From positions 1,364,001 to 1,428,000 of the forward strand of contig NZ_CP126738.1 of assembly GCF_030246865.1 (NCBI RefSeq): a stretch of DNA of 64,000 nt, read 5' to 3'. Within the stretch, counting starts at the first letter, position 1, and each line of letters begins with the position of its first letter. Positions 1 to 64,000 of the stretch are shown here, one piece after another. A model generated the notes under the pieces. It worked only from the letters and a program-made list of their open reading frames with translations. It did no database searches and was not told the origin of the DNA. A program made the position numbers and the translations under genes. The stretch is from Microbacterium sp. zg-B96 (GTDB lineage: Bacteria; Actinomycetota; Actinomycetes; Actinomycetales; Microbacteriaceae).

Positions 1-874
1 CTTCGGCCTCGGCGTCGCGGTCGCGGCGCTTCTTCTCCGGCCGCGGTCGGCGTGCGGGGCGCGGTGCCGGCGCATCCGGATCGCCCGCGTGCGCTGCTGC
101 TGCCGCGGCGTCCGCGCGGTCGGCGGCGTCCTCGCGGCGGTGGCGCAGTTCGGAGCGGATCATGTACGCGATGAAGATGAAGCCCATGATCGCGAAGAGG
201 ATCCACTGGATCGCGTACGACAGGTGGGGACCTGGGTCCTCGGACGGTGAGGCGATGGCGTTCGGCACGGTCGCCGGGGCCGGATCCTCGCTGATGAGAA
301 GACCGTAGGCATCCCGCACCAGATCATCGCCGCCGTCGATCTGGTCGGCGATCAGCGGCAGATGGATGGTGGGGACCTGACCTTCGGGGGCCGAGCGACC
401 GGAGGTGGGGAGGGCCTCGCCCGCCTTCAGGCGCACTACGACGGTGGCGGGTCCCTCCGGAGCCGCCGGCACGACATCGGGCTCCGGCTGGTCGCTGCCC
501 GGCCGCACCCAGCCGCGGTCCACCAACAGGACGCGACCGTCGTCGGTGTGGAAGGGCACCAGCACCTCGTACGCCGACGTGCCGCCGTGCGGGCGGTTGC
601 GGACGAGAAGTTGTGAGGCCGTGTCGTACTCGCCGACGAGAGTGACCGGATGCCACTGGTCGCCGGGGTCGAATTCGCCCCCGGCGGGGAGGAGTTCGGC
701 CAGCGGCACCGGAGTGGCGTCGTAGTTCTCGGCCACGAGTTCCAGTTGCGTGCTGCGCGCCTCGTTGCGGTCGAATTGCCATTGCGAGAGGTAGGCGCAG
801 GCGATCGCGAAGACGATGGCCACGGCCACGTACCCCGCCCACCGTGCGGCGGTGGGCATCGGCCGACGGCTCAC
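1..874 (-). CDS. SURF1 family protein (3' end outside window)
   Basis: SURF1 proteins are membrane factors for assembly of haem-copper cytochrome oxidase. The frame is open to the window edge, so the C-terminal tail is cut off. A membrane segment near residues 12-31 and a second near the C-terminus (around YAIQWILFAIMGF) flank a large extracytoplasmic part with LVPFHTDDGRVLLVDRGWV, the usual SURF1 layout. After the second helix comes a basic Ala/Arg/Glu-rich tail. I chose the GTG at 874-872 because it overlaps the TGA of the upstream gene as GTGA. An ATG at 859 is the alternative. It is the last gene of a three-gene run (DUF3099, small Cys protein, SURF1). Identification rests on my reading of the translated sequence. 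Confidence 0.85.
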   Translation of the reverse strand, partial: MSRRPMPTAARWAGYVAVAIVFAIACAYLSQWQFDRNEARSTQLELVAENYDATPVPLAELLPAGGEFDPGDQWHPVTLVGEYDTASQLLVRNRPHGGTSAYEVLVPFHTDDGRVLLVDRGWVRPGSDQPEPDVVPAAPEGPATVVVRLKAGEALPTSGRSAPEGQVPTIHLPLIADQIDGGDDLVRDAYGLLISEDPAPATVPNAIASPSEDPGPHLSYAIQWILFAIMGFIFIAYMIRSELRHRREDAADRADAAAAAAHAGDPDAPAPRPARRPRPEKKRRDRDAEAE

Positions 875-1074
875 GGGGTACCCGCCTCGACGAGCGGCTC
901 GACCGCGACCGGGAAGTCGCGCGCGGCCAGGTAGTCCCTCAGATAGTCGACATGCTCGTCGCAGGCCGACCAGAGCTTGCGGCGGTCGGCGGGGTGGATG
1001 CGGGGGTTGCGCCACACCACCAGCCACCGGGCCGCGGCCTGGCATCCGGCGCGCGAGCAGACGCTGTCGGTCAC
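871..1074 (-). CDS. Small conserved Cys-containing protein between DUF3099 and SURF1
   Basis: This is a 67-residue soluble protein starting with GTG. The start is coupled by a 4-nt GTGA overlap to the DUF3099 gene upstream, and its TGA overlaps the SURF1 start. Cysteines at about residues 6 and 11 (CSRAGC) and 38 (CDEH) could bind a metal, but I cannot prove it. A short gene in this place next to SURF1 is common in actinobacteria and has sometimes been labelled acetone carboxylase, a label the length does not support. Strict translational coupling on both sides suggests a function tied to its neighbours. The function is unknown. Confidence 0.7.
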   Translation of the reverse strand: MTDSVCSRAGCQAAARWLVVWRNPRIHPADRRKLWSACDEHVDYLRDYLAARDFPVAVEPLVEAGTP

Positions 1075-1433
1075 TTCTGAATCGCTCCGGGTTCCGATGG
1101 TGGCTGTTCGTCGAGCCTGATCACGTCAGGCCGCTCGGCGGGCGACGGCGGCGGGGCAGCGGCAGCAGTGATGGCCCGCTCCGGGTTCTCTGCGACGCGC
1201 GACCGGGTGTCCTTGCCGACGTTGGCCAGCACCACCGCGAAGTACGGCAGCACGATCGCGCCCAGCGCGAGCACGGCCGTGTGCCAGCCGTAGGGCGTGA
1301 TGAGCACCATCAGCACGAAGCACGCGGCACGCACGCCCATCGTGATGTAGTAGGTGGTCATCCGCGAACTCGCATCATCCCGCGGAGCGGGCGGAAGCGA
1401 GGTGGCTGACTGCGCTCTGGTCGACTTCTTCAC
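1071..1433 (-). CDS. DUF3099 family membrane protein
   Basis: This is a 120-residue protein with two predicted membrane helices, at about residues 28-46 (YYITMGVRAACFVLMVLI) and 50-72, followed by a Pro/Ala-rich cytoplasmic tail. The fold and length match the actinobacterial DUF3099 family, whose function is unknown. It is the first gene of the run into the small Cys protein and SURF1, linked by a GTGA overlap. The start is GTG. A TAGGCT box lies 9 nt upstream of it, slightly further than in the leaderless genes elsewhere in the window. Confidence 0.75.
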   Translation of the reverse strand: MKKSTRAQSATSLPPAPRDDASSRMTTYYITMGVRAACFVLMVLITPYGWHTAVLALGAIVLPYFAVVLANVGKDTRSRVAENPERAITAAAAPPPSPAERPDVIRLDEQPPSEPGAIQK

Positions 1434-1474
1434 GGTGCATCCAGCCTACGCCGCGCGCGGCGGGCCGGAACCGG

Positions 1475-2056
1475 TCAGTACATCGTCGAGTTGGATACCC
1501 CGATCGCGGCCAGCACGAAGATCAGGATGATCAGGGCGACCAGCCCCAGGCCCACCCAGCCGACGATCACGCCGGCCAGCGCCATGCCGCGGCCCTTCTC
1601 GCCGGTCGTGGCGATCTGCTTGAGGGCGATGTGGCCCATGATCGCACCGGCGATGGAGCCGATGATGGGCAGGATGCCGACCGCGCCGACGATGCTCGCG
1701 ATCATCGACACGATCGCCAGCACGTTCGTCTTCACGCCGCTGTAGCCGTAGCCAGCGCCGTACGGAGCCTGCCCGTACGCGTTGTAGGCGGGCGGCGGGT
1801 ACGCGCCGGGCTGCGCTGCGGGCGCGCCGTATGCCGGCTGCTCGGTGTACGGCGGCTGCGCCGGGTACGGCGGCTGCGCTGCGGGGTAGGGCTGCTGGGC
1901 TGCGGGGTACGACGGCTGCCCGGTTGGCGGGGCGTACGTCTGCGGCGGGCTGTAGGCGGGCGGCGGGGTGTACGGCGGGGGGCTGTACGCAGGAGGAGTC
2001 GGCGGCGCCGGCTCGTTCGTGCCTTCGGCGGGGGGAGTGCTGTCCGGAGTGCTCAA
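1475..2056 (-). CDS. DUF4190 domain membrane protein with Pro/Tyr-rich N-terminus
   Basis: This is a 193-residue protein. The first ~105 residues are low-complexity repeats of PPYTPPPAYSPP type. The remainder has two hydrophobic segments (about 108-140 and 150-190) typical of DUF4190 proteins. The role is unknown; the Pro/Tyr/Gln-rich arm may be an interaction region. The start is TTG at 2056, supported by a GGAAAGG Shine-Dalgarno about 7 nt upstream. A TAGGCT -10-like box at 2085-2090 on the same strand gives a short leader. The gene stands alone, divergent from fabG. Confidence 0.75.
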   Translation of the reverse strand: MSTPDSTPPAEGTNEPAPPTPPAYSPPPYTPPPAYSPPQTYAPPTGQPSYPAAQQPYPAAQPPYPAQPPYTEQPAYGAPAAQPGAYPPPAYNAYGQAPYGAGYGYSGVKTNVLAIVSMIASIVGAVGILPIIGSIAGAIMGHIALKQIATTGEKGRGMALAGVIVGWVGLGLVALIILIFVLAAIGVSNSTMY

Positions 2057-2168
2057 CGGCGTGCCTTTCCTAGAACCTGCCTTCAGCCTAGTGCCGTCGG
2101 GGGCCGCGAAACGGGCGCGGCGTTAGGCTGGGGCGGTTTCGTATCCGCGCACATCAGGGAGCTGGTTC

Positions 2169-2879
2169 ATGACCACCGCACGCGTCGTCCTCGTCACCGG
2201 AGGCAACCGCGGCATCGGCCGCGCGATCGCCGCGCGCTTCGTCGCCGAGGGGTACCGGGTGGCCGTCACAGCACGCTCCGGCGAGGGCCCGGAGGGCACC
2301 CTGACGGTGCGGGCCGATGTGACGGATGCCGCGTCGTTGGATGCCGCCTACACCGAGGTGGAGCAGCAGCTCGGCCCGGTCGAGGTGGTCGTCGCCAACG
2401 CCGGCATCACGAAAGACACGCTGCTGATGCGCATGACCGAGGACGACTTCGACTCCGTCGTCGCCACCAACCTCGGCGGCACGTTCCGGGTGGTCAAGCG
2501 CGCGTCGAAGGGGATGCTCCGCGCTCGCTGGGGGCGCGTGATCCTCATCTCCAGCGTCGTGGGCCTGTACGGCTCGGCCGGGCAGACCAACTACGCCGCG
2601 TCCAAGAGCGCTCTGGTGGGGTTCGCCCGGTCCCTCACGCGCGAGCTGGCCGGTCGCGGCATCACCACCAACGTCGTGGCGCCCGGGTTCATCGAGACAG
2701 AGATGACCGCCGCCCTGCCCGAGCAGACGCAGACCGAGTACAAGCGCAACATCCCCGCCGGCCGCTTCGCGACGGCCGACGAGGTCGCCGGCGTCGTCGC
2801 CTGGCTCGCCTCCGACGACGCCGCCTACATCTCCGGTGCCGTGATCCCCGTCGATGGGGGCCTCGGCATGGGTCACTGA
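2169..2879 (+). CDS. fabG: 3-oxoacyl-ACP reductase, SDR family (FabG-type)
   Basis: NADPH-dependent reductase of the short-chain dehydrogenase family, probably acting on 3-oxoacyl-ACP in fatty acid synthesis. It is 236 residues long, as usual for the family. Visible motifs are TGGNRGIG (10-17) for the cofactor, NAG (77-79), the active-site Asn in ATN (101), Ser129, and Tyr142-Lys146 (YAASK), so the catalytic tetrad is complete. An AGGGAG Shine-Dalgarno lies 7 nt before the ATG, and a TAGGCT box at 2124-2129 could be its -10. No enoyl reductase follows, unlike the mycobacterial mabA-inhA pair, so the exact pathway role is inferred. Confidence 0.85.
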   Translation: MTTARVVLVTGGNRGIGRAIAARFVAEGYRVAVTARSGEGPEGTLTVRADVTDAASLDAAYTEVEQQLGPVEVVVANAGITKDTLLMRMTEDDFDSVVATNLGGTFRVVKRASKGMLRARWGRVILISSVVGLYGSAGQTNYAASKSALVGFARSLTRELAGRGITTNVVAPGFIETEMTAALPEQTQTEYKRNIPAGRFATADEVAGVVAWLASDDAAYISGAVIPVDGGLGMGH

Positions 2880-2948
2880 CCCGCAGCCGGGATCAATTCG
2901 CCCTCACGCCGGGCGTGGCATCCGACATCCACCACCGGCCCAGCGTCT

Positions 2949-3028
2949 CCCCAAGACAGGAGGACTCCCGGACACAGGAGGTTTCGGCCGCAATTGTCCT
3001 GTGCCGGTGAGTTCTCCTGTGCCGGGGA
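2949..3028. repeat. Imperfect palindromic intergenic element
   Basis: The space between fabG and serB holds ACAGGAGG-type units at about 2956 and 2973 and inverted TCCTGTGCCGG units at 2997-3007 and 3014-3024. The two inverted units repeat with a 17-nt period. The whole could fold into an imperfect stem of about 30 bp. It may be a convergent-gene terminator or a repetitive extragenic element. Confidence 0.5.
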
Positions 3029-3034
3029 GACGCG

Positions 3035-3670
3035 TCAAGGCAGGAGCGGGATCACTTCGCGCAGGTCCAGCCCGGCGATGACCAGGTCGGCGCGGGCCCG
3101 CACCGCGGGCTTGGCGTTGAAGGCCAGGCCCAGGCCGGCGGCCGCCATCATCTGCAGGTCGTTCGCGCCGTCGCCGATCGCGATGGTGCGCGACAGGGGC
3201 ACCCCGTGATGGGTGGCCCACTCGCGCAGTGCGGCGGCCTTGGCGGCGGCATCCACGATCCCGCCATCGACGACGCCGGTCAGTGCGCCGTCCGCGGCGA
3301 CGAGCCGGTTGGCGCGCCACACGTCGACGGCGAGGCCCGGGGCGACGGTGTCGAGGATCTCGTGGAACCCGCCGGAGACCACCGCGGCGACGCCGCCGCG
3401 GTCGTGGATCTCGTCGATCAGCGCCTGCGCTCCCAGCGTGGGCTCCACTCGGGCGAGTACCCGCGCGAAGAATGCCACCGGCACACCCTGCAGCTGTGCG
3501 ACGCGTGAGCGCAGGCTCGCGGCGAAGTCGACCTCGCCGCGCATCGCCGCCTCGGTCGCCGCAGCGACCTCGGCGCCGCGCCCTGCTTCATCGGCGATGA
3601 GCTCGATGACCTCGTTGCGGATGAGCGTGGAGTCGGCGTCGAACACGACGAGGAACCGGGCAGGCATCAC
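3035..3670 (-). CDS. serB: Phosphoserine phosphatase
   Basis: HAD-superfamily hydrolase that removes phosphate from phosphoserine, the last step of serine synthesis. It has 211 residues, the single-domain length. Motif I is DADST (11-15), with nucleophile Asp11 and general acid Asp13. VSGG in the middle is motif II, and GDGANDLQMM (166-175) carries the metal-binding acids. The GTG at 3670 is chosen because a TAGCGT box lies exactly 6 nt upstream, which suggests a leaderless start. An ATG at 3667 is equally possible. It lies 30 nt downstream of glgC on the same strand, separated by a GC hairpin. Confidence 0.88.
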   Translation of the reverse strand: MMPARFLVVFDADSTLIRNEVIELIADEAGRGAEVAAATEAAMRGEVDFAASLRSRVAQLQGVPVAFFARVLARVEPTLGAQALIDEIHDRGGVAAVVSGGFHEILDTVAPGLAVDVWRANRLVAADGALTGVVDGGIVDAAAKAAALREWATHHGVPLSRTIAIGDGANDLQMMAAAGLGLAFNAKPAVRARADLVIAGLDLREVIPLLP

Positions 3671-3676
3671 GCCTCC

Positions 3677-3682
3677 ACGCTA
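3677..3682 (-). promoter_or_regulatory. -10 box TAGCGT of serB (leaderless)
   Basis: TAGCGT read on the minus strand, 6 nt before the GTG of serB. The spacing places the transcription start at or next to the start codon. No convincing -35 is seen. Confidence 0.5.
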
Positions 3683-3685
3683 GTG

Positions 3686-3700
3686 CCCGCCCGAGGCGGG
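3686..3700 (-). terminator. Short GC hairpin after glgC
   Basis: CCCGCC-CGA-GGCGGG, a perfect 6-bp stem directly after the glgC stop codon. There is no T-tract. It may end or attenuate glgC transcription before serB. Confidence 0.35.
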
Positions 3701-4945
3701 TCAGCGATCGACGACGGTGTTCTTGCCGACGATCGTGATGCCGGAGTCGGTAACGGTGAACCCGCGCGACAGGTCTCGCGACCGGTCGACGCCTACCGTG
3801 GCGCCGTCCAGCAGCCGCACGTTCTTGTCGAGGATGGCCCGGTGCACCCGTGCCCCCGCGCCGATGGAGACGTGGTCGAACAGGATCGAGTCGGTGATGG
3901 TCGAGCCGCCACCGGTGAGAGCCCATGGCCCCACGACGCTGCGTTCCAGGTGCGTGCCGGACAGCACCGAGCCCAGCGACACGATGGAATCGATCGCGTT
4001 GCCCATGCGTCCCACCGAGTCGCGCACGAACTTCGCCGGCGGCGAGTTGACCGTCTGCGAGTGGATCGGCCAATCGGTGTTGTACAGGTTGAACACCGGC
4101 AGCGTGGAGATGAGATCCATGTGCGCGTCGAAGAACGAGTCGATCGTTCCCACGTCGCGCCAGTAGTCGCGGTCGCGATCGTTGGAGCCCGGCACCTCGT
4201 TGCGCTTGAAGTCGTAGACGCCGGCTTCGCCGCGGTCCACGAAGTAGGGGATGATGTCGCCGCCCATGTCGTGGTTGGACGTGGGCACCTCGCCATCGGC
4301 CTCGACCGCTGCGATCAGCGCGTCGGTGGTGAAGATGTAGTTGCCCATCGATGCGAGCACCTCGTGCGGCGCGTCGGGCAGGCCGGTGGGGTTCTGCGGC
4401 TTCTCGAGGAACCGGTTGATCTTCGTGGGGTCGTCATCGGTGACTTCGATCACGCCGAACTGGTTGGCCATCGAGATGGGCTGGCGGATGCCGGCGACGG
4501 TGGCAGGCAGCCCCGAGGCGATGTGCGCGTCGAGCATCTGCTGGAAGTCCATGCGGTACACGTGGTCGGCGCCGACCACCGCGACGATGTCGGGCTTCTC
4601 GTCATTGATGAGGTTGAGGCTCTGCAGGATGGCGTCGGCCGATCCGGAGAACCAGCGCTTGCCCAGGCGCTGCTGCGCGGGCACGGAAGCGACATAGGAG
4701 TCCAGCAGCGGCGACATGCGCCACGTCTGGGAGATGTGACGGTCGAGGCTGTGGGACTTGTACTGGGTGAGCACGACGATCTGGCGCAACCCCGAGTTGA
4801 TGAGGTTGGAGATCGCGAAGTCGATCAGGCGGTACTGGCCTCCGAACGGCACCGCGGGCTTGGCTCTGTCCGCGGTGAGCGGCATGAGACGTTTGCCCTC
4901 GCCTCCGGCGAGGATGATTCCGAAGACCTTCGGGGTCGCAGGCAT
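3701..4945 (-). CDS. glgC: Glucose-1-phosphate adenylyltransferase (ADP-glucose pyrophosphorylase)
   Basis: Makes ADP-glucose from glucose-1-phosphate and ATP for glycogen and related alpha-glucans. It is 414 residues, the family length. The nucleotide-binding signature [13 protein letters not shown] (about 12-24) and the motif [10 protein letters not shown] (27-36) are intact. The C-terminal third has the isoleucine-patch character of the left-handed beta-helix domain. It is divergent from the glycogen synthase gene with 75 bp between starts, so the two are probably co-controlled. The ATG has a TAGTGT box exactly 6 nt upstream, which suggests a leaderless mRNA. Confidence 0.93.
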
Positions 4946-4951
4946 GACTCA

Positions 4952-5013
4952 ACACTATGGCCCCGTCAACCGGCGAACCAGCAGGGAGCAAACACTTGCG
5001 CTTGTACTAGCGT
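4952..5013. promoter_or_regulatory. Divergent glgC/glgA promoter region
   Basis: TAGTGT at 4952-4957 (minus strand) sits 6 nt before the glgC ATG. TAGCGT at 5008-5013 (plus strand) sits 7 nt before the glgA ATG. Both spacings fit leaderless transcripts. No clear -35 boxes are visible. Confidence 0.45.
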
Positions 5014-5020
5014 TCGTGGC

Positions 5021-6214
5021 ATGCGCGTCGACATCGTCACCAAGGAATACCCGCCGGAGATCTATGGCGGGGCAGGGGTCCACGTCACCGAACTGGTCAA
5101 ATCGCTGCGTGCGCAGCTGGAGGTGCGGGTGCGGGCCTTCGGCGCCGACCGCGACGAGGAGGGCACCGTGTCGTACGGGGTGCCGGCCGAGCTGGCAGAC
5201 GCCAACGGCGCCGTGCAGACCCTCGGCACGGACCTCGAGATCGTCGGCGACATCGCCGGTGCCGACGTCGTGCACAGTCACACTTGGTACGCCAACTTCG
5301 CCGGCCACCTGGCCTCGCTGCTGCACGGCATCCCGCACATCGTCACGGCGCACTCGCTGGAGCCGCTGCGGCCGTGGAAGGCCGAGCAGCTGGGCGGCGG
5401 CTACGCCATCTCCAGCTACATCGAGAAGACCGCCTACGAAGGCGCCGCCGCGATCGTCGCGGTGAGCGAGGGCATGCGGCAGGACATTCTGCGCAGCTAC
5501 CCGGCGCTGGATCCCGACAAGGTGCGGGTGATCTACAACGGCATCGACGTCGATGCGTGGCATCCGGTCTCCGACCCCGGACTGCTCACCGAGTTGGGGG
5601 TGGATGCCGCACGGCCCAGTGTCGTGTTCGTCGGTCGCATCACCCGCCAGAAGGGCCTGCCGTATCTGCTCCGCGCCGCGGCTCTGCTGCCCCCCGAGGT
5701 GCAGCTGGTGCTGTGCGCCGGGGCGCCGGACACCCCGCAGATCATGGCGGAGGTGCAGGAGCTCGTGCGCGGACTGCAGGAGACCCGCTCCGGGGTCGTC
5801 TGGATCGACCGGCACCTGTCCCGGCATGAGCTGTGCACGCTGCTGTCGGCGGCGACCACTTTCGTCTGCCCGTCCGTGTACGAACCGCTCGGGATCGTCA
5901 ACCTCGAGGCGATGGCGTGCGGTGCCGCCGTGGTCGGCACGGCTACCGGCGGCATCCCCGAGGTGATCGTCGACGGCGTGACCGGTCGACTGGTGCCCAT
6001 CGAGCAGGTGCAGGACGGCACCGGCACCCCCATCGATCCGGACAAGTACGTCTCCGACCTCGCGGCGGTGCTCACCGAGGTGGTGTCCGATCCGGAACGC
6101 GCCGCAGCGTACGGTCGCGCCGGTCGCAGTCGGGCCACCGACGACTTCAGCTGGCAGGCGATCGCCGACAGCACGGCGGCGCTTTACGCGGAGGTGGCCG
6201 GCGCCGGCCGTTAG
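5021..6214 (+). CDS. glgA: Actinobacterial glycogen synthase (GlgA/GlgM type, GT4)
   Basis: GT-B glycosyltransferase of 397 residues, the short actinobacterial type. In mycobacteria the equivalent GlgM mainly makes maltose-1-phosphate from ADP-glucose, so either role is possible here. KEYPPEIYGGAGVH near the N-terminus is the donor-site glycine loop. The E-x7-E region YEPLGIVNLEAMACG near residues 287-301 is the GT4 nucleotide-binding signature. The frame is open far upstream, but the start at 5021 is fixed by family alignment and by TAGCGT 7 nt upstream. It is divergent from glgC, its substrate supplier. Confidence 0.88.
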   Translation: MRVDIVTKEYPPEIYGGAGVHVTELVKSLRAQLEVRVRAFGADRDEEGTVSYGVPAELADANGAVQTLGTDLEIVGDIAGADVVHSHTWYANFAGHLASLLHGIPHIVTAHSLEPLRPWKAEQLGGGYAISSYIEKTAYEGAAAIVAVSEGMRQDILRSYPALDPDKVRVIYNGIDVDAWHPVSDPGLLTELGVDAARPSVVFVGRITRQKGLPYLLRAAALLPPEVQLVLCAGAPDTPQIMAEVQELVRGLQETRSGVVWIDRHLSRHELCTLLSAATTFVCPSVYEPLGIVNLEAMACGAAVVGTATGGIPEVIVDGVTGRLVPIEQVQDGTGTPIDPDKYVSDLAAVLTEVVSDPERAAAYGRAGRSRATDDFSWQAIADSTAALYAEVAGAGR

Positions 6215-6217
6215 GCT
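6212..6217 (+). promoter_or_regulatory. -10 box TAGGCT of the ABC ATPase gene, overlapping the glgA stop
   Basis: TAGGCT lies exactly 6 nt before the ATG at 6224. Its first three bases are the TAG stop codon of glgA. This suggests a separate leaderless transcript for the downstream gene. Confidence 0.5.
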
Positions 6218-6223
6218 GGGGTC

Positions 6224-7018
6224 ATGGCTGAAGTTCTCGAGTTCTCCGACGTCGTCGTCCGCCGGAATGACCGGAACATCGTCGATCGCGTCGATTGGAC
6301 CGTCACCGACGATCAGCGGTGGGTGATCCTCGGACCCAACGGGGCCGGCAAGACCACCGTCCTGCAGCTGGCCGCCTCGCTGCTGCACCCGACGTCCGGC
6401 GCGGTCACCATTCTGGGCGAGCGGCTGGGCCGCACCGACGTGTTCGAGCTGCGTCCCCGCATCGGCTTCGCCTCGTCCGCGATGGCACGCCGCGTGCCGC
6501 CGGAGGAGACGGTGCTCAACGTCGTGCTCACCGCGGCGTATTCGGTGCTGGGCCGCTGGCACGAGGCGTACGAGGACATCGACGAGCGTCGTGCGCTGCG
6601 CGTGCTGGCCGAATGGAAGCTCGAGAACCTGGCCGACCGCACGTTCGGCACGCTGTCCGACGGCGAGCAGAAGCGGGTGCAGATCGCCCGTGCCGTGATG
6701 ACCGACCCGGAACTGCTGCTGTTGGACGAGCCGACCGCGAGCCTGGACCTGGGTGCACGCGAAGAGCTGCTCGGGCTGCTCAGCGGCTACGCGCAGGCAC
6801 CGACCACCCCCGCCATGGTGATGGTGACCCATCACGTGGAAGAGATCCCGGTGGGCTTCACGCACGTGCTGCTGCTGCGCGACGGCGCCGTGGTCGCCGC
6901 GGGCCCCCTCGAGACCACCCTCACGCCGGAGAATCTGCAGGAGACGTTCGGCATGCCGATCGCGCTGCACGTCGTCGGCGGCCGCTACGCCGCACGGGCA
7001 GAGTTCGCCGGTTCCTGA
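6224..7018 (+). CDS. ABC transporter ATP-binding protein without adjacent permease
   Basis: Single ABC ATPase of 264 residues. Walker A is GPNGAGKT (37-44), the signature is LSDGEQKR (about 144-151), Walker B is LLLLDEP (about 163-169), and a switch His lies in VTHHVEE. No membrane partner is encoded nearby, so the substrate cannot be inferred. The plain architecture resembles orphan ABC ATPases that may work with distant permeases or have non-transport roles. It starts 9 nt after the glgA stop and probably has its own leaderless promoter. Confidence 0.85.
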
Positions 7019-7035
7019 GCAGCCCGAACGGCTGA

Positions 7036-7115
7036 TAGAATCGACCCTTGGTGCACTCGCACCTCAGACTTTGACCGTTCTGGCAAAATCCAGAGCATCA
7101 CCTCAAGGACATCTC
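7036..7115 (+). promoter_or_regulatory. Promoter and structured 5' leader of rpmE2
   Basis: TAGAAT at 7036-7041 is a good -10. The roughly 68-nt leader can form two small hairpins: GGTGC-ACTC-GCACC (7050-7063) and TCTGG-CAAAAT-CCAGA (7079-7094). L31 leader RNAs have been described in actinobacteria, so this may be an autoregulatory ribosomal-protein leader. I cannot confirm a match to that motif. Confidence 0.4.
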
Positions 7116-7367
7116 ATGAAGACTGACATCCACCCCGACTACCGTCCGATCGTGTTCCGCGATCTCGGCTCGGGAGACCTGTTCCTCACCCGTTCGACCG
7201 TCACCAGCGACAAGACCGTCGAGTTCGAGGGCACCGAGTACCCCGTGATCGACGTCGAGATCTCGTCGGCCTCGCACCCGTTCTACACGGGCAAGCAGCG
7301 CATCATGGACTCGGCCGGTCGCGTCGAGAAGTTCAACCAGCGCTTCAAGAACTTCGGCACCAAGTAA
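7116..7367 (+). CDS. rpmE2: 50S ribosomal protein L31 type B (zinc-free)
   Basis: Ribosomal protein of 83 residues. [14 protein letters not shown] and [11 protein letters not shown] are diagnostic of L31. The four zinc cysteines of type A are absent, so this is the zinc-independent B form, which in many bacteria replaces the zinc form under zinc limitation. An in-frame start exists 15 codons upstream, but the ATG at 7116 matches the family and follows CAAGGACATCTC, which contains an AAGGA Shine-Dalgarno. A strong terminator follows immediately, so the gene is monocistronic. Confidence 0.95.
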
Positions 7368-7374
7368 GTCGCCG

Positions 7375-7408
7375 CGAGAAAGGCCCCGCTTCGGCGGGGC
7401 CTTTCTCG
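7375..7408 (+). terminator. Strong rpmE2 terminator with TTCG tetraloop
   Basis: A perfect 15-bp stem (7375-7389 with 7394-7408) closed by TTCG. The upper stem is GC-rich (GGCCCCGC) and flanked by GAAA/TTTC, giving a short T-run in the descending arm. This is the clearest intrinsic terminator in the window. Confidence 0.85.
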
Positions 7409-7424
7409 TTGCGCGTTGCGCGCG

Positions 7425-7457
7425 CGTTTCGTCTCGCTGCGCTCGCTCAACGACCGG
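7425..7457. repeat. GTCTCGCTGCGCTCGCTC-type intergenic repeat
   Basis: A 33-bp stretch beginning CGTTTCGTCTCGCTGCGC and ending TCAACGACCGG. I recognise this sequence type as a frequent short intergenic repeat of Microbacteriaceae genomes. Only one copy occurs in this window. The function is unknown. Confidence 0.4.
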
Positions 7458-7470
7458 CGGGGACCGCGCG

Positions 7471-8214
7471 TCAGCGCACCGGCCAGCTGCCGTCGAGCTT
7501 GTCGTCCGCATCGAGCCGGCCGATCTTGACGAAATACTCCGTCAGGCTCGCGGCTTGGGCGCGAGCCCAGGCGATCTGCAGGGTGTGCAGCTCCTGCGCG
7601 GTGGGCGGCAGCTGCGCGCCGAAGCGCTCCGCGAGCGCCTGTGCCACCCGGCCGGCGGCGACGGCGTCGGCGCAGGCGTCGTGGGCGCCCTCCAGCGGCA
7701 CCGCGTAGTGCGCCGCGACGGCCTCGAGCGTGCGCTTGCCGCGCCGGAAGCGGTCGTGTGCCTTGTCGACGACGAGCGGATCGATGACCGGCCCGGGGGT
7801 CTTCAGCGGGCGGATGCCGTGGCGCACCGCCTCGTGCTTGAGCAGCGAGAAGTCGTAGCACGCGTTGTAGGCGACCACCGGGATGCCGGCGGCGAACAGG
7901 CCGCGCAGCGCCGCGACCACATCGGCGACCACCTCGGGCGCGGCGCGCCCCTCGGCACGCGCGTGCGCGGTGGTGATGCCGTGCACCGCGGTGGCGCCCT
8001 CGGGGATCTCCACGCCGGGGTCCGCGATCCAGTCCCGGGCATGCACGACGGCACCGGAGCCGTCGATCACGCCGACGTGGGCCGTGACGATGCGGTCGGT
8101 CTCCACGTCGACACCGGTGGTCTCCAGATCGAACACACCCACCAGCCGCGTCCACGCGGGAATGCGCTCGGGCTCGGGGAAATCGAGGAGCGGCTCGGGT
8201 TGCCACATCGTCAT
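7471..8214 (-). CDS. DEDDh 3'-5' exonuclease (DnaQ-like)
   Basis: Exonuclease of 247 residues of the DNA polymerase III epsilon/RNase T fold. Motif I is DLETTG (29-34), with the first two acidic residues. Motif II lies around YNACYDFSLL, with the third acid. Motif III is HDACADA, the His plus final Asp that define the DEDDh subclass. A stand-alone enzyme like this may serve in repair or degradation rather than replicative proofreading. The ATG lies 6 nt after a TAGCGT box on the minus strand. The gene is divergent from the alpha/beta hydrolase. Confidence 0.85.
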   Translation of the reverse strand: MTMWQPEPLLDFPEPERIPAWTRLVGVFDLETTGVDVETDRIVTAHVGVIDGSGAVVHARDWIADPGVEIPEGATAVHGITTAHARAEGRAAPEVVADVVAALRGLFAAGIPVVAYNACYDFSLLKHEAVRHGIRPLKTPGPVIDPLVVDKAHDRFRRGKRTLEAVAAHYAVPLEGAHDACADAVAAGRVAQALAERFGAQLPPTAQELHTLQIAWARAQAASLTEYFVKIGRLDADDKLDGSWPVR

Positions 8215-8220
8215 GCCCCA

Positions 8221-8278
8221 ACGCTAGAGGCGGCCGGCGACATCGGCGGCGAGGCGCACCGCCAGGGGCTCGTAGACT
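8221..8278. promoter_or_regulatory. Divergent leaderless promoters, exonuclease and hydrolase
   Basis: TAGCGT at 8221-8226 (minus) is 6 nt from the exonuclease ATG. TAGACT at 8273-8278 (plus) is 6 nt from the hydrolase ATG at 8285. Confidence 0.45.
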
Positions 8279-8284
8279 CTATGG

Positions 8285-9184
8285 ATGGCCGCCGCGCACC
8301 CGTACGCACAGTCGCTCGCGCGCATCCCGGTGCGCCGCCACGAGGTGCCGGTGCAGGGCGGCGTGACCGCCTACTGGGAATACGGTCCGGCCGATGCGGA
8401 GCAGACGATCGTCGCGGTGCACGGCTTCCGCGGCGAGCACCACGGCCTTGAGCCGGTGGTCGCCCACCTTGACGGCATCCGCATCCTCATGCCCGATCTG
8501 CCGGGGTTCGGCGAGACCGCGCCGCTGCCGCACCGCCGCCACGATCTGGCCGCTTACGCGCAGTGGCTCACCGACTTCGTCGCGGCGACCGCGCCCGGCG
8601 CGGTGATCCTCGGCCACTCGTTCGGATCGATCGTCGTCGCCGCGGCCGTCGCCGGCGGACTGGCGACCCCGCGCGTCATCCTGGTCAACCCGATCGGCGC
8701 GCCGGCGCTGGAAGGCCCGCGCGGCATCCTCACTCGCCTGGCGGTGTTCTACTACTTCGCCGGCGCGAAACTTCCGAAGTCGCTGGGTAGCGCGCTGCTG
8801 CGCAGCCGCCTGATCGTGCGGGTCATGAGCATGTCGATGGCCAAGACCCGCGACAAGGCGCTGCGCCGTTTCGTGCACGACCAGCACGACACCTACTTCT
8901 CCCGCTTCGCCGACCGCGATGTGCTGCACGACGCGTTCCTCGCGTCGGTGTCCAACGACATCCGCGCGCACGCGCCCGCCATCGCCCAGCCGACGCTGCT
9001 GGTGGCCGCCGTGCAGGACGACATCACCTCGATCGAGGCCGAGCGGCACCTGGTGACGCTGTTCCCGGACGCGCAGCTGGTCGAGATCGACGGCGTCGGG
9101 CACCTCATCCACTACGAGACGCCGCAGCCGGCGGCCGAGGCCATCAGGCGCTTTCTGCAGCCTTCCGACGACGGTACGCGTTGA
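8285..9184 (+). CDS. Alpha/beta hydrolase
   Basis: Alpha/beta-hydrolase fold protein of 299 residues. HGF (46-48) is the oxyanion-hole region, GHSFGS places the nucleophile at Ser112, and GVGHLIHYE near the C-terminus provides the catalytic His. The insert between them forms a cap domain. The substrate is unknown. An ATG at 8281 exists in another frame; 8285 gives the full family start and sits 6 nt after TAGACT. The last 41 nt overlap the tail of the convergent CGNR gene. Confidence 0.82.
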   Translation: MAAAHPYAQSLARIPVRRHEVPVQGGVTAYWEYGPADAEQTIVAVHGFRGEHHGLEPVVAHLDGIRILMPDLPGFGETAPLPHRRHDLAAYAQWLTDFVAATAPGAVILGHSFGSIVVAAAVAGGLATPRVILVNPIGAPALEGPRGILTRLAVFYYFAGAKLPKSLGSALLRSRLIVRVMSMSMAKTRDKALRRFVHDQHDTYFSRFADRDVLHDAFLASVSNDIRAHAPAIAQPTLLVAAVQDDITSIEAERHLVTLFPDAQLVEIDGVGHLIHYETPQPAAEAIRRFLQPSDDGTR

Positions 9185-9704
9185 CGTTCATGCGATTGCC
9201 GCAGTTGCCGGTGTCGCAGTAGCGCTTCGAGCCGTTCTTGGAGTAGTCGATGTACACCGAGAGGCAGTCGTCGGCTGAGCATTCCCGCACCCGTTCATAG
9301 GCGTCGGAGCGGATTATGTCGACGAACGCCATCGCCGTCTCCACCAGGATGCGCGTGGCGAACGGCGCCTCGTCCCCGGCGGCGTGGATGTGCCAGTCGT
9401 AGCCTTCGTGGATCACCAGCTGCGGCAGGGCGTGACCATCGCGCAGCATGGCGTTGACGAGGGGGACCGCCCCTGCCCGATCGGTCAGCCACAGCGCGCG
9501 CAGCCGGGGGCGGATGCCGCGCACGGCATCCACTTCGCGCTGGTCGTGGGTGAACGACCCGGTGTAGGGGTGCACGGCGAGGAACCGCTGCAGATCCTCC
9601 CGGGTTTCGAGTCGGTCCGTGCCGTCGACGTCGGTTTCGGGCATGGTGTTGACCAGGTCGACCGCCGCCGCGAGGGCCAGCGTGGTGTCACGAGCGAAAA
9701 GCAT
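9144..9704 (-). CDS. CGNR zinc-finger transcriptional regulator
   Basis: This 186-residue protein has an N-terminal ABATE-type ligand domain and a C-terminal CGNR zinc finger. Cysteines 142, 147, 163 and 168 sit in the patterns CSADDC and CDTGNCGNRMN. The family includes stress-linked DNA-binding regulators common in actinobacteria. The gene is divergent from the EamA transporter at 9778, which is therefore its most likely target. Its 3' end overlaps the alpha/beta hydrolase coding end by 41 nt on the opposite strand. Confidence 0.85.
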   Translation of the reverse strand: MLFARDTTLALAAAVDLVNTMPETDVDGTDRLETREDLQRFLAVHPYTGSFTHDQREVDAVRGIRPRLRALWLTDRAGAVPLVNAMLRDGHALPQLVIHEGYDWHIHAAGDEAPFATRILVETAMAFVDIIRSDAYERVRECSADDCLSVYIDYSKNGSKRYCDTGNCGNRMNVNAYRRRKAAESA

Positions 9705-9705
9705 G

Positions 9706-9735
9706 TTGACCCCTGACGTGGGTAGGGCGTACCGT
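9706..9735 (+). promoter_or_regulatory. Sigma-70-type promoter for the EamA gene
   Basis: TTGACC (9706-9711), an 18-bp spacer and TACCGT (9730-9735), about 40 nt before the EamA start. The -35 box begins 2 bp from the CGNR start codon, so binding here could control both genes. Confidence 0.4.
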
Positions 9736-9777
9736 CACCAGTGAACCACACGACACTCCTGACAGGCCAGGCGCGCA

Positions 9778-10797
9778 ATGACCACATCCACTGTTGCATC
9801 CTCGCTCGCCGTCGCGGGGACGCCACGCGTCGCGACGTCGGGGCTGATCATGGCCGTGACCTCGGCTTTCGCCTTCTCCTCGAGCGGACCGCTGGTGAAG
9901 CCGCTGCTGGAGGCGGGGTGGTCCCTGGGGGCCGCGCTGCTGGTGCGCATGGGGCTGGCCGGGCTCATCCTGTCCCCGGCGCTGGTGCGGGCGATCCGTC
10001 GGGAGCGCGGATTCCTCCGCCGCCACGGCGGCATCGTCGTCGCCTTCGGGCTGACCGCGGTCGCCGGCTGTCAGCTGTTCTACTTCGGCGCCATGCAGCG
10101 GATGCCGGTGGCCGTGGCCCTGCTCATCCAGTACATCGCGCCCGTGCTGCTGGTCGGCTGGGTATGGCTGCGCACGCGGCGGGCACCGTCCGCTCTGGTC
10201 ATCGGCGGGTCGGTCGTCGCGATGGCGGGACTCGTGCTCGTGGTGGACCTCACCGGCGCGCGTTTCGACCTGCTCGGCACGCTGCTGGCGCTGTGCGCCG
10301 CGGTGTGTGCGGCGGCGTACTTCGCGATCGCCGAGCGCAGTGGCGACCGGCTCCCGCCGCTGGCCCTCGCCGCCGGCGGGCTGCTGACCGGCACCGCCCT
10401 CGTCGGCGTGCTGCTGCTGACGGGCATCCTGCCCTTCGCCGCGCCCGCCGTGACGGTCGTGGTGGCAGGGATGGCGTTGCCGTGGTGGGTCCCGCTCGGC
10501 TGGGTGGCCGCGCTCGGCACGACCGTCGGCTACGCCCTGGGGGTCATGGCCGTGCCGCGGACCGGCGCGCGCGTGGCGTCGTTCGTCGGTCTGTCCGAGG
10601 TGCTGTTCACGCTGATGCTCGCCTGGCTGCTCCTGGGCGAGGCGCCCGCGCCGGTGCAGTTCGTCGGGGGCGCGCTGGTGCTCACCGGTGTGGTGCTGGT
10701 GCGGATGGATGCCGCGGCGCCCGCGTCACCGGCATCCGCTGCCGTCTCGTCGCCCGCGTCGCCCAAGAGCGTCGCCGCGGGCTCGCCCGTCCTCTAA
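9778..10797 (+). CDS. EamA/DMT family transporter
   Basis: Inner-membrane exporter of 339 residues with ten hydrophobic segments arranged as two EamA repeats. The repeats end in MPVAVALLIQYIAPVLL and TGARVASFVGLSEVLFTL, the characteristic half-repeat endings. DMT proteins of this type export amino acids or other small metabolites; the substrate cannot be read from sequence. The C-terminal ~30 residues are Ala/Ser/Pro-rich and probably unstructured. It is divergent from the CGNR regulator. Confidence 0.88.
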   Translation: MTTSTVASSLAVAGTPRVATSGLIMAVTSAFAFSSSGPLVKPLLEAGWSLGAALLVRMGLAGLILSPALVRAIRRERGFLRRHGGIVVAFGLTAVAGCQLFYFGAMQRMPVAVALLIQYIAPVLLVGWVWLRTRRAPSALVIGGSVVAMAGLVLVVDLTGARFDLLGTLLALCAAVCAAAYFAIAERSGDRLPPLALAAGGLLTGTALVGVLLLTGILPFAAPAVTVVVAGMALPWWVPLGWVAALGTTVGYALGVMAVPRTGARVASFVGLSEVLFTLMLAWLLLGEAPAPVQFVGGALVLTGVVLVRMDAAAPASPASAAVSSPASPKSVAAGSPVL

Positions 10798-10918
10798 CCC
10801 GCGCCCCGGGCACGAGGAGGGCCTCGCCTGTCACATACCGGGATTCGTGACAGGGGAGCGGGCGGGATGCCGCGGCGTCGCGGCGGCCGCGGCGGCCGCG
10901 CGGCGCGGCATCCGTGTG

Positions 10919-10990
10919 CCACAGTTTCGGAGAACTGCGGTTCTTCGGAGGGATTCGGGCTGTGGGCTCCGAAGTTGTGTAGATCCCCGA
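10919..10990. repeat. Imperfect 72-bp palindromic intergenic element
   Basis: Arms CCACAGTTTCGGAG (10919-10932) and CTCCGAAGTTGTGT (10977-10990) are inverted with about 11 of 14 matches. A direct TTCGGAG copy lies at 10944. It sits between the convergent EamA and Lrp genes. It could be a terminator or a repetitive element. Confidence 0.35.
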
Positions 10991-11008
10991 AGACGTGGCG
11001 CGGGCGCG

Positions 11009-11482
11009 TCAGCCCTGCTGGCCCGCCAGCGCCATGAGCGGGCGCACCCGGAAGCCGATGACCTCGTCCATGACGAGGGATGTCTCGGTGCGCTCAACCC
11101 CGTCGATGCCGAGGATGCGGGCGTCGATGTCGAACAGGTGCTGGGTGTCGCGTGCCGCGACCCGGACGACCAGATCCACCTGACCGCTCACGCCGTGCGC
11201 CTGGATCACTTCGGGGATGTCGGCGAGGTGCTGGGTGATCTGCGGGAGATCCGGCTGCCGTACGACGACCTCGAGCAGCGCCTCGATCGGGTAACCCAGG
11301 GCGTGCGGGGCGATCGCCCGCTCGTACGAGAGGAACACCCCGGCGCGGTCGAGCTTGGACATCCGTGCCTGTACTGTGTTGCGCGACAGGCTGAGGCGGT
11401 CCGCCAGGGCCACGACAGTGGCGCGCGGATCGTCGGCGAGGGCGTCCAAAAGGGCGAGGTCGACATGGTCGAGAGCAGTCAT
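11009..11482 (-). CDS. Lrp/AsnC family transcriptional regulator
   Basis: This 157-residue regulator has an N-terminal winged HTH (ALADRLSLSRNTVQARMSKL) and a C-terminal RAM ligand domain (about residues 65-150), the normal Lrp length. It is divergent from the branched-chain 2-oxoacid dehydrogenase genes, so control of that operon by an amino or keto acid is likely, as with Bkd regulators. The ATG at 11482 aligns with the family start. An in-frame start 6 codons upstream is possible. TACCGT lies 8 nt upstream of the ATG. Confidence 0.88.
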   Translation of the reverse strand: MTALDHVDLALLDALADDPRATVVALADRLSLSRNTVQARMSKLDRAGVFLSYERAIAPHALGYPIEALLEVVVRQPDLPQITQHLADIPEVIQAHGVSGQVDLVVRVAARDTQHLFDIDARILGIDGVERTETSLVMDEVIGFRVRPLMALAGQQG

Positions 11483-11507
11483 ACTGCTCAACGGTAGCAC
11501 GGGTGTG

Positions 11508-11555
11508 TGCGCATAAAATGCGCAACATGCTCAAGATTGACCGGGATGCTTGAGC
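11508..11555. promoter_or_regulatory. Two inverted repeats, probable Lrp operator
   Basis: TGCGCAT-AAA-ATGCGCA (11508-11524) is a perfect 7-bp inverted repeat. Just beyond it, GCTCAAG-N13-CTTGAGC (11529-11555) is another. Both lie between the divergent Lrp and E1-alpha starts, where operators are expected. The link to this Lrp protein is inferred from position. Confidence 0.5.
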
Positions 11556-11650
11556 TAGGTGCTCGTGCGACGTACGCTCACCGCAGTCGGCGACGAGGCC
11601 GGCGCACACGCGACGGCGTCCTCACGAGGGACGCCGGGACGGAGGCGACG

Positions 11651-12787
11651 ATGGCGTATCCCCCGAGCACAGCGGCCCAGCCCGCAACCGATGTCGGAAG
11701 TGTAGCCCGGCTGATCACGCCCGACGGCGAGCGCGTCTCGGATCCGGCACTCGATCGCTGGGCGACAGACGTCGACGACGCGCTGCTGTCGGACCTCTAC
11801 CGCGACATGGTGCGCACCCGACGCCTCGACACCGAGGGCGTGGCGCTGCAGCGGCAGGGGCAACTCGGGCTGTGGGCACCGAGCCTGGGTCAGGAGGCCG
11901 CACAGGTCGGCACGGCGCGCGCCCTGCGCGGGAGTGACTTCGTATTCCCGAGCTACCGGGAGCTGGGCGTGCAGCTGGTGCGGGGGGCGACCCCCACCCA
12001 GCTGATCCAGGTCTGGCGCGGCGAAGAGCAGTCGATGGGCGACCCGTTCGCCCGCGGCACGGCAGGTCCTCAGATCATCATCGGCGCGCAGACCCTGCAT
12101 GCCGTCGGCTACGCGATGGGCATCCAGCGCTCCGCCCGGCCCGACGGCGCGCGAGCGGACGATGTCGCGGTGGCGTACTTCGGGGACGGGGCGTCCAGCC
12201 AGGGCGATGTCAACGAGGCGATGGTGTTCGCGGCATCCTTCGGCGCGCCCGTCGTCTTCGTGTGCTGCAACAACCAGTGGGCCATCTCCGAGCCGGTCGC
12301 GGTGCAATCGCGGTTCCCGCTGGCCAGGCGCGCACCCGCGTTCGGCATCCCGAGCCTGCGTATCGACGGCAACGACGTGCTGGCCGGCTTCGCGGCGATG
12401 CGGTGGGCACTGGAGCGCGCCCGCAGCGGCGCCGGTCCCGCCTACATCGAGGCGGTGACCTACCGCATGGGTCCCCACACCACCGCTGACGACCCCACCC
12501 GCTATCGCGACCCTGCCGAGCTGGAACTGTGGCGCGGGCGCGATCCGCTCACCCGCGTCGAGACGCTGCTGCGCGCACGAGGCGCGCTGGACGATGCCGC
12601 CGCCGCCGATATCGCCGCGGAGGCCGACCACCTGGCCGCGCAGATGCGCGCTGCCTGCCTGTCGTACCGCACCCGGGAGCCGCTGACGATCTTCGACGAG
12701 GTGTACGCCGAGCCGCACACCGGGCTGGAGCGTCAGCGCCGCGCCTATGCCGCCTATCTCGCCGGATTCGAGGAGGACCAGCGATGA
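11651..12787 (+). CDS. bkdA: Branched-chain 2-oxoacid dehydrogenase E1 component, alpha subunit
   Basis: Thiamine-diphosphate-dependent decarboxylase subunit, 378 residues. Branched-chain keto acids from Leu, Ile and Val are the probable substrates. The ThDP signature runs from GDGASSQGDVNEA near residue 178 to CCNNQWA about 30 residues later. The start at 11651 has GGAGG 6 nt upstream; the frame is open further upstream. It is the first gene of a three-gene operon with E1 beta (ATGA overlap) and E2. A pyruvate-type substrate is the main alternative, but proximity to leucine-catabolic genes favours BCKDH. Confidence 0.85.
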   Translation: MAYPPSTAAQPATDVGSVARLITPDGERVSDPALDRWATDVDDALLSDLYRDMVRTRRLDTEGVALQRQGQLGLWAPSLGQEAAQVGTARALRGSDFVFPSYRELGVQLVRGATPTQLIQVWRGEEQSMGDPFARGTAGPQIIIGAQTLHAVGYAMGIQRSARPDGARADDVAVAYFGDGASSQGDVNEAMVFAASFGAPVVFVCCNNQWAISEPVAVQSRFPLARRAPAFGIPSLRIDGNDVLAGFAAMRWALERARSGAGPAYIEAVTYRMGPHTTADDPTRYRDPAELELWRGRDPLTRVETLLRARGALDDAAAADIAAEADHLAAQMRAACLSYRTREPLTIFDEVYAEPHTGLERQRRAYAAYLAGFEEDQR

Positions 12788-13794
12788 CCGAACTCACGAT
12801 GGCCAAGGCCCTCAACGCCGCGCTGGATCGCGTGCTGACCGACGACCCGGCCGTGCTGCTGCTGGGCGAGGACATCGGTGCGCTCGGCGGCGTCTTCCGG
12901 GTGACCGACGGCTTGCTGGCCGGCCACGGCGCCGCGAGGGTGATCGATACGCCGCTGGCCGAATCCGGCATCATGGGCGCCGCGGTCGGCATGGCGTTCC
13001 GCGGGTTCCGCCCGGTGGTCGAGCTGCAGTTCGACGGGTTCGTGTACCCCGCCTTCGACCAGATCGTGTGCCAGGTCGCCAAGATGCACTATCGCACGCG
13101 TGGGGCGGTGCGGATGCCGCTGACGGTGCGCGTGCCCTGGGCCGGCGGTGTCGGGGCCGCCGAGCACCACTCCGAGTCACCGGAGGCGTACTTCGTGCAC
13201 ACCTCGGGGCTGCGTGTGGTCGCCGTGTCGAACCCGGCGGACGCCTATCTGATGCTGCGGCAGGCGATCGCCTCCGACGACCCGGTCGTTTTTTTCGAAC
13301 CGAAGCGGCTTTATCACGCCAAGGGCGAGGTCGACCTCGACGCGGACCTGGCCGACGCCCCGCCGATGGGCCTGGCGCGGATCGTCCGGGAGGGGACGGA
13401 TGCCACGATCGTCACCTACGGCGCACAGGTCACCACTGCACTGCAGGCGGCCACGGCCGCGGAGGACGACGGGCTGTCGCTGGAGGTGATCGACCTGCGA
13501 TCGCTGTCGCCGGTGGACTACGACACCGTCGCGGCATCCGTGCGCAAGACCGGACGCGTCGTGATCACCCACGAGGCGCCGGGGGAGGCCGGCGTCGGCG
13601 CGGAGGTGTCCGCCGGCATCACCGAGCGCTGCTTCCACCACCTCGAGGCGCCGCCGGTGCGGGTCACCGGGCACGACATCCCCTACCCGCCGGCGAAGCT
13701 CGAGCGACACCACCTGCCGGACCTCGACCGCATCCTCGACGCCGTGGACCGGGTGCTACAGCGGCCCAACAGCCTCACCGGGGTGGAGCTGTGA
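12784..13794 (+). CDS. bkdB: Branched-chain 2-oxoacid dehydrogenase E1 component, beta subunit
   Basis: Transketolase-like beta subunit of 336 residues that completes the ThDP site with E1 alpha. LLLGEDIGALGGVFRVTDGL near residues 22-41 and ESGIMGAAVGMA near 60-71 are family hallmarks. The start is the ATG overlapping the E1-alpha stop (ATGA), with GAGGA just upstream. The stop overlaps the E2 start as GTGA, so the three subunits are translationally coupled and should be made in fixed ratio. Confidence 0.9.
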   Translation: MTELTMAKALNAALDRVLTDDPAVLLLGEDIGALGGVFRVTDGLLAGHGAARVIDTPLAESGIMGAAVGMAFRGFRPVVELQFDGFVYPAFDQIVCQVAKMHYRTRGAVRMPLTVRVPWAGGVGAAEHHSESPEAYFVHTSGLRVVAVSNPADAYLMLRQAIASDDPVVFFEPKRLYHAKGEVDLDADLADAPPMGLARIVREGTDATIVTYGAQVTTALQAATAAEDDGLSLEVIDLRSLSPVDYDTVAASVRKTGRVVITHEAPGEAGVGAEVSAGITERCFHHLEAPPVRVTGHDIPYPPAKLERHHLPDLDRILDAVDRVLQRPNSLTGVEL

Positions 13795-15104
13795 TCGCCG
13801 AGTTCCGGCTGCCGGATCTGGGTGAAGGCCTGCCGGAGGCGGAGCTGGTGACCTGGCTCGTGGCGGAGGGTGACGAGGTGACGCTGAACCAGACCCTCGC
13901 GGAGGTGGAGACCGCCAAGGCCATTGTGGAGCTGCCCTCGCCGCACGCGGGGCGCATCGCGGCGCTGCACGCGGCACCCGGCGAGGTGATCGCCGTGGGC
14001 AGCGTGATCGTCTCGGTCGAGGTCACGACCCAGACCGACGCGCTCGCCGAAGCGACCCCGGCGCCCCAACCGGAGACCGCCGAACCCGCGCCCGCCGCGC
14101 ATCTGGTCGGCTACGGCGCCGCACCGCCATCCTCCGGCCGCCCGCAACGCCGCAGGCGCACCATCCGCACAGCAGTCGCCGCCGACGCCGATGTACTGCA
14201 GGCGGCGCCGCACGATGCCGTCCGCACCCTGGAATCTGAGCACCCGCACGGCGAGCGCCCCCGCTCCACTCCGCCGGTGCGCCGGCTGGCCAGGGAACTC
14301 GGCGTCGATCTGGCACAGGTGACCCCCACCGGAGCCGAGGGCCTGGCAACCCGCGCCGACGTCGAGGCGTTCGCGCGGCACGCAGATACACCGCCCCCGG
14401 CGACCGAGGGCGAGGTCACCCGCATCCCCGTCCGCGGCATCCGTCGTCACACCGCCGAGGCAATGGTGCGCAGCGCCTTCACGGCGCCCCACGCCACCGT
14501 CTTTCTCACCGTCGACGTGACCGAGACGATGCGGCTGCTCGCCTCGCTGCGCGAGGACCGGCAGCTGACCGGCCACCGCATCGGCATTCTCGCCGTCGTC
14601 GCCAAGGCGGTGTGCCTCGCACTGCCGCGGCATCCGATGCTCAACGCCCGCTGGGAGGGCGAGGAGATCGTGCTGTTCCACCGGGTGCACCTGGGCATCG
14701 CCGCGGCGACCGACCGGGGGCTCCTGGTGCCGAACGTGAAGGATGCCGGCACCCTCACGCTGGTCGAACTCGCCGACGCGATCACGCAGCTGACCGAGAC
14801 CGCGCGTGCCGGCCGTACGGCGCCGGCTGCACTGGCGGGCGGGACGTTCTCGATCACCAACATGGGCGTGTTCGGAGTGGATGCCGGCACCCCGATCCTC
14901 AATCCGGGTGAGGCGGGGATCCTGGCGCTGGGCACCGTGCGACGCACCCCGTGGGAGCACGACGGGCAGATCGCGCTGCGTGACGTGCTGACCCTCAGCC
15001 TGTCCTTCGACCACCGGCTCGTCGACGGCGAGCAGGGTGCGCGGTTCCTGGCGGAGGTGGGCGCGCTGCTGCGGGAGCCGGGCCGGGCGATGCTGGTCGC
15101 GTGA
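13791..15104 (+). CDS. bkdC: Dihydrolipoamide acyltransferase (E2) of the 2-oxoacid dehydrogenase complex
   Basis: The E2 core protein has 437 residues: one lipoyl domain (about 1-78, lipoyl lysine Lys43 in ETAKA), an Ala/Pro linker, a peripheral-subunit-binding domain (about 160-195, TPPVRRLARELGVDLAQVTP), and a catalytic acyltransferase domain with DHRLVDG (407-413), His408 and Asp412. The GTG at 13791 overlaps the E1-beta TGA. No dihydrolipoamide dehydrogenase (E3) gene follows, so E3 must be shared from elsewhere, which is common. Confidence 0.9.
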   Translation: MIAEFRLPDLGEGLPEAELVTWLVAEGDEVTLNQTLAEVETAKAIVELPSPHAGRIAALHAAPGEVIAVGSVIVSVEVTTQTDALAEATPAPQPETAEPAPAAHLVGYGAAPPSSGRPQRRRRTIRTAVAADADVLQAAPHDAVRTLESEHPHGERPRSTPPVRRLARELGVDLAQVTPTGAEGLATRADVEAFARHADTPPPATEGEVTRIPVRGIRRHTAEAMVRSAFTAPHATVFLTVDVTETMRLLASLREDRQLTGHRIGILAVVAKAVCLALPRHPMLNARWEGEEIVLFHRVHLGIAAATDRGLLVPNVKDAGTLTLVELADAITQLTETARAGRTAPAALAGGTFSITNMGVFGVDAGTPILNPGEAGILALGTVRRTPWEHDGQIALRDVLTLSLSFDHRLVDGEQGARFLAEVGALLREPGRAMLVA

Positions 15105-15135
15105 CCTGCTGCGAGCCGGGGGAGTGCGGCCGTCC

Positions 15136-15732
15136 TCAGGCGGTGAGGCTGGCGCGCGCCATCTCGCGCAGGATGCCTCGCACATCTGCGTCCGCGGAAC
15201 CGTCACGGGCGGCCTGCAGGCTGTGGGGCGTGGAGTTGATGAGTCCGAAGCAGGCATGCGCGCGCACCCGCTGGTCGGCGGCCGACGGCGACGGCCGGCG
15301 GCGCGAGAGCACCTCGACCCACAGCTCGACGTATTCGCGCTGCAGGCGACGCACGGTGTGGAGGTCGGCCTCGCCGAGGCTGGCCAGCTCCCGGTCCTGC
15401 ACGCGGATGACGTCCGCCGACGACAGCGCGAAGTCCACATGGAACGCGATGAGCGCATCCAGCGCCTCGTCGGGGGTTCCGCCTGCGGCGACCACCTCGC
15501 GGCCGCCCTCGAGCAGGGTGCGGCTCACTCCCACCAGGATCTCGCCCAGCAGAGCCTGCTTGTTGGGGAAATGCCGGTACACGGCCGGGCCGGAAAAGCC
15601 GACGGCCGTGCCCAGATCCTCCAGACTCACCCCGGCGAACCCGCGGTCGGCGAACAGCCGAGCGGCCTCGCGCACGAGCGCCGCCTGGCGGTCCGCCTTC
15701 GCGCGGTCGCGGTGGGTCGGTCCCGTTGCCAT
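15136..15732 (-). CDS. TetR family regulator of the leucine/acyl-CoA operon
   Basis: This 198-residue protein has an N-terminal TetR HTH (FAGVSLEDLGTAVGFSGPAVYRHF, about residues 33-56, in two parts) and a helical ligand domain. It is divergent from the acyl-CoA carboxylase operon and probably represses it, with an acyl-CoA as likely effector. Two GTTA-N8-TAAC palindromes lie in the 107-bp gap. One covers the GAGGA ribosome site of this gene, which predicts autoregulation. A TetR gene is also found near the equivalent M. tuberculosis accD1-accA1-fadE19 cluster. Confidence 0.85.
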   Translation of the reverse strand: MATGPTHRDRAKADRQAALVREAARLFADRGFAGVSLEDLGTAVGFSGPAVYRHFPNKQALLGEILVGVSRTLLEGGREVVAAGGTPDEALDALIAFHVDFALSSADVIRVQDRELASLGEADLHTVRRLQREYVELWVEVLSRRRPSPSAADQRVRAHACFGLINSTPHSLQAARDGSADADVRGILREMARASLTA

Positions 15733-15736
15733 CTCA

Positions 15737-15779
15737 GTTAATCCTCGCTAACCTGAAGTCTCGGTTAGGGACAACTAAC
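15737..15779. promoter_or_regulatory. Two GTTA-N8-TAAC operators for the TetR regulator
   Basis: GTTA-N8-TAAC occurs at 15737-15752 and again at 15764-15779, a 27-bp centre-to-centre distance. The inner half-sites CTAACC (15748-15753) and GGTTAG (15763-15768) also form a perfect inverted pair with a 9-bp spacer. The layout fits binding of two TetR dimers between divergent genes. Confidence 0.7.
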
Positions 15780-15839
15780 CACGTGCCTCGCCCGCCTCAC
15801 AAGCGGGTGTGACGCGATCGTGACGTCGACGGAGACAGC

Positions 15840-17411
15840 ATGAGCGCACCGGTCGCCGAACCCACTCAGCGGGAACTCGCGGAAAGCCTGCGCACGCGCC
15901 TCGCCGCCGTGGCCGCCGGCGGGGGAGACGCGGCACGGGAACGGCATCGTGCCCGCGGCAAACTGCTGCCCCGGGAGCGGATCACGCGCCTGCTCGACGA
16001 GGGCAGCGCGTTCCTGGAACTGGCTCCGCTGGCGGCAGAAGGACTCTACGACGCTCAGGCGCCCGCCGCCGGCGTCGTCGCAGGGATCGGCCTGGTGCAG
16101 GGCCGTCAGGTGATGGTGATCTGCAACGATGCCACCGTCAAGGGCGGCACGTATTACCCCCTCACCGTCAAGAAGCACCTGCGCGCGCAGGAGGTCGCGT
16201 TGGAGAACCGGCTGCCCTGCATCTACCTCGTCGACTCCGGCGGGGCCTACCTGCCGATGCAGGACGAGGTGTTCCCCGACCGCGACCACTTCGGCCGCAT
16301 CTTCTACAACCAGGCGCGGCTGTCCGCCGCCGGCATCCCGCAGCTGTCGGCGGTGCTCGGATCGTGCACCGCCGGTGGTGCGTATGTGCCGGCGATGAGC
16401 GACGAGACCGTCATCGTGCGCGGACAGGGCACGATCTTCCTGGGCGGGCCGCCGCTGGTGAAGGCGGCCATCGGCGAGGTCGTCACGGCGGAGGAGCTGG
16501 GCGGGGGAGAACTGCACGCCCGCCGGTCCGGCGTCGCCGATCATCTCGCCGAGGATGACGAGCACGCCCTGGAGATCATCCGCGACATCGTACAGACACT
16601 GCCGCCGCCGGCGGACCCCGCGTGGCGGGTGCACGAGCCGGCCGAGCCCCAGGCGCCGGCCGCCGACCTCTACGACATCGTCCCGGTCGACGTGGCCCAG
16701 CCCTACGACGCCCGCCAGGTCATCGACCGCATCGTGGACGGCGACAGCGGGCACGAGTTCAAGCGGGAGTACGGCACCCCCCTGATCACGACGTTCGCCC
16801 GCATCCACGGTCACCCGGTCGGCATCCTCGCCAACAACGGGGTGCTGTTCGGCGAATCGGCGCTCAAGGGCGCGCACTTCATCGAGCTGTGCGACCAACG
16901 AGGCATTCCGCTGGTGTTCCTGCAGAACATCTCCGGGTTCATGGTGGGCCGCGACGCCGAGGCTGCCGGCATCGCCAAGGACGGGGCGAAGATGGTCACC
17001 GCGGTCGCCACGACCCGGGTGCCCAAGCTCACCGTCGTGATCGGCGGCTCCTTCGGCGCCGGCAACTACGCCATGTGCGGCCGCGCCTACTCGCCACGGT
17101 TCCTGTGGAGCTGGCCGGGCAGCCGCATCTCGGTGATGGGCGGCGCGCAGGCGGCATCCGTGCTCGCCACCGTGAAAGCCGACCAACTCACGGCCCGGGA
17201 CGAAAGCTGGAGCGCCGAGGACCGCGCCGCCTTCGAAGCACCCGTGCGGGCGCAGTTCGCCCTGCAGAGCGACCCGTATTACGCCACCGCCCGGCTGTGG
17301 GACGACGGCATCATCGACCCCGTCGACACCCGCGACGTGCTGGGGCTGGCCCTGGACGTCGTCTCGCGGGTGCCGCTCCCCGACCCCGGCTTCGGCCTGT
17401 TCCGGATGTGA
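15840..17411 (+). CDS. accD1: Acyl-CoA carboxylase beta (carboxyltransferase) subunit, probably methylcrotonyl-CoA
   Basis: Carboxyltransferase subunit of 523 residues. It transfers CO2 from biotin to an acyl-CoA, most likely 3-methylcrotonyl-CoA in leucine breakdown. Two crotonase-fold halves are visible, with acyl-CoA and biotin-binding glycine motifs ([16 protein letters not shown] in the N half, [16 protein letters not shown] in the C half). GGAG lies about 7 nt before the ATG. It is the first gene of a five-gene operon and matches the order accD1-accA1-fadE19-maoC-citE known in mycobacteria. Confidence 0.87.
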
Positions 17412-17412
17412 C

Positions 17413-19326
17413 ATGGACGCGCCCCTGTTCCAGACGGTGCTCGTGGCCAACCGCGGCGAGATCGCGCGGCGGATCATCCGGACGCTGCGCCGTCTCGGCA
17501 TCCGCTCGGTCGCCGTCTACAGCGACGCCGACGCCGGTGCACCCCATGTGCGTGAGGCCGATGTCGCCGTGCGCATCGGGCCCGCCGCCGCGGCGGCGTC
17601 GTACCTGAACGCGGTCGCCGTCGTGACCGCGGCCCGCGACACCGGGGCGCAGGCCGTGCACCCCGGGTACGGGTTCCTCTCCGAGAACGCCGACTTCGCC
17701 CGGGCGTGCACCGACGCCGGCCTGGTGTTCATCGGCCCCGGGGAGCACGCGCTGCGGGTGATGGGCGACAAGATCCGCGCCAAGGAGCACGTCGCCGGAC
17801 ACGGGGTGCCCGTCGTCCCCGGGCTCAGCGCCGCGGGGATGACGGATGCCGCCATCATCGCGGCCGCGACGGCGCAAGGGTTTCCGCTGCTGGTGAAGCC
17901 GTCGGCCGGCGGCGGCGGCAAGGGGATGCAGGTCGTCGCGGATGCCGCCGCGCTCCCCGACGCGCTCGCCGCGGCCCGCCGCGTGGCCACCGCCGCGTTC
18001 GGAGACGACACGCTGCTGCTGGAGCGGCTCATCGAGCGTCCCCGTCACATCGAGGTGCAGGTGCTCGCCGACGCGCACGGCGCGGTCGTGCACCTCGGCG
18101 AGCGCGAGTGCTCACTGCAGCGCCGGCACCAGAAGGTGATCGAGGAGGCCCCGTCACCCGCCGTCGACGAAGCCACCCGGCAGCGCCTCGGTGAGGCGGC
18201 GTGCCGGGCCGCGGCGAGCGTCGGCTACCGCGGGGCGGGCACGGTGGAGTTCCTCATGGCGGCAGACCGGCCGGAGGAGTTCTTCTTCATCGAGATGAAC
18301 ACGCGGCTGCAGGTGGAGCACCCGGTGACCGAGCTCATCACCGGGGTGGACCTCGTCGCCGAACAGCTGCGGGTGGCGGCGGGCCTGCCGCTGGCGTTCC
18401 GGCAGGACGAGGTGCGCCTGACAGGACACGCGATCGAGGCGCGCGTGTACGCCGAGAACCCGGCACGCGGGTTCCTGCCCGCCACCGGCGAGGTGGTCGC
18501 CTGGCGGGCGGCCGAGGGCGTGCGGGTCGATGGGGCGGTGGAGACCGGATCGGTCGTCACCGCCGATTACGACCCGATGATCGCGAAGGTCATCGCCCAC
18601 GCCGCCGACCGGGCCCAGGCCCTGGAGCGCTTGGATGCCGCGCTCGCCGAGACGGTCGTGCTCGGCGTGGACACCAACATCGCGTTCCTGCGGTCGCTGC
18701 TGGCCCGGCCCGCCGTGCGCGCCGGGGACCTCGACACCCACGTCATCGACGCGATGCCGGCGGTGGTCGCTCCCGCCCCGTCCGTCCGCGCGCTGGCCGC
18801 GGCGGCCGCGTTCCTGGAGACACCCGCGCCGCCGGATGCATCGCCCTGGCACCGCGGCGACGGCTGGCGCCTCGGGGGCAGGCACGAGCCGCGACAGCAC
18901 GTGTTCCAGACCGAGGCGGGGCAGCTCGTCGCGGCATCCGCTGCTCCCATCGACGGCGCCACGGTCGCCCGCGACGCCGACGGCGATGTGTGGGTGCACT
19001 CCGGCGGCGAGACCCAGCGGCTGCGACCGGTGCCCCGCCGTGAGGCATCGCGACGGCGCCGTGCGCGGCGCTCGCACACCGAAGCACCCGCCGAACCGCA
19101 TGTGCGGGCGGCGCTGCCGGGAACGGTGGTCGCGGTGCACACCGAGGACGGCGCGCGGGTGGCATCCGGCGCCCGCCTCGTGACGATCGAAGCCATGAAG
19201 ATGGAGCACACCGTGACCGCGCCACACGACGGCGTGGCACGGATCCTCGTCGCCATCGGCGCGCAGGTGCGCCGCGACGAGGTGCTCGCCGAGATGCACG
19301 ACATCCCCGAGGAGGACACGCCATGA
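17413..19326 (+). CDS. accA1: Acyl-CoA carboxylase alpha subunit (biotin carboxylase plus biotin carrier)
   Basis: The 637-residue fused subunit has a biotin carboxylase N-domain ([14 protein letters not shown] near 78-91), an ATP-grasp domain with the glycine loop [10 protein letters not shown] (about 162-171) and [16 protein letters not shown], the carboxylase C-domain, then a linker and a C-terminal carrier domain. The biotin acceptor is Lys596 in EAMKMEH. It starts 1 nt after the accD1 stop, and its stop overlaps the dehydrogenase start. The partner and leucine-pathway assignment follow from context. Confidence 0.88.
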
Positions 19327-20492
19327 CCGGACCCATCGACCTGCGCTCGTATCCGCTGGAAGACGACGAGATCGAGCTCGCCCGCATGGTGCGCGCGTTC
19401 GCCGACGAGGTCGTCGCGCCCCAGGCGTACGAGGCCGACCGCACGCACACGCTGCCGATGGACGTCGTGGCGCAGATGGGGGAGCTGGGTCTGTTCGGGC
19501 TGCCGTTCCCCGAGGAGGTCGGCGGGCAGGGCGGCACCTACCTCGCCCTGGGCCTCGCTATCGAGGCGCTCGCCCGCGCCGACCAGTCGATCGCGATCAC
19601 CCTCGAAGCGGCGGTGAGTCTGGGCGCCATGCCGGTGTTCCGGTTCGGCACCGACGCGCAGCGCGCCGAGCTGCTGCCCGACCTGCTGGCCGGACGCGCG
19701 CTGGCCGGCTTCGGGCTGACCGAGCCGGAGGCGGGGTCGGATGCCGGCGCCACCCGCACCACGGCACGTCAAGAGGACGGGGAGTGGGTGATCGACGGGA
19801 GCAAACAGTTCATCACCAACTCCGGCACCCCCATCACCCGGTTCGTCACCGTCACCGCCGTGACCGGCCGCGACGGCGAGCGGCCGGAGATCTCCACGAT
19901 CATCGTGCCGAGCGGCACGCCGGGGTTCACTGTCGGGCCCGCCTACGACAAGGTCGGCTGGCGCGCGTCGGACACCCACCCGCTGACCTTCGACGGCTGC
20001 CGGGTGCCGGAGGCGAACCTGCTGGGCGAGCGCGGCCGGGGCCTGGCGAACTTCCTGCACATCCTCGACGAGGGCCGCATCGCGATCGCCGCTCTGGCCA
20101 CGGGAGCGGCGGAAGGATGCCTGGAGGCGGCGCTGGCCTATGCCGGGTCGCGGGTCGTGTTCGGATCCGCGCTCGCCACCCGTCAAGGCATCCAATTCAC
20201 CCTCGCCCGCATGCAGGCCCGCGTGCACACTGCGCGGCTGGCATGGCTGCAGGCCGCGCATCTGCGCGACGCGGGCCGGCCGTTCAAGACCGAGGCGGCC
20301 GTCGCCAAGCTCGTCTCCGGCGATGCGGCGATGGACAACGCGCGCGACGCGACGCAGATCTTCGGCGGCAACGGGTTCATGAACGAATACCCCGTCGCGC
20401 GCCACTACCGCGACAGCAAGATCCTGGAGATCGGCGAGGGGACCACCGAGGTGCAGCTGCTCGTCATCGCCCGCGCGCTCGGGGTAGCGTGA
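19323..20492 (+). CDS. Acyl-CoA dehydrogenase (short/branched-chain type)
   Basis: FAD-dependent dehydrogenase of 389 residues, acting on an acyl-CoA at the alpha-beta bond. [13 protein letters not shown] is the FAD-proximal motif and [17 protein letters not shown] the C-terminal one. GEGTTEVQ carries Glu372, the catalytic base position of medium and short-chain enzymes. Classical isovaleryl-CoA dehydrogenase uses a different Glu position, so 2-methylacyl or short-chain substrates should be considered besides isovaleryl-CoA. The ATG overlaps the accA1 stop. It is the equivalent of mycobacterial FadE19 by position. Confidence 0.87.
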
Positions 20493-21001
20493 ACGACATG
20501 GCCCACACCCCGGAGGCGGCGCGCGAGATCGTGCAGCGGGGGCTGTGGTTCGAGGAGTTCGAGGTCGGGTCGCGCTACCTGCACCGCCCCGGCCGCACCA
20601 TCACGCAGGCCGACAACGCCCTGTTCTCGGCGCTGACGATGAACGCGCAGGCGCTGCACGTGGATGAGGCCTACGCCCGCACGCAGCCGTTCGGCCGTCC
20701 GCTGGTCAACTCGATGTGGACGCTGGCCACCATGATCGGCTCATCCGTCGGACAGCTGACGCAGGGCACGCTCGTCGCCCAGCTGGGACTGACCGACATC
20801 ACCTTTCCCGCGCCGCTGTTCCCCGGCGACACGCTCTACACCGACACCGAGATCATCCACACCCGCCTGTCCGCCTCGCGCCCCGGTGAGGGCATCGTGA
20901 CGATGCGCCACACCGGGCGCAACCAGGACGGCGAGGTGGTGGCCATCGCGACCCGCACGGCACTGATGTGGTGCCGCACCCACGAGGAGGACCCCGCGTG
21001 A
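20489..21001 (+). CDS. MaoC-like enoyl-CoA hydratase
   Basis: Hot-dog fold hydratase of 170 residues. MNAQALHVDEAYA matches the MaoC active-site loop. In this operon it may hydrate an unsaturated intermediate such as methylglutaconyl-CoA, but the reaction is inferred. I chose the GTG at 20489 because its TGA overlap (GTGA) matches the coupling seen throughout the operon. An ATG at 20498 is a good alternative. It is the equivalent of Rv2499c by gene order. Confidence 0.82.
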   Translation: MNDMAHTPEAAREIVQRGLWFEEFEVGSRYLHRPGRTITQADNALFSALTMNAQALHVDEAYARTQPFGRPLVNSMWTLATMIGSSVGQLTQGTLVAQLGLTDITFPAPLFPGDTLYTDTEIIHTRLSASRPGEGIVTMRHTGRNQDGEVVAIATRTALMWCRTHEEDPA

Positions 21002-21816
21002 GCGCATTCGACGCCGGCCCGGCGCTGATGTTCTGCCCCGCCGACCGGCCCGAGCGGTTCTCGTCGGCGCTGGCGCGCGCCGACGGGGTGATCATCGACC
21101 TGGAAGACGCCGTCGCGGCATCCGCGAAGACCGCCGCCCGCGGCGCGCTGATCGACGCCGACCTCGACCCGGAGCGGGTGATCGTGCGCGTCAACCCGGT
21201 GGAAACGCCCGACTTCGAGGCGGACCTGGCCACCCTGTCGCAGACCGACATCCGCACGATCATGATCGCGAAGGCGGAGTCCGCCGAGCGCATCGCCCGC
21301 ATCGACGGCCGGTACCGCGTCATCGCGCTGTGCGAGACCGCGCGCGGGGTGGACGCGGTCGAGCCCATCGCGGCCCTGGAGAACGTCACGGCGCTGATGT
21401 GGGGCGCCGAGGACCTCGTCGCCTCGCTCGGCGGCACGTCCAGCCGCAAGCCCACCGGGCGCTACCGCGACGTCGCCCGCTATGCCCGCTCGCGCGTACT
21501 GGTGGCGGCGGGGGCCCAGCGCAAGGCAGCCATCGACGCGGTGCATCTGGACATCGCCGATGTGAGGGGGCTCGCCCGTGAGGCCGCGGATGCCGCCGCG
21601 AGCGGATTCGCAGCAACCGCCTGCATCCACCCCACCCAGGTGGCGGTGATCCGCGCCGCCTACCGGCCCGCCGAGAAGCAGCTGTCGTGGGCGCGCGACG
21701 TGCTGGTGGCCGCGCAGCGCGAGGGTGGGGTCTTCACATACCGGGGGCGCATGGTGGACGAGCCGGTGCTGCGGCACGCCCGCACTCTGCTGCGCCGCGC
21801 GGAAGACGGACGCTAA
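20998..21816 (+). CDS. CitE-like beta-hydroxyacyl-CoA lyase
   Basis: TIM-barrel lyase of the HpcH/HpaI/CitE family, 272 residues. DGVIIDLEDAVAASAK holds the acidic metal-binding site, and IMIAKAESAERI and IALCETARGV are further family motifs. The citE relative in the matching mycobacterial cluster (Rv2498c) has been described as a beta-hydroxyacyl-CoA lyase acting on HMG-CoA-like substrates, so it probably performs the final cleavage in leucine catabolism. The GTG overlaps the maoC stop. Its stop overlaps the convergent phosphatase gene by 4 nt. Confidence 0.85.
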   Translation: MSAFDAGPALMFCPADRPERFSSALARADGVIIDLEDAVAASAKTAARGALIDADLDPERVIVRVNPVETPDFEADLATLSQTDIRTIMIAKAESAERIARIDGRYRVIALCETARGVDAVEPIAALENVTALMWGAEDLVASLGGTSSRKPTGRYRDVARYARSRVLVAAGAQRKAAIDAVHLDIADVRGLAREAADAAASGFAATACIHPTQVAVIRAAYRPAEKQLSWARDVLVAAQREGGVFTYRGRMVDEPVLRHARTLLRRAEDGR

Positions 21817-22433
21817 ACGGCGCGAGCGTCGGCCGGGACCCCGGCATCCGACAGCAGCCGCAGCCGGTCGCGCTCCAGCAGCAGGTCGTAGCTCGACCCG
21901 TTCGGCAGCCGGAATCCCACCGGGGGGAGCTGTCCGCCGGTGGCGTGGCGGATGATCTCGCGGATCAGCGCGCCGTGCGCGACGGCGATGACGGATGCCG
22001 AACCAGGCGCAGTGGTGCGGCGCACGTCACGGGCGATCTGCTGCAGGCCCGCCAGGGCGCGGTCACGCAGGTCCGGCAGCGGTTCGGCGCCGGGGATCTC
22101 GGCGGCGTGCCAGTCTCCCCACCGCTCCAGGAACTCCGCGGCATCCACCCCTTCAGCCTCGCCATACGCGCGCTCGCGCAACTGGGCATACAGCTTCGGC
22201 GCCGGAAGGCCTAACGCGTCGGCGATGATCTCGGCGGTTTCGCGGGCGCGGGACAGGTCGCTGGAGACCACGAAGACCGGGGCGGCCGGGTCCAGGCGTG
22301 CCCGCAGGCGTTCGGCCGCTTCGCGTGCCTGCGCGCGACCGGTGTCGTTGAGCGGGATGTCGGTGGCTCCCTGGATGCGCCTGGCGCGGTTCCAGTCGGT
22401 CTCGCCGTGGCGCACAAGGGTCAGCAGGGTCAC
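21813..22433 (-). CDS. Histidine phosphatase family protein
   Basis: Phosphoglycerate-mutase-like phosphatase of 206 residues. The catalytic motif LVRHGET has phospho-acceptor His9, and a second His is in VAHGALIREI. The substrate is not predictable; actinobacterial relatives include phosphosugar and nucleotide phosphatases. The start is GTG, with TAGGCT 6 nt upstream. The tail overlaps the convergent citE-like gene by 4 nt. Confidence 0.85.
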   Translation of the reverse strand: MTLLTLVRHGETDWNRARRIQGATDIPLNDTGRAQAREAAERLRARLDPAAPVFVVSSDLSRARETAEIIADALGLPAPKLYAQLRERAYGEAEGVDAAEFLERWGDWHAAEIPGAEPLPDLRDRALAGLQQIARDVRRTTAPGSASVIAVAHGALIREIIRHATGGQLPPVGFRLPNGSSYDLLLERDRLRLLSDAGVPADARAV

Positions 22434-22439
22434 GTTTCG

Positions 22440-22445
22440 AGCCTA
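22440..22445 (-). promoter_or_regulatory. -10 box TAGGCT of the histidine phosphatase gene
   Basis: Exactly 6 nt before the GTG at 22433. This fits a leaderless transcript. Confidence 0.5.
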
Positions 22446-22468
22446 ACCGCGGGTTCCAGGGAGAAGCC

Positions 22469-23317
22469 TCACTGTGCGGCGAGCGCCTCGGCGAGTGCGG
22501 TGAGGACCGGGCTCGTGCCGCCGTCGATCTTGACGGTGGCATGCTGGTCGGCCCGGGTGACGCCCCGGTTGACGATGACGACCGGGAGCTTGCGGCGCCG
22601 TGCGCGCTCGACCAGGCGGACGCCGGAGTTGACCACGAGCGACGAGCCCGCCACCAGCAGGGCTTCGCTGGTGCGGACGAGCTGCTCGGCCTCCTGGAAG
22701 CGCTCGATCGGCACGAACTCGCCGAAGAACACCACGTCCGGCTTGAGCATGCCGCCGCACACGCTGCAGTCGGGAACGACGAACCCGTCCGCCGTCTCGG
22801 GCAGCACGTCCCCGTCGGGACCGAGCAGTACGTCGTCGGGGACATCGAGCCAGGGGTTGGCGGCTTCGACACGCACGGCGAGGTCGCGGCGGTCGAACAC
22901 CTGCCCGCAGTGCGTGCAGAAGACCCGCCGCATGGTGCCGTGCAGTTCCACGACGCGGCGGCTGCCGGCGCGAACGTGCAGGCCGTCGACATTCTGCGTG
23001 ACGACGCCCGTCGCGATGCCGGCGTTCTCGAGGGCGGCGAGCGCGGTGTGCCCGGCGTTGGGGGAGGCGCTCGCGAAGGCCCGCCAGCCCAGGTGGCTGC
23101 CGATCCAGTAGCGGCGCCGGGCCGCCTCGCTGGAGAGGAACTGCTGCGCGGTCATCGGGGTGCGCGCCGGTGCGCCCTCGCCGCGGTAGTCGGGGATGCC
23201 GGAGTCGGTGGACACCCCGGCGCCGGTGAGCACCGCGATGCGCCTGCCGGCGAGCGCGGCGACGGCAGTGCCGACCAGCTCAGCGGTCGGCGCGTCGAGT
23301 TGCAGCACCGTGGTCAC
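22469..23317 (-). CDS. Sir2 family NAD-dependent protein deacylase
   Basis: Sirtuin of 282 residues that removes lysine acyl groups using NAD. TGAGVSTDSGIPDYRG (about 31-46) and TQNVDGLH are the NAD-binding motifs. The catalytic His is in VELHGT. The zinc ribbon is CTHC ... CSVC. Near the large acyl-CoA operon it might counter acyl-lysine formation, but it has its own promoter and this link is speculative. The start is GTG with TAGACT 6 nt upstream. Confidence 0.9.
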   Translation of the reverse strand: MTTVLQLDAPTAELVGTAVAALAGRRIAVLTGAGVSTDSGIPDYRGEGAPARTPMTAQQFLSSEAARRRYWIGSHLGWRAFASASPNAGHTALAALENAGIATGVVTQNVDGLHVRAGSRRVVELHGTMRRVFCTHCGQVFDRRDLAVRVEAANPWLDVPDDVLLGPDGDVLPETADGFVVPDCSVCGGMLKPDVVFFGEFVPIERFQEAEQLVRTSEALLVAGSSLVVNSGVRLVERARRRKLPVVIVNRGVTRADQHATVKIDGGTSPVLTALAEALAAQ

Positions 23318-23323
23318 CCGCCG

Positions 23324-23329
23324 AGTCTA
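23324..23329 (-). promoter_or_regulatory. -10 box TAGACT of the sirtuin gene
   Basis: 6 nt before the GTG at 23317. No -35 is evident. Confidence 0.45.
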
Positions 23330-23380
23330 GGCTCCCGAGTTTGCCGGGAGGTTACGGCTGGCTCCGGGTTCGGCTTCGGG

Positions 23381-23579
23381 TGTGCCGGGATGAGGGGATC
23401 TGCCGGGACGCGGATGCCTGGGCGTGTGGGGCCCTCGCTCCGGCGGATCTCCTCGTTTCGGGCATCAGGGCTCGCAGGGTTTGCCGGAGTGCGGTGATCG
23501 GCCGGAATGCGGATGCCTGGGGGCCAGGGCCCCGCGTTTCGGCGGATCTCCGCATCCCGGCGACTGGGGCACCGCGTGG
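23381..23579. repeat. Imperfect tandem duplication, unit about 99 bp
   Basis: Two consecutive copies (about 23381-23479 and 23480-23579) share GCGGATGCCTGG, a GGGCC(C) block, CGGCGGATCTCC and CCGGGA/CCGGAA segments in the same order. This is the 274-bp space between the divergent sirtuin and trmH-like genes. I see no small gene in it. Confidence 0.6.
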
Positions 23580-23591
23580 GAGAGTGGAGCA

Positions 23592-24398
23592 ATGCCTATC
23601 GAGCGCATCGACGACCCGACCGATCCGCGGCTCGCCGACTACCGGGACCTCACCGACGTCGCGCTCCGCCGCGTGCTGGAGCCGGAAGGCGGCCTGTACA
23701 TCGCGGAGTCGGCGAAGGTGATCGCGAGAGCCGTCGCGGCGGGGCACCGGCCGCGGTCGGTGCTGGTGCAGGAGAAGTGGCTCGAGGATGTCCGCGAGGT
23801 CGCCGGCGACGCACCGGTGTACGTCGTACCGCCCGAAGTGGCCGAGCAGCTCACCGGCTACGCCGTGCACCGTGGTGCGCTCGCCGCCATGCACCGCCCC
23901 GCCGAACCCGCAGTGGCCGACGTCGTCGCCGGCGCCCGGCTGGTCGTCGTTCTCGAGGACATCGTCGATCACACCAATGTCGGCGCGGCGTTCCGCAGCG
24001 CTGCGGCGCTGGGAGCGGATGCCGTGCTGGTGTCGCCGCGCTGCGCCGATCCGTTGTACCGCCGCAGTGTGCGGGTGAGCATGGGCACGGTGTTCCAGGT
24101 GCCGTGGACGCGGCTGCCGGAGTGGCCCGAAGCGCGCGGCATCCTGCATGAGGCGGGCTTCCACCTCGCCGCCCTCGCGCTCGCCGACGGCGCCGTGCCG
24201 CTGGACGAGTTCGCCGCAGCCCGGCCCGAGCGGGTGGCGCTGATGCTCGGCGCCGAGGGCGACGGACTGTCGCGCCGCGCCCTGGAAGCGGCGGACACCG
24301 TCGTCACGATCCCGATGTTCGGCGGCGTCGACTCGCTCAACGTCGCGGCCGCGAGCGCGGTGGCGTTGTGGTCGCTGACGCATGACGGCCCCAGCTAG
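23592..24398 (+). CDS. TrmH/SpoU family RNA 2'-O-methyltransferase
   Basis: SPOUT-class methyltransferase of 268 residues. An N-terminal substrate-binding region is followed by the knotted catalytic domain with NVGAAFRSAAALGADAV (motif 1), LMLGAEGDGLS (motif 2) and IPMFGGVDSLNVAAA (motif 3). The target RNA is unknown; tRNA or 23S rRNA are the family options. The ATG at 23592 fits the family start. It overlaps the convergent VOC gene by 4 nt at the 3' end. Confidence 0.9.
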   Translation: MPIERIDDPTDPRLADYRDLTDVALRRVLEPEGGLYIAESAKVIARAVAAGHRPRSVLVQEKWLEDVREVAGDAPVYVVPPEVAEQLTGYAVHRGALAAMHRPAEPAVADVVAGARLVVVLEDIVDHTNVGAAFRSAAALGADAVLVSPRCADPLYRRSVRVSMGTVFQVPWTRLPEWPEARGILHEAGFHLAALALADGAVPLDEFAAARPERVALMLGAEGDGLSRRALEAADTVVTIPMFGGVDSLNVAAASAVALWSLTHDGPS

Positions 24399-24838
24399 GG
24401 CGTCTGCCTGCGCGGTCGGTGTCCGAGTGACTCCTGGAAGCGGATGAGGTACCCGTCGGGATCGGTCACGAGGAACTGACGCACCCCGGCCTCGTCGTGG
24501 TCCCCGATGGGGTACCACTTCGTCTCCGGTTCCATGAACAGGGGGGAGGAGTGCTCGCCCAGCGCCGCCAAGATCGGGTGGAGGCTGGGGACGCTGATCT
24601 GGAAGTTGATGCCTCGTCCAAGCGGATTCTCCAGCGGTGCGGTGATCCAATTCCGGCCGATGCCGCGTTGCTCGAGCATGATGTGCGCGGAGCCGAGGTT
24701 GATGTAGGCGAAGCCCTCTTCGGGGCGTTGATAGGCGATCTCAAACCCGCAGAGTCCGCACCAGAACTCGATGCTCCTGCTCGTGTCACTGACGAGCAAC
24801 TCGGGGACGAGTGCCGGATCCGGTGCAGGCGAACTCAT
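24395..24838 (-). CDS. VOC (glyoxalase/bleomycin-resistance) family protein
   Basis: A 147-residue protein with the paired beta-alpha-beta-beta-beta modules of vicinal oxygen chelate proteins. PELLVSDTSRSIEFWCGLCGF opens the fold (shown in part) and VTDPDGYLIRFQESLG closes it. Such proteins bind metals and small molecules; resistance to a bleomycin-like drug is only one possibility. There is no clear leaderless -10. The tail overlaps trmH by 4 nt. Confidence 0.8.
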   Translation of the reverse strand: MSSPAPDPALVPELLVSDTSRSIEFWCGLCGFEIAYQRPEEGFAYINLGSAHIMLEQRGIGRNWITAPLENPLGRGINFQISVPSLHPILAALGEHSSPLFMEPETKWYPIGDHDEAGVRQFLVTDPDGYLIRFQESLGHRPRRQTP

Positions 24839-24862
24839 CCACTCATCGTCGCAGAGTGCTAC

Positions 24863-25090
24863 CTAGGGCGTGGCACGCAGCTTTGACTTGATTGCCGCAT
24901 AACCCGATGACCAGCCCGCCATGACGGCGGCGAACCCGCTGCCCGCGGCGACAAGTTGGGCCGAGTTCGAGTCGACCAAGCCGCCGATGAACAGTGCAAC
25001 GAGCAGGGCCGCGACGAGAATGGCCGCGACGCTCATCCATCGGAGCACCGACCGAAGCCTCGACTCGTCAGATCGACCACTCATAGCCAC
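24863..25090 (-). CDS. Small two-helix membrane protein
   Basis: A 75-residue protein with two hydrophobic segments (about 17-38 and 43-62) and short charged ends. I recognise no family. A GTG at 25090 is chosen because a GAAGGGA Shine-Dalgarno lies 7 nt upstream. The in-frame ATG at 25084 (13 nt spacing) and a TTG at 25096 are less well placed. It stands alone between the VOC and SGNH genes on the same strand. Confidence 0.5.
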   Translation of the reverse strand: MAMSGRSDESRLRSVLRWMSVAAILVAALLVALFIGGLVDSNSAQLVAAGSGFAAVMAGWSSGYAAIKSKLRATP

Positions 25091-25149
25091 GGGCAATTCC
25101 CTTCACTGCTCGAGGGACGAACGACTCCTGCTCGGAGAGTACCGCGTCC

Positions 25150-26022
25150 CTACGCCGGCTCGCGCGGCGTGTCCGCGGCATCCGGCCCCGGCGCCAGCGT
25201 CGTCATGGGCAGGGCATCGGGACGCTTGGCGGTGATCGCGTCGCCGGAGGACTGATGCCGCACGCGGCGAAGCACCCACGGCATGAGGTGCGACCGTGCC
25301 CACACGAAATCGTTCACCCGAGCCGCACGCCAGGTGGGGCGCGGGAGCGGTTCCGGCTGCATCGGCTGCAGGTCGTTGGGCACGTTGAGCGCCCGCATCA
25401 CCATACGGGCGACCTCGTGGTGGCCGAGGGTGTTGTAGTGCAACCGATCGTCGTCGAAGAAGCGCATGTCCTGCACTTCCTTCAGCGCCCACTGGTCGGC
25501 CACGATGCAGTCGTAGCGCTCGGCGATGGCGCGGATGTTCTCGTTGTAGATCGCCACGCGACCGCGGATGCCGCGGAAGACCGGCGTGAAGTTCGTGTCG
25601 ATCCCGGTGAACACCAGCACGGTCGCGCCGGTGGAGGTCAGCCGCATGACGGCATCCTCGAACTGGGCGGCGACGGCATCGGGGTCCGAGCCCGGGCGGA
25701 TCACGTCGTTGCCGCCGGCGGAGAACGTGATGAGGTCGGGGTTGAGGGCCAGCGCCGGCTCGATCTGCGCAGCGATGACCTGTCCGATGAGCTTGCCGCG
25801 CACCGCCAGGTTGGCGTAGGCGAAGTCGTCCACCTGCGAGCCCAGCACTTCGGCGACGCGGTCGGCCCAGCCGCGGTGCCCGCCGGGGGAAGAGGGATCG
25901 GGGTCGCCGATTCCCTCCGTGAACGAATCGCCGATCGCGACCATGCGCCGCCAGGGGTGCGCGATGTCGCTCGGGGCGAACGGGGGGAGCTGATCTTCAG
26001 GGGTTGGATCGTTGGGCCGCAT
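25150..26022 (-). CDS. SGNH/GDSL hydrolase (long paralogue)
   Basis: Esterase-type hydrolase of 290 residues. Block I IGDSFTEGIGD gives the nucleophile Ser. GGND is the oxyanion Asn block, and DRLHYNTLGH the catalytic Asp/His block. There is no signal peptide, so it acts in the cytoplasm. It has an extended C-terminus after the hydrolase fold. GAGGAGG precedes the ATG. A shorter paralogue lies at 59848-60618 with the same motif set and the shared text YANLAIRGKLI/YANLAVRGKLI. The substrate is unknown. Confidence 0.85.
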   Translation of the reverse strand: MRPNDPTPEDQLPPFAPSDIAHPWRRMVAIGDSFTEGIGDPDPSSPGGHRGWADRVAEVLGSQVDDFAYANLAVRGKLIGQVIAAQIEPALALNPDLITFSAGGNDVIRPGSDPDAVAAQFEDAVMRLTSTGATVLVFTGIDTNFTPVFRGIRGRVAIYNENIRAIAERYDCIVADQWALKEVQDMRFFDDDRLHYNTLGHHEVARMVMRALNVPNDLQPMQPEPLPRPTWRAARVNDFVWARSHLMPWVLRRVRHQSSGDAITAKRPDALPMTTLAPGPDAADTPREPA

Positions 26023-26066
26023 GGTTCCTCCTCGGCTTTGTGACCGACTCCGAGGCTAGCCCCTCA

Positions 26067-27923
26067 GTGACTGACTTAGGCTGGTCCGTCGTGGATGAGC
26101 AGCAGCAGGAGCATTTCGGCAGTTTCGCTGCCGAGCACCTCTCGCCATCCTTCCCACAGCGCGCACCGTGGGGCACAGCCCAGCGCCTGCGGGCCTGGCA
26201 GGCTGAAGCGCTCGACCAGTACTTCGCCATGGACGGCCCCGATGGCGTCGGCGGCGGACCCCGCGATTTCCTCGCGGCGGCGACGCCGGGCGCTGGAAAG
26301 ACGACCTTCGCCCTGAGACTTGCCACCGAATTGCTGCGGCGGCGCATCATCGACCGCATCGTCGTGGTGGCGCCCACCGAGCACCTGAAGACCCAGTGGG
26401 CGGATGCCGCGGCGCGCGTGTCCATCCGCCTCGACCCGAACTTCAGCAACCGTCACGTCGCCCCGGCCCGGCACTACCACGGCGTCGCGGTGACGTACGC
26501 GCAGGTCGCGGTGAAGTCCTCCGTGCACCAGCGCCTGACCGAGGACGCGCGCACCCTGGTGATCCTCGACGAGGTGCACCACGGCGGTGACGCCCTCAGC
26601 TGGGGGGAGGCGCTGCGGGAGTCGTACCACCGCGCCACGCGCCGGCTGCTGCTGTCCGGTACGCCGTTCCGCAGCGACACCGCGCCCATTCCATTCGTGG
26701 AATATCACCCGAACTCCAAAGGCATCCGTCTCTCCCGCACCGACTACAACTACGGCTATGGGCGGGCGCTTGCCGACGGTGTCGTGCGTCCGGTGCTGTT
26801 CCTGGTCTATGCCGGGCAGATGCGCTGGCGTACCAAGGCCGGCGACGAGTACGAAGCCCACCTCGGGCAGGACAACACCAAGGACATCAACTCGCAGGCC
26901 TGGCGTACCGCGCTGGATCCGCAGGGCGACTGGATCCCCGCAGTCCTGCGCAGCGCCGACCGGCGGCTGAGCGAAGTGCGCCAGGAGGTGCCCGACGCCG
27001 GTGGCCTGGTCATCGCGACCGACCAGACCGCCGCCCGGGCGTATGCGGCGATCCTGCGGGACATCACGGGAGAGCCGACCACCGTCGTGCTCTCGGACGA
27101 CCCCGCGGCATCCGGTCGAATCGAAGAGTTCGGCAACAGCACGTCGCGGTGGATGGTGGCGGTGCGCATGGTGTCGGAAGGCGTCGACGTGCCGCGGCTC
27201 GCGGTGGGCGTGTATGCCACCAGCGCCTCCACGCCGCTGTTCTTCGCCCAGGCCATCGGGCGCTTCGTGCGCGCTCGCCGCCGCGGCGAGTCGGCCAGCG
27301 TGTTCCTGCCCAACGTGCCGCCGCTGCTGGCCCTCGCGAACGAGCTCGAGCGCGAGCGCGACCACGCCCTGGACCGCGAATCCGGCGACGACGACGGCCT
27401 CGAAGACACGCTGCTGGCCGAGGCCGAGCGCGATGACAAGGCATCCGATTCGCTCACCGAGGAGTTCACCTTCCAGGCGCTCGGATCGGTGGCGCACTTC
27501 GACCGGGTGCTGTTCGACGGCAAGGAGTTCGGACAGCTCGCCGTGCCAGGCACTCCCGAAGAGGAGGAGTTCCTGGGGCTGCCGGGGTTGCTCGAGCCCG
27601 AACACGTCCATGAGCTGCTGATGCAGCGGCAGGCCCGGCAGTCGCGGCACCGCAAGACCCGTGAGGCGGGTGAGGCGAAGGTCGCGGATGCCACGGGCAC
27701 GGATGTCGCCACGACGCTGCCGCCGGCGCTGCACCGCACGCTCAAGGAGCAGCGGCAGTTGCTGAACAGTCTCGTCGGCGTCTATGCGCGCCAGAGCGGG
27801 GAGCCGCACGGCGCGGTGCACGCCGAACTGCGGCGGCTGTGCGGCGGTCCGGCCGTCTCGCACGCGACGGTGGCCCAGCTGCAGGCGCGCATCGAGCTGT
27901 TGCGTCGCCGCGTTCATTCGTAG
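26067..27923 (+). CDS. Superfamily 2 DEAD/DEAH-type helicase
   Basis: ATP-dependent SF2 enzyme of 618 residues. Walker A is AATPGAGKTTFA, Walker B is ILDEVHHGGD, motif III is LLLSGTPFRSD, and motif VI is QAIGRFVRARRRGE. The C-terminal third is acidic then helical (LMQRQARQSRHRK) and not recognised. The N-terminus is uncertain: in-frame GTGs lie at 26040, 26067 and 26091. I chose 26067, whose product begins with a TDLGW sequence I associate with relatives. TAGGCT sits 8 nt before 26091. It is divergent from the SGNH gene. Confidence 0.82.
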   Translation: MTDLGWSVVDEQQQEHFGSFAAEHLSPSFPQRAPWGTAQRLRAWQAEALDQYFAMDGPDGVGGGPRDFLAAATPGAGKTTFALRLATELLRRRIIDRIVVVAPTEHLKTQWADAAARVSIRLDPNFSNRHVAPARHYHGVAVTYAQVAVKSSVHQRLTEDARTLVILDEVHHGGDALSWGEALRESYHRATRRLLLSGTPFRSDTAPIPFVEYHPNSKGIRLSRTDYNYGYGRALADGVVRPVLFLVYAGQMRWRTKAGDEYEAHLGQDNTKDINSQAWRTALDPQGDWIPAVLRSADRRLSEVRQEVPDAGGLVIATDQTAARAYAAILRDITGEPTTVVLSDDPAASGRIEEFGNSTSRWMVAVRMVSEGVDVPRLAVGVYATSASTPLFFAQAIGRFVRARRRGESASVFLPNVPPLLALANELERERDHALDRESGDDDGLEDTLLAEAERDDKASDSLTEEFTFQALGSVAHFDRVLFDGKEFGQLAVPGTPEEEEFLGLPGLLEPEHVHELLMQRQARQSRHRKTREAGEAKVADATGTDVATTLPPALHRTLKEQRQLLNSLVGVYARQSGEPHGAVHAELRRLCGGPAVSHATVAQLQARIELLRRRVHS

Positions 27924-28046
27924 GCGCGCGCCGCGCGGCATCCGTTCGGAACCCCGAAATGCTGGCAATCGTCGCGTTGCGCCGCTCGCGGCCAGCCGGC
28001 GTCACTACCGTGTAGAAGTCCCTGACCCCACCCGACCGGAGGCCCG

Positions 28047-29147
28047 ATGAGCGCGCCCGTCCCCGCGCCGACCCCTCCGACGCCACGGGTACGCCGCCGG
28101 TGGGCGCAGTACCTCGTCGACGAACGGGCCGAGGCGCACGTGTACCGCACGCTGGCTGCCCGCCGATCGGGGGAGGAGCGCGAGATCCTGCTGGCCCTGG
28201 CCGAGGCCGAGGGGCGCCACGAGGCGCACTGGGTGCAGCTGCTGGGCGGCGAGCCGGCCCGACTGCCGCGGCCGAGCCTTGATACCCGGATGCTCGGCTG
28301 GATGGCCCGCCGGTTCGGCCTGATCTTCGTGCTCGCGCTCGCGCAGAACGCCGAGGGGCGGTCGCCGTACGACAACGAGCCGGATGCCACGCCCGCGATG
28401 GTGGCCGACGAGAAGGTGCACCACGAGGTGGTGCGGGGGCTCGCGGCCCGCGGTCGCCGGCGGCTGTCGGGAACCTTCCGCGCCGCGGTGTTCGGCGCCA
28501 ACGACGGCCTGGTGTCGAACCTGGCGCTCGTGATGGGCATCGGGGCGACCGGTGTCGGGGCGCAGTTCGTGCTGTTCAGCGGGGTGGCGGGGCTCCTCGC
28601 CGGGGCACTGTCGATGGCGGCGGGGGAGTTCGTCTCGGTCCGGTCGCAGCGGGAGATGCTGGCGGCCACCGGGCCCAGCGACTACGTCGACGCCGCGCTG
28701 CCCGATCTCGACCTCGACGCCAACGAGGTGGCCCTGGTGTACCGGGCGCGGGGGATGAGCGCGGCCGACGCACTGGAGCGGGCGCGCCGGGTGGTGTCGG
28801 CCGCGCAGGCCGCCGACCGATCCGTGCCGTACCGGCGTCCGGTCGAAGCCGTCGATGAGGATGAGGCCGTCGGCGGCGCCTGGGGTGCGGCGCTGTCCAG
28901 CTTCTTGTTCTTCGCCTCCGGTGCCGTGATCCCGGTGCTGCCCTGGCTGTTCGGCCTCGATGGGACGGTGGCGATCGTACTGGCGCTCGTGCTCGTCGGC
29001 ATCGCGCTCATGGTCACCGGCGCGATGGTCGGGGTGCTCTCCGGCGGGCCGCCGCTGCGCCGCGCGCTGCGTCAGCTGGCGATCGGCCTCGGCGCCGCGG
29101 CGATCACGTACCTGCTGGGCCTCGCGTTCGGCGTCACACTGGGCTGA
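28047..29147 (+). CDS. VIT1/CCC1 family transporter with N-terminal ferritin-like domain
   Basis: A 366-residue fusion. Residues about 15-130 form a rubrerythrin/ferritin-like four-helix domain (DERAEAHVYRTLA, EAEGRHEAHW with Glu and His metal ligands). Residues 145-366 form a VIT1/CCC1 membrane transporter (FGANDGLVSNLALVMG, AGALSMAAGEFVSVRSQRE). This architecture suggests efflux of iron or manganese coupled to a metal-binding or oxidising domain. GGAGG lies 6 nt before the ATG. It is monocistronic and followed by repeats. Confidence 0.88.
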   Translation: MSAPVPAPTPPTPRVRRRWAQYLVDERAEAHVYRTLAARRSGEEREILLALAEAEGRHEAHWVQLLGGEPARLPRPSLDTRMLGWMARRFGLIFVLALAQNAEGRSPYDNEPDATPAMVADEKVHHEVVRGLAARGRRRLSGTFRAAVFGANDGLVSNLALVMGIGATGVGAQFVLFSGVAGLLAGALSMAAGEFVSVRSQREMLAATGPSDYVDAALPDLDLDANEVALVYRARGMSAADALERARRVVSAAQAADRSVPYRRPVEAVDEDEAVGGAWGAALSSFLFFASGAVIPVLPWLFGLDGTVAIVLALVLVGIALMVTGAMVGVLSGGPPLRRALRQLAIGLGAAAITYLLGLAFGVTLG

Positions 29148-29163
29148 CCCTCCCCGGGGGACC

Positions 29164-29262
29164 GATACGCGCCCCAAACCGGTGATGCCGGTGGCTCGGG
29201 GACCGATACGCGCCCCAAACCCCGGATGCCGGTGGTTCGGGGAACGATACGCGCCCCAAACC
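29164..29262. repeat. 41-bp tandem repeat, three copies
   Basis: The 17-bp core GATACGCGCCCCAAACC occurs at 29164-29180, 29205-29221 and 29246-29262, exactly 41 bp apart. Spacers are similar (GATGCCGGTGG then TCGGGGA). The same core, inverted and again with 41-bp period, is present at 50476-50533. Each unit can form a CCCC/GGGG hairpin. Confidence 0.8.
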
Positions 29263-29323
29263 GGGGTGGGTACGGCCGGGGATGCGGGGAAGCGGCACGA
29301 CGAACGTGACCACCGGGGCACGA

Positions 29324-29349
29324 AAAAGGCCCCCTTTCGGGGGCCTTTT
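29324..29349. terminator. Bidirectional terminator between VIT gene and tRNA-Leu
   Basis: Stem GGCCCCC-TTTC-GGGGGCC (29328-29345) flanked by AAAA and TTTT. It would end tRNA-Leu transcription on the minus strand and any read-through from the VIT gene on the plus strand. Confidence 0.8.
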
Positions 29350-29357
29350 CCGTTCTG

Positions 29358-29441
29358 TGCGCGAGGGGGGACTTGAACCCCCACGCCCTTTCGGGCACTA
29401 GCACCTCAAGCTAGCGCGTCTACCTATTCCGCCACCCGCGC
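29358..29441 (-). tRNA. tRNA-Leu, anticodon GAG
   Basis: An 84-nt class II tRNA. The acceptor stem GCGCGGG pairs with CTCGCGC (one G-T pair), with discriminator A. The anticodon stem is CTAGC/GCTAG with loop TTGAGGT, giving anticodon GAG for codons CUC and CUU. The long variable arm GCCCGAAAGGGC and the T-arm GGGGG-TTCAAGT-CCCCC are normal. CCA is not encoded (CAG follows). Confidence 0.95.
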
Positions 29442-29536
29442 ATGGGTGAAATCGCTTGCGCAACCGAGGGTCGAGCCTAGCATGATCGCAACGCATGTTC
29501 GAACCAGCGCGGCACGGCGGGCCGCCGCGGCACCGG

Positions 29537-29542
29537 TAGCGT
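29537..29542 (+). promoter_or_regulatory. -10 box TAGCGT of the M20 peptidase gene
   Basis: 6 nt before the ATG at 29549. It predicts a leaderless mRNA. Confidence 0.5.
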
Positions 29543-29548
29543 AGTCGC

Positions 29549-30850
29549 ATGCCCGAGACCGATGCCGACCTTCCCGAGGTCGTGCGCCTGGCCCGCGATC
29601 TGATCCGCTTCGACACCACCAACTTCGGTGGCGGCAATGCCCGCGGCGAGCGCGAAGCAGCCGAATACGTCGGCGCCTACCTCGAGAGCCTGGGTCTTGA
29701 GCCCGAGTACTTCGAGCCGATCCCGCGCCGCACGAACGTCACTGCGCGGGTGCCGGGCCGTGACCGCGACAAGCCCGCCCTCGTGCTGCACGGCCACCTC
29801 GACGTGGTTCCCGCGATCGCAGCGGACTGGAGCGTCGACCCGTTCGCCGGTGAGATCCGTGACGGCATGCTGTGGGGGCGCGGGGCGGTGGACATGAAGG
29901 ACATGGATGCCATGATCCTCAGCTCCGTCGGCGAACTGCTGCGCGCCGGCGAGCAGCCGGCGCGCGACGTGATCGTGACGTTCTTCGCCGACGAGGAGAA
30001 CGGCGGCGTGGAGGGCTCGGCTCTGGTCGTCCGCGACCAGCCGGAGTGGTTCGCCGGCGCGACCGAGGCCATCAGCGAGGTCGGCGGGTACTCGATTGCC
30101 GCCGGCGACCGCCGCGCGTACCTGCTGCAGACGGGGGAGAAGGCCCTGATCTGGATCCGGCTGCGCGCCCGGGGCCGCGCCGGCCACGGCAGCCGCCTGC
30201 ACCCAGACAACGCCGTCACCCGCCTTGCCGAGGCCGTCGCGGCACTCGGGCGCACCGAGTGGCCGCTGGCGATGACCGAGACCTCACGCCAGCTCGTCGA
30301 GGGACTCGCCGCCCTCGTCGACGGCGACACGCGGCATCCGGATGCCGTCGCCGACCGGTTCGGGCCCGCCGCGGGGTTCCTCCGCTCGACGCTGCGGACC
30401 ACCACGAACCCCACCGGGCTGACCGCCGGCTACAAGCACAACGTCATCCCCGACACCGCCGAGGCGCTCATCGACGTGCGCACGATCCCCGGCACCGAAG
30501 ACGCCGTGCTCGCCGATATCGCCGCGATCGTCGGGTCCGACGTCGAGATCGAGGTGGTCCACCGCGACATCGGCCTGGAAGTGCCGTTCGAAGGTTCGCT
30601 CGTGGACGCGATGGTCGCCGCCCTCGGCCGGCACGATCCCGGGGTCCCGGTCATCCCGTACCTGATGGGCGGCGGCACCGACAACAAGGCGCTCGCGTAC
30701 CTCGGCATCGCCGGCTTCGGCTTCGCCCCGTTGCGCCTTCCCGCCGAGCTCGATTTCACCGGTATGTTCCACGGGGTCGATGAACGAGTCCCGCTGGACG
30801 CCCTCGTATTCGGGCAGGCCGTCCTCACCGACCTGCTCCGCAGCTACTGA
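29549..30850 (+). CDS. M20/M25/M40 family metallopeptidase
   Basis: Di-zinc amidohydrolase of 433 residues. LHGHLDVVP (first His/Asp ligands), GRGAVDMKD (bridging Asp), ADEENGG (catalytic and ligand Glu) and a C-terminal FHGVDERVP (last His) are all present. It has a central dimerisation domain. The family includes dipeptidases and acyl-amino acid hydrolases; the substrate is not predictable. It is cytoplasmic. It is followed after 22 nt by uppP, which has its own ribosome site. Confidence 0.88.
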
Positions 30851-30872
30851 CGCAGTCACCCGAAAGGCGCGC

Positions 30873-31697
30873 ATGCATTTCTTCGAGGCGATCATCCTGG
30901 GTCTCGTCCAGGGTCTGACCGAATTCCTCCCTGTTTCCTCCAGCGCACACCTGCGCATTCTGGGCGAGTTCCTCCCCGGGGCCGAGGACCCGGGCGCGGC
31001 GTTCACCGCGATCACCCAGATCGGCACCGAGGCTGCCGTCGTGGTGTTCTTCTGGCGCGACATCGTGCGGATCATCACGCAGTGGTTCCGCTCGCTCACC
31101 GGCAAGGCGCCCCGCAACGACCCCGACGCCCGCATGGGGTGGCTCATCATCATCGGCAGCATCCCGATCGTGGTGCTGGGGCTGCTGTTCCAGGATCAGA
31201 TCGAGACGGTGTTCCGCTCGCTGTGGCTGGTCGCCACCATGCTCATCGTGTTCGGCATCCTGCTGGGGATCGCCGACATCGTCGGTGCCAAGCGTCGTGC
31301 GCTGAAGGACATCACCTACCCCCACGGCGTGGCTTTCGGCTTCGCGCAGGCCCTGTCCCTCGTCCCCGGCGTCTCCCGCTCGGGCGGCACGATCACGATG
31401 GGCCTGTTCCTCGGCTACGAACGCGCCGCCGCCGCCCGTTACGCGTTCCTGCTGGCCATCCCGGCCGTCTTCGGCAGTGGGTTCTTCCAGCTGTTCAAGA
31501 GCTGGGACGAGCAGGGTCCGTTCACCCTTCCGGAGACCCTTGTCGCCACCGTCATCGCGTTCGCCGTGGCGCTGGCGGTCATCGCGTTCTTCATGCGGTG
31601 GATCTCCAAGAACAGCTTCCTGCCGTTCGTGATCTACCGCGTCGCGCTCGGTACGGTGCTGCTCGTGCTGCTGTCGATGGGCGTGCTCCAGCCCTGA
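30873..31697 (+). CDS. uppP: Undecaprenyl-diphosphatase
   Basis: Integral membrane phosphatase of 274 residues that recycles undecaprenyl pyrophosphate for cell-wall synthesis. The active-site motifs are [10 protein letters not shown] (17-26) and PGVSRSGGT (around 163), with eight hydrophobic segments. The frame is open upstream, but the ATG at 30873 with CGAAAGG before it is the family start. Overexpression of this family gives bacitracin resistance. It is convergent with the PAC2 gene. Confidence 0.95.
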
Positions 31698-31718
31698 CGC
31701 CGGGGCGAGCCGCCCGCC

Positions 31719-32591
31719 TCAGCGGCGCGGCGGCTCGTCGCGGCCGGGCTTGGTGGGGCCTTCGCCGCTGCCACGGCGACGCAGGTACTTCTCGAACTCC
31801 TGCGCGATCGCATCTCCCGATGCCTCCGGCGAGTCCCACGTGTCGCGGGTGCGCTCGAGCTGACGGATGTACTCCGTCATCTCCTCGTCCTCCGCAGCCG
31901 CAGCGTCGATGGATGCCTCCCACGCGGCGGCCTCCGTCGCGAGCGCCGCGCGGGGCACGCGGGCGCCGGTGAGGTCCTCGAGCTTGTCCAGCAGCGCGAG
32001 CGTCGCCTTGGGCGATGGTGTGTGACCGGCGACGTAGTGGGGCACGCTCGCCCAGAGGGAGGCGGCGGGGATGCCGGCGGCATCCGCTGCCTGATCGATG
32101 ACGCTCAGGATGCCGACGGGTCCTTCGTAGGTGGACTTCTCCAGCTCGAGCTTGGTGCGCAGTTCCTCGTTGTGGCTGCCGGCGAACACCGAGATGGGGC
32201 GGGTGTGCGGCACGTCCGACATCATCGAGCCGAGCGAGACCATCCCGGTGATGTCCTCGCGCAGCGCGACGTCGATGATCTCGCTGGCGAAGGCCTGCCA
32301 GGCGCGCGCCGGCTCGACGCCGGTGAGCAGCCACAGCTGCGTGCCGCGCGCGCGACGCGAGGGGCGCCAGAGCGTCGTTTCGGGCCAGCGCAGCACGCGA
32401 CGGCCCTCGGCGTCGAGGCTGATCTGCGGCCGCGTGTACTGGTAGTCGAAGTACAGTTCGGGGTCGACGGAGAAGACCGGCTCGTACGAGCCCTCTTCGC
32501 GTAACAGCGTGGCAGCGGCCGATGCGGCCTCGCCGGCATCGTTCCAGCCGTCGAACGCGGCCACCAGTACGCGTCGTCCTAGTCCCTCCAC
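31719..32591 (-). CDS. PAC2 family protein
   Basis: A 290-residue protein of the proteasome-assembly-chaperone-2 family, widespread in actinobacteria, with unknown biochemical role. VLVAAFDGWNDAGEAAS near the N-terminus and the long helical acidic C-terminus (DEEMTEYIRQLERTRD) are typical. The GTG at 32591 is chosen because AAGGGAG lies about 5 nt upstream; the frame extends further without support. It is divergent from a HAD phosphatase and lies near trmI, as in other actinobacteria. Confidence 0.85.
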   Translation of the reverse strand: MEGLGRRVLVAAFDGWNDAGEAASAAATLLREEGSYEPVFSVDPELYFDYQYTRPQISLDAEGRRVLRWPETTLWRPSRRARGTQLWLLTGVEPARAWQAFASEIIDVALREDITGMVSLGSMMSDVPHTRPISVFAGSHNEELRTKLELEKSTYEGPVGILSVIDQAADAAGIPAASLWASVPHYVAGHTPSPKATLALLDKLEDLTGARVPRAALATEAAAWEASIDAAAAEDEEMTEYIRQLERTRDTWDSPEASGDAIAQEFEKYLRRRGSGEGPTKPGRDEPPRR

Positions 32592-32662
32592 ACGACTCCC
32601 TTCGTCCCCCCAAGGATAGGCCGCGTGCCGCCGGCGCGGGCGGGTGGCGCGGCACGCGCCGG

Positions 32663-32668
32663 TACGAT
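32663..32668 (+). promoter_or_regulatory. -10 box TACGAT of the HAD phosphatase gene
   Basis: 6 nt before the GTG at 32675. GGGAG touches the GTG and is too close to act as a ribosome site, which supports a leaderless start. Confidence 0.5.
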
Positions 32669-32674
32669 AGGGAG

Positions 32675-33361
32675 GTGACAGCCCCCGCTCCAACCCTTCG
32701 TGCCGTGCTGTGGGATATGGACGGCACCCTGGTCGACACCGAGCAGTACTGGATGGCCGCCGAGACACCGTTGGTGCAAAGCTACGGGGGCACCTGGTCG
32801 CACGAGCAGGCACTGACGCTCGTCGGGCTGGGCCTGCACGACTCCGCCCGCATCCTGCAGGACGCCGGCGTGCGCATGCACGAGGATGCCATCGTCGATC
32901 ACCTCACCGGTCAGGTGATGGACCAGCTGCGCGAACGGGGCAACCCCTTCCGCCCCGGCGCCCAGGAGCTGCTGGTGAGCCTGCGCGCGGCCGGGGTGAA
33001 GACCGGGCTGGTGACGATGTCGCTGCGGCGCATGGCTGAGACGGTGGTGTCGCAGATGCCGTTCGACGCATTCGACGTCATCATCGCCGGCGACGACGCC
33101 ACCCGGCCCAAGCCGTTCCCCGACCCGTACCTGCAGGCCTGCGAACTGCTCGGGATCAGCCCCGACGAGGCCGTCGCGATCGAGGACTCGCCCAACGGGC
33201 TGCGATCGGCGATCGCCTCCGGGGCGACGACGATCGGCGTGCCCCTCATGGTTTCGCTCACCGGCGTCGGCGCTCACGCGCTGTGGCCGACGCTGGAGGG
33301 CCGCACCGTCGCGGATCTCATGGCGCTTCATGCCGACCACCGCGCAAAGGAGGCGCGATGA
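32675..33361 (+). CDS. HAD family phosphatase (beta-phosphoglucomutase-like)
   Basis: A 228-residue hydrolase. WDMDGTLVDTE supplies the nucleophilic and acid Asp, VTMSLRR is motif II, the Lys is in RPKPFPDPY, and IEDSPNGLRSA is motif III/IV. A helical cap follows motif I. The substrate is unknown. The stop overlaps the trmI ATG (ATGA), so the two form an operon, an arrangement seen in other actinobacteria. Confidence 0.87.
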   Translation: MTAPAPTLRAVLWDMDGTLVDTEQYWMAAETPLVQSYGGTWSHEQALTLVGLGLHDSARILQDAGVRMHEDAIVDHLTGQVMDQLRERGNPFRPGAQELLVSLRAAGVKTGLVTMSLRRMAETVVSQMPFDAFDVIIAGDDATRPKPFPDPYLQACELLGISPDEAVAIEDSPNGLRSAIASGATTIGVPLMVSLTGVGAHALWPTLEGRTVADLMALHADHRAKEAR

Positions 33362-34374
33362 GCGTCGATCTCACCCGACCCACCGGCCCGTTCCGCTACG
33401 GCGACCGGGTGCAGCTGACCGGACCGAAGGGGCGTCTGCACACGATCACCCTGCGTGAGGGCGGCGAGCTGCACACCCACCACGGCGTGCTGCGTCACGC
33501 GCAGCTGGTGGACCTTCCCGACGGCTCGGTCGTCACCGGCAGTGGCGGGCACGAGTACCTCGCGCTACGGCCGCTGCTGCGCGACTTCGTCATGTCCATG
33601 CCCCGGGGCGCGGCGATCGTGTACCCGAAGGATGCCGCGCAGATCCTCGCGTCGGCCGACATCTTCCCCGGCGCGACCGTCGTCGAAGCCGGCGTCGGGT
33701 CGGGTGCGCTGTCGCTCTGGCTGCTGCGGGCGATCGGCAGCACCGGGCATCTGGTGTCGTTCGAGCGCCGCGAGGAGTTCGCCGACGTGGCCAAGGCCAA
33801 TGTGGAGACCTTCCTCGGGGCACCGCCTGCCAACTGGGACGTCGTCGTCGGCGACCTGGTCGCCGCGCTTCCCGAGGCGGTGCAACCCGCATCCGTCGAC
33901 CGTGTCGTGCTCGACATGCTTGCCCCCTGGGAGTGCATCGACGCGGTGGCCGACGCACTGACGCCTGGTGGCGTGGTGCTGTGCTACGTCGCGACTGCGA
34001 CCCAGCTGAGCCGCGTTGCGGAGTACATCCGCGGCACCGGGCTGTACACCGAACCCGAGGCGAACGAGACGATGGTGCGCGGCTGGCACGTCGAGGGACT
34101 CGCCGTACGCCCCGACCACCGCATGGTCGCCCACACCGGGTTCCTGATCACCGCGCGTCGCCTCGCTCCGGGCGCAGTGCCGCCGGACGTGCGCAAGCGG
34201 GCGCTCAAGAAGCCGTCGTACGCCGATGTGGACGTCGAGCTGTGGACGCCCGGTGCGGTCGGTGACCGTGAGATCACCGACAAGAACCTGCGCAAGCGCG
34301 TGCGTGAGGCCCAGCGTGCCGTCGACGGCGCGCGCATCGCGGCATCGACCGAGACGGACGCCGCCACCGATTAG
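33358..34374 (+). CDS. trmI: tRNA (adenine-N1)-methyltransferase (m1A58)
   Basis: SAM-dependent enzyme of 338 residues that methylates A58 in the T-loop of tRNA. An N-terminal beta domain precedes a Rossmann methyltransferase with VVEAGVGSGALSLWLL (SAM motif I) and VVLDMLAPWE (motif IV). The start is the ATG overlapping the HAD stop, with GGAGG upstream. In many actinobacteria the next genes are arc, dop, pup and pafA of the pupylation system. Here a FKBP gene follows at once. Confidence 0.92.
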   Translation: MSVDLTRPTGPFRYGDRVQLTGPKGRLHTITLREGGELHTHHGVLRHAQLVDLPDGSVVTGSGGHEYLALRPLLRDFVMSMPRGAAIVYPKDAAQILASADIFPGATVVEAGVGSGALSLWLLRAIGSTGHLVSFERREEFADVAKANVETFLGAPPANWDVVVGDLVAALPEAVQPASVDRVVLDMLAPWECIDAVADALTPGGVVLCYVATATQLSRVAEYIRGTGLYTEPEANETMVRGWHVEGLAVRPDHRMVAHTGFLITARRLAPGAVPPDVRKRALKKPSYADVDVELWTPGAVGDREITDKNLRKRVREAQRAVDGARIAASTETDAATD

Positions 34375-34377
34375 GCT
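34372..34377 (+). promoter_or_regulatory. -10 box TAGGCT of the FKBP gene, overlapping the trmI stop
   Basis: TAGGCT lies 6 nt before the GTG at 34384. Its first three bases are the trmI stop codon. The same arrangement occurs at glgA/ABC ATPase. Confidence 0.55.
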
Positions 34378-34383
34378 GTACCG

Positions 34384-35316
34384 GTGCGCAGGATTCCCGC
34401 CATCGCCGCCGTCATCGGCTTGTCCACTCTCGCCCTCGTCGGCTGTACGCCCGCTTCCAGCGGAGCGTCGTGTGATCGCGCTGCCTCCGACGCGTCGGTG
34501 CTCGACCTGATCACGGTGTCGGGCGACACCGTGGAGCTGTCCGCACCGGTACACGCCGACGACACGGTGTTCCAGGACATCACCGTCGGCGAGGGCCCCA
34601 CGGTCACCTCTCAAGCGCAGGATGTCGTGTTCGACATCACGATCGCCAGCGGCACAACGGGGGAGACGCTCGTGCAGAGCGGCACCCAGGTGGCGCCGGT
34701 CTCGCAGTGGGCCGAGTTCTACGACGGCATCGCCCAGATGCTCGACTGTGCCACCGAGGGTTCGCTCATCGTCGGCGCGATCGCGCCGGACGACCTCGCG
34801 CCCGAAGCCGCGCAGAGCCTGGGGCTGCAGGAGGGCGATTCCGCGGTCTTCGTCATCGACCTGCAGAAGGTGTACCTCGGCAAGGCCGACGGCGCCGATC
34901 AGTACAACGATCGCCGTGGCATGCCCAGCGTGGTCCTGGCCCCCGACGGCACCCCCGGCGTCATCGTCCCTGACGCCGAGGCGCCGGACGAGCTCGTCGT
35001 GCAGGTTCTCAAGAAGGGCGACGGCGAGGTCGTCACCGGCGACCAGCCGGTGCGCGTGCACTACACCGGCGTCACCTGGGACGAGCGTGAGGTCTTCGAT
35101 TCCACATGGGAGACGGGCACCTCCGCCGCGCTGTCGCTGGACCAGGTCGTTCCCGGATTCGCCGCCGCACTGGAAGGGCAGACCGTCGGGTCGCAGATCC
35201 TCGCGGTGATCCCGCCGGACCAGGCGTACGGCGATGCCGGGCAAGGCGCCGTCCCTCCGGGAGCGACCCTCGTGTTCGTGATCGACATCCTCGGTCTCGA
35301 CGAGGTCGCGGAGTAG
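34384..35316 (+). CDS. FKBP-type peptidyl-prolyl isomerase lipoprotein
   Basis: A 310-residue secreted lipoprotein. The signal peptide has lipobox ALVGC, with lipidated Cys at about residue 20. Two FKBP-like regions follow; the second (about 205-305, VRVHYTGVTWD, VIPPDQAYG, PGATLVFVIDIL) is a recognisable FKBP domain and the first is degenerate. It would assist folding outside the membrane. Tat and Lnt genes lie just downstream, the machinery for export and N-acylation of such proteins. The start is GTG and probably leaderless. Confidence 0.88.
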   Translation: MRRIPAIAAVIGLSTLALVGCTPASSGASCDRAASDASVLDLITVSGDTVELSAPVHADDTVFQDITVGEGPTVTSQAQDVVFDITIASGTTGETLVQSGTQVAPVSQWAEFYDGIAQMLDCATEGSLIVGAIAPDDLAPEAAQSLGLQEGDSAVFVIDLQKVYLGKADGADQYNDRRGMPSVVLAPDGTPGVIVPDAEAPDELVVQVLKKGDGEVVTGDQPVRVHYTGVTWDEREVFDSTWETGTSAALSLDQVVPGFAAALEGQTVGSQILAVIPPDQAYGDAGQGAVPPGATLVFVIDILGLDEVAE

Positions 35317-35321
35317 CACCC

Positions 35322-36332
35322 TTGGCCGCCCCGTCGAGCCGCAGCGCACCCGAGGAGCGCCTGGTCAACCTGCTCGTCGCGCTGATGGCGACCGACCAGG
35401 GGCTGACCAAGGAGACGATCCTCGCGTCGGTTGCGGGCTACCGGGAGCACGCCGAAGCCGGTGCGTCCAAGGACGCGCTGGAGAAGATGTTCGAGCGCGA
35501 CAAGGAGAGCCTGCGGGGCCTGGGCGTGCCGATCGAGACGATCGGCGACTACGCCGACCCGGACGACCTGCGCGAAGCCCGCTACCGCGTGCCGAACGAC
35601 GAGTACGGCCTGCCCGAGGACATCTCCTTCACCCCCGCCGAACTCGCCGTGCTGGCAGTTGCTGGGGGAGTGTGGAGCGAAAGCTCGCTGTCGGCGGAAG
35701 CACGCAGCGGGCTGCGCAAGATCCGCGCGCTCGGCAACGACGTCGACGAGCCCATCCTCGGCTTCTCACCGCGGCTGAGTGTGCGAACGCCCGCGTTCGC
35801 GCCGCTGCAGCGCGCGATGGAGCAGACGCGGGTGGTGTCGTTCCCGTACCTGAAACCGGGGGAGGAGCGCCCGCGCGTGCGTCGCATCCGCCCGCTGGCG
35901 CTGGTGGACTACGAATCGCGCTGGCACGTCCACGGCTTCGACCTCGATCAGGGCGCCGAGCGCACGTTCCTCCTGTCCCGCATCGTCGGCGACGTGACCC
36001 TCACTCGCGAGAGCTTCGACCCGGCGCTGCGCGACGGTGCCGGGGAGCGCGCCGTGGCCGGTCTGGACGATGTGGCCGCCCGGCAGTGCGCCCTGCTGGA
36101 GGTCCACCCCGGCACCGAGGCGTCGCTGCGGCTGCGCCGACGCGCGCAGCCGGCCGAACAGGGGATCCTCGTGCCCTACGTCGACGTCCACGTGTTCTCC
36201 GACGAACTGGCCTCCTACGGACCCGAGGTTCGCGTGGTGGAACCCGCCGTGCTGCGCGACGAGGTGATCCGCCGACTGAAGGCGACGCTCGCCCTGCATG
36301 CGGATGCCATCGCCGACGGAGTCTCGGCATGA
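35322..36332 (+). CDS. pafB: WYL-domain transcriptional regulator PafB
   Basis: A 336-residue protein with an N-terminal HTH (about 10-80) and WYL domain (about 140-240, RRIRPLALVDYESRWHVHGFD). With PafC it forms the mycobacterial DNA-damage activator that controls the LexA-independent repair regulon. The start is TTG at 35322, 5 nt after the FKBP stop, with GGAG 8 nt upstream; no ATG or GTG fits. It is coupled to pafC by an ATGA overlap. Confidence 0.88.
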   Translation: MAAPSSRSAPEERLVNLLVALMATDQGLTKETILASVAGYREHAEAGASKDALEKMFERDKESLRGLGVPIETIGDYADPDDLREARYRVPNDEYGLPEDISFTPAELAVLAVAGGVWSESSLSAEARSGLRKIRALGNDVDEPILGFSPRLSVRTPAFAPLQRAMEQTRVVSFPYLKPGEERPRVRRIRPLALVDYESRWHVHGFDLDQGAERTFLLSRIVGDVTLTRESFDPALRDGAGERAVAGLDDVAARQCALLEVHPGTEASLRLRRRAQPAEQGILVPYVDVHVFSDELASYGPEVRVVEPAVLRDEVIRRLKATLALHADAIADGVSA

Positions 36333-37288
36333 ACGCCCGGCCGATGCACGCCACCGAGCGGGCGGCGCTCATCCTGCAGCTGGTGCCATACCTGATCGGC
36401 AAGGGCGAGGTGTCGGTCGCGGAGGCGGCGGACGAGTTCGAGGTCACCCCCGACCAGATGCGCGACATGGTGCAGAAGCTCACCGTCATCGGGCGCCCCG
36501 GCGACGGCGGCTTCTGGCAGCTGCCCCACGATCTGTTCGACATCGACTGGGACCTGCTGGACGAGCGCGACATCATCGTCATCACCAACACCGTGGGACT
36601 CGAGCGGGCCCCTCGGCTCACCGCTCGTGAGGCCGCCGCGCTGCTGGCGGGTCTGCAGCTGGCGGCCACGCTCCCCGGCGTCGGCGACAACGGGGTCGTG
36701 CAGTCCCTGCTGACCAAACTCGCCCGCGGCGCGGCGAGCGTGCCGGCCGACGTGATCGTCGCCCCCGGTCCCGTCGACGACGTGCGCGTGACCGTGGCGG
36801 ATGCCCTGCGCCGCGGCGTGGCCGTGTCGTTCACCTATCAAGCTCCGGATGCCACGCCCACCACCCGCACTGTCGATCCTGCCAAGGTGCACATCGCCGA
36901 CGGTCAGTGGTACCTGCAGGGATGGTGTCATATGCGCCAGGCGATGCGCACGTTCCACCTCGAGCGGGTCAGCGACGTCACCCTCACCGAGATCCCCATC
37001 ACGCACGGCGGCGATCCGGTGCCCGAGCTGTTCGAACCGAACCCCACCGAGGTCGTCGCGCGCATCCGCTATCCGCACCACACCGCGCCGCTGCTGGGCG
37101 ATTACCTGACGCGGGCCGAGATCGTCGCCGAGCGCGACCGTGAGACGGCGACCATGCGGGTGGCGGACGACCAGAGCCTCAAGCGGGTCGCGGCGCGCCT
37201 GGGCGGCGAAGTCGAGGTGCTCGCCCCCGCCGGTGCGCGCCGCGCGACCGCCGCGTGGGCAGCCGCGGGACTCGCGCAATACCGCTGA
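36329..37288 (+). CDS. pafC: WYL-domain transcriptional regulator PafC
   Basis: A 319-residue partner of PafB with the same HTH-WYL layout. The WYL region is near VHIADGQWYLQGWCHMRQAMRTF (given here in part: WYLQGWCHM). PafBC responds to DNA damage, possibly through a nucleic-acid ligand bound by the WYL domains. The ATG overlaps the pafB stop, so equal synthesis is expected. It precedes tatA, which has its own -10. Confidence 0.88.
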   Translation: MNARPMHATERAALILQLVPYLIGKGEVSVAEAADEFEVTPDQMRDMVQKLTVIGRPGDGGFWQLPHDLFDIDWDLLDERDIIVITNTVGLERAPRLTAREAAALLAGLQLAATLPGVGDNGVVQSLLTKLARGAASVPADVIVAPGPVDDVRVTVADALRRGVAVSFTYQAPDATPTTRTVDPAKVHIADGQWYLQGWCHMRQAMRTFHLERVSDVTLTEIPITHGGDPVPELFEPNPTEVVARIRYPHHTAPLLGDYLTRAEIVAERDRETATMRVADDQSLKRVAARLGGEVEVLAPAGARRATAAWAAAGLAQYR

Positions 37289-37310
37289 GGCTTGCCCCGG
37301 GGTACCGGGT

Positions 37311-37316
37311 TAGACT
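37311..37316 (+). promoter_or_regulatory. -10 box TAGACT upstream of tatA
   Basis: TAGACT about 30 nt before the tatA ATG. A GAGGAG ribosome site follows at 37334-37339, so this transcript has a leader. Confidence 0.4.
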
Positions 37317-37345
37317 GTTTCGAACCCCAATCCGAGGAGACTTCC

Positions 37346-37618
37346 ATGGGCAACGCATTCGGATGGCCGCATCTGCTGATCATCCTCGCGGTCATTCTCC
37401 TGCTGTTCGGCGCGGCGAAGCTTCCCGCACTGGCCAAGAGCGTCGGCCAGTCGGCCCGAGTTTTCAAGGGCGAGATGAAGGCGATGAAGGACGAGGACGT
37501 CCCTCCTGCCAGCACGCCGCCGACCGTCGTCACGCCGCCGACCATCGGCATAGCGAACTCGACCGCCTCCACGACGGCTCCGGACAGCGTGAGCGGGCCC
37601 TCCGAACCAAAGCCGTAG
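37346..37618 (+). CDS. tatA: Sec-independent translocase protein TatA
   Basis: A 90-residue protein with one N-terminal membrane helix (about 8-24, LLIILAVILLLFGAAKLP), an amphipathic helix with the FGAAKLP hinge, and a Pro/Thr/Ser-rich tail. It forms the pore-like oligomer for export of folded twin-arginine proteins. GAGGAG lies 6 nt before the ATG at 37346; an upstream in-frame start lacks a ribosome site. It forms an operon with tatC 6 nt downstream. Confidence 0.93.
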   Translation: MGNAFGWPHLLIILAVILLLFGAAKLPALAKSVGQSARVFKGEMKAMKDEDVPPASTPPTVVTPPTIGIANSTASTTAPDSVSGPSEPKP

Positions 37619-37624
37619 CCCGAC

Positions 37625-38443
37625 GTGGCCACGGCCGAGCAGCAGCGGGTGGATGAGCCCGACCCGCCCCGTCGCGAGAAACGGATGTCCCTCGGCGCGC
37701 ACCTGCTGGAGTTGCGCCGTCGTCTGATGATCGCCGCCGCGGCGCTGGTCGTGGCGATGGTCGTCGCGTTCATCGTGACCGACCCCGTGATCGACTGGAT
37801 CACCGGTCCGATCGAGCAGATCGCCGCACAGCGAGGCGACGACTTCTCCGCGCTCAACTTCGGCACCGTGACTTCCGCGTTCGACCTGCGGATGCGCATC
37901 GCCTTCTCGATCGGGCTGTTCCTGTCCGCACCGGTGTGGCTGTGGCAGATCTGGGCGTTCATCATGCCCGGGCTCACCCGCAAGGAGATCCGGTACACCG
38001 TCGGTTTCGTCGCCGCCGCCATTCCGCTCTTCTTCGCGGGCTGCTACGTCGGCATGTTGGTCGTCCCGCACGTGATCGAGGTGATGTGGTCGTTCACGCC
38101 CGACGGCGCGGTGAACTTCTACAACGCCGCGGAGTACTACGACTTCGTCTTCAAACTGATGATCGTCATCGGCATCTCGTTCGTGCTGCCGGTGTTCCTG
38201 GTGGCGATGAACCTCGCCGGCATCATGTCGGGCCGGGCGATCCTGAAAGGCTGGCGCGCCGCTGTGCTCATCGCCACGATCTTCGCCGCGGTCGCGACGC
38301 CCGCGGCGGATGCCGTCAGCATGCTGTTGCTCGCCGGCATCCTCGTCGTCCTGTTCTTCGCGGCAGCGGGTTTGTCGATGCTGTTCGACCGACGACGCAG
38401 CAAGCGTGATGCGGCGCTGCTGCAGCCGGGGTCCGCCCTGTGA
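37625..38443 (+). CDS. tatC: Sec-independent translocase protein TatC
   Basis: A 272-residue receptor for twin-arginine signal peptides. It has six membrane helices, SLGAHLLELRRRL before helix 1, and FIMPGLTRKE in the first loops, with the conserved acidic and basic residues. The start is GTG. The stop overlaps the helicase GTG (GTGA). Its partner TatA precedes it; no tatB is visible, as is usual next to actinobacterial tatAC. Confidence 0.93.
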   Translation: MATAEQQRVDEPDPPRREKRMSLGAHLLELRRRLMIAAAALVVAMVVAFIVTDPVIDWITGPIEQIAAQRGDDFSALNFGTVTSAFDLRMRIAFSIGLFLSAPVWLWQIWAFIMPGLTRKEIRYTVGFVAAAIPLFFAGCYVGMLVVPHVIEVMWSFTPDGAVNFYNAAEYYDFVFKLMIVIGISFVLPVFLVAMNLAGIMSGRAILKGWRAAVLIATIFAAVATPAADAVSMLLLAGILVVLFFAAAGLSMLFDRRRSKRDAALLQPGSAL

Positions 38444-40926
38444 GTGCACCCAGCCCGGCGGACCGGTACACCGCGGCCTCCGAAGCGCGCCGGCATCCGT
38501 TGACCGCCGACTTCGCCGAGCAGCAGCGGTTCACGCTCGACTCGTTCCAGATCGCCGGATGCCACGCCCTCGAGGATGGTCGCAGCGTACTGGTGGCCGC
38601 ACCCACCGGTGCGGGCAAGACGATCGTCGGCGAGTTCGCCGTTCACCTGGCGATGCGCGAACCCGGGGTGAAGGCGTTCTACACGACGCCGATGAAGGCG
38701 CTGTCGAACCAGAAGTTCCGTGAGCTGCAGGAGGTCTACGGCGTCGACGAAGTGGGCCTGCTCACCGGCGACACCAACATCAACGGCAATGCACGGGTCG
38801 TGGTGATGACCACCGAGGTGCTGCGCAACATGCTGTACGCCGTCTCGCCGGCGCTGCGGGGGCTGCGCTATGTCGTCATGGACGAAGTGCACTACCTGGC
38901 CGATCGGTTCCGCGGCGCGGTGTGGGAAGAGGTCATCATCCACCTGCCGCCGAGCGTGCGGCTGGTGTCGCTGTCGGCGACGGTGTCCAACGCCGAGGAG
39001 TTCGGCGATTGGCTCGACACCGTGCGCGGCGACACCGAGGTGATCGTCTCCGAGATCCGGCCGGTGCCGCTGGAGCAGCACATGCTGGTGCGCGGCGACC
39101 TGCTGCCGCTGTTCGACGACCGCGCCGGCATCGCCACCGCCCAGGTCAACCAGGAGCTCATGCGCATCCGGTCGGTCAAGGGAGCGACGTTCGAGAACAA
39201 TCGTCGCGCCCAGGGCATGAACAGCGCCCGCCACGGCGGCTACGAGTCGACTCACCGCCGCCCGCAGCGCGGCGGCAGACGCCCGGTGCGCCCCAGCAAC
39301 GTCGAGCGGGTGGAGCGGCTTGACCGACCCCAGGTGGTGCAGCTGCTGCAGCGGGCCAACCTGCTGCCGGCGATCTTCTTCATCTTCAGCCGCGCGGGCT
39401 GTGACGGCGCCGTGCAGCAGGTGCGCCGTTCGGGGCTGCAGCTGACCGACGCCGACGAACGGGCCGAGATCCGCCGCATCGTCGAGGAGCGCACCGCCGC
39501 GCTGAACGACGAAGACCTCGGCGTGCTGGGGTTCTGGGAGTGGCGCGAGAACCTGGAACGGGGCATCGCCGCCCACCATGCCGGGCTCCTGCCGGCGTTC
39601 AAGGAGGTCGTCGAGGAGCTGTTCCGGCGCAAGCTGGTCAAGGCCGTCTTCGCCACCGAGACGCTGGCGCTGGGCATCAACATGCCCGCCCGCACCGTCG
39701 TGCTGGAAAAGCTCGAGAAGTTCAACGGCGAGGCCCGCGTAGCCATCACGTCGGGGGAGTACACGCAGCTCACCGGCCGGGCCGGACGGCGCGGCATCGA
39801 CGTCGAGGGTCACGCGGTGATCCAGTGGACCGAGAGCGTGGACCCGCAGGCGGTCGCCGCGCTCGCCTCCCGGCGCACCTATCCGCTCAACTCCAGCTTC
39901 CGCCCCACGTACAACATGGCCGTGAACCTCATCGACCGGTTCGGTCGCGCCCGGGCACGCGAGATCCTGGAATCCTCGTTCGCGCAGTTCCAGGCAGACC
40001 GGTCTGTCGTAGGCCTGGCCCGCCAGGTGCGCGAGGCCGAGGAATCCCTCGCCGGCTACCGCAAGGCGCAGACCTGCGACCGCGGCGACTTCGTGGAGTA
40101 CGCGGGGCTGCGCCGTGAGCTCACCGACCTCGAGAAGCTCAACCGCGCAGACCGCACCGCGCCGGCCAAGCTGCGTCGCCAGCGTCAGCAGGAGATGGAG
40201 TCGCTGCGCCGCCGCATGCAGCATCACCCCTGCCACAGCTGCCCCGACCGTGAGCACCACGCCCGGTGGGGGGAGCGCTACTTCAAGCTCAAGCGGCGTA
40301 CCGACAAGCTGCGCCGGGAGATCGAGACGCGCACCGGCACCGTCGCGCGGGTGTTCGACCGGGTTGTGGACGTGCTCACCGCGCTGGACTACGTCGCGGT
40401 CGACGACGACGGGCGCACGACGCTCACCGCCGCCGGGCGCACGATGCGCCGTATCTACGGCGAACGCGATCTGCTGGTGGCCGAAGCGCTGCGCCGCGGC
40501 ATCTGGAAGAACCTGGATGCCGCATCGCTCGCAGCCCTGGCTTGCTGCCTCGTCTACGAACCGCGCCGCGACTCGGAGGGGCCGGGGGAGTACGGCCTGC
40601 CCAGAGGGGCGTTCCGCACCGCGCTCACCGAGACGCAGCTGCTGTGGGCACAGCTGGACGACCTGGAGCGTGACCACCACCTCCCCGGCAGTGAACCGGT
40701 GGCCACCGGGCTGGCGCAGGCGATGCACACCTGGGCGCGCGGCGGGATGCTCGACCGCGTACTGACAGAGGCGGACCTCGCCGCCGGCGACTTCGTGCGC
40801 TGGGCCAAGCAGACCATCGACCTGCTCGACCAGCTGTCGCTCGTCGCGGACGGCCCCGTCGCCGCCACCGCCCGCAAAGCCCTCGACGCCGTGCGACGCG
40901 GCATCGTCGCGTACAGCGGCGTATGA
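38440..40926 (+). CDS. helY: Ski2-like DEAD/DEAH helicase (HelY type)
   Basis: An 828-residue SF2 RNA-helicase-like protein. Walker A is APTGAGKTIVGEF, Walker B is VVMDEVHYLADRFRG, SAT is LVSLSATVSN, and motif VI is QLTGRAGRRGIDVEG. The C-terminal region has the C-x2-C cluster PCHSC and a helical DSHCT-like domain. The equivalent gene lies next to tatC in many actinobacteria. The role is probably RNA turnover, but this is not established. It is coupled at both ends by 4-nt overlaps with tatC and lnt. Confidence 0.92.
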   Translation: MSAPSPADRYTAASEARRHPLTADFAEQQRFTLDSFQIAGCHALEDGRSVLVAAPTGAGKTIVGEFAVHLAMREPGVKAFYTTPMKALSNQKFRELQEVYGVDEVGLLTGDTNINGNARVVVMTTEVLRNMLYAVSPALRGLRYVVMDEVHYLADRFRGAVWEEVIIHLPPSVRLVSLSATVSNAEEFGDWLDTVRGDTEVIVSEIRPVPLEQHMLVRGDLLPLFDDRAGIATAQVNQELMRIRSVKGATFENNRRAQGMNSARHGGYESTHRRPQRGGRRPVRPSNVERVERLDRPQVVQLLQRANLLPAIFFIFSRAGCDGAVQQVRRSGLQLTDADERAEIRRIVEERTAALNDEDLGVLGFWEWRENLERGIAAHHAGLLPAFKEVVEELFRRKLVKAVFATETLALGINMPARTVVLEKLEKFNGEARVAITSGEYTQLTGRAGRRGIDVEGHAVIQWTESVDPQAVAALASRRTYPLNSSFRPTYNMAVNLIDRFGRARAREILESSFAQFQADRSVVGLARQVREAEESLAGYRKAQTCDRGDFVEYAGLRRELTDLEKLNRADRTAPAKLRRQRQQEMESLRRRMQHHPCHSCPDREHHARWGERYFKLKRRTDKLRREIETRTGTVARVFDRVVDVLTALDYVAVDDDGRTTLTAAGRTMRRIYGERDLLVAEALRRGIWKNLDAASLAALACCLVYEPRRDSEGPGEYGLPRGAFRTALTETQLLWAQLDDLERDHHLPGSEPVATGLAQAMHTWARGGMLDRVLTEADLAAGDFVRWAKQTIDLLDQLSLVADGPVAATARKALDAVRRGIVAYSGV

Positions 40927-42527
40927 ACCGCACCGCCGCGTGCGCCCCGCTGCCGCGCCCGCTGGTGCCCCTGTGGGTGGCACTGCTGGCGGCGCTCGTC
41001 GGCGGCCCGGTACTGGATCTCGCCTATCCGGATGTGGGCTGGTGGCCGCTGGCATTCGTCGGCATCGCGTTCGCGTTGGTCTCGCTCATCGGCCGCTCCG
41101 GCGGGGGAGCGCTTCTGGTGGGCGCGGTGTTCGGCGCCTCCTTCTTCTTCACGCACATCGTGTGGATCACCCGTTACCTCGGCGCGATTCCGTGGTTCGC
41201 CCTCGCCGGGCTGCAGACGCTGCTCTGGGCGGTCGGGTCCCTGCTCATCGCGTTGGCCTACCGGTGGATGCCGCAGGTGCTGGGCGGCACCTGGGGGCGG
41301 CTGCTCGCGCTTCCGGCCCTCGTGGCGGGGCTGTGGACCGCTCGAGAGCTGTTCATGGGTTCCTGGCCCTATACCGGCTTCCCCTGGGCGCGCTTGGGGA
41401 TGAGTCAGTCCGAGAGCCCGCTGGCGCATCTGGCGTCGTGGACGGGCGTGGCCGGGCTCACCTTCGTGATGGTGTTCGCCACCGCCGCCGCGATCGAATG
41501 GGCGCGGCTGGGGCGCTGGCGCACCTGGCAGACGGCCCTTCCCACCGTGGTCGCCCTCGCGGTGCTGCTGCTGACCCCCGCGTTCCCCACGACACCCGCC
41601 GGGTCGCTGCGGGTGGGCGCGGTGCAGGGCAACGGCCCGGCGGCGTATTTCGACGAGCGGGAGGCGTACGACGTCTTCCAGTCGCAGCTGGATGCCACCG
41701 AACCGCTGCTGGACGAGGACCTCGACGTGCTGCTGTGGCCCGAGGGCGGCATCGACGCCGACCCGCTGCAGAACGAATCGGTCGCCAGGACGCTGGACCG
41801 CCTCGCCGAGACGATCGACGCGCCGCTCATCGTCAACGCGGCCACCACCCGCGACGAGGCGGGCTACAACACCTCGATGCTGTGGGAGCCGGGCGCCGAC
41901 AACCCGGTGGCGCTGCACGACAAGCGCGTCCCGGTGCCGATGGGCGAGTACGTGCCCGACCGCTGGTTCTTCGAGGCGATCGTGCCGGACCTGGTGGGGC
42001 TCATCCAGCGCGAGTACACCCCGGGCACCAACCCGCCGGTGTTCGACGTCGACGGGATCGATGTGGGCCTGGCGATCTGCTTCGACGTCATCTACGACGA
42101 CGTCATCTGGGAGGGCGCCCGTGACGGCGCCGAGGTCTACATGCTGCAGACCAACAACGCCGACTTCCGCGACACCGACGAGAACCTGCAGCAGCTCGCC
42201 TTCGCGCGGATGCGCGCGATCGAGACGGGTCGCTCGGTGGTGAACCTGTCGACGGTCGGCACCAGTCAGGTGATCGCGCCCGACGGCGCGGTGATCGACG
42301 CACTGCCCGCAGGCGAGGCCGGCGCCATGCTCACCGACGTTCCGCTGCGCACCGGGCTGACGCCCGCGGTCATCGTGGGCGCGACGGTGAAACTGATTCT
42401 CGGCTGGGGCAGCATCCTGGCGCTGGCCCTCGTCGCCGGAGCGCACCTGGCGCGGCGGCGTCGAGCCGAGCGTGCAACAACGACGACGCCGGCCCCCGAA
42501 GGGACCGGCGTCGTCGAATCCGATTGA
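40923..42527 (+). CDS. lnt: Apolipoprotein N-acyltransferase
   Basis: A 534-residue membrane enzyme that adds the third acyl chain to lipoproteins. It has seven or so N-terminal helices followed by a nitrilase-type periplasmic domain with the triad Glu (LWPEGGI), Lys (LHDKRVPVPMGEY) and Cys (LAICFDVIY). All three are present. The ATG overlaps the helY stop. No polyprenol mannosyltransferase follows, unlike mycobacteria where it is fused or adjacent; rbpA is next, as in mycobacteria. Confidence 0.92.
   Translation: MNRTAACAPLPRPLVPLWVALLAALVGGPVLDLAYPDVGWWPLAFVGIAFALVSLIGRSGGGALLVGAVFGASFFFTHIVWITRYLGAIPWFALAGLQTLLWAVGSLLIALAYRWMPQVLGGTWGRLLALPALVAGLWTARELFMGSWPYTGFPWARLGMSQSESPLAHLASWTGVAGLTFVMVFATAAAIEWARLGRWRTWQTALPTVVALAVLLLTPAFPTTPAGSLRVGAVQGNGPAAYFDEREAYDVFQSQLDATEPLLDEDLDVLLWPEGGIDADPLQNESVARTLDRLAETIDAPLIVNAATTRDEAGYNTSMLWEPGADNPVALHDKRVPVPMGEYVPDRWFFEAIVPDLVGLIQREYTPGTNPPVFDVDGIDVGLAICFDVIYDDVIWEGARDGAEVYMLQTNNADFRDTDENLQQLAFARMRAIETGRSVVNLSTVGTSQVIAPDGAVIDALPAGEAGAMLTDVPLRTGLTPAVIVGATVKLILGWGSILALALVAGAHLARRRRAERATTTTPAPEGTGVVESD
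42481..42516. terminator. Hairpin within the 3' end of lnt, between lnt and rbpA
   Basis: A perfect 12-bp stem, CGACGACGCCGG (42481-42492) with CCGGCGTCGTCG (42505-42516), and a 12-nt loop. It ends 9 nt before the lnt stop codon, so the hairpin is coding. There is no T-tract. It probably terminates both convergent genes. Confidence 0.5.
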
Positions 42528-42531
42528 GTCG

Positions 42532-42912
42532 TCAGGCGCTCTTCTTCGCCGTCACGTCCTGGCTGGTGCCGCGTCGCTCACGGATGAATGACAGACGCTC
42601 CTCGAGCAGCTCTTCGAGCTCGGGAAGCGTACGCCGCTCCAGCAGCATGTCCCAGTGCGTGCGCGGGATCTTGTCGCCGCTGTGATCGACCTCGACGGTC
42701 TTGTCGCCGACGCGCAATACCGCCTCGGCCCCGCAGGTGCGGCACTCCCAGGTCTGGGGCGCTTCAGCATCGACCGCGAACGGCAGGCTGGTCTCCTTGC
42801 CACACTCGGTGCACACGTACGTGTGGGTAGTGCGCTCATGAAATACGACGCCGTCCTCGCTCTGTAGGCTGGACGCGCCGAGTCGGATGCCGCGCAAGCT
42901 GCGGTCTGCCAT
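42532..42912 (-). CDS. rbpA: RNA polymerase-binding protein RbpA
   Basis: A 126-residue actinobacterial transcription factor that binds RNA polymerase and sigma and stabilises the open complex. MADRSLRGIRLG is the N-terminal tail. The core barrel has CTECGKE and CRTCGAE, cysteine pairs that bind zinc in some members. HSGDKIPRTHWDMLLERRT is the basic linker and sigma-interacting domain. The ATG at 42912 has GAGAGGA upstream; an open frame extends further without support. Confidence 0.95.
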   Translation of the reverse strand: MADRSLRGIRLGASSLQSEDGVVFHERTTHTYVCTECGKETSLPFAVDAEAPQTWECRTCGAEAVLRVGDKTVEVDHSGDKIPRTHWDMLLERRTLPELEELLEERLSFIRERRGTSQDVTAKKSA

Positions 42913-43029
42913 TGTGTGGTCCTCTCGTCGCCTGTTCAGGTATAGCGCTGCGACCTGTGCGCATACTCCGAACGAGCCCCGCGTGGGTGGCATTCACAGC
43001 CGATCCCCAGCCCCACCGAAGGGGCGCCC

Positions 43030-43806
43030 TCAGCGACGTTTGGCGACCTCTCGCAGCGCCACATCGGCCCGGTCGGTGACCAGACCATCGACCCCGAGAT
43101 CGAGCAGCCGTGCCATGTGCAGCGGGTCGTTCACCGTCCACACATGCACCTCGACGCCGCACGCATGCGCCGCGTCGATCAGGCGGGGCGAGACGATCCG
43201 CACCGCCCCCTGCCGTTCCGGCACCTGCAGCGCGTCCACGCCCGCCAGCGCGCGGCGCACCAGCGGCCGCGACCGCATCGCCATCGCCGACACCACCCGC
43301 CCGATTGTCGCTGTTCCCGCAGACGTGGCGGGCCGCATGCCGCGACCGAACCTGTCGGCGGCCTCCAGCGCCGTCCGGCGACGCACGTCGGAGAAGCTCG
43401 CCAGCAGCACCCGCTCGGCGTGCGGCGCGACGATCCGGCCCACCGGTACGGCGGCGGCCTCTGACTTGATGTCGAGGTTGAACCGCACGTCGGGGAACGC
43501 CTCCAGCGCCTGCCGCAGCGAGATGAGACCTCCGATGCCGGCCATCAGTCGTTCCAGCTCGGCCAGCGGCACCCGCGACACCGGGCGCGGGTCGCCGATC
43601 ACCCGGGACAGATCGGCGTCGTGGAACAGCACCACCTCGCCGTCGGCGGTGAGGTGGCAGTCCGACTCGATGTACGCGGCGCCCGCGGCGTGGGCAGCGG
43701 CAACGGCGGCGAAGCTGTTCTCGGCGATACCGTCGGCGTCGGCAGGGATGAGACCGCGATGGGCCAGCACACGCGGCGACGGCCGCTCGAACCACGGGTG
43801 TATCAC
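43030..43806 (-). CDS. Glycerophosphodiester phosphodiesterase family protein
   Basis: A 258-residue TIM-barrel phosphodiesterase. LAHRG and the ENSFAAV motif carry the first catalytic His and a Glu, LFHDADLSR the second His, and VWTVND the C-terminal part. It would split glycerophosphodiesters from phospholipids to glycerol-3-phosphate. There is no signal peptide. The GTG at 43806 overlaps the TGA of the SPFH gene upstream (GTGA), so it is the last gene of an NfeD-SPFH-GDPD operon that appears devoted to membranes. Confidence 0.88.
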   Translation of the reverse strand: MIHPWFERPSPRVLAHRGLIPADADGIAENSFAAVAAAHAAGAAYIESDCHLTADGEVVLFHDADLSRVIGDPRPVSRVPLAELERLMAGIGGLISLRQALEAFPDVRFNLDIKSEAAAVPVGRIVAPHAERVLLASFSDVRRRTALEAADRFGRGMRPATSAGTATIGRVVSAMAMRSRPLVRRALAGVDALQVPERQGAVRIVSPRLIDAAHACGVEVHVWTVNDPLHMARLLDLGVDGLVTDRADVALREVAKRR

Positions 43807-44741
43807 GGGGCGGTGGGTCCGGGTCGGCCGGGCGTGGCATCCGTCGCCTTCGGCCCGAACGCGCTGCTGACGCCCTTGAGGGCCTCGGTGAACTCGCTCG
43901 GGATGATCCACAGTTTGCTCGATGCGCTCTCGCTGATCTTCGGCAGGGTCTGCAGGTACTGGTAGGCGAGGAGCTTGTCGTCCGGGTTGCCCTTGTGGAT
44001 CGCACGGAACACGGTCTCGATCGCCTCGGCCTCGCCCTGCGCCCGCAGTACCGCGGCCTGCTTGTCGCCCTCGGCCCTGAGGATCTCCGCCTGTCGCCGG
44101 CCCTCGGCCTCGAGGATCTGCGACTGCTTGGAGCCCTCCGCAGTGAGGATGACCGCGCGACGGTCTCGCTCGGCGCGCATCTGCTTCTCCATGGAGTCCT
44201 GGATCGAGTGCGGCGGGTCGATCGCCTTCAGCTCGACGCGCGACACCCGGATGCCCCACTTGCCGGTGGCCTCATCCAGCACGATGCGCAGCTGGCCGTT
44301 GATCTCATCGCGGCTGGTCAGCGCCTCCTCGAGGTTGAGTCCGCCGACGACGTTGCGCAGCGTCGTCGTGGTCAGCTGCTCGACGGCACCGAGGTAGTTG
44401 GCGATCTCATAGGTGGCCGCGCGGGCGTCGGTGACCTGGAAGTACACCACGGTGTCGATCGAGACCACGAGGTTGTCCTCGGTGATCACCGGCTGCGGCG
44501 GAAACGACACCACCTGTTCGCGCATGTCCACCAGAGGCCGCACCCGGTCGATGAACGGCACGAGCAGGTTCAGCCCGGGGTTGAGGGTGCGCAGATACCG
44601 GCCGAGGCGTTCGACGACACCGGCGTAGGCCTGCGGGATGATGCGGATGGAGCGGAAGATCACCACGATCACGAAGATCGCGAGCACCACCAGCAGAACG
44701 ATCACGAAGATCTGTCCGACGAACGCGCCGACGTCAACCAT
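43803..44741 (-). CDS. SPFH/band 7 (stomatin-like) membrane protein
   Basis: A 312-residue protein. An N-terminal membrane helix (about 8-30) precedes a band-7 domain (PQAYAGVVERLGRYLRTLNPG) and a long coiled coil with repeated EG/EA units (QILEAEGRRQAEILRAEGDK). SPFH proteins organise membrane microdomains and may regulate membrane proteases. The start overlaps the NfeD gene stop by 8 nt. SPFH with NfeD is a known pairing across bacteria. Confidence 0.93.
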   Translation of the reverse strand: MVDVGAFVGQIFVIVLLVVLAIFVIVVIFRSIRIIPQAYAGVVERLGRYLRTLNPGLNLLVPFIDRVRPLVDMREQVVSFPPQPVITEDNLVVSIDTVVYFQVTDARAATYEIANYLGAVEQLTTTTLRNVVGGLNLEEALTSRDEINGQLRIVLDEATGKWGIRVSRVELKAIDPPHSIQDSMEKQMRAERDRRAVILTAEGSKQSQILEAEGRRQAEILRAEGDKQAAVLRAQGEAEAIETVFRAIHKGNPDDKLLAYQYLQTLPKISESASSKLWIIPSEFTEALKGVSSAFGPKATDATPGRPGPTAP

Positions 44742-45219
44742 CGTCCGACGTCCTTTCTCGAGTGGGGGAGGGGGCCACCTCGACGGCGGAGCCGAGCACG
44801 GTCACCACGTGTACGCGGTCGCCGACGACGACCGGTGCGGCGTCTGCGCTGAGGCGGGCGGTCCATGTCTCGCCGTTGTCGAGCTTGACCGAGCCGAGAT
44901 CGTCCACGAACGGTGCGACGACGCGCGCGCCCATGCCGTACAGGGCATCGACGTTGGTTCGTTCGCGTTCCTTGCCGCCGTGCAGCGTCCGCAGCAGCAG
45001 CGGCCGGATCGTGAACAGCAACAGCGCCGACAGGGCTGCGGCGGCAGCGACCTGCAGCCACCAGGGGCCGCCGAGCAGGTTCACGCCGAGTCCGCCCAGC
45101 AGGGAGCCCGCGGCGAGCATGAGGAATGTGAACTCGAAGGTGAGCAGTTCGATGATCACGAACACGAGGGCGAGAGACAGCCAGGCGATCCACATGTACT
45201 GTGTGAGATCCGGCAGCAT
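44734..45219 (-). CDS. NfeD family membrane protein
   Basis: A 161-residue protein of the short NfeD type, with no protease domain. An N-terminal part with about three hydrophobic segments is followed by a C-terminal OB-fold (about residues 95-150). It partners with the SPFH protein encoded next. The ATG at 45219 follows AGAAAGG; the frame is open upstream to 45348, but that extension has no ribosome site. It is the first gene of the membrane operon and is divergent from the SDR gene. Confidence 0.88.
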   Translation of the reverse strand: MLPDLTQYMWIAWLSLALVFVIIELLTFEFTFLMLAAGSLLGGLGVNLLGGPWWLQVAAAAALSALLLFTIRPLLLRTLHGGKERERTNVDALYGMGARVVAPFVDDLGSVKLDNGETWTARLSADAAPVVVGDRVHVVTVLGSAVEVAPSPTRERTSDDG

Positions 45220-45341
45220 CTCGGAGCCTTTCTCGGTCGTTGACGGAACCCTAACACCGGGGCAGGCGGAGTCGTGGTTGATAGGCTCGGTGGCGCCCGG
45301 CGACGCCTGTTCCGGGCTCCCCGACCAGGAGCGCCGCCCCC

Positions 45342-46106
45342 ATGTCACAGATCCTCCCCGCCGGCTCGCTCAGCGGAAAGACGGCTCTCGTCACCGGCTC
45401 ATCCCGTGGCATCGGCGCCGACACGGTCCGCTACCTCGCCGAGGCGGGGGCGAACGTCGTGATCAACTTTCGCAACAAGGCGCCGCGCGCCGAGAAGCTC
45501 GCCGCACAGCTGCGCGAGCTGGGTGTGCAGGTCCTGGTCGTCGGTGCCGATCTGACCGACCGCGACGCCGTGCAGGCGATGTTCGCAGAGGTCCAGCGCG
45601 CCTTCGGCGGGCTGGACATCCTGGTGCTCAACGCCTCCGGCGGCATGGAGTCGGGCATGGCCGAGGACTACGCGCTGCAGCTGAACCGTGACGCCCAGGT
45701 GGGCGTGCTCGAGGCGGCGCTGCCGCTGCTGCGGCCCGGCTCGCGCGTCGTGTTCGTCACGAGCCACCAGGCGCACTTCATCCGGACGACCCCCACGATG
45801 GCCGAGTACGAGGTCGTCGCCCTGTCCAAGCGCGCCGGCGAGGACGCCCTGCGCGAGCGCATCGGTGACCTCGACGAGCGCGGCATCGAATTCGTCGTCG
45901 TCTCCGGCGACATGATCGAGGGCACCATCACGGCCACGCTGCTGGAGCGGGCGAATCCCGGTGCGATCGCGTCACGCCGCGAGTCGGCCGGCAAGCTCTA
46001 CAACGTGTCCGAGTTCGCCGCGGAGGTCGCCCGTGCCGCCGTCGACGACGTGCCCGCCGACAACACCCGCCTCGTGGGCGACACCAGCTCGTTCGCGGGG
46101 GAGTGA
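45342..46106 (+). CDS. SDR family oxidoreductase with altered active site
   Basis: A 254-residue Rossmann protein of the short-chain dehydrogenase family. The cofactor motif TGSSRGIG (about 19-26) is intact, with NASGG in place of the usual NAG. The usual YxxxK is not found: the Lys is in VALSKRAGE and the position four before it is Val. A Tyr lies seven residues before the Lys (AEYEVVALSK). The Ser position (VTSHQ) is present. Activity may be altered or lost. It starts 4 nt before the S9 peptidase GTG region, and the two probably form an operon. The substrate is unknown. Confidence 0.8.
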   Translation: MSQILPAGSLSGKTALVTGSSRGIGADTVRYLAEAGANVVINFRNKAPRAEKLAAQLRELGVQVLVVGADLTDRDAVQAMFAEVQRAFGGLDILVLNASGGMESGMAEDYALQLNRDAQVGVLEAALPLLRPGSRVVFVTSHQAHFIRTTPTMAEYEVVALSKRAGEDALRERIGDLDERGIEFVVVSGDMIEGTITATLLERANPGAIASRRESAGKLYNVSEFAAEVARAAVDDVPADNTRLVGDTSSFAGE

Positions 46107-46110
46107 CCGG

Positions 46111-48099
46111 GTGCGCGCGCAGGACATCAGCGCCCTCGTCTCGGTCGGCCGCCCCGTCCTCGCGCCGGACGGCGCGTTCGCGGTGTTCGCCGTATCCCGG
46201 CCCGACCTCGACGCCAATCGCGATGTCGGCCAGCTGTGGCGCATCGACCTACCGCACGGCACGCCGCGCCGGCTGACGCGTGGCATCGCCGACTCCTCGC
46301 CGCGACTGCGGCCGGACGGTGAGGTCGTCGCCTTCCTGCGCGCTGACGGCAAGGGACGCCCGCAGATCTTCGTGGTGCGCGCCGGGGGAGGGGAGCCGGT
46401 GCAGGCCACCGACGCTCCGCTCGGCGTCGGTGGATTCGCGTGGTCGCCCGACGGCGCCACGATCGCCTTCAGCGCCCGCGTCCCCGAACGCGGTCGCTAC
46501 GGATCGGTCGAGGGGTTGGATGCCACGGCGGAGGCGCCGCGACACATCACCGGCATCCGCTGGCATGCCAATGGCCTGGGCTACATCGGCGACCGGCCGT
46601 CGCAGCTGTTCGTCGTCGATGCGCCGGATGCGGACGCGGAGCCGTTCTACGCTCCCGCCGCCGCGGTGCGGCCCGAGGGCGAGGACGCGCCGAAGCCGCG
46701 GGTCGTGGCCGTGGACGCCGAACAGTTGACCCACGGCACCGCGTCCTACGGCGCCCCGGTGTTCACCGCCGATGGCGGCGAGTTGCTGGCCGTCGTGGAC
46801 GAGATCGAGGATGCCGCGCGGGATCTGCGCAGCCGGGTCGTGGCGGTCACCGTCGACGGTGCAGGGTCGCGCACCGTGCTGGAGCGCGACGCGGGCCTGT
46901 CCGTCAACGAGGTGGCGGTCGCCGCCGACGGCACCGCGTTCCTGCTCGCCCACGAGGTCGGGGCCGACGGCCGTGATTTCGTCGCCCCCGGCGTGGGGCT
47001 GTGGCTGCTCGCCGGCGACGGGCTGCGACTGCTCACCGATGTGGAGAGCGTGGACCTCGGCGAGGTCGGCAGCCACATCGGCTTCGACGGCGACGACGTG
47101 CTCGTGCAGCACCGCACTCGCGGCCGGGTGCGCCTGTTGCGGGTGACGCGCGCCGGCGAGGCATCCGAAGTCCTCGGCGGGGACGTCGAGGTGATCGGGC
47201 ACGCCGCGGCGGCCGGTCGCATCGTCGCCGCCGTCGCCACCCCCGCCTCGTTCGGCGAGTTGCTGCTCGTCGGCGAAGGCGAGCCGCGCACGCTCACCGA
47301 CTTCGGTGCCCGCCTGCGCGAGGCGGGCATCGTGGAGCCGGTGGAGCGCACCGTCACCGGCCGCGACGGGCACCCCGTGCACGGCTGGGTCGTCACGCCC
47401 GCCGGCGACGGGCCGTTCCCGGTCATCCTGCAGATCCACGGTGGCCCGTATGCCACGTACGGCATCCACGCGTTCGACGAGATGCAGGTGCTGGTCGACG
47501 CGGGCTACGCGGTGGTCTACTGCAACCCGCGCGGGTCGGCAGGCTACGGCCGGGCGCACGGACGCAGCATTCGCCATGCCATGGGCACGGTGGATTTCAC
47601 CGACGTCATCGACTTCTTCGACGGGGCTATCGCGGCGGACGTGCGCCTGGACGGCGACCGTGTCGGGGTCATGGGCGGCTCCTACGGCGGGTACCTCACC
47701 GCCTGGGTGATCGCGCACGACCACCGCTTCGCCGGTGCCATCGTGGAGCGCGGGTTCCTCGATCCCGTGGCGTTCGCCGGCACGAGCGACATCGGCTCGT
47801 TCTTCGGTGACGAGTACGTCGGCACCGATCCGCAGGCGATCGCGGCGCAGAGCCCCTTCGCGGTCGTGTCGCAGGTGCGCACGCCGACGTTCGTGCTGCA
47901 CTCCGAGCTGGACTTCCGCTGCCCGCTGGAGCAAGCCACGCGGTACTACACGGCGCTGAAACGCCAGGGCACGCCGGCAGAGATGCTGGTGTTCCCGGGC
48001 GAGAATCACGAACTCACCCGCGCCGGGCAGCCGCGGCACCGGATCGAGCGGTTCGCCGCCGTGCTGGACTGGTGGGACAGGTACCTGCCGGCACGCTGA
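46111..48099 (+). CDS. S9 family (prolyl oligopeptidase-like) peptidase
   Basis: A 662-residue serine peptidase. The N-terminal two thirds form a beta-propeller (FAWSPDGATIAFSAR-type blades). The C-terminal alpha/beta-hydrolase domain has the nucleophile in GGSYGGYLTAW, Asp in SELDFR and His in ENHELTR. It resembles acylaminoacyl peptidases. It is cytoplasmic, with no signal. The GTG at 46111 lies 4 nt after the SDR stop; the frame extends upstream into the SDR gene without support. A terminator follows. Confidence 0.9.
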   Translation: MRAQDISALVSVGRPVLAPDGAFAVFAVSRPDLDANRDVGQLWRIDLPHGTPRRLTRGIADSSPRLRPDGEVVAFLRADGKGRPQIFVVRAGGGEPVQATDAPLGVGGFAWSPDGATIAFSARVPERGRYGSVEGLDATAEAPRHITGIRWHANGLGYIGDRPSQLFVVDAPDADAEPFYAPAAAVRPEGEDAPKPRVVAVDAEQLTHGTASYGAPVFTADGGELLAVVDEIEDAARDLRSRVVAVTVDGAGSRTVLERDAGLSVNEVAVAADGTAFLLAHEVGADGRDFVAPGVGLWLLAGDGLRLLTDVESVDLGEVGSHIGFDGDDVLVQHRTRGRVRLLRVTRAGEASEVLGGDVEVIGHAAAAGRIVAAVATPASFGELLLVGEGEPRTLTDFGARLREAGIVEPVERTVTGRDGHPVHGWVVTPAGDGPFPVILQIHGGPYATYGIHAFDEMQVLVDAGYAVVYCNPRGSAGYGRAHGRSIRHAMGTVDFTDVIDFFDGAIAADVRLDGDRVGVMGGSYGGYLTAWVIAHDHRFAGAIVERGFLDPVAFAGTSDIGSFFGDEYVGTDPQAIAAQSPFAVVSQVRTPTFVLHSELDFRCPLEQATRYYTALKRQGTPAEMLVFPGENHELTRAGQPRHRIERFAAVLDWWDRYLPAR

Positions 48100-48103
48100 C
48101 CGC

Positions 48104-48145
48104 ACACACGAAGGGCCCCGGGATACCGGGGCCCTTCGCGGTGTG
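48104..48145. terminator. Bidirectional terminator between S9 peptidase and HdeD genes
   Basis: A perfect 13-bp stem CGAAGGGCCCCGG-GATA-CCGGGGCCCTTCG (48109-48138), with a further CACAC/GTGTG pairing outside. There is no T-tract, but its place between convergent genes is diagnostic. Confidence 0.75.
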
Positions 48146-48149
48146 TGAG

Positions 48150-48698
48150 CTACTTGCCGAAAGTGAACGCGCGGATGATCTGGACGATACCCAGGACGAT
48201 CGCCGAGATGCCCAGCAGCCACCAGAGCGCGACCGCGCCCCACAGCGGCGAGAACAGCAGCACGATGCCGGCGACGATGGAGAGGATCGCGAAGAAGACC
48301 GTCCATCCCTTGGTGGGGGAGTCGCCCAACGTCGAGAGCGCGACGATGCCCTCGATGATCCACATGATGCCGACCAGGACGCCGATGAAGATGCCGAACC
48401 ATGCGGTTGCTGCCTGCAGGTTGATGAACGCGATGATGCCGGCGATGATGAACAGCACGCCCAGCACGATGTGCCCGACCCGCGCCCAGCCGCCCTTCTG
48501 CGCGCTGAAGATGCCGAGTCCGGCGTAGACGAGGCCGGCGGCGATCGCGTAGACCGCGACGATCGCGACGGCGACCATTGCGGTGCGTCCGGGCCAGACG
48601 AGGATGAGGATACCGAGGAGCAGGGCGAGCACGCCGCTGACTCCGAGGGCCGTGCGGATGCCGTTGAGTACCGGCCTATCGATCGATTCCGAGGTCAT
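48150..48698 (-). CDS. HdeD/DUF308 family membrane protein
   Basis: A 182-residue integral membrane protein with six hydrophobic segments in three two-helix repeats (SGVLALLLGILILVWPG and its repeats). The family includes HdeD, linked to acid resistance in enterobacteria. The function in actinobacteria is not known. AGAAAGGA lies 7 nt before the ATG. Monocistronic. Confidence 0.85.
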   Translation of the reverse strand: MTSESIDRPVLNGIRTALGVSGVLALLLGILILVWPGRTAMVAVAIVAVYAIAAGLVYAGLGIFSAQKGGWARVGHIVLGVLFIIAGIIAFINLQAATAWFGIFIGVLVGIMWIIEGIVALSTLGDSPTKGWTVFFAILSIVAGIVLLFSPLWGAVALWWLLGISAIVLGIVQIIRAFTFGK

Positions 48699-48788
48699 GG
48701 TCCGTCCTTTCTGAGGATCCCCTGTGAGGACGGCGCCATCCTAGCCCGCTTCAGTGGCGCGACAGGAGGGGGGTGGCGTGCGCGAGCG

Positions 48789-49709
48789 CTATCCCAGAAG
48801 GAGCATGACCAGCAGCAGTACCGGCACGCACCCCACCGTGGTGAGGAAGATCGTGTCGCGGGAGATCGTCTCGCCGACGTCGTAATGCTGGGAGTACGTG
48901 AAGATGTTCTGCGCCGTGGGAAGGGCGGCGAGCACCGTGACGATGAGGATCTCGGCGGGGGAGAGGTGGAAGACGTAGGCGGCGACCGCCCAGGCCACCA
49001 GCGGCATGGCGACGAGTTTCAATGCCGTCGCGAGCAGCACGTCGCGGCGCCGGCCGGGGGAGCCGAGCACTCGCTGTCCGTACAGCGACATGCCGTAGCT
49101 GATCAGCAGCACGGGTACGCACGCATTCGCGACGGACTGCGCGGGATCGAGGATCAGCGGGGGCAGATTCCAGCCGCTGAGCGACACGGCTACGCCGAGT
49201 ACGGAGCCGACCACGATCGGGTTCGTCACGGTGCGCTGGAGGATGCGGCGGGCGGAGCGCTGCCCCGAGGTCGCGGCATCCAGAATCGCCATGGAGATCG
49301 GCGTGAACACGAGCAGCTGCAGCAGGATCACCGGAGCGGGGAACGCGGCGCTGCCCAGCAGATACAGCGACAGCGGGATGCCCATGTTGTTGGAGTTGAC
49401 CTGACCGGCCGACAGTGCCGCGATCGTCGTCTCGCCCGCGGAGCGGTGCCACACGAACCGGGAGAACGCCGCCTGGATCGCGATGACCGCGACGGCGGCG
49501 ATCGCCGACACCGGGAGCAGAGCGGAGAACAGCGTCTGCACGTCGGCCTGGGCGAGCACGACGAACAGCAGGAACGGCGAGAGCACGAAGAACGTGAGGC
49601 GGTTCAGCACGTGGCGACCGTGCGGCCCGAGCAGGTCGATGCGGCCGATGATGTAGCCGATGAGAATGGCGACGCCGATGACGACGAATCCGGTGGCTAC
49701 ATCCAACAC
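48789..49709 (-). CDS. AEC family transporter
   Basis: A 306-residue membrane transporter of the auxin-efflux-carrier family, with ten hydrophobic segments in two five-helix halves. GQVNSNNMGIPLSLYLLG in the middle is the crossover region. Bacterial members move malate, malonate or other organic acids; the substrate here is unknown. The start is GTG with TAGGCT exactly 6 nt upstream. It is followed by the HdeD gene after 90 nt. Confidence 0.87.
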   Translation of the reverse strand: MLDVATGFVVIGVAILIGYIIGRIDLLGPHGRHVLNRLTFFVLSPFLLFVVLAQADVQTLFSALLPVSAIAAVAVIAIQAAFSRFVWHRSAGETTIAALSAGQVNSNNMGIPLSLYLLGSAAFPAPVILLQLLVFTPISMAILDAATSGQRSARRILQRTVTNPIVVGSVLGVAVSLSGWNLPPLILDPAQSVANACVPVLLISYGMSLYGQRVLGSPGRRRDVLLATALKLVAMPLVAWAVAAYVFHLSPAEILIVTVLAALPTAQNIFTYSQHYDVGETISRDTIFLTTVGCVPVLLLVMLLLG

Positions 49710-49715
49710 AACTTG

Positions 49716-49721
49716 AGCCTA
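49716..49721 (-). promoter_or_regulatory. -10 box TAGGCT of the AEC transporter gene
   Basis: 6 nt before the GTG at 49709. Leaderless arrangement. Confidence 0.5.
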
Positions 49722-49742
49722 GAGGGGGCTCGGCCCGGGGGC

Positions 49743-50327
49743 TTACGTCCGGGGTGTGGGGACGAGGACGTGAACGACGTCCCCGTCGTCCTGGATCAGT
49801 GCCCCCGCGGGCTGCCGTGATGCCACGTACACCTCGACGAAATCCCCGGCGGATCCGGCGAAATTCAGTGTGAGGAGGATATAGACGGTCAGGCGACAAT
49901 CCTGCGGCACGGTGGGCAGGGCTGCGAACAGCACCAGGCCCCACACGATGACCGGTGTCAGTGCAGCGATGACCGCCGTGCGCCTGTTCAGGTATGCGTC
50001 GGTGCCCGTGGTCAGGAAGGGAAACCGCAGGGCATACGTCGGCCTCACTCCCGTCATGAGTTGCAGCGCGACCCCGTGTGAGAGCTCATGCAGTGCCATG
50101 TAGACGAGCAACGCGAGCAAGGTGACAAGGATCGTGATCGCCGGCGGCCAGGCGGTTTCGAGGGGGAGTCGGAACAGCAGCGCGGCTCCTACCGACAGCA
50201 GCGACGTCAGGATGAATATGGTCTGTACCGCGAATGCGTACCTCTTCTGCCGGAGGCTCACCGTGTGATCTGCCTGGAAGCCCGCGGGAAGGTGCGCGGC
50301 ATTCTGCGTACTTCGATTCGCGCTCAT
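49743..50327 (-). CDS. DUF3267-type putative membrane metallopeptidase
   Basis: A 194-residue membrane protein. Two hydrophobic segments precede HELSHG, an HExxH zinc motif at the membrane surface. NFAGSAGDF near the C-terminus would supply the third ligand Asp. This matches DUF3267 proteins, putative membrane proteases related to site-2 types. The ATG at 50327 has AGGAGG 5 nt upstream; the frame continues upstream as chance reading. The substrate is unknown. The 274-bp space upstream carries 41-bp repeats. Confidence 0.8.
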   Translation of the reverse strand: MSANRSTQNAAHLPAGFQADHTVSLRQKRYAFAVQTIFILTSLLSVGAALLFRLPLETAWPPAITILVTLLALLVYMALHELSHGVALQLMTGVRPTYALRFPFLTTGTDAYLNRRTAVIAALTPVIVWGLVLFAALPTVPQDCRLTVYILLTLNFAGSAGDFVEVYVASRQPAGALIQDDGDVVHVLVPTPRT

Positions 50328-50475
50328 TGCGCCTCCTACAGCGCCGAATGGCGACGGCCGGGACCCGTCTTTGCCCTGATCGTAGGCGGAAATGTGGCTT
50401 ATGAGAGCTTTGTTGGCGTCCTGCGACAACTCGCCTCGGCGCTGGCTGCGAAAGTTGTCTGTTCCGTGCATGCCC

Positions 50476-50533
50476 GGTTTGGGGCGCGTATCTGGCACCG
50501 AACGGCGGTTTGTGTGGGTTTGGGGCGCGTATC
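50476..50533. repeat. 41-bp-period repeat, two core copies, inverted relative to 29.2 kb
   Basis: The core GGTTTGGGGCGCGTATC occurs at 50476-50492 and 50517-50533, 41 bp apart. It is the exact reverse complement of the core in the three-copy array at 29164-29262. The following bases (GGCACCGAA / GGCATCGAA) are also similar to each other. Confidence 0.8.
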
Positions 50534-50565
50534 CGGCATCGAAGGCGGGATAGTCGCAACTCAGG

Positions 50566-50595
50566 TTGACAGAGCGATGCTTAGCAACATAGGTT
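50566..50595 (+). promoter_or_regulatory. Promoter TTGACA-N18-TAGGTT of the HTH/Clp-N operon
   Basis: A consensus -35 TTGACA (50566-50571), an 18-bp spacer and TAGGTT (50590-50595), which lies exactly 6 nt before the ATG at 50602. It is the best complete promoter in the window, and it predicts a leaderless mRNA. Confidence 0.7.
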
Positions 50596-50601
50596 GACGG
50601 C

Positions 50602-50847
50602 ATGGAGTCGGTACAGATCGCGGCAACGGCAGCGGATACGAGTGATCCGCGGGCGGGGCTCCGGGCCGTCGCGTCGTTGCGCCTGCTTGCGGACGCCCTG
50701 GAACTGCGGCAAGTCGAGGCGGCGCTGCGCGCGGGCATGAAGTGGCAGGACATCGCCGACGCGCTCGGGGTGACCCGGCAGGCCGTCCATAAGAAGCACG
50801 CCAAACGAGTGGACCCCACGATCCCGATCCCCAGGAGGAACGCATGA
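50602..50847 (+). CDS. Small HTH protein paired with the Clp-N/SRPBCC gene
   Basis: An 81-residue protein. The first ~45 residues are helical and Ala/Leu-rich. Residues about 46-70 (KWQDIADALGVTRQAVHKKH) form a clear helix-turn-helix of the kind in small DNA-binding or sigma-like modules. It is translationally coupled by ATGA to the downstream Clp-N/SRPBCC gene. It may be a regulator of its own operon or a DNA-binding partner of the next protein. I cannot assign a named family. Confidence 0.75.
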   Translation: MESVQIAATAADTSDPRAGLRAVASLRLLADALELRQVEAALRAGMKWQDIADALGVTRQAVHKKHAKRVDPTIPIPRRNA

Positions 50848-51833
50848 GCAAGTTCGTTCTCGTCGCTCAAACCAGCCAATCTCTGTCGATTGCCGCCATG
50901 GAGGAGGCCTCTCGGCTCGGGCTCCGTGAAGCGGACATCGAGCACCTGTTCCTCGCCCTCGTGATCAGCGACCAATCCGCGGGGCGCGCGCTGCGCAGCC
51001 TGGGCATCGATCTGGATTCCGCCCGTCGGGCTGTCGAGGAGCAGTATGAAGCGCAACTGACGCTGCTGGGCATCGAGGCGGCATTCCCCGAGGCTGGACG
51101 GATCGTGTCCCAGGAGACAGACGGGTATCAGTGGAGCAGGCGTGCTTTCGACCTCATCGTGCGCTCCAGCGGGAAAGACAAGCACGGTGACGCTGCCGCC
51201 GTGCTCCGCGAACTCGTCGCAGAGCCCAGCGGTTCGATCGCGGAGATCCTTCGCCGCCTTGGCGCGACATCCGATGAACTGCTCGAGCGTCTCGACCAGT
51301 TCGACTCATCGGGGGAGAAGTCCGCGCCCACCGCGGCAAAGGCGAAAGGACGTGTCGCGGGATCGACGGAGACCTTCGTTCCCGCATCGATTGACGAGGT
51401 GTGGGAGTTCCTGGCAGACCCGGCACGCATCCCGGAGTGGCAGTTGAGCGTCGGCTCCGTCGACCTGGCCGGCCAGGAGGTGACTCCGGGTGCGATCTGG
51501 CAGGGTCACGCGGCCACAGATCGCCCGGGTGGGAAGCCGGTGAAGGTGAAGCCGCAATTCCTTCGCCGCCGCATCGAACTGGTCGCAGTGCATCGACCGG
51601 AGCGGGTCGCCTGGCGCTTCGCCCACCCCGACGCCACGCCGAGCCGTCCATTTCTCACCGAGTTCACGTTGGCGCCCACGACAGGTGGCACGCAGGTCAC
51701 CATCATGACGACGTGGTCCGGGCACGAAGGCTGGCGACGGCTCATCGGCTTTCCGCTGCGTCCGATGCAGAAGTTCGTGGTGTGGATGGGACTGTTCCAG
51801 ACGGGCAGCGCGCTCAGTCGAGCATTTCGCTGA
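50844..51833 (+). CDS. Clp N-terminal domain fused to SRPBCC domain
   Basis: A 329-residue two-domain protein. Residues about 1-140 are the double Clp repeat of ClpA/ClpC N-domains (EADIEHLFLALV and its second copy), which normally bind substrates or adaptors. A short linker (SSGEKSAPTAAKAKG) follows. Residues about 175-325 form an SRPBCC lipid/polyketide-binding fold (PASIDEVWEFLADPARIPEW). There is no ATPase domain. A link between a ligand sensor and the Clp system, controlled with the HTH partner, is an inference. Confidence 0.82.
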   Translation: MSKFVLVAQTSQSLSIAAMEEASRLGLREADIEHLFLALVISDQSAGRALRSLGIDLDSARRAVEEQYEAQLTLLGIEAAFPEAGRIVSQETDGYQWSRRAFDLIVRSSGKDKHGDAAAVLRELVAEPSGSIAEILRRLGATSDELLERLDQFDSSGEKSAPTAAKAKGRVAGSTETFVPASIDEVWEFLADPARIPEWQLSVGSVDLAGQEVTPGAIWQGHAATDRPGGKPVKVKPQFLRRRIELVAVHRPERVAWRFAHPDATPSRPFLTEFTLAPTTGGTQVTIMTTWSGHEGWRRLIGFPLRPMQKFVVWMGLFQTGSALSRAFR

Positions 51834-51898
51834 CGAGCGGGGGTGCGGCGATTAGAGCCACATCAGTTGTCGGAGTCGTCGCGGGTCTTGAAACGCCG

Positions 51899-51912
51899 AT
51901 AATGCACATTAT
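51899..51912. promoter_or_regulatory. Perfect palindrome ATAATG-CA-CATTAT
   Basis: A 14-bp AT-rich palindrome in the 118-bp gap between the convergent Clp-N/SRPBCC gene and the DHFR-like remnant. It may be a protein-binding site or a scar of lost sequence. There is no other support. Confidence 0.25.
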
Positions 51913-51951
51913 GACAATCCGCTCACAGCGCCGCTTCCCTGCTCGCGCTCT

Positions 51952-52355
51952 TTACGCCAGCACGCGATAGCGCAGATGGACTTCTCCGGCGAACGCCGAC
52001 GTGTCGATGCGCTCCAGGTTGACCCTGCCGCGTCTTTCGCGGATGCCACGGCCTGCGCAATCTCGTCGACGACGAACGTGTACACGACGCCGTCCTTCTC
52101 GATCGGCTCGTGCGCGCTGTGCGTCATCAGGAACACCGGTACGCCGGCCATGCCCCCGTAGGGCACCTCACCGTCGTCGACGGTCTGCGTCTTGTTGGCT
52201 CCCCCGATGACGGCGCCGAGCTCCTGGACCACGCTTCCGACGAGTTCTTCGTCCCCGGGAGCCACGGGAAAGCCGTCCATCCAGTCGACTCCCCCATCGG
52301 CATCCGCCATGAAGCCATCCAGGCTCACCGTCGCATGAACCAGCACCTTTCCCAT
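51952..52355 (-). pseudogene. Decayed dihydrofolate reductase-like (RibD C-terminal) gene
   Basis: The N-terminal part (about 113 residues, VLVHATVSLDGFMADADGGVDWMD) matches the RibD/DHFR-like family. Then, after SAKDAAG, the true C-terminal piece (LERIDTSAFAGEVHLRYR) continues in another frame to a TAA at 51952-51954. About 65-70 residues of the middle, including the nucleotide-binding GGG region seen in the paralogue at 59306, are missing. This fits an internal deletion plus frameshift. The open frame to 51909 encodes nonsense at its end. It is divergent from a TetR gene that may once have controlled it. Confidence 0.8.
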
Positions 52356-52386
52356 TGCTCCTCCTTGAGCATCACCCGGCGTTAAT

Positions 52387-52448
52387 GGTGAGTCGCTGGA
52401 CTCACCTCGTAAGAGTACCGACGCGATTGTTATGAGTCAACCGACTCA
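52387..52448. promoter_or_regulatory. Two TGAGTC-N4-GACTCA operators for the divergent TetR gene
   Basis: GGTGAGTC-GCTG-GACTCACC (52387-52406, 8-bp arms) and TGAGTC-AACC-GACTCA (52433-52448, 6-bp arms) share the same arms and 4-bp spacing, 44 bp centre to centre. They lie between the TetR gene and the decayed DHFR-like gene. One is just upstream of the TetR -10. Confidence 0.8.
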
Positions 52449-52457
52449 CCTCTAGGC

Positions 52458-52463
52458 CATACT
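52458..52463 (+). promoter_or_regulatory. -10 box CATACT of the TetR gene
   Basis: 6 nt before the ATG at 52470 and 10 bp after the second operator. Binding there should block transcription. Confidence 0.45.
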
Positions 52464-52469
52464 GGGTGG

Positions 52470-53117
52470 ATGCCACGCGAACTCTCTGCGTACCACCGCC
52501 AGATCGCCTCCGGTAACCGAGCGGTGATTCTCGAGGCTGCGACCGATCTTTTCCTCGAGTCCGGCTACGACCGAACCTCGTTGGCCCGGGTCGCCGAGCG
52601 CGCCGGGGTGTCCAAGGCCACCTTGTTCAAGCAGTTTCCGACTAAGGCCGAGCTCTTCGAGGCAACGGTGCTTGCGGCGGGTGACACGCCGGCATCCGAG
52701 TTCGCGGAGCCGACGCCCGAGAACTTCCACGCGGGGCTCGTGTGCCTCGGATCGGCGTACGCCGAACTGCTGTCCCGGCCCCGAATTGTGGACCTGATGC
52801 GGGCGGTTATCGCCGAGTCCGCGAGGTTCCCCGAGCTGCGCCAGCGGACCTTCGATTTCGGCACACTGCCCGTGCTCAGCGCGTTGAGGCGCTACTTCCA
52901 GACGGCGAACGCTCACGGTACAGCGAAGGTGGAGGATCTCGATGTCGCCGCGGCGCAGTTCCTCGGCATGATCGCCACGGTCGTGTTCTGGCCCTACCTG
53001 GTGCACGGCACCTGGTCGCTCACGGATGAGGAGAAGCGCCGCACCGTCGACGAAGCCGCTCGGACGATCGTCGCCCGCTACGGTGCTGCCGCGCCGAGTC
53101 GTGGGGATCAGGCGTAG
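52470..53117 (+). CDS. TetR family transcriptional regulator
   Basis: A 215-residue regulator with a TetR HTH (RTSLARVAERAGVSKATLFK, about 34-53) and a C-terminal ligand domain that resembles the AcrR/AefR type. Its likely operators are the paired TGAGTC-N4-GACTCA sites upstream, one overlapping its own promoter region, so autorepression is expected. The second natural target is the divergent DHFR-like gene, now broken. The tail overlaps the convergent SRPBCC gene by 10 nt. Confidence 0.87.
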   Translation: MPRELSAYHRQIASGNRAVILEAATDLFLESGYDRTSLARVAERAGVSKATLFKQFPTKAELFEATVLAAGDTPASEFAEPTPENFHAGLVCLGSAYAELLSRPRIVDLMRAVIAESARFPELRQRTFDFGTLPVLSALRRYFQTANAHGTAKVEDLDVAAAQFLGMIATVVFWPYLVHGTWSLTDEEKRRTVDEAARTIVARYGAAAPSRGDQA

Positions 53118-53581
53118 AAGCCCTCGCGCAGGTTGATCCCGTATTCGATCCAGGCCTTCATGGCCGCGAGCATGGTGGTCCACCCCTCGCAGTTGTCGAA
53201 CGCGTTCCTCGCCCCATCAGTGCTCAGCGCCCACGAGGATTCGGTGATCGTCACGAGCGTGCGAGTGTCCTCATCGAGTGGTTCGAAGGTGAACGTCGTC
53301 GTGGTGTAGTCCGCGCCTGACTTGGTCGCCTCGCCTCCCCATTGGATGACGATCTTGCGGGGCGGGTCGGCCTCGACCACGGTGACCGGGAATGCGCCGG
53401 GAAAGTCGTGGAAGTCCCAGCTGACGTCGGCACCCGCTTCCAGTCGGCCCTTCGCTCCCCCGGTGGTGAAATACCGCGACAACTGCTCCGGATCCGCGAC
53501 CGCCTCGTACACTTCCGCGACCGGGCGCGCGACGCGCCCCGACACGGTGAAGGAGAGTTCCGTGAGTTCCGATTGAGTCAT
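53108..53581 (-). CDS. SRPBCC (AHSA1-like) protein
   Basis: A 157-residue single-domain protein of the START/AHSA1 type (VARPVAEVYEAVADPEQLSRYF; later FPVTVVEADPPRKIVIQW). The function is unknown; such genes are very often paired with an ArsR regulator in actinobacteria, as here. Its start codon and that of the divergent arsR-like gene lie in the two arms of one 22-bp palindrome, so both are probably repressed together. Confidence 0.87.
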   Translation of the reverse strand: MTQSELTELSFTVSGRVARPVAEVYEAVADPEQLSRYFTTGGAKGRLEAGADVSWDFHDFPGAFPVTVVEADPPRKIVIQWGGEATKSGADYTTTTFTFEPLDEDTRTLVTITESSWALSTDGARNAFDNCEGWTTMLAAMKAWIEYGINLREGFYA

Positions 53582-53600
53582 GTTGTATTTTTATAACATG
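53579..53600. promoter_or_regulatory. 22-bp palindrome containing both start codons (ArsR operator)
   Basis: CATGTTGTA-TTTT-TATAACATG, with one mismatch between the arms. The left CAT is the SRPBCC start codon on the minus strand, and the right ATG is the ArsR start. TATTTT (53586-53591) lies 6 nt before the ArsR ATG and can serve as its -10, so promoter, operator and start codons overlap. Confidence 0.7.
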
Positions 53601-53930
53601 AACGCAGTCGTTGACAAGGGTTCTGCGGATGATCGGGTCTTCCGAGCACTGGCATCCGCCGTGCGTCGCGCAATGCTCGACGCACTGAAAGACTGCCCGC
53701 TCACGACGGGAGCCCTGTGCGCGCTCTTCCCCGAGCACAACCGCACCACTGTCCTGCAGCATCTTCGCGTGCTCGAGGCCGCCGAGCTCGTCATCGGGAC
53801 CCGCCAGGGGCGCGAGCGGATCCTGACGCTCAGCCCGCTGCCCATCAAGCGGATCCACGACCGCTGGATCAGCGAACACATGAAGGCCGCGGTCGGGCTG
53901 CTGGACGACCTCGACCGCTCGGCATCCTGA
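53598..53930 (+). CDS. ArsR-type winged-helix regulator
   Basis: A 110-residue ArsR/SmtB-like repressor. RALASAVRRAMLDALKDCPL starts the DNA-binding domain and RTTVLQHLRVLEAAELV is the recognition helix region. Metal-binding Cys clusters typical of metal sensors are absent, so it senses something else. ATG 53598 is chosen over an upstream in-frame start because it gives the normal N-terminus and a leaderless arrangement. It is divergent from, and probably represses, the SRPBCC gene. Confidence 0.87.
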   Translation: MNAVVDKGSADDRVFRALASAVRRAMLDALKDCPLTTGALCALFPEHNRTTVLQHLRVLEAAELVIGTRQGRERILTLSPLPIKRIHDRWISEHMKAAVGLLDDLDRSAS

Positions 53931-53960
53931 ATCCGCCGATGCAACTCGGTCGCAGCGCGG

Positions 53961-54677
53961 TCAGCGCACCGCGGTCGCCGCTCGCAGCGCGATGGAGATC
54001 ATGTCGCCGAAGGTCTGCTCCCGCTCCTGGGCGCTGGTCTCCGCGCCCGTGACGATGTGGTCCGAGACCGTGCAGATGCTCAGCGCGCGCCGGCCGTAGT
54101 AGGCCGCGAGGGTGTACAGACCGCTCGTCTCCATCTCCACGCCCAGCACGCCGTGTCGCACGAACGGGTCGTTGAGCTCGGGGCGGGTGCTGTAGAACTG
54201 GTCGCTCGACAGCAGCAGGCCGACGTGCACGGCGGATGCCGGCGGCTCGCTCTCGCTCGCCTCGACTGCCGCCCGCAACAGGGAGAAGTCGGCGACGGGT
54301 GCGTAGTCGAGGCCGTGGAATCGGGTGCGGTTGATCCCGGCGTCGGTGCAGGCGCCGTTGGCGATGATGATGTCCCGCACCGCCAACCGCTCGGTCAGCG
54401 CCCCGCAGGACCCCACGCGGACGATCGTCTGCACGTCATACGACTCGAACAGCTCGGTGGCGTAGATGGCCATCGACGGCTGGCCCATTCCCGAGCCCTG
54501 CACCGAGACGCGGTGGCCCTGCCAGGTGCCGGTGAATCCCAGCATCCCGCGGGTCTGGGTGTAGAGCTCGGCATCCTCGAGGAAGGTCTCGGCGATCCAC
54601 TTCGCCCGCAGCGGGTCCCCCGGAAACAGGACGACGGGGGCGATCTGGCCGGGTGCTGCGGCGATGTGGGTGCTCAT
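53961..54677 (-). CDS. deoD: Purine-nucleoside phosphorylase
   Basis: A 238-residue phosphorylase of the hexameric type that splits purine nucleosides for salvage. GDPLRAKWIAE binds phosphate, RVGSCGAL is the phosphate/ribose loop, VEMETSGLY binds ribose, and the catalytic Asp is in TVSDHIVTG. Length and motifs are those of DeoD. The ATG has TACGGT 6 nt upstream. Monocistronic. Confidence 0.93.
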   Translation of the reverse strand: MSTHIAAAPGQIAPVVLFPGDPLRAKWIAETFLEDAELYTQTRGMLGFTGTWQGHRVSVQGSGMGQPSMAIYATELFESYDVQTIVRVGSCGALTERLAVRDIIIANGACTDAGINRTRFHGLDYAPVADFSLLRAAVEASESEPPASAVHVGLLLSSDQFYSTRPELNDPFVRHGVLGVEMETSGLYTLAAYYGRRALSICTVSDHIVTGAETSAQEREQTFGDMISIALRAATAVR

Positions 54678-54683
54678 ATGCCC

Positions 54684-54689
54684 ACCGTA
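54684..54689 (-). promoter_or_regulatory. -10 box TACGGT of deoD
   Basis: 6 nt before the ATG at 54677. Leaderless arrangement. Confidence 0.5.
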
Positions 54690-54761
54690 GCCAGGCTGGG
54701 CTGTACGTCCGCTCGGCGTCCCGGTCGCCCGTGAGCGTCACGGGATCTCGACGGGCTCTCG

Positions 54762-55250
54762 TCAGGCGAACTGGCTGACGATCGGCACCACCACGAGCGC
54801 GGTGTTGACAGCGATCACACCGAGGCCGAGAGCGAGTGCGGTCCGGCGCGCGCGCTGCGTCACCCCTGCGTCCGTTGTCACGGCGAGGGCCACGATCACA
54901 AGGACACCAGCAGTGACGCTGGACAGCGCGCTCATCACCCAGAACGAGAAGGTCGCCATCCCCTCGATCGGATTGCTGAGGGCAGTTGTCACGGCGAGCC
55001 ACAATAGGAGCCCCGCCAAGATCGTCGGCAGAAGCGAGGTCGCGAGGAGGGCGATTCCGACAACAGCGGTTCCGGTGGTCGATTTCGACGCGTGCGTTAT
55101 AAAAGGGACCGGGTCATACGTGTAACCGCCCGGTCCGTGGACGTGACTTGACCACGCCTGACCATCCCACCAGCGCAGACCGAATCGCCCCGTCGGGTCG
55201 GGATACCAGGCGGGCGCCGCTCCGGCATTCAGCTGCTCCGGTCGCTGCAT
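54762..55250 (-). CDS. DUF2510 domain membrane protein
   Basis: A 162-residue protein. An N-terminal DUF2510 motif (APAWYPDPTGRFGLRWWDGQAWS) of about 30 residues is followed by a linker and three hydrophobic segments (about 60-83, 95-118, 135-158). DUF2510 is an actinobacterial module of unknown role that often precedes membrane helices. The ATG has TAGCGT 6 nt upstream on the minus strand. Confidence 0.82.
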   Translation of the reverse strand: MQRPEQLNAGAAPAWYPDPTGRFGLRWWDGQAWSSHVHGPGGYTYDPVPFITHASKSTTGTAVVGIALLATSLLPTILAGLLLWLAVTTALSNPIEGMATFSFWVMSALSSVTAGVLVIVALAVTTDAGVTQRARRTALALGLGVIAVNTALVVVPIVSQFA

Positions 55251-55256
55251 GGTGTC

Positions 55257-55262
55257 ACGCTA
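55257..55262 (-). promoter_or_regulatory. -10 box TAGCGT of the DUF2510 gene
   Basis: 6 nt before the ATG at 55250. Leaderless arrangement. Confidence 0.5.
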
Positions 55263-55416
55263 TCGAGCCGTAGCCGAAGCGGAGTAACGATCGAGCAACA
55301 GCGATCAGGATTGCGGCAGGATCGCGGTATCCGCGGCTCGACGCGATTGAATCGGACCGCGATAGTCGGATGCCGGCGGAGGCGGGCTTGCAGGCTGGAT
55401 GCCGAAAGGGGAAACC

Positions 55417-56283
55417 GTGATCGCAGTGCTGAATCGGCTCGTCGAGTACGTCGAGGACCACCTCACCGAGGAGATCGACATCGCCGGCCTCGCGCGCATG
55501 CTCGGCACGACGGAGTACCACGTTCGCCGGATGTTCTCATCGTTGGCGGGCATGCCGTTGTCCGAGTACATCCGTCGCCGTCGCATGTCGGTGGCTGCCG
55601 CAGATGTCCTCGGCGACGGTGAGCTGCTCGGCATCGCGGTGCGCTACGGATACGGCTCCACCGAGGCGTTCAGCCGCGCGTTCCGCGCGGTGCACGGCGT
55701 CAGTCCTGGCGACGTGCGCCGCAATGGTGGCCCCCTTCGGACACAACCGCAGCTCAGGTTCCGCCTGACCGTAGAAGGGACTACCCCCATGGACACTCGC
55801 ATCACCGACCGTCCGGCATTCCGGCTGGTCGGCCACGCGGCTCGCGTGCCGTTGATTCACCGGGGCGCCAATCCAGACATCCAGGCGCACATCGCGTCAC
55901 TGCCGGCCGCCGAGCATGACCGCCTCAAGGGGCTGAGCGACGCTGAGCCGGCCGGGCTGCTACAGGTGAGCGCCGACGTCGACCCCGACTATGCCGAAGG
56001 CAGCGAGCTGACCTACCTGCACGGGGTCGCCGTCAGCGCAGCGACCCTTGTGACCGAGGGCCTCACGGCGATCGAGGTTCCCGCCGGCGCCTGGGCGGTG
56101 TTCCGCGTCACCGGCCCTTACCCTGCCGCGTTGCAGTCCACATGGGCTGCGACGGCCACCGACTGGTTCCCCTCGAACCCGTGGCGGCTGCGGCCCGGCC
56201 CGTCTATCGTCGCCGTGCTCGACCGCGCCGATGACTTCAGCACGGCGACCTGCGAACTGTGGATGCCGGTGGAACGCGACTGA
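55417..56283 (+). CDS. AraC family regulator with GyrI-like effector domain
   Basis: A 288-residue regulator. An N-terminal double-HTH AraC domain (about 1-105, VRYGYGSTEAFSRAFRAVHG is the second HTH) joins a GyrI-like C-terminal domain (about 125-285, ending CELWMPVERD) that binds amphipathic drugs in relatives such as Rob and SbmC. The GTG at 55417 is preferred: AAAGGGG lies 6 nt upstream. The in-frame ATG at 55399 has no good ribosome site. Probable role: multidrug or redox response. Confidence 0.87.
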   Translation: MIAVLNRLVEYVEDHLTEEIDIAGLARMLGTTEYHVRRMFSSLAGMPLSEYIRRRRMSVAAADVLGDGELLGIAVRYGYGSTEAFSRAFRAVHGVSPGDVRRNGGPLRTQPQLRFRLTVEGTTPMDTRITDRPAFRLVGHAARVPLIHRGANPDIQAHIASLPAAEHDRLKGLSDAEPAGLLQVSADVDPDYAEGSELTYLHGVAVSAATLVTEGLTAIEVPAGAWAVFRVTGPYPAALQSTWAATATDWFPSNPWRLRPGPSIVAVLDRADDFSTATCELWMPVERD

Positions 56284-56295
56284 CTCTCGGGCAGC

Positions 56296-56368
56296 GTCGG
56301 AATTCAGCCTGTGCGGGCTGGAAAGCCTCGCGACGGCGCGCGATGCGCCTCTCAGGCTGAATTCCGAC
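56296..56368. repeat. 73-bp palindromic element, copy 1
   Basis: Perfect 16-bp terminal arms GTCGGAATTCAGCCTG (56296-56311) and the reverse complement (56353-56368). It lies between the convergent AraC and TPR genes. Copies 2 and 3 at 56944 and 58038 have the same arms and the same total length. Confidence 0.9.
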
Positions 56369-56381
56369 GCCGCTCAGGGAA

Positions 56382-56873
56382 TCAGCGAGCCGGGTCGGAG
56401 TCCACCAGCGCGTCGGCGTAGGCCTCGACGGCCCGCCGGTACGTCGGCAACGTGGGTGCGAGGGCCTTCAGCGCCACCCGGAGCGCCTCGTCCGGACGGC
56501 CGGCGTCTCGTAGCGCCAGCGCCAGGAACGCCTGCGGGGCAGCGCCGGTCACCGTATCGCCCGGGTGATCCTGCAGCAGTGCGACCGCGGCATCCGCTTC
56601 GCCCACGTTCCGCAACGAACTGGCCAGCTGCACGACCGCCTGCGGCCGCCGCTCCCCCGCCAACCCGCGCTCAAGAGCGGCGCGATAGAGCGGGATGGCG
56701 TCGCCTTCGCGTCCGAGGAAGTCGTGCACAGAGGCCCACTCGTACAGCGCCTCCGGCGATTCCGCGCCGCGCTCGTCGATGAGGGCCTGCATCTGCGCCA
56801 GCATCGCCTCCGGCCGGTCGTCGTCGGCATCGCGCCAGAAGGCAGCGACGCGCTCGTCCCACGGCTCAGTCAT
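56382..56873 (-). CDS. Tetratricopeptide repeat protein
   Basis: A 163-residue all-helical protein with about four TPR-like units (PEALYEWASVHDFLGREGDA, IPLYRAALERGL, AVVQLASSLRNVGEAD). It is a likely protein-interaction module with no catalytic residues. I chose ATG 56873 (MTEPWDERV) because this N-terminus fits relatives and a GAAAGAG ribosome site lies upstream. An in-frame start at 56915 would add 14 residues. Monocistronic between palindromic elements. Confidence 0.8.
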   Translation of the reverse strand: MTEPWDERVAAFWRDADDDRPEAMLAQMQALIDERGAESPEALYEWASVHDFLGREGDAIPLYRAALERGLAGERRPQAVVQLASSLRNVGEADAAVALLQDHPGDTVTGAAPQAFLALALRDAGRPDEALRVALKALAPTLPTYRRAVEAYADALVDSDPAR

Positions 56874-56943
56874 CGGTCGTGCTCTTTCCATCGGGGGCAT
56901 GCCGCCGGGGACCACTCTAGGGGCGCCGCACCTGGTCGCCCCC

Positions 56944-57016
56944 GTCGGAATTCAGGCTGAGAGGACCGCCGAGCCCCGTTTCGGGGCCGTGTGCGCCGCT
57001 CAGCCTGAATTCCGAC
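56944..57016. repeat. 73-bp palindromic element, copy 2
   Basis: Perfect 18-bp arms, 56944-56961 with 56999-57016 (GTCGGAATTCAGGCTGAG and its complement). The inner part has a second GCCCCGTTTCGGGGC hairpin. It lies between two minus-strand genes. Confidence 0.9.
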
Positions 57017-57027
57017 GCGCCCCTCCG

Positions 57028-57504
57028 CTACAGCGCCTTCCGCATCTGCTGCGTGACCACGTCGTAGCCGGCGGAGCCGTAGAGCCCGATCGCCACGGCG
57101 TTGCTTCCGAACACGTTCAGCTCCAGCGCGGCCGCACCGGCCCGGCGCGTGGCGTCCTCCACCGCGGCGAGCAGAGCCCGGCCGAATCCCTGGCCCCGCT
57201 TGGTCTCGACGACCTCGATGTCATACAGGAACGCCACCCCCGGTGCGCCGCGCGGGTGATCCAGGCTGACCCAGGCGCGTCCGACCGGCACGCCCTCGGC
57301 GTCGACACCGCGAAGGATCAGCATCCCCTCGGTCGCCAGTCCCTGCGGAAGGAGCTTCGCGGTCTCGTCGCGCGCTCGTTGCACCGATCCCTCCTGCGAC
57401 CACCTCCCGGCGGCGACCTGTTCGGCCGAGTACTCCTCCGCGAGCAGCGTCTGCCACTGCGCGTACTCTTCGGGGGTCATCGGGCGCACGGTCACCGCTG
57501 TCAT
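57028..57504 (-). CDS. GNAT family acetyltransferase
   Basis: A 158-residue GNAT. The acetyl-CoA motif A is KRGQGFGRALLAAVEDATRRAG (Q/RxxGxG/A as RGQGFG), and the C-terminal FGSNAVAIGLYGSAGYDVV is motif B. The acceptor is unknown. The ATG overlaps the stop of the upstream GNAT gene (ATGA), so the two are an operon. Confidence 0.85.
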   Translation of the reverse strand: MTAVTVRPMTPEEYAQWQTLLAEEYSAEQVAAGRWSQEGSVQRARDETAKLLPQGLATEGMLILRGVDAEGVPVGRAWVSLDHPRGAPGVAFLYDIEVVETKRGQGFGRALLAAVEDATRRAGAAALELNVFGSNAVAIGLYGSAGYDVVTQQMRKAL

Positions 57505-58001
57505 TGCGCCATGCTGGCATAGCCCCCGTCGCGCGCGTCAAGCGCGAGGTCGGCGACGGCACGTGACCAGGCGACCTCGTGGTCGAGTTGGGCGGTCTGA
57601 ACGAAGAGACGCACCTGACACGTCTGTGACAGCACGGCGGCGAGTTCGTCGCGGTCTGCCTCGGCGAACCCGAGCTTGCGCCAGAACGGCCCCGACCGCC
57701 GGGAGAACAGCCACGCTCGGGTGGCCCCGGAGGCCGCGGCATCCGCCATCGCGAACATCGCGAGCCGCGATCCGGCTCCGGTCCCCCGGTGCTCGGGCGC
57801 GATCGCGACGCTGCGGATCAGCGCGTGGGCGCCATCGTCGCTCAGTTCATATCCGGTGCTGCCGATGATCGACCCGTCGGCGGCGCGCTCTACCCACAGC
57901 CGCACCGCGGGGGCGTTGAGGCCGGCGAGGGTCAGATCCGCGTCGCGGAGGAAAGCGCGCAGGATGCCGGTGTCGGCAGCGGTGAGGCGGTTAAACGTCA
58001 C
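57501..58001 (-). CDS. GNAT family acetyltransferase (ArsN2-like)
   Basis: A 166-residue GNAT. VAIAPEHRGTGAGSRLAMFAM is motif A (RGTGAG), and FWRKLGFAEADRDELAAVL resembles the C-terminus of arsenic-resistance N-acetyltransferases (ArsN2), but no ars genes are near. GTG 58001 is chosen with GGGAG upstream. A longer frame to 58070 would read into the third palindromic element and is rejected. Operon with the next GNAT. Confidence 0.8.
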   Translation of the reverse strand: MTFNRLTAADTGILRAFLRDADLTLAGLNAPAVRLWVERAADGSIIGSTGYELSDDGAHALIRSVAIAPEHRGTGAGSRLAMFAMADAAASGATRAWLFSRRSGPFWRKLGFAEADRDELAAVLSQTCQVRLFVQTAQLDHEVAWSRAVADLALDARDGGYASMAQ

Positions 58002-58037
58002 AACGTCGATTCTCCCGCGGGGTATCGGTCGCCGGGC

Positions 58038-58110
58038 GCCGGAATTCAGCCTGTGGGGCCGAAATCCCACCCGGAAGGACTAGTGGATGCCGCTGAGGCT
58101 GAATTCCGAC
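58038..58110. repeat. 73-bp palindromic element, copy 3
   Basis: Arms GCCGGAATTCAGCCTG (58038-58053) and GAGGCTGAATTCCGAC (58095-58110) match the other copies with two differences. It lies between the GNAT pair and the SUMF1-like gene. Confidence 0.85.
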
Positions 58111-58135
58111 GGCGGGAGACGGCCCGCGCCGCGGC

Positions 58136-58879
58136 TCAGCGCCGCGGGGTCCAGCCGGGCGGCAGTGGGCCGTCGGTCATCGTGCGCTCGCGGTCTGCGG
58201 CGGCCGACCATCCCTGCGCGGCGTCGACGGCGTCGAACCCGCCCCGGGCCAGGCGCAGTCCCACGTCGTCGTGGTGCATGCGGGGCGCTCCGCCGCGACG
58301 GGTCGACGCGCGCACACTCCACGCGTCGTCGGCGAACCCGCCGCCGCGGAAGACGCGGTAGTCGCCGTAGCGTGCCGGGTCCAGCAGGTCCCAGCACCAC
58401 TCCCAGACGTTGCCGAGGGTGTCGAACAGGCCGTTGAGGTTCGGCAGCTTGCCGCCGATGTCGTGCGGTGCCGAGCCGCCGTCGTCGGCGGTCCAGGCCA
58501 CCTGGTCCAGCGGCCCGTAGTGAGCGCCGGTCGACCCGGCGCGGCAGGCGAACTCCCACTCCGCCTCGGTCGGCAGCCGGTACCCGTCGGAGTCCACGTG
58601 CCACGTGACCTCTTCGCCGTCGAAGGTGTACGCCGGGTCGAGGCCCTCCCATTCGGATGCCGCGTTGCACACCCGCACGGCGCGTAACCAGCTCACGTCG
58701 GCCGCGGGGCGCCGCGGGTGCGGAGCGGGTTCCCCCAGCAGTTCGGCGAGCTGTTCCTGCGTGAGGGGATAGACCCCGATCTCGAACGGCTCGAGGGTCA
58801 CGTGCCAGCGACGCTGCTGCCGGGCATCGTGCAGCGTGACGGTGCCGCCGGCCACGCGCGCCATCTCGAAATCCGTCAC
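58136..58879 (-). CDS. SUMF1-fold (formylglycine-generating enzyme-like) protein
   Basis: A 247-residue protein. GYRLPTEAEWEFACRAG, GNVWEWCWD and RVFRGGGFADD are hallmarks of the SUMF1/FGE-sulfatase domain. The two active-site cysteines of true formylglycine-generating enzymes should lie in the segment after RGGG; that segment (SVRASTRRGGAPRMHHDD) has none. No sulfatase gene is nearby. It may be a SUMF1-fold protein with another role. The start is GTG with TAGAGT 6 nt upstream. Confidence 0.82.
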   Translation of the reverse strand: MTDFEMARVAGGTVTLHDARQQRRWHVTLEPFEIGVYPLTQEQLAELLGEPAPHPRRPAADVSWLRAVRVCNAASEWEGLDPAYTFDGEEVTWHVDSDGYRLPTEAEWEFACRAGSTGAHYGPLDQVAWTADDGGSAPHDIGGKLPNLNGLFDTLGNVWEWCWDLLDPARYGDYRVFRGGGFADDAWSVRASTRRGGAPRMHHDDVGLRLARGGFDAVDAAQGWSAAADRERTMTDGPLPPGWTPRR

Positions 58880-58885
58880 TCCAGG

Positions 58886-58891
58886 ACTCTA
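58886..58891 (-). promoter_or_regulatory. -10 box TAGAGT of the SUMF1-like gene
   Basis: 6 nt before the GTG at 58879. Leaderless arrangement. Confidence 0.5.
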
Positions 58892-58925
58892 GTCGCGCGT
58901 GCGGCGGCACCGGGCCGCGCGAGGG

Positions 58926-59186
58926 TCAGACGGTGTCGTCGCCGGACGTCGTGGTGGACCGACGGGTGATCCGCTCGCCGGCGACCGGGTCGACGGCCGT
59001 GCGTGAGACGGTCTCGGTCGAACGGCGGCGTGCCATCAGCACGATGCCGATGATGAACACCAGCACACCGGCGCCCATCAGGATGTAGCCGATCATGTCG
59101 AGGTTGAACCATTCCACCTGGACGTTGACGGCGAACACAAGGATCGCTCCTATGACGAAGAGCGCAATTCCGGCTCCGATGCTCAT
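58926..59186 (-). CDS. Small two-helix membrane protein (DUF6458-like)
   Basis: An 86-residue protein with two hydrophobic segments (about 3-20 and 31-50, MIGYILMGAGVLVFIIGIVL) and a charged Arg/Thr-rich cytoplasmic tail. Such proteins are common in actinobacteria and sometimes labelled DUF6458. The function is unknown. AAAGGA lies 6 nt before the ATG at 59186; an upstream in-frame extension lacks support. Confidence 0.75.
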   Translation of the reverse strand: MSIGAGIALFVIGAILVFAVNVQVEWFNLDMIGYILMGAGVLVFIIGIVLMARRRSTETVSRTAVDPVAGERITRRSTTTSGDDTV

Positions 59187-59292
59187 GGCAGTTCCTTTCG
59201 GTTCGGGTAACTTCGGAATCCTCTCGTAGGCGCCGGTTCGCCCGGGAGGGCTTGACACAGCCAGGGGTACTGTGCGGGTCGGCGCGCGCCGG

Positions 59293-59298
59293 TAGCGT
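59293..59298 (+). promoter_or_regulatory. -10 box TAGCGT of the RibD-like gene
   Basis: 7 nt before the ATG at 59306. Leaderless arrangement. Confidence 0.45.
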
Positions 59299-59305
59299 GG
59301 CGCCC

Positions 59306-59866
59306 ATGGCACGCGTGATCTTCTACACCGCGACGACGCTCGATGGCTACCTGGCAGACGAGGCCGATTCGCTGGATTGGCTGTTCGCCGTTCCCGGCGG
59401 AGAGGGTGGGGATGCCGACTTCCAGACGTTCCTCGACGGGATCGGAGTGCTGGTGCAGGGCTCGACGACGTACCAGTGGGTCCTCGACCACGAGGACCTC
59501 ATCGCCCACCCCGAGAAGTGGCCTGCGTTCTACGGTCCTCGTCCCACGTGGGTGTTCACGACGCGCGAGTTGACCGCCGTCCCCGGCGCCGACGTGCGGT
59601 TCGCCGCCGGCCCCGTCACCGACTACTGGTCGCAGATCCGCGAAGCGGCCGGGCACCTGGATGTCTGGGTCGTCGGCGGCGGGGACCTCGCCGGCCAGTT
59701 CGTCGACGCGGGGCTGCTGGACGAGATCCGGGTCTCGGTCGCGCCGGCGACGCTCGGCGCCGGCAGGCCGCTGCTGCCCCGCCGATTCGGTGCCGACCGG
59801 CTCAAACTCACAGATGTGCGCCGCAACGGCCAGTTCGCCGAGCTGACCTACGCCGTGCGTTCCTGA
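59306..59866 (+). CDS. Dihydrofolate reductase family protein (RibD C-terminal domain)
   Basis: A 186-residue intact member of the RibD C-terminal/DHFR-like family. TATTLDGYLADE opens the fold, VVGGGDLAGQFVDAGLLDEI is the NADPH-binding region, and APATLGAGRPLLP the end. It may be a small-molecule reductase of unknown substrate. It is the complete paralogue of the decayed gene at 51952-52355. It overlaps the convergent SGNH gene by 19 nt. Confidence 0.85.
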   Translation: MARVIFYTATTLDGYLADEADSLDWLFAVPGGEGGDADFQTFLDGIGVLVQGSTTYQWVLDHEDLIAHPEKWPAFYGPRPTWVFTTRELTAVPGADVRFAAGPVTDYWSQIREAAGHLDVWVVGGGDLAGQFVDAGLLDEIRVSVAPATLGAGRPLLPRRFGADRLKLTDVRRNGQFAELTYAVRS

Positions 59867-60618
59867 CGGGGCTCCACCGGTACCCAGAACGGGTGCTTCG
59901 GTTCGCGGTTGTCCCCGGATGAGGTGCGGGTCAGCCGTCGCCGCACCCACGGGCCGACGTGGGCGCGGTAGTACGCCGCGCCGCGCAGGGCCACCGGCGG
60001 CAGATGCGGCAGCGACCACCATCCCTCCGGCGCGTCCATATCGAGCGCCTCCAGAACGCGCGCCGCGACCCGGTGGTGCCCGCGCGTGTTCATGTGCAAC
60101 CGGTCCTCGGACCAGTACGGCGGGGTCGACAGCTCCCGGTCGGGCCAGTTGAACGCCGTCACCACGTCGGGCCGGTCGGCGACGCGCTGCTCGACGGCGG
60201 CGGTGAGCAGGTCACCGCGGCGCTGGATGACGCGGCTCAGCGGCAGCTGGCCGGAGGGGTTCGCCCCCGACAGCATGATGAGTTGCACGCCCTCTTCGTC
60301 GCACCGGCGCATCACGTGCGAGAACCCGTCGGCCACGTGCCTGATCGACGTGCGCGGGCGGATCATGTCGTTGCCGCCGCCGTTGAACGACAGGTGCGTC
60401 GGCTTCAATGCGAGGGCGGGCTCCAGCTGTTCGGCGAGGATGCCGTCGATGAGCTTGCCGCGGATGGCGAGGTTGGCATACTCGAGCGGTTCACCTGCGG
60501 CATCCGCCCACGCCTGCGCCACGAGGTCCGCCCAGCCGCGGACGCGTCCGTCGGGGAGGTCGTCGCCGATGCCCTCGGTGAATGAATCGCCGATCGCGAC
60601 GTAACGCACGGATGCCAT
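59848..60618 (-). CDS. SGNH/GDSL hydrolase (short paralogue)
   Basis: A 256-residue cytoplasmic hydrolase. IGDSFTEGIGDDLPDG (nucleophile Ser), GGGND (oxyanion) and DRLHMNTRGH (Asp and His) are complete. It shares the order of motifs and the C-terminal WxxxxLPP-type extension with the longer protein at 25150-26022, indicating gene duplication. The ATG has TAGGCT exactly 6 nt upstream. The substrate is unknown. Confidence 0.85.
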   Translation of the reverse strand: MASVRYVAIGDSFTEGIGDDLPDGRVRGWADLVAQAWADAAGEPLEYANLAIRGKLIDGILAEQLEPALALKPTHLSFNGGGNDMIRPRTSIRHVADGFSHVMRRCDEEGVQLIMLSGANPSGQLPLSRVIQRRGDLLTAAVEQRVADRPDVVTAFNWPDRELSTPPYWSEDRLHMNTRGHHRVAARVLEALDMDAPEGWWSLPHLPPVALRGAAYYRAHVGPWVRRRLTRTSSGDNREPKHPFWVPVEPRQERTA

Positions 60619-60624
60619 CGGATC

Positions 60625-60630
60625 AGCCTA
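60625..60630 (-). promoter_or_regulatory. -10 box TAGGCT of the short SGNH gene
   Basis: 6 nt before the ATG at 60618. Leaderless arrangement. Confidence 0.5.
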
Positions 60631-60638
60631 CGCGCAGG

Positions 60639-62000
60639 TCACCTGTCGTCCAGGGCGAGGCCCCGCCTGTCGGCGAGTCCCCAGGCCGCGGCGGCGGCGA
60701 TGACGAAGAAGCTCGCGAACACCACGAACAGCAGGGGCGCGCCCCCGCCGGCCAGCAGCGGCGGCACCGTCAGCGGTGCGACGATCGACGCGATGCGGCC
60801 GACACCGGCGGCCCACCCCGACCCGGTGGCGCGCAGCGACGTCGGGTACATCTCGGGCGTGACGGCGTACAGCGCGCCCCACGCACCCAGGTTGAAGAAC
60901 GACAGCGCCATGCCGGTCGCGATGATCGCCCCCTCCCCCGTCGCGGTGCCGAACAGCACGGCGGCCACGGCGGAACCCGCGAGGAAGACCGACAGGGTGA
61001 GCCGCCGCCCCCACACTTCGATCAGCCACGCCGCGACGGCGTACCCGGGCAGTTGCGCGAGCGTGATGATCAGCGTGAAACCGAACGAGCGCACCAGGTC
61101 GTAGCCCTGGGCCACCAGGATGGTGGGGATCCAGATGAACGCCCCGTAGTACGAGAAGTTGACGCAGAACCACACCAGCCACAAGCACGCCGTGCGCACG
61201 CGGAACTCCGCCGACCACAGCGCCTTCAGCCGGTCGCCGGTGCGCACGGCTGCCGGCGGCGCCGTCGGCGCCACCGGGACGACTCGCACGGAGACCGCGA
61301 CGGCCCCGGCCGGTGCGGCATCCTCGAACGACCTCGTGACGGCATCCGCTTCGGCCAGCCGTCCCCGCCGCTCGAGCCAGCGGGCCGATTCCGGCAGACT
61401 CCACCGCACGATCAGGGCGTACACCGCCGGGATCGCGCCGAGGAAGAACGCCCACCGCCAGCCGTCGTCCGAGGCGGGGATCACGAAGTAGCCGATGAGC
61501 GCGGCGGCGGTCCACCCGACGGCCCAGAACGCCTCGAGGATCACGATGAGACGGCCCCGCATGCGGGCCGGGGCGAACTCGCTGACGTAGGTACTCGCCA
61601 CCGGCAGCTCGGCACCCAGGCCCAGCCCGACGAAGAACCGCAGCACCAGCAGCATCGCCAGGCCCCCCACCAGCGCGCTCGCGCCGGTCGCGATGCCGTA
61701 GACCAGCAGGGTCAGCGCGAACACCTGGCGGCGCCCGAAGCGGTCGGCGAGCAGGCCGCCCAGGCTCGCGCCGATCGCCATGCCCACGAACCCGATCGAG
61801 GCGATCCACGCCGTCTCCTGTGGCTGCAGCGACCATTGCACGGCGAGGGCCGCGATGATGAACGAGATCAGTCCCACGTCCATCGCGTCCAGCGCCCAGC
61901 CGATGCCGGAGCCGGTGAGCACCCGCAGATGCCGACGGGTGAACGGCAGACGGTCCAGGCGCTCCGACGCGGTCGCAGGAGCTGTGGCGGCTTCGGTCAT
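60639..62000 (-). CDS. MFS transporter (sugar/organic acid:proton type)
   Basis: A 453-residue transporter with 12 predicted helices. LDAMDVGLISF in helix 1 and GGLLADRFGRRQVFAL between helices 2 and 3 (the MFS signature) are intact. YVSEFAPARMRGRL and PESARWL are typical of sugar-porter and aromatic acid families. The substrate is not determined. TACCAT lies 6 nt before the ATG. The tail ends 20 nt upstream of the SGNH start. Confidence 0.9.
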   Translation of the reverse strand: MTEAATAPATASERLDRLPFTRRHLRVLTGSGIGWALDAMDVGLISFIIAALAVQWSLQPQETAWIASIGFVGMAIGASLGGLLADRFGRRQVFALTLLVYGIATGASALVGGLAMLLVLRFFVGLGLGAELPVASTYVSEFAPARMRGRLIVILEAFWAVGWTAAALIGYFVIPASDDGWRWAFFLGAIPAVYALIVRWSLPESARWLERRGRLAEADAVTRSFEDAAPAGAVAVSVRVVPVAPTAPPAAVRTGDRLKALWSAEFRVRTACLWLVWFCVNFSYYGAFIWIPTILVAQGYDLVRSFGFTLIITLAQLPGYAVAAWLIEVWGRRLTLSVFLAGSAVAAVLFGTATGEGAIIATGMALSFFNLGAWGALYAVTPEMYPTSLRATGSGWAAGVGRIASIVAPLTVPPLLAGGGAPLLFVVFASFFVIAAAAAWGLADRRGLALDDR

Positions 62001-62006
62001 ACCGTC

Positions 62007-62012
62007 ATGGTA
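62007..62012 (-). promoter_or_regulatory. -10 box TACCAT of the MFS gene
   Basis: 6 nt before the ATG at 62000. Leaderless arrangement. Confidence 0.45.
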
Positions 62013-62040
62013 TTGATGCGGCGGCCCCCACCGCGCCAGC

Positions 62041-63081
62041 TCAGTGCGACGCGAGCATGTCCTGCACGAGCGGGGCGACGACCGAGCCGTACAGTTCGAT
62101 CGATCGCATCATCTTCCCGTGCGGCAGAGTGCCGGTGGAGTACTTCATGTCGAACCGGTCGGCGCCCAGCATCGTGACGGTGTCGACGATCTTTCGTGCC
62201 ACCGTCTCCGCGGACCCGACGTACAGCGCCCCCTCGGGGCCCACGTCGTGCTGGAAGCGCAGCCGGCTGTACGCGGGCCAGCCGCGTTCGCGGCCGATCG
62301 TGTTGTTCATCACCTCGAAGTGCTCGTACGCCTCCTCCCACGCCTGCTGGTCGGTCTCGGCGACGTAGCCCGGCGAATGGATGCCGACGGGGCGCGAGCC
62401 GTGACCGAAGGTCTCCAGCGACCGGTGGAAGAGGTCGACGAACGGCCGGAAGCGGTCCGCCGGACCGCCGATGATCGCGAGCATGAGCCCGTAACCGTAG
62501 CGGGCCGTGCGCACGACCGACTCCGGGCTCCCCCCGACGCCGACCCACGCGGTGAGCCCGCCTTCCGTCTTCGGGAACACATCGGCATCCGCAAGTCCTG
62601 CTCGCGTCGTGCCCTCCCACGTGACGGGCTGCTCTGTCAGCAGCCGTGAGAACAGGTCGAGCTTCTCCTCGAACAGCACCTCGTAGTCGTGCAGGTCGTA
62701 TCCGAACAGCGGGAACGACTCCGTGAAGGATCCGCGACCGAGGATCACTTCGGCGCGCCCGGCGGACAGCGCGTCGAGCGTGGCGAACCGCTCGTACACG
62801 CGCACCGGGTCGTCGCTGGAGAGTACGGTGACCGCCGTGCCCAACCGGATGCCGCTGGTGCGCGCCGCGATCGCGGCCAGCACGATCTCGGGGCTCGAGA
62901 CGGCGAACTCGCGGCGGTGGTGCTCCCCCACGTTGAACGCCGCGAGACCCAGCTCGTCGGCCAGCACCGCCTGGTCCACGATGTGACGGATCGTCTGCGC
63001 GGCGCTCAGCAGCTCGCCATCCGATCCCCGGGTGATGTCGCCGAACGTGTCGAGTCCCAGTTGCAGTGCCGTGTCAGGCAT
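62041..63081 (-). CDS. LLM class flavin-dependent oxidoreductase
   Basis: A 346-residue TIM-barrel flavoenzyme of the luciferase-like group, using reduced FMN or F420. LAAFNVGEHHRREFAVSSPE near residues 50-70 and RAEVILGRGSFTESFPLFGY are family motifs. It may be a monooxygenase or an F420-dependent reductase. ATG 63081 is chosen because AAAGGAG lies 7 nt upstream; the frame extends 9 codons further. Monocistronic. Confidence 0.88.
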   Translation of the reverse strand: MPDTALQLGLDTFGDITRGSDGELLSAAQTIRHIVDQAVLADELGLAAFNVGEHHRREFAVSSPEIVLAAIAARTSGIRLGTAVTVLSSDDPVRVYERFATLDALSAGRAEVILGRGSFTESFPLFGYDLHDYEVLFEEKLDLFSRLLTEQPVTWEGTTRAGLADADVFPKTEGGLTAWVGVGGSPESVVRTARYGYGLMLAIIGGPADRFRPFVDLFHRSLETFGHGSRPVGIHSPGYVAETDQQAWEEAYEHFEVMNNTIGRERGWPAYSRLRFQHDVGPEGALYVGSAETVARKIVDTVTMLGADRFDMKYSTGTLPHGKMMRSIELYGSVVAPLVQDMLASH

Positions 63082-63163
63082 CCGCGGCTCCTTTCTATTC
63101 ACGTGCATGCAACGTTACGGGGTGCGTCCGCATTCCAGGGCGTGCCGGGGGTAGGAGATGGGA

Positions 63164-63221
63164 CGAGCGTAGGAGGTTTCGGTGGCGATCGGTCCTACCT
63201 TCGCCACATCTCCTACGCTCG
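63164..63221. repeat. 58-bp nested palindromic element
   Basis: The outer arms are CGAGCGTAGGAG (63164-63175) and its complement (63210-63221). The inner arms are GTGGCGA and TCGCCAC. A related GTAGGAGATG unit lies at 63151. It lies between the divergent LLM and phosphoribosyltransferase genes. It resembles a repetitive extragenic palindrome. Confidence 0.7.
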
Positions 63222-63252
63222 CGACAGGCGTGACGGACGGATGCCGCGAGCG

Positions 63253-63258
63253 TACGGT
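63253..63258 (+). promoter_or_regulatory. -10 box TACGGT of the phosphoribosyltransferase gene
   Basis: 6 nt before the GTG at 63265. Leaderless arrangement. Confidence 0.5.
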
Positions 63259-63264
63259 GGAGGC

Positions 63265-63894
63265 GTGACCGTGTACGCCGATCGGGTCGCTGCGGGTGTC
63301 GCGTTGGCGGCAGCGCTGGAGGCCTGGCGCGGCACCGACGCGGTCGTGGTGGGCATCCCCCGCGGCGGCGTGGTGGTGGCCGCCGCCGTCGCCCGCGAGC
63401 TGCAGCTGCCGCTCACGGCCGTGGCGGTGCGCAAGCTCGGTGTCCCGGCGCAGTCCGAGGTCGCCGCCGGCGCGATCGCGCAGGACGTGCGTGTGCTCAA
63501 CGACGAGGCGGTGGCCCGCCGGTGGCTCACCTCGGACCAGCTGGCCGCCGTCGAGCGCCGGGAACGCGTGGAACTGCAGCGACGCACCGACCGGTACGGG
63601 CTGGGAGAAGCGGATCTCACCGGACGCACCGCGATCGTCGTGGACGACGGTGTCGCCACCGGTGCCACGGCCACGGCCGCCTGCCGGGCGGTGCGCGCGC
63701 AGGGGGCGGCGCGGGTCGTGCTCGCAGCGCCGGTGGCGCCGGCGCGGTGGCGTCCGCCGCCGGATGCCGCCGACGACTGGGTCTGCGTGCAGCCGGTGCG
63801 GGACTTCTGGGCCGTGGGGCAGTTCTACGAGCGTTTCAACCAGACCAGTGACGAGGAGGTCGTGGCGCTTCTCCACGACACTCCCCGTCGCTGA
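63265..63894 (+). CDS. Phosphoribosyltransferase family protein
   Basis: A 209-residue type I PRTase fold. VVDDGVATGATA is the PRPP-binding motif and PRGGVVVAAAVARELQLPL the N-terminal loop. Actinobacterial relatives are often called phosphoribosyltransferases of unknown substrate; purine or pyrimidine salvage is possible. GTG 63265 is chosen with TACGGT 6 nt upstream; an upstream open frame is chance. Confidence 0.85.
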   Translation: MTVYADRVAAGVALAAALEAWRGTDAVVVGIPRGGVVVAAAVARELQLPLTAVAVRKLGVPAQSEVAAGAIAQDVRVLNDEAVARRWLTSDQLAAVERRERVELQRRTDRYGLGEADLTGRTAIVVDDGVATGATATAACRAVRAQGAARVVLAAPVAPARWRPPPDAADDWVCVQPVRDFWAVGQFYERFNQTSDEEVVALLHDTPRR

Positions 63895-63900
63895 GCCGGA

Positions 63901-64000
63901 TCAGGCCTGCAGTGCGGCGCGCAGCGTGTCCAGGCCCACGCCGCCGACGTCCAGCGCACGCTTGTGGAACTGCTTGATCGAGAAGTCCGCGCCTTCGCGC
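63901..64000 (-). CDS. C-terminal end of a DUF885-type protein (partial)
   Basis: Only the last ~33 codons are in the window. The translated end contains FSIKQFHKRALDVGGVGLDT, which resembles the C-terminus of DUF885 family putative peptidases. The rest lies beyond the window, so the assignment is tentative. Confidence 0.5.
   Translation of the reverse strand, partial: REGADFSIKQFHKRALDVGGVGLDTLRAALQA

Follow-up and report, generated by a model that had tools for sequence, protein, structure and literature searches.

Palindromic elements of stepped length lie beside genes for an AbiEi-like winged-helix nuclease in Microbacteriaceae

Four described systems come closest to the elements reported here, the palindromic elements of Rickettsia among them. 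Every RAYT gene is described as lying between two inverted REPs, and these genes as evolving fast (PMC2817692). AbiEi, from AbiE type IV toxin-antitoxin systems, is reported to bind two 23-bp inverted repeats co-operatively and to bend DNA, and Rv2827c, an AbiEi relative, is reported to use repeats that lie 10 bp further apart (PMC7319586). GTAG- and CGTC-tagged repeats are small palindromes as well, and the terms 'actinobacteria' and 'Microbacter' are absent from the main text that describes them (PMC3733652). Among the matches listed in a search of the open-access literature, with subscription papers mostly outside its scope, nothing concerned our elements or a link between nuclease and palindrome.

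The window is a stretch of 64,000 nucleotides from the genome of Microbacterium sp. zg-B96 (G000; one contig, 3.41 Mb). An initial annotation had placed three 73-bp palindromic elements in it, and we recovered all three at exactly the same positions:

56296..56368, no strand: element E1, 73 bp, GCCTG-type arms
56300..56307, + strand: E1 left-arm core half-site, GAATTCAG
56357..56364, - strand: E1 right-arm core half-site
56944..57016, no strand: element E2, 73 bp, GGCTG-type arms
56948..56955, + strand: E2 left-arm core half-site
57005..57012, - strand: E2 right-arm core half-site
58038..58110, no strand: element E3, 73 bp, GCCTG-type arms with mismatches
58042..58049, + strand: E3 left-arm core half-site
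58099..58106, - strand: E3 right-arm core half-site

The arms match as claimed, being near-identical inverted copies of GTCGGAATTCAG(C/G)CTG and its complement. E3 carries mismatches; its left end reads GCCGG and other arm positions differ too. The window holds 5 copies of GAATTCAGNNTG, compared with 0.05 expected from dinucleotide shuffles. The intergenic placement also held, since E1, E2 and E3 all lie between called genes. E1 sits between convergent genes whose called stop codons are 12 and 13 bp away, E2 lies 11 bp past the stop codon of the gene at 57028-57504(-), and E3 lies 25 bp past that of the gene at 58136-58879(-). When positions 55500-59000 were compared with Rfam, the best score was 28.6 bits with 80 required, and nothing came near a gathering score. 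The interval between E2 and E3 contains two GNAT-like genes, which brought integron attC sites to mind as a candidate; the elements are probably not such sites, as the arms lack the attC core in its usual form.

The search for further copies that the annotation had proposed found them both in this genome and in relatives. Across the whole G000 genome, the pattern GAATTCAG N{35,65} CTGAATTC, which allowed matched parts of 51-81 bp, occurs at 17 places, 15 of them 73 bp and 2 of them 72 bp long, and the reversed-pattern control gave 0 matches. With mismatched-arm copies counted, the 73-bp class in G000 comprises 19 distinct sequences, and one element with a different arm type was located at 715,401. 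Of the 198 genomes sampled from the genus, 9 match, and 4 of these 9 hold 10-27 copies. Of the 398 Microbacteriaceae genomes sampled, 90 contain the shorter pattern AATTCAG...CTGAATT at 51-81 bp, and they represent 39 of 85 genera; the reversed control of this pattern gave none among the matches listed. A longer core, AATTCAGG...CCTGAATT, was found in 6 of 396 genomes sampled from the order, all within the 34 Microbacteriaceae members, and in 0 of the 362 genomes from outside that family. The prevalence figures are minima, because these searches fixed the core and missed drifted arms. Chance probably explains a few matches found in small AT-rich genomes. Presence is patchy between species and between genera. 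By eye, elements lie opposite dnaA in G363, near dnaA in G432 and spread out in G000, and sites that organise the origin or terminus were dropped as a candidate because no common rule of position relative to dnaA could be seen.

The constant length described by the annotation holds for this arm type in G000, at 72-73 bp, but across the family length changes in steps of about 11 bp. The annotation had named variable length elsewhere as evidence against its idea, and such variation was seen only in the form of this ladder. Measured core to core (element length minus 10), the rung means are 62.4 (n = 119), 74.3 (n = 70), 85.5 (n = 65), 96.2 (n = 5) and 107.5 (n = 2), with one further element at 51 bp (a retained match in G478). 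The slope is 11.20 bp, and 262 of 269 typed lengths fall on rungs; the 7 others are 66 (five times, in G284), 68 and 70. These lengths come from 33 genomes among the matches listed, fewer than have matches. When each length was counted once per genome, the best period was 11.35 with R = 0.81; none of 2,000 jittered sets exceeded 0.33. A looping repeat of 10.95-11.60 bp per turn in vivo has been reported (PMC1762422), and the 11.2-bp step is close to this in-vivo helical repeat of DNA loops.

The ladder set left out four genomes judged to match by chance (G280 at 54, G446 at 67, G292 at 53 and G278 at 73), all of G435 (74, 67, 64, 61, 63 and shorter), the short palindromes of G277, G435, G500, G201, G558 and G478 apart from the 51-bp match, and three G478 matches with multiple half-sites (83, 84 and 85). 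These exclusions favour the rungs somewhat, and two scans are independent of them. A free scan of 1.1 Mb of Microbacterium pullorum Sa4CUA7 (G025) gave total lengths of 73 (13 times), 72 (6 times) and 74 (once), together with four extra matches that have 3-4 arm mismatches and each overlap a copy already listed. A scan of 20 stretches from the family, with 40-125 bp allowed, gave 61 (5 times), 67 (once), 72-75 (16 times), 84-86 (40 times) and 96-97 (3 times), so that 64 of 65 lie at 61, 72-75, 84-86 or 96-97. A similar pattern in viral contigs showed no ladder among the 120 matches listed (R = 0.125, mean G+C 0.41). In genus g38, three orthologous gene sets carry 86-bp elements in G234 and G363 and elements of 72 or 73 in G307, a difference of 13-14 bp; the rungs of G307 itself are 72-75 and 84-85, and one of these G234 spacers additionally holds a 74. 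Two genomes of g81 have many shorter palindromes.

A/T patches recur inside the elements. In 51 distinct 73-mers, the A/T fraction is 0.48 in patches at positions 25-27, 36-38 and 47-49, which were chosen on the pooled set, compared with 0.16 elsewhere in positions 18-56. The excess is significant separately in G000, G025, G122 (a Lac Pavin Microbacterium MAG) and G156, with p of 0.0002 or less in each. The interior period of the 73-mers is 11.25 with all genomes taken together and is not significant in G025 alone (p = 0.14). The 86-bp class has a nearly fixed central A/T patch (0.94), which drives its best period of 12.75; the 11-bp phasing of the patches is therefore clearest in the 73-mers.

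Pairing does not extend into the centre. At positions 18-24 and 29-34 of the 73-mers, pairing was no better than with permuted partners, and the 61-bp class of genus g78 showed no covariation in the centre. Columns 17-24 of the 86-bp class covary when genomes are pooled (z = 4.5) but not clearly within genomes (z = 1.7 and -2.3), where the sole, weak signal lies at columns 43-46 (z = 2.1). Among 68 elements, centres fold just slightly better than shuffles (mean z = -0.65). In the arms, positions 13 and 15 change together on both sides, which could stem from shared descent.

Elements are enriched at convergent spacers. For 82 elements in 1.49 Mb, 25 lie between convergent genes (about 10-11 expected), 32 between tandem genes (34-35 expected) and 7 between divergent genes (about 19 expected), with 14 more inside genes and 4 at edges. 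Of 82 distances to stop codons, 40 do not exceed 60 bp. Copies occur near housekeeping genes in the order dnaG-dgt-dusB-glyS-uppS-recO-leuA-era (names read from the proteins), and elements adjoin the same genes in three species. Some copies form 24 codons in frame, in an HrpA-like helicase gene (72 bp) and in a methyltransferase-like gene, both named from their sequence. Rickettsia palindromic elements resemble ours in that they also sit in frame within genes; to our knowledge, neither a nuclease partner nor a length ladder has been described for them.

Do the elements spread as units? Two G000 copies about 22 kb apart have near-identical centres (39/41), but copying of a 73-bp unit into unrelated flanks could be ruled out for them, as they lie inside a duplicated stretch of about 280 bp with 80% identity that, on one side, extends 185 bp past the element. 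A further two similar pairs in G000 are close tandem copies. The remaining 15 G000 centres have a mean identity of 19.7 of 41, compared with 18.9 after column shuffling, and 0 of 300 shuffled sets reached as high a value. No pair stands out once duplicates are removed, the best being 27/41, which 27% of permuted sets reached. In the remaining genomes, the mean identity of centres departs from its shuffled value by no more than about two standard deviations. The slight excess in mean identity, with no outstanding pair, therefore hints that the unit is of common descent, and the support for unit-wise copying is weak. Reading the 12-bp flanks by eye revealed no evident target duplication.

Eleven G000 loci were strongly matched in the M. 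pullorum sequence examined, and at 8 of them (L066, L067, L068, L071, L072, L073, L075 and L076) the matching spacer or gene holds an element; L069, L070 and L074 lack one. The counterpart of the window's own region in M. pullorum has two elements in changed surroundings. Six orthologous pairs were aligned without gaps: arms agree at 175 of 192 positions, centres at 119 of 245 and the adjoining 24 bases at 78 of 144, which is a minimum given the absence of gaps. The other two pairs, which involve several or differently sized copies, were left out. Non-orthologous centres agree at 35%. One orthologous pair is a 72-bp copy within the methyltransferase-like gene of both species. Arms and length are thus retained, and it is the centre and the outside that drift.

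In M. pullorum, elements are densely grouped around a single gene, and likewise around one gene in G234. Both genes encode a protein with an AbiEi-like winged-helix part and a nuclease part of the PF18741 MTES_1575 (REase)/DUF559 type, the G234 protein scoring below the curated cut-off when taken by itself. In 2.36 Mb searched, overlaps included and viral loci left out, this nuclease family was found in 14 genomes of 8 genera (G000, G025, G122, G156, G234, G363, G307, G218, G284, G560, G505, G370, G536 and G507). The G000 member lies outside the window, about 0.79 Mb away:

about 2,206,018-2,206,878 of the G000 genome, minus strand: nuclease gene

An element lies within 140 bp of the nuclease gene, or overlaps it, in all 14 genomes, and elements lie on both sides in 13 of them. 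Most flanking copies are 70-140 bp upstream of the start codon, and at the 3' end they lie within about 55 bp or overlap it; some carry arm mismatches. The G000 gene has two upstream elements and none that was found downstream, and in G284 the downstream element is 586 bp away. In 1.59 Mb, 13 of 1,463 called genes have elements within 250 bp on both sides, and 6 of these 13 are among the 10 nuclease genes (Fisher P = 2.6e-11); at 400 bp, 7 of 15 genes flanked on both sides are nuclease genes (P = 2.7e-13). Most of the stretches that bear a nuclease gene were selected for their elements; the one stretch without that bias is the 1.1 Mb of G025. There, a single nuclease gene was found, and it is flanked; the next matches have E of 0.2 or worse. 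The association between nuclease gene and elements is strong.

Elements also cluster near the nuclease gene in G363, G234, G307 and G507 (p = 0.002-0.04). Clustering is not significant in G000 (p = 0.40), G218 (p = 0.78) or G284 (p = 0.12, with all its elements counted, including six of 61-66 bp). The combined p for these 7 genomes is 2.5e-5, or 0.008 at one genome per genus. Genomes with more similar nucleases also have more similar arms and element lengths (Mantel p = 0.0002 for either comparison, n = 14), the correlation with the arms being weaker at one genome per genus (p = 0.059, n = 9). In all three comparisons between g38 species, which cover rows above 45% identity, the nuclease is the least conserved of the genes listed, at 56-65% compared with 70-99% for most.

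The proteins were assigned with profile models. AbiEi_4 of Pfam matches 9 of the 14 at E <= 0.01, with the first member at 23.8 bits, just under the curated cut-off of 25, and one PADLOC AbiEi model matches 10. PF18741 is matched by 13 and DUF559 by 8 at E <= 0.01, and the nuclease also matches PDB 3hrl, an endonuclease-like protein (E = 2.3e-5). Seven polar residues of the nuclease part, E184, Q201, D211, D223, H228, D237 and R253, are invariant in all 14 proteins and are putatively catalytic. A single-sequence fold of the G122 nuclease reached a pLDDT of 37, too low to inform. Searches by tblastn found no nuclease relatives in viral contigs or in plasmids, and no adjacent AbiEii (DUF1814) toxin gene was recognised among the G234 neighbours read by eye.

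The arrangement resembles REP/RAYT in its dispersed intergenic palindromes, in an enzyme gene between inverted copies, and in arms and enzyme that vary together, the enzyme being less conserved than its neighbours (compare PMC2817692). The enzyme here is a winged-helix protein with an MTES_1575/DUF559 nuclease part instead of a Y1 HUH enzyme, and the units are longer, with an unpaired centre and length steps of 11.2 bp. The nuclease N-terminus is AbiEi-like, and AbiEi itself bends DNA on binding to a pair of inverted repeats (PMC7319586). In our family, by contrast, a nuclease C-terminus is present, the sites are dispersed across the genome, and the arms are separated by far more than the 3 or 13 bp seen in the operators of AbiEi and Rv2827c. 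Most Microbacterium copies read CGTC at their outermost bases, as in the small palindromes of PMC3733652, but here CGTC at one end pairs with GACG at the opposite end, and the arms of other genera lack it. The REP layout of a hairpin of 20-40 nt with a GTAG/CGTC tetranucleotide at its base does not apply, as the units measure 71-118 bp and their outer bases vary between genera.

We lean, with moderate confidence, towards the view that the elements are palindromic double-stranded DNA sites that go with the AbiEi-like winged-helix/Vsr-like PD-(D/E)XK nuclease (MTES_1575/DUF559), a REP/RAYT-like arrangement built on another nuclease. The likeness in working is drawn because the nuclease is similarly flanked and least conserved. 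The three elements of the window are best explained as the Microbacterium branch of this Microbacteriaceae-wide family. The computed observations underneath are the arms, the 11.2-bp ladder, the A/T patches of the centre, the conservation of arms in M. pullorum and the adjacency to the nuclease gene in 14 of 14 genomes. From these we infer that the nuclease would bind, loop and mobilise the elements. Two nuclease molecules would use their winged-helix domains to bind both inverted arms and would keep the arms on one face of DNA bent over about 5 to 9 helical turns; because the arms would be held on one face, only whole-turn differences in length would work. The nuclease domain may cut or nick at the complex, and repair would then spread copies. 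The upstream copy may double as an operator of the nuclease gene, and settled copies would be under selection for arms and phase, probably through continued protein binding. As for the 'mobilised palindromic element' of the initial annotation, the flanking of the nuclease gene, in the manner of RAYT genes by REPs, and the patchy presence speak for it, while the weak evidence of unit-wise copying does not.

That weak evidence also fits a different role, in which the elements are now host sites at operon ends, bound by a nuclease-type or other protein acting as a nucleoid or insulator factor, with mobility in the past or never. Arms kept at orthologous positions, the convergent bias, the housekeeping context and the same neighbouring genes in three species all agree with such sites. 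Patchy presence among species and genera argues against them, as do the lack of a common place relative to dnaA (by eye) and the invariance of the putative catalytic residues in 14 of 14 proteins, and we consider this role unlikely, if plausible. The elements could instead be MITEs of an ordinary transposase, with short ends synapsing in phase and the nuclease gene as a passenger. Work on IS50/Tn5 is said to have found that in-phase end synapsis restricts very short transposons, and the local clustering in some genomes would suit MITEs too. However, orthologous copies have diverged in the centre and outside but retain their arms and length, unlike neutral dead copies, and the 12-bp flanks show no evident target duplication by eye. 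The nuclease gene is unlikely to be a passenger because one gene family is flanked in 8 genera, and we regard MITEs as improbable.

Convergent enrichment, divergent depletion, the 40 of 82 stop-codon distances of at most 60 bp and arms that are able to pair would all be expected of stable RNA hairpins at the ends of genes or of terminators that act in both directions, in line with the annotation's other suggestion of a structural RNA or terminator family. This suggestion found no support. The centre lacks covariation and folds barely above shuffles, the sequences read have no T tract, an 11-bp ladder with A/T phasing is unexpected for a terminator loop, copies also occupy divergent spacers and the inside of genes, and Rfam offered no match near a gathering score for positions 55500-59000; we give hairpins of this kind little credence. 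A classic REP/RAYT system, with single-stranded DNA hairpins and a Y1 HUH transposase, shares the layout of inverted palindromes around an enzyme gene, many solo copies and a fast-evolving partner (as described in PMC2817692). The REP-associated transposase that the annotation had proposed to look for did not appear: PF01797 (Y1_Tnp) was found in 0 of the 68 genomes searched, which include G000, G025, G122 and G156, and the control was positive in 5 of 14 named genomes. Because of this result we do not count the family as a member of REP/RAYT, and since the units, at 71-118 bp, also exceed the 20-40 bp of REPs and follow a helical ladder, the classic system is very improbable here.

If the preferred reading of nuclease-associated double-stranded sites holds, the elements are a candidate DNA target for a group of AbiEi-like MTES_1575/DUF559 nucleases, which may be a second enzyme class, beside the HUH transposases, for palindrome families. 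Tentatively, and with more doubt than belief, we raise a broader claim: that these elements represent a new mobile or gene-drive-like class, in which a winged-helix PD-(D/E)XK nuclease would be flanked by, and would disperse, palindromic double-stranded DNA units whose two ends must be synapsed by tight bending, leaving the chromosome's helical repeat in vivo (11.2 bp) recorded by evolution as a ladder of permitted lengths of about 4 to 9 turns. The family would also provide a natural library of two-site DNA whose length is quantised by helical phase. With such a library, genomes could be used to read how DNA is bent and supercoiled in living actinobacteria.

In some members of the family, elements overlap coding sequence. 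The 3' end of the gene for the AbiEi-like/DUF559 nuclease extends into the downstream element at three loci (L381, L387 and L391, from genomes G234, G363 and G218), where the residues GNSG are encoded by the arm of that element. At L110 in G049, a single 907-codon open frame, which, judging from its sequence, looks like an F420-synthesis (CofG/CofH-like) fusion, contains one element with arms of the GAATTCAGGAGA type.

We also observed other arm types and motifs. Microbacterium sp. zg-B96 (G000) carries one lone element with the arm type AATTCAGGAAGAA (G000:C1:715401-715464, L407), and the arms in G507 are similar to those of this element. In G507, G473, G276 and G284, which represent genus g80 and some others, a second motif, CGACACGCC/GGCGTGTCG, recurs within elements. 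G284, from genus g5, has a distinct 66-bp subtype (for example, C1:628800-628865) that is composed of the tight hairpins TTCAGG-AATT-CCTGAA and TTCAGG-TTCG-CCTGAA and does not fall on the 11.2-bp ladder of element lengths.

Tandem and neighboring repeats accompany elements at several loci. At L105 (G156:C1:1195443-1195808), three identical elements are tandemly repeated, and each repeat unit spans about 150 bp. In G000, some elements (L068, L069, L070 and L065, at 2.02 and 2.36-2.38 Mb) are adjoined by another, distinct repeat, which is about 90 bp long and forms part of the duplicated stretch common to L068 and L070.

Genus g81 (G435 and G277) contains numerous short palindromes of 25-46 bp together with CTCCTGAATT half-sites repeated at a spacing of about 21 bp (for example, G435:C8:468829-468895), as if the half-sites formed an array with one site per two helical turns.
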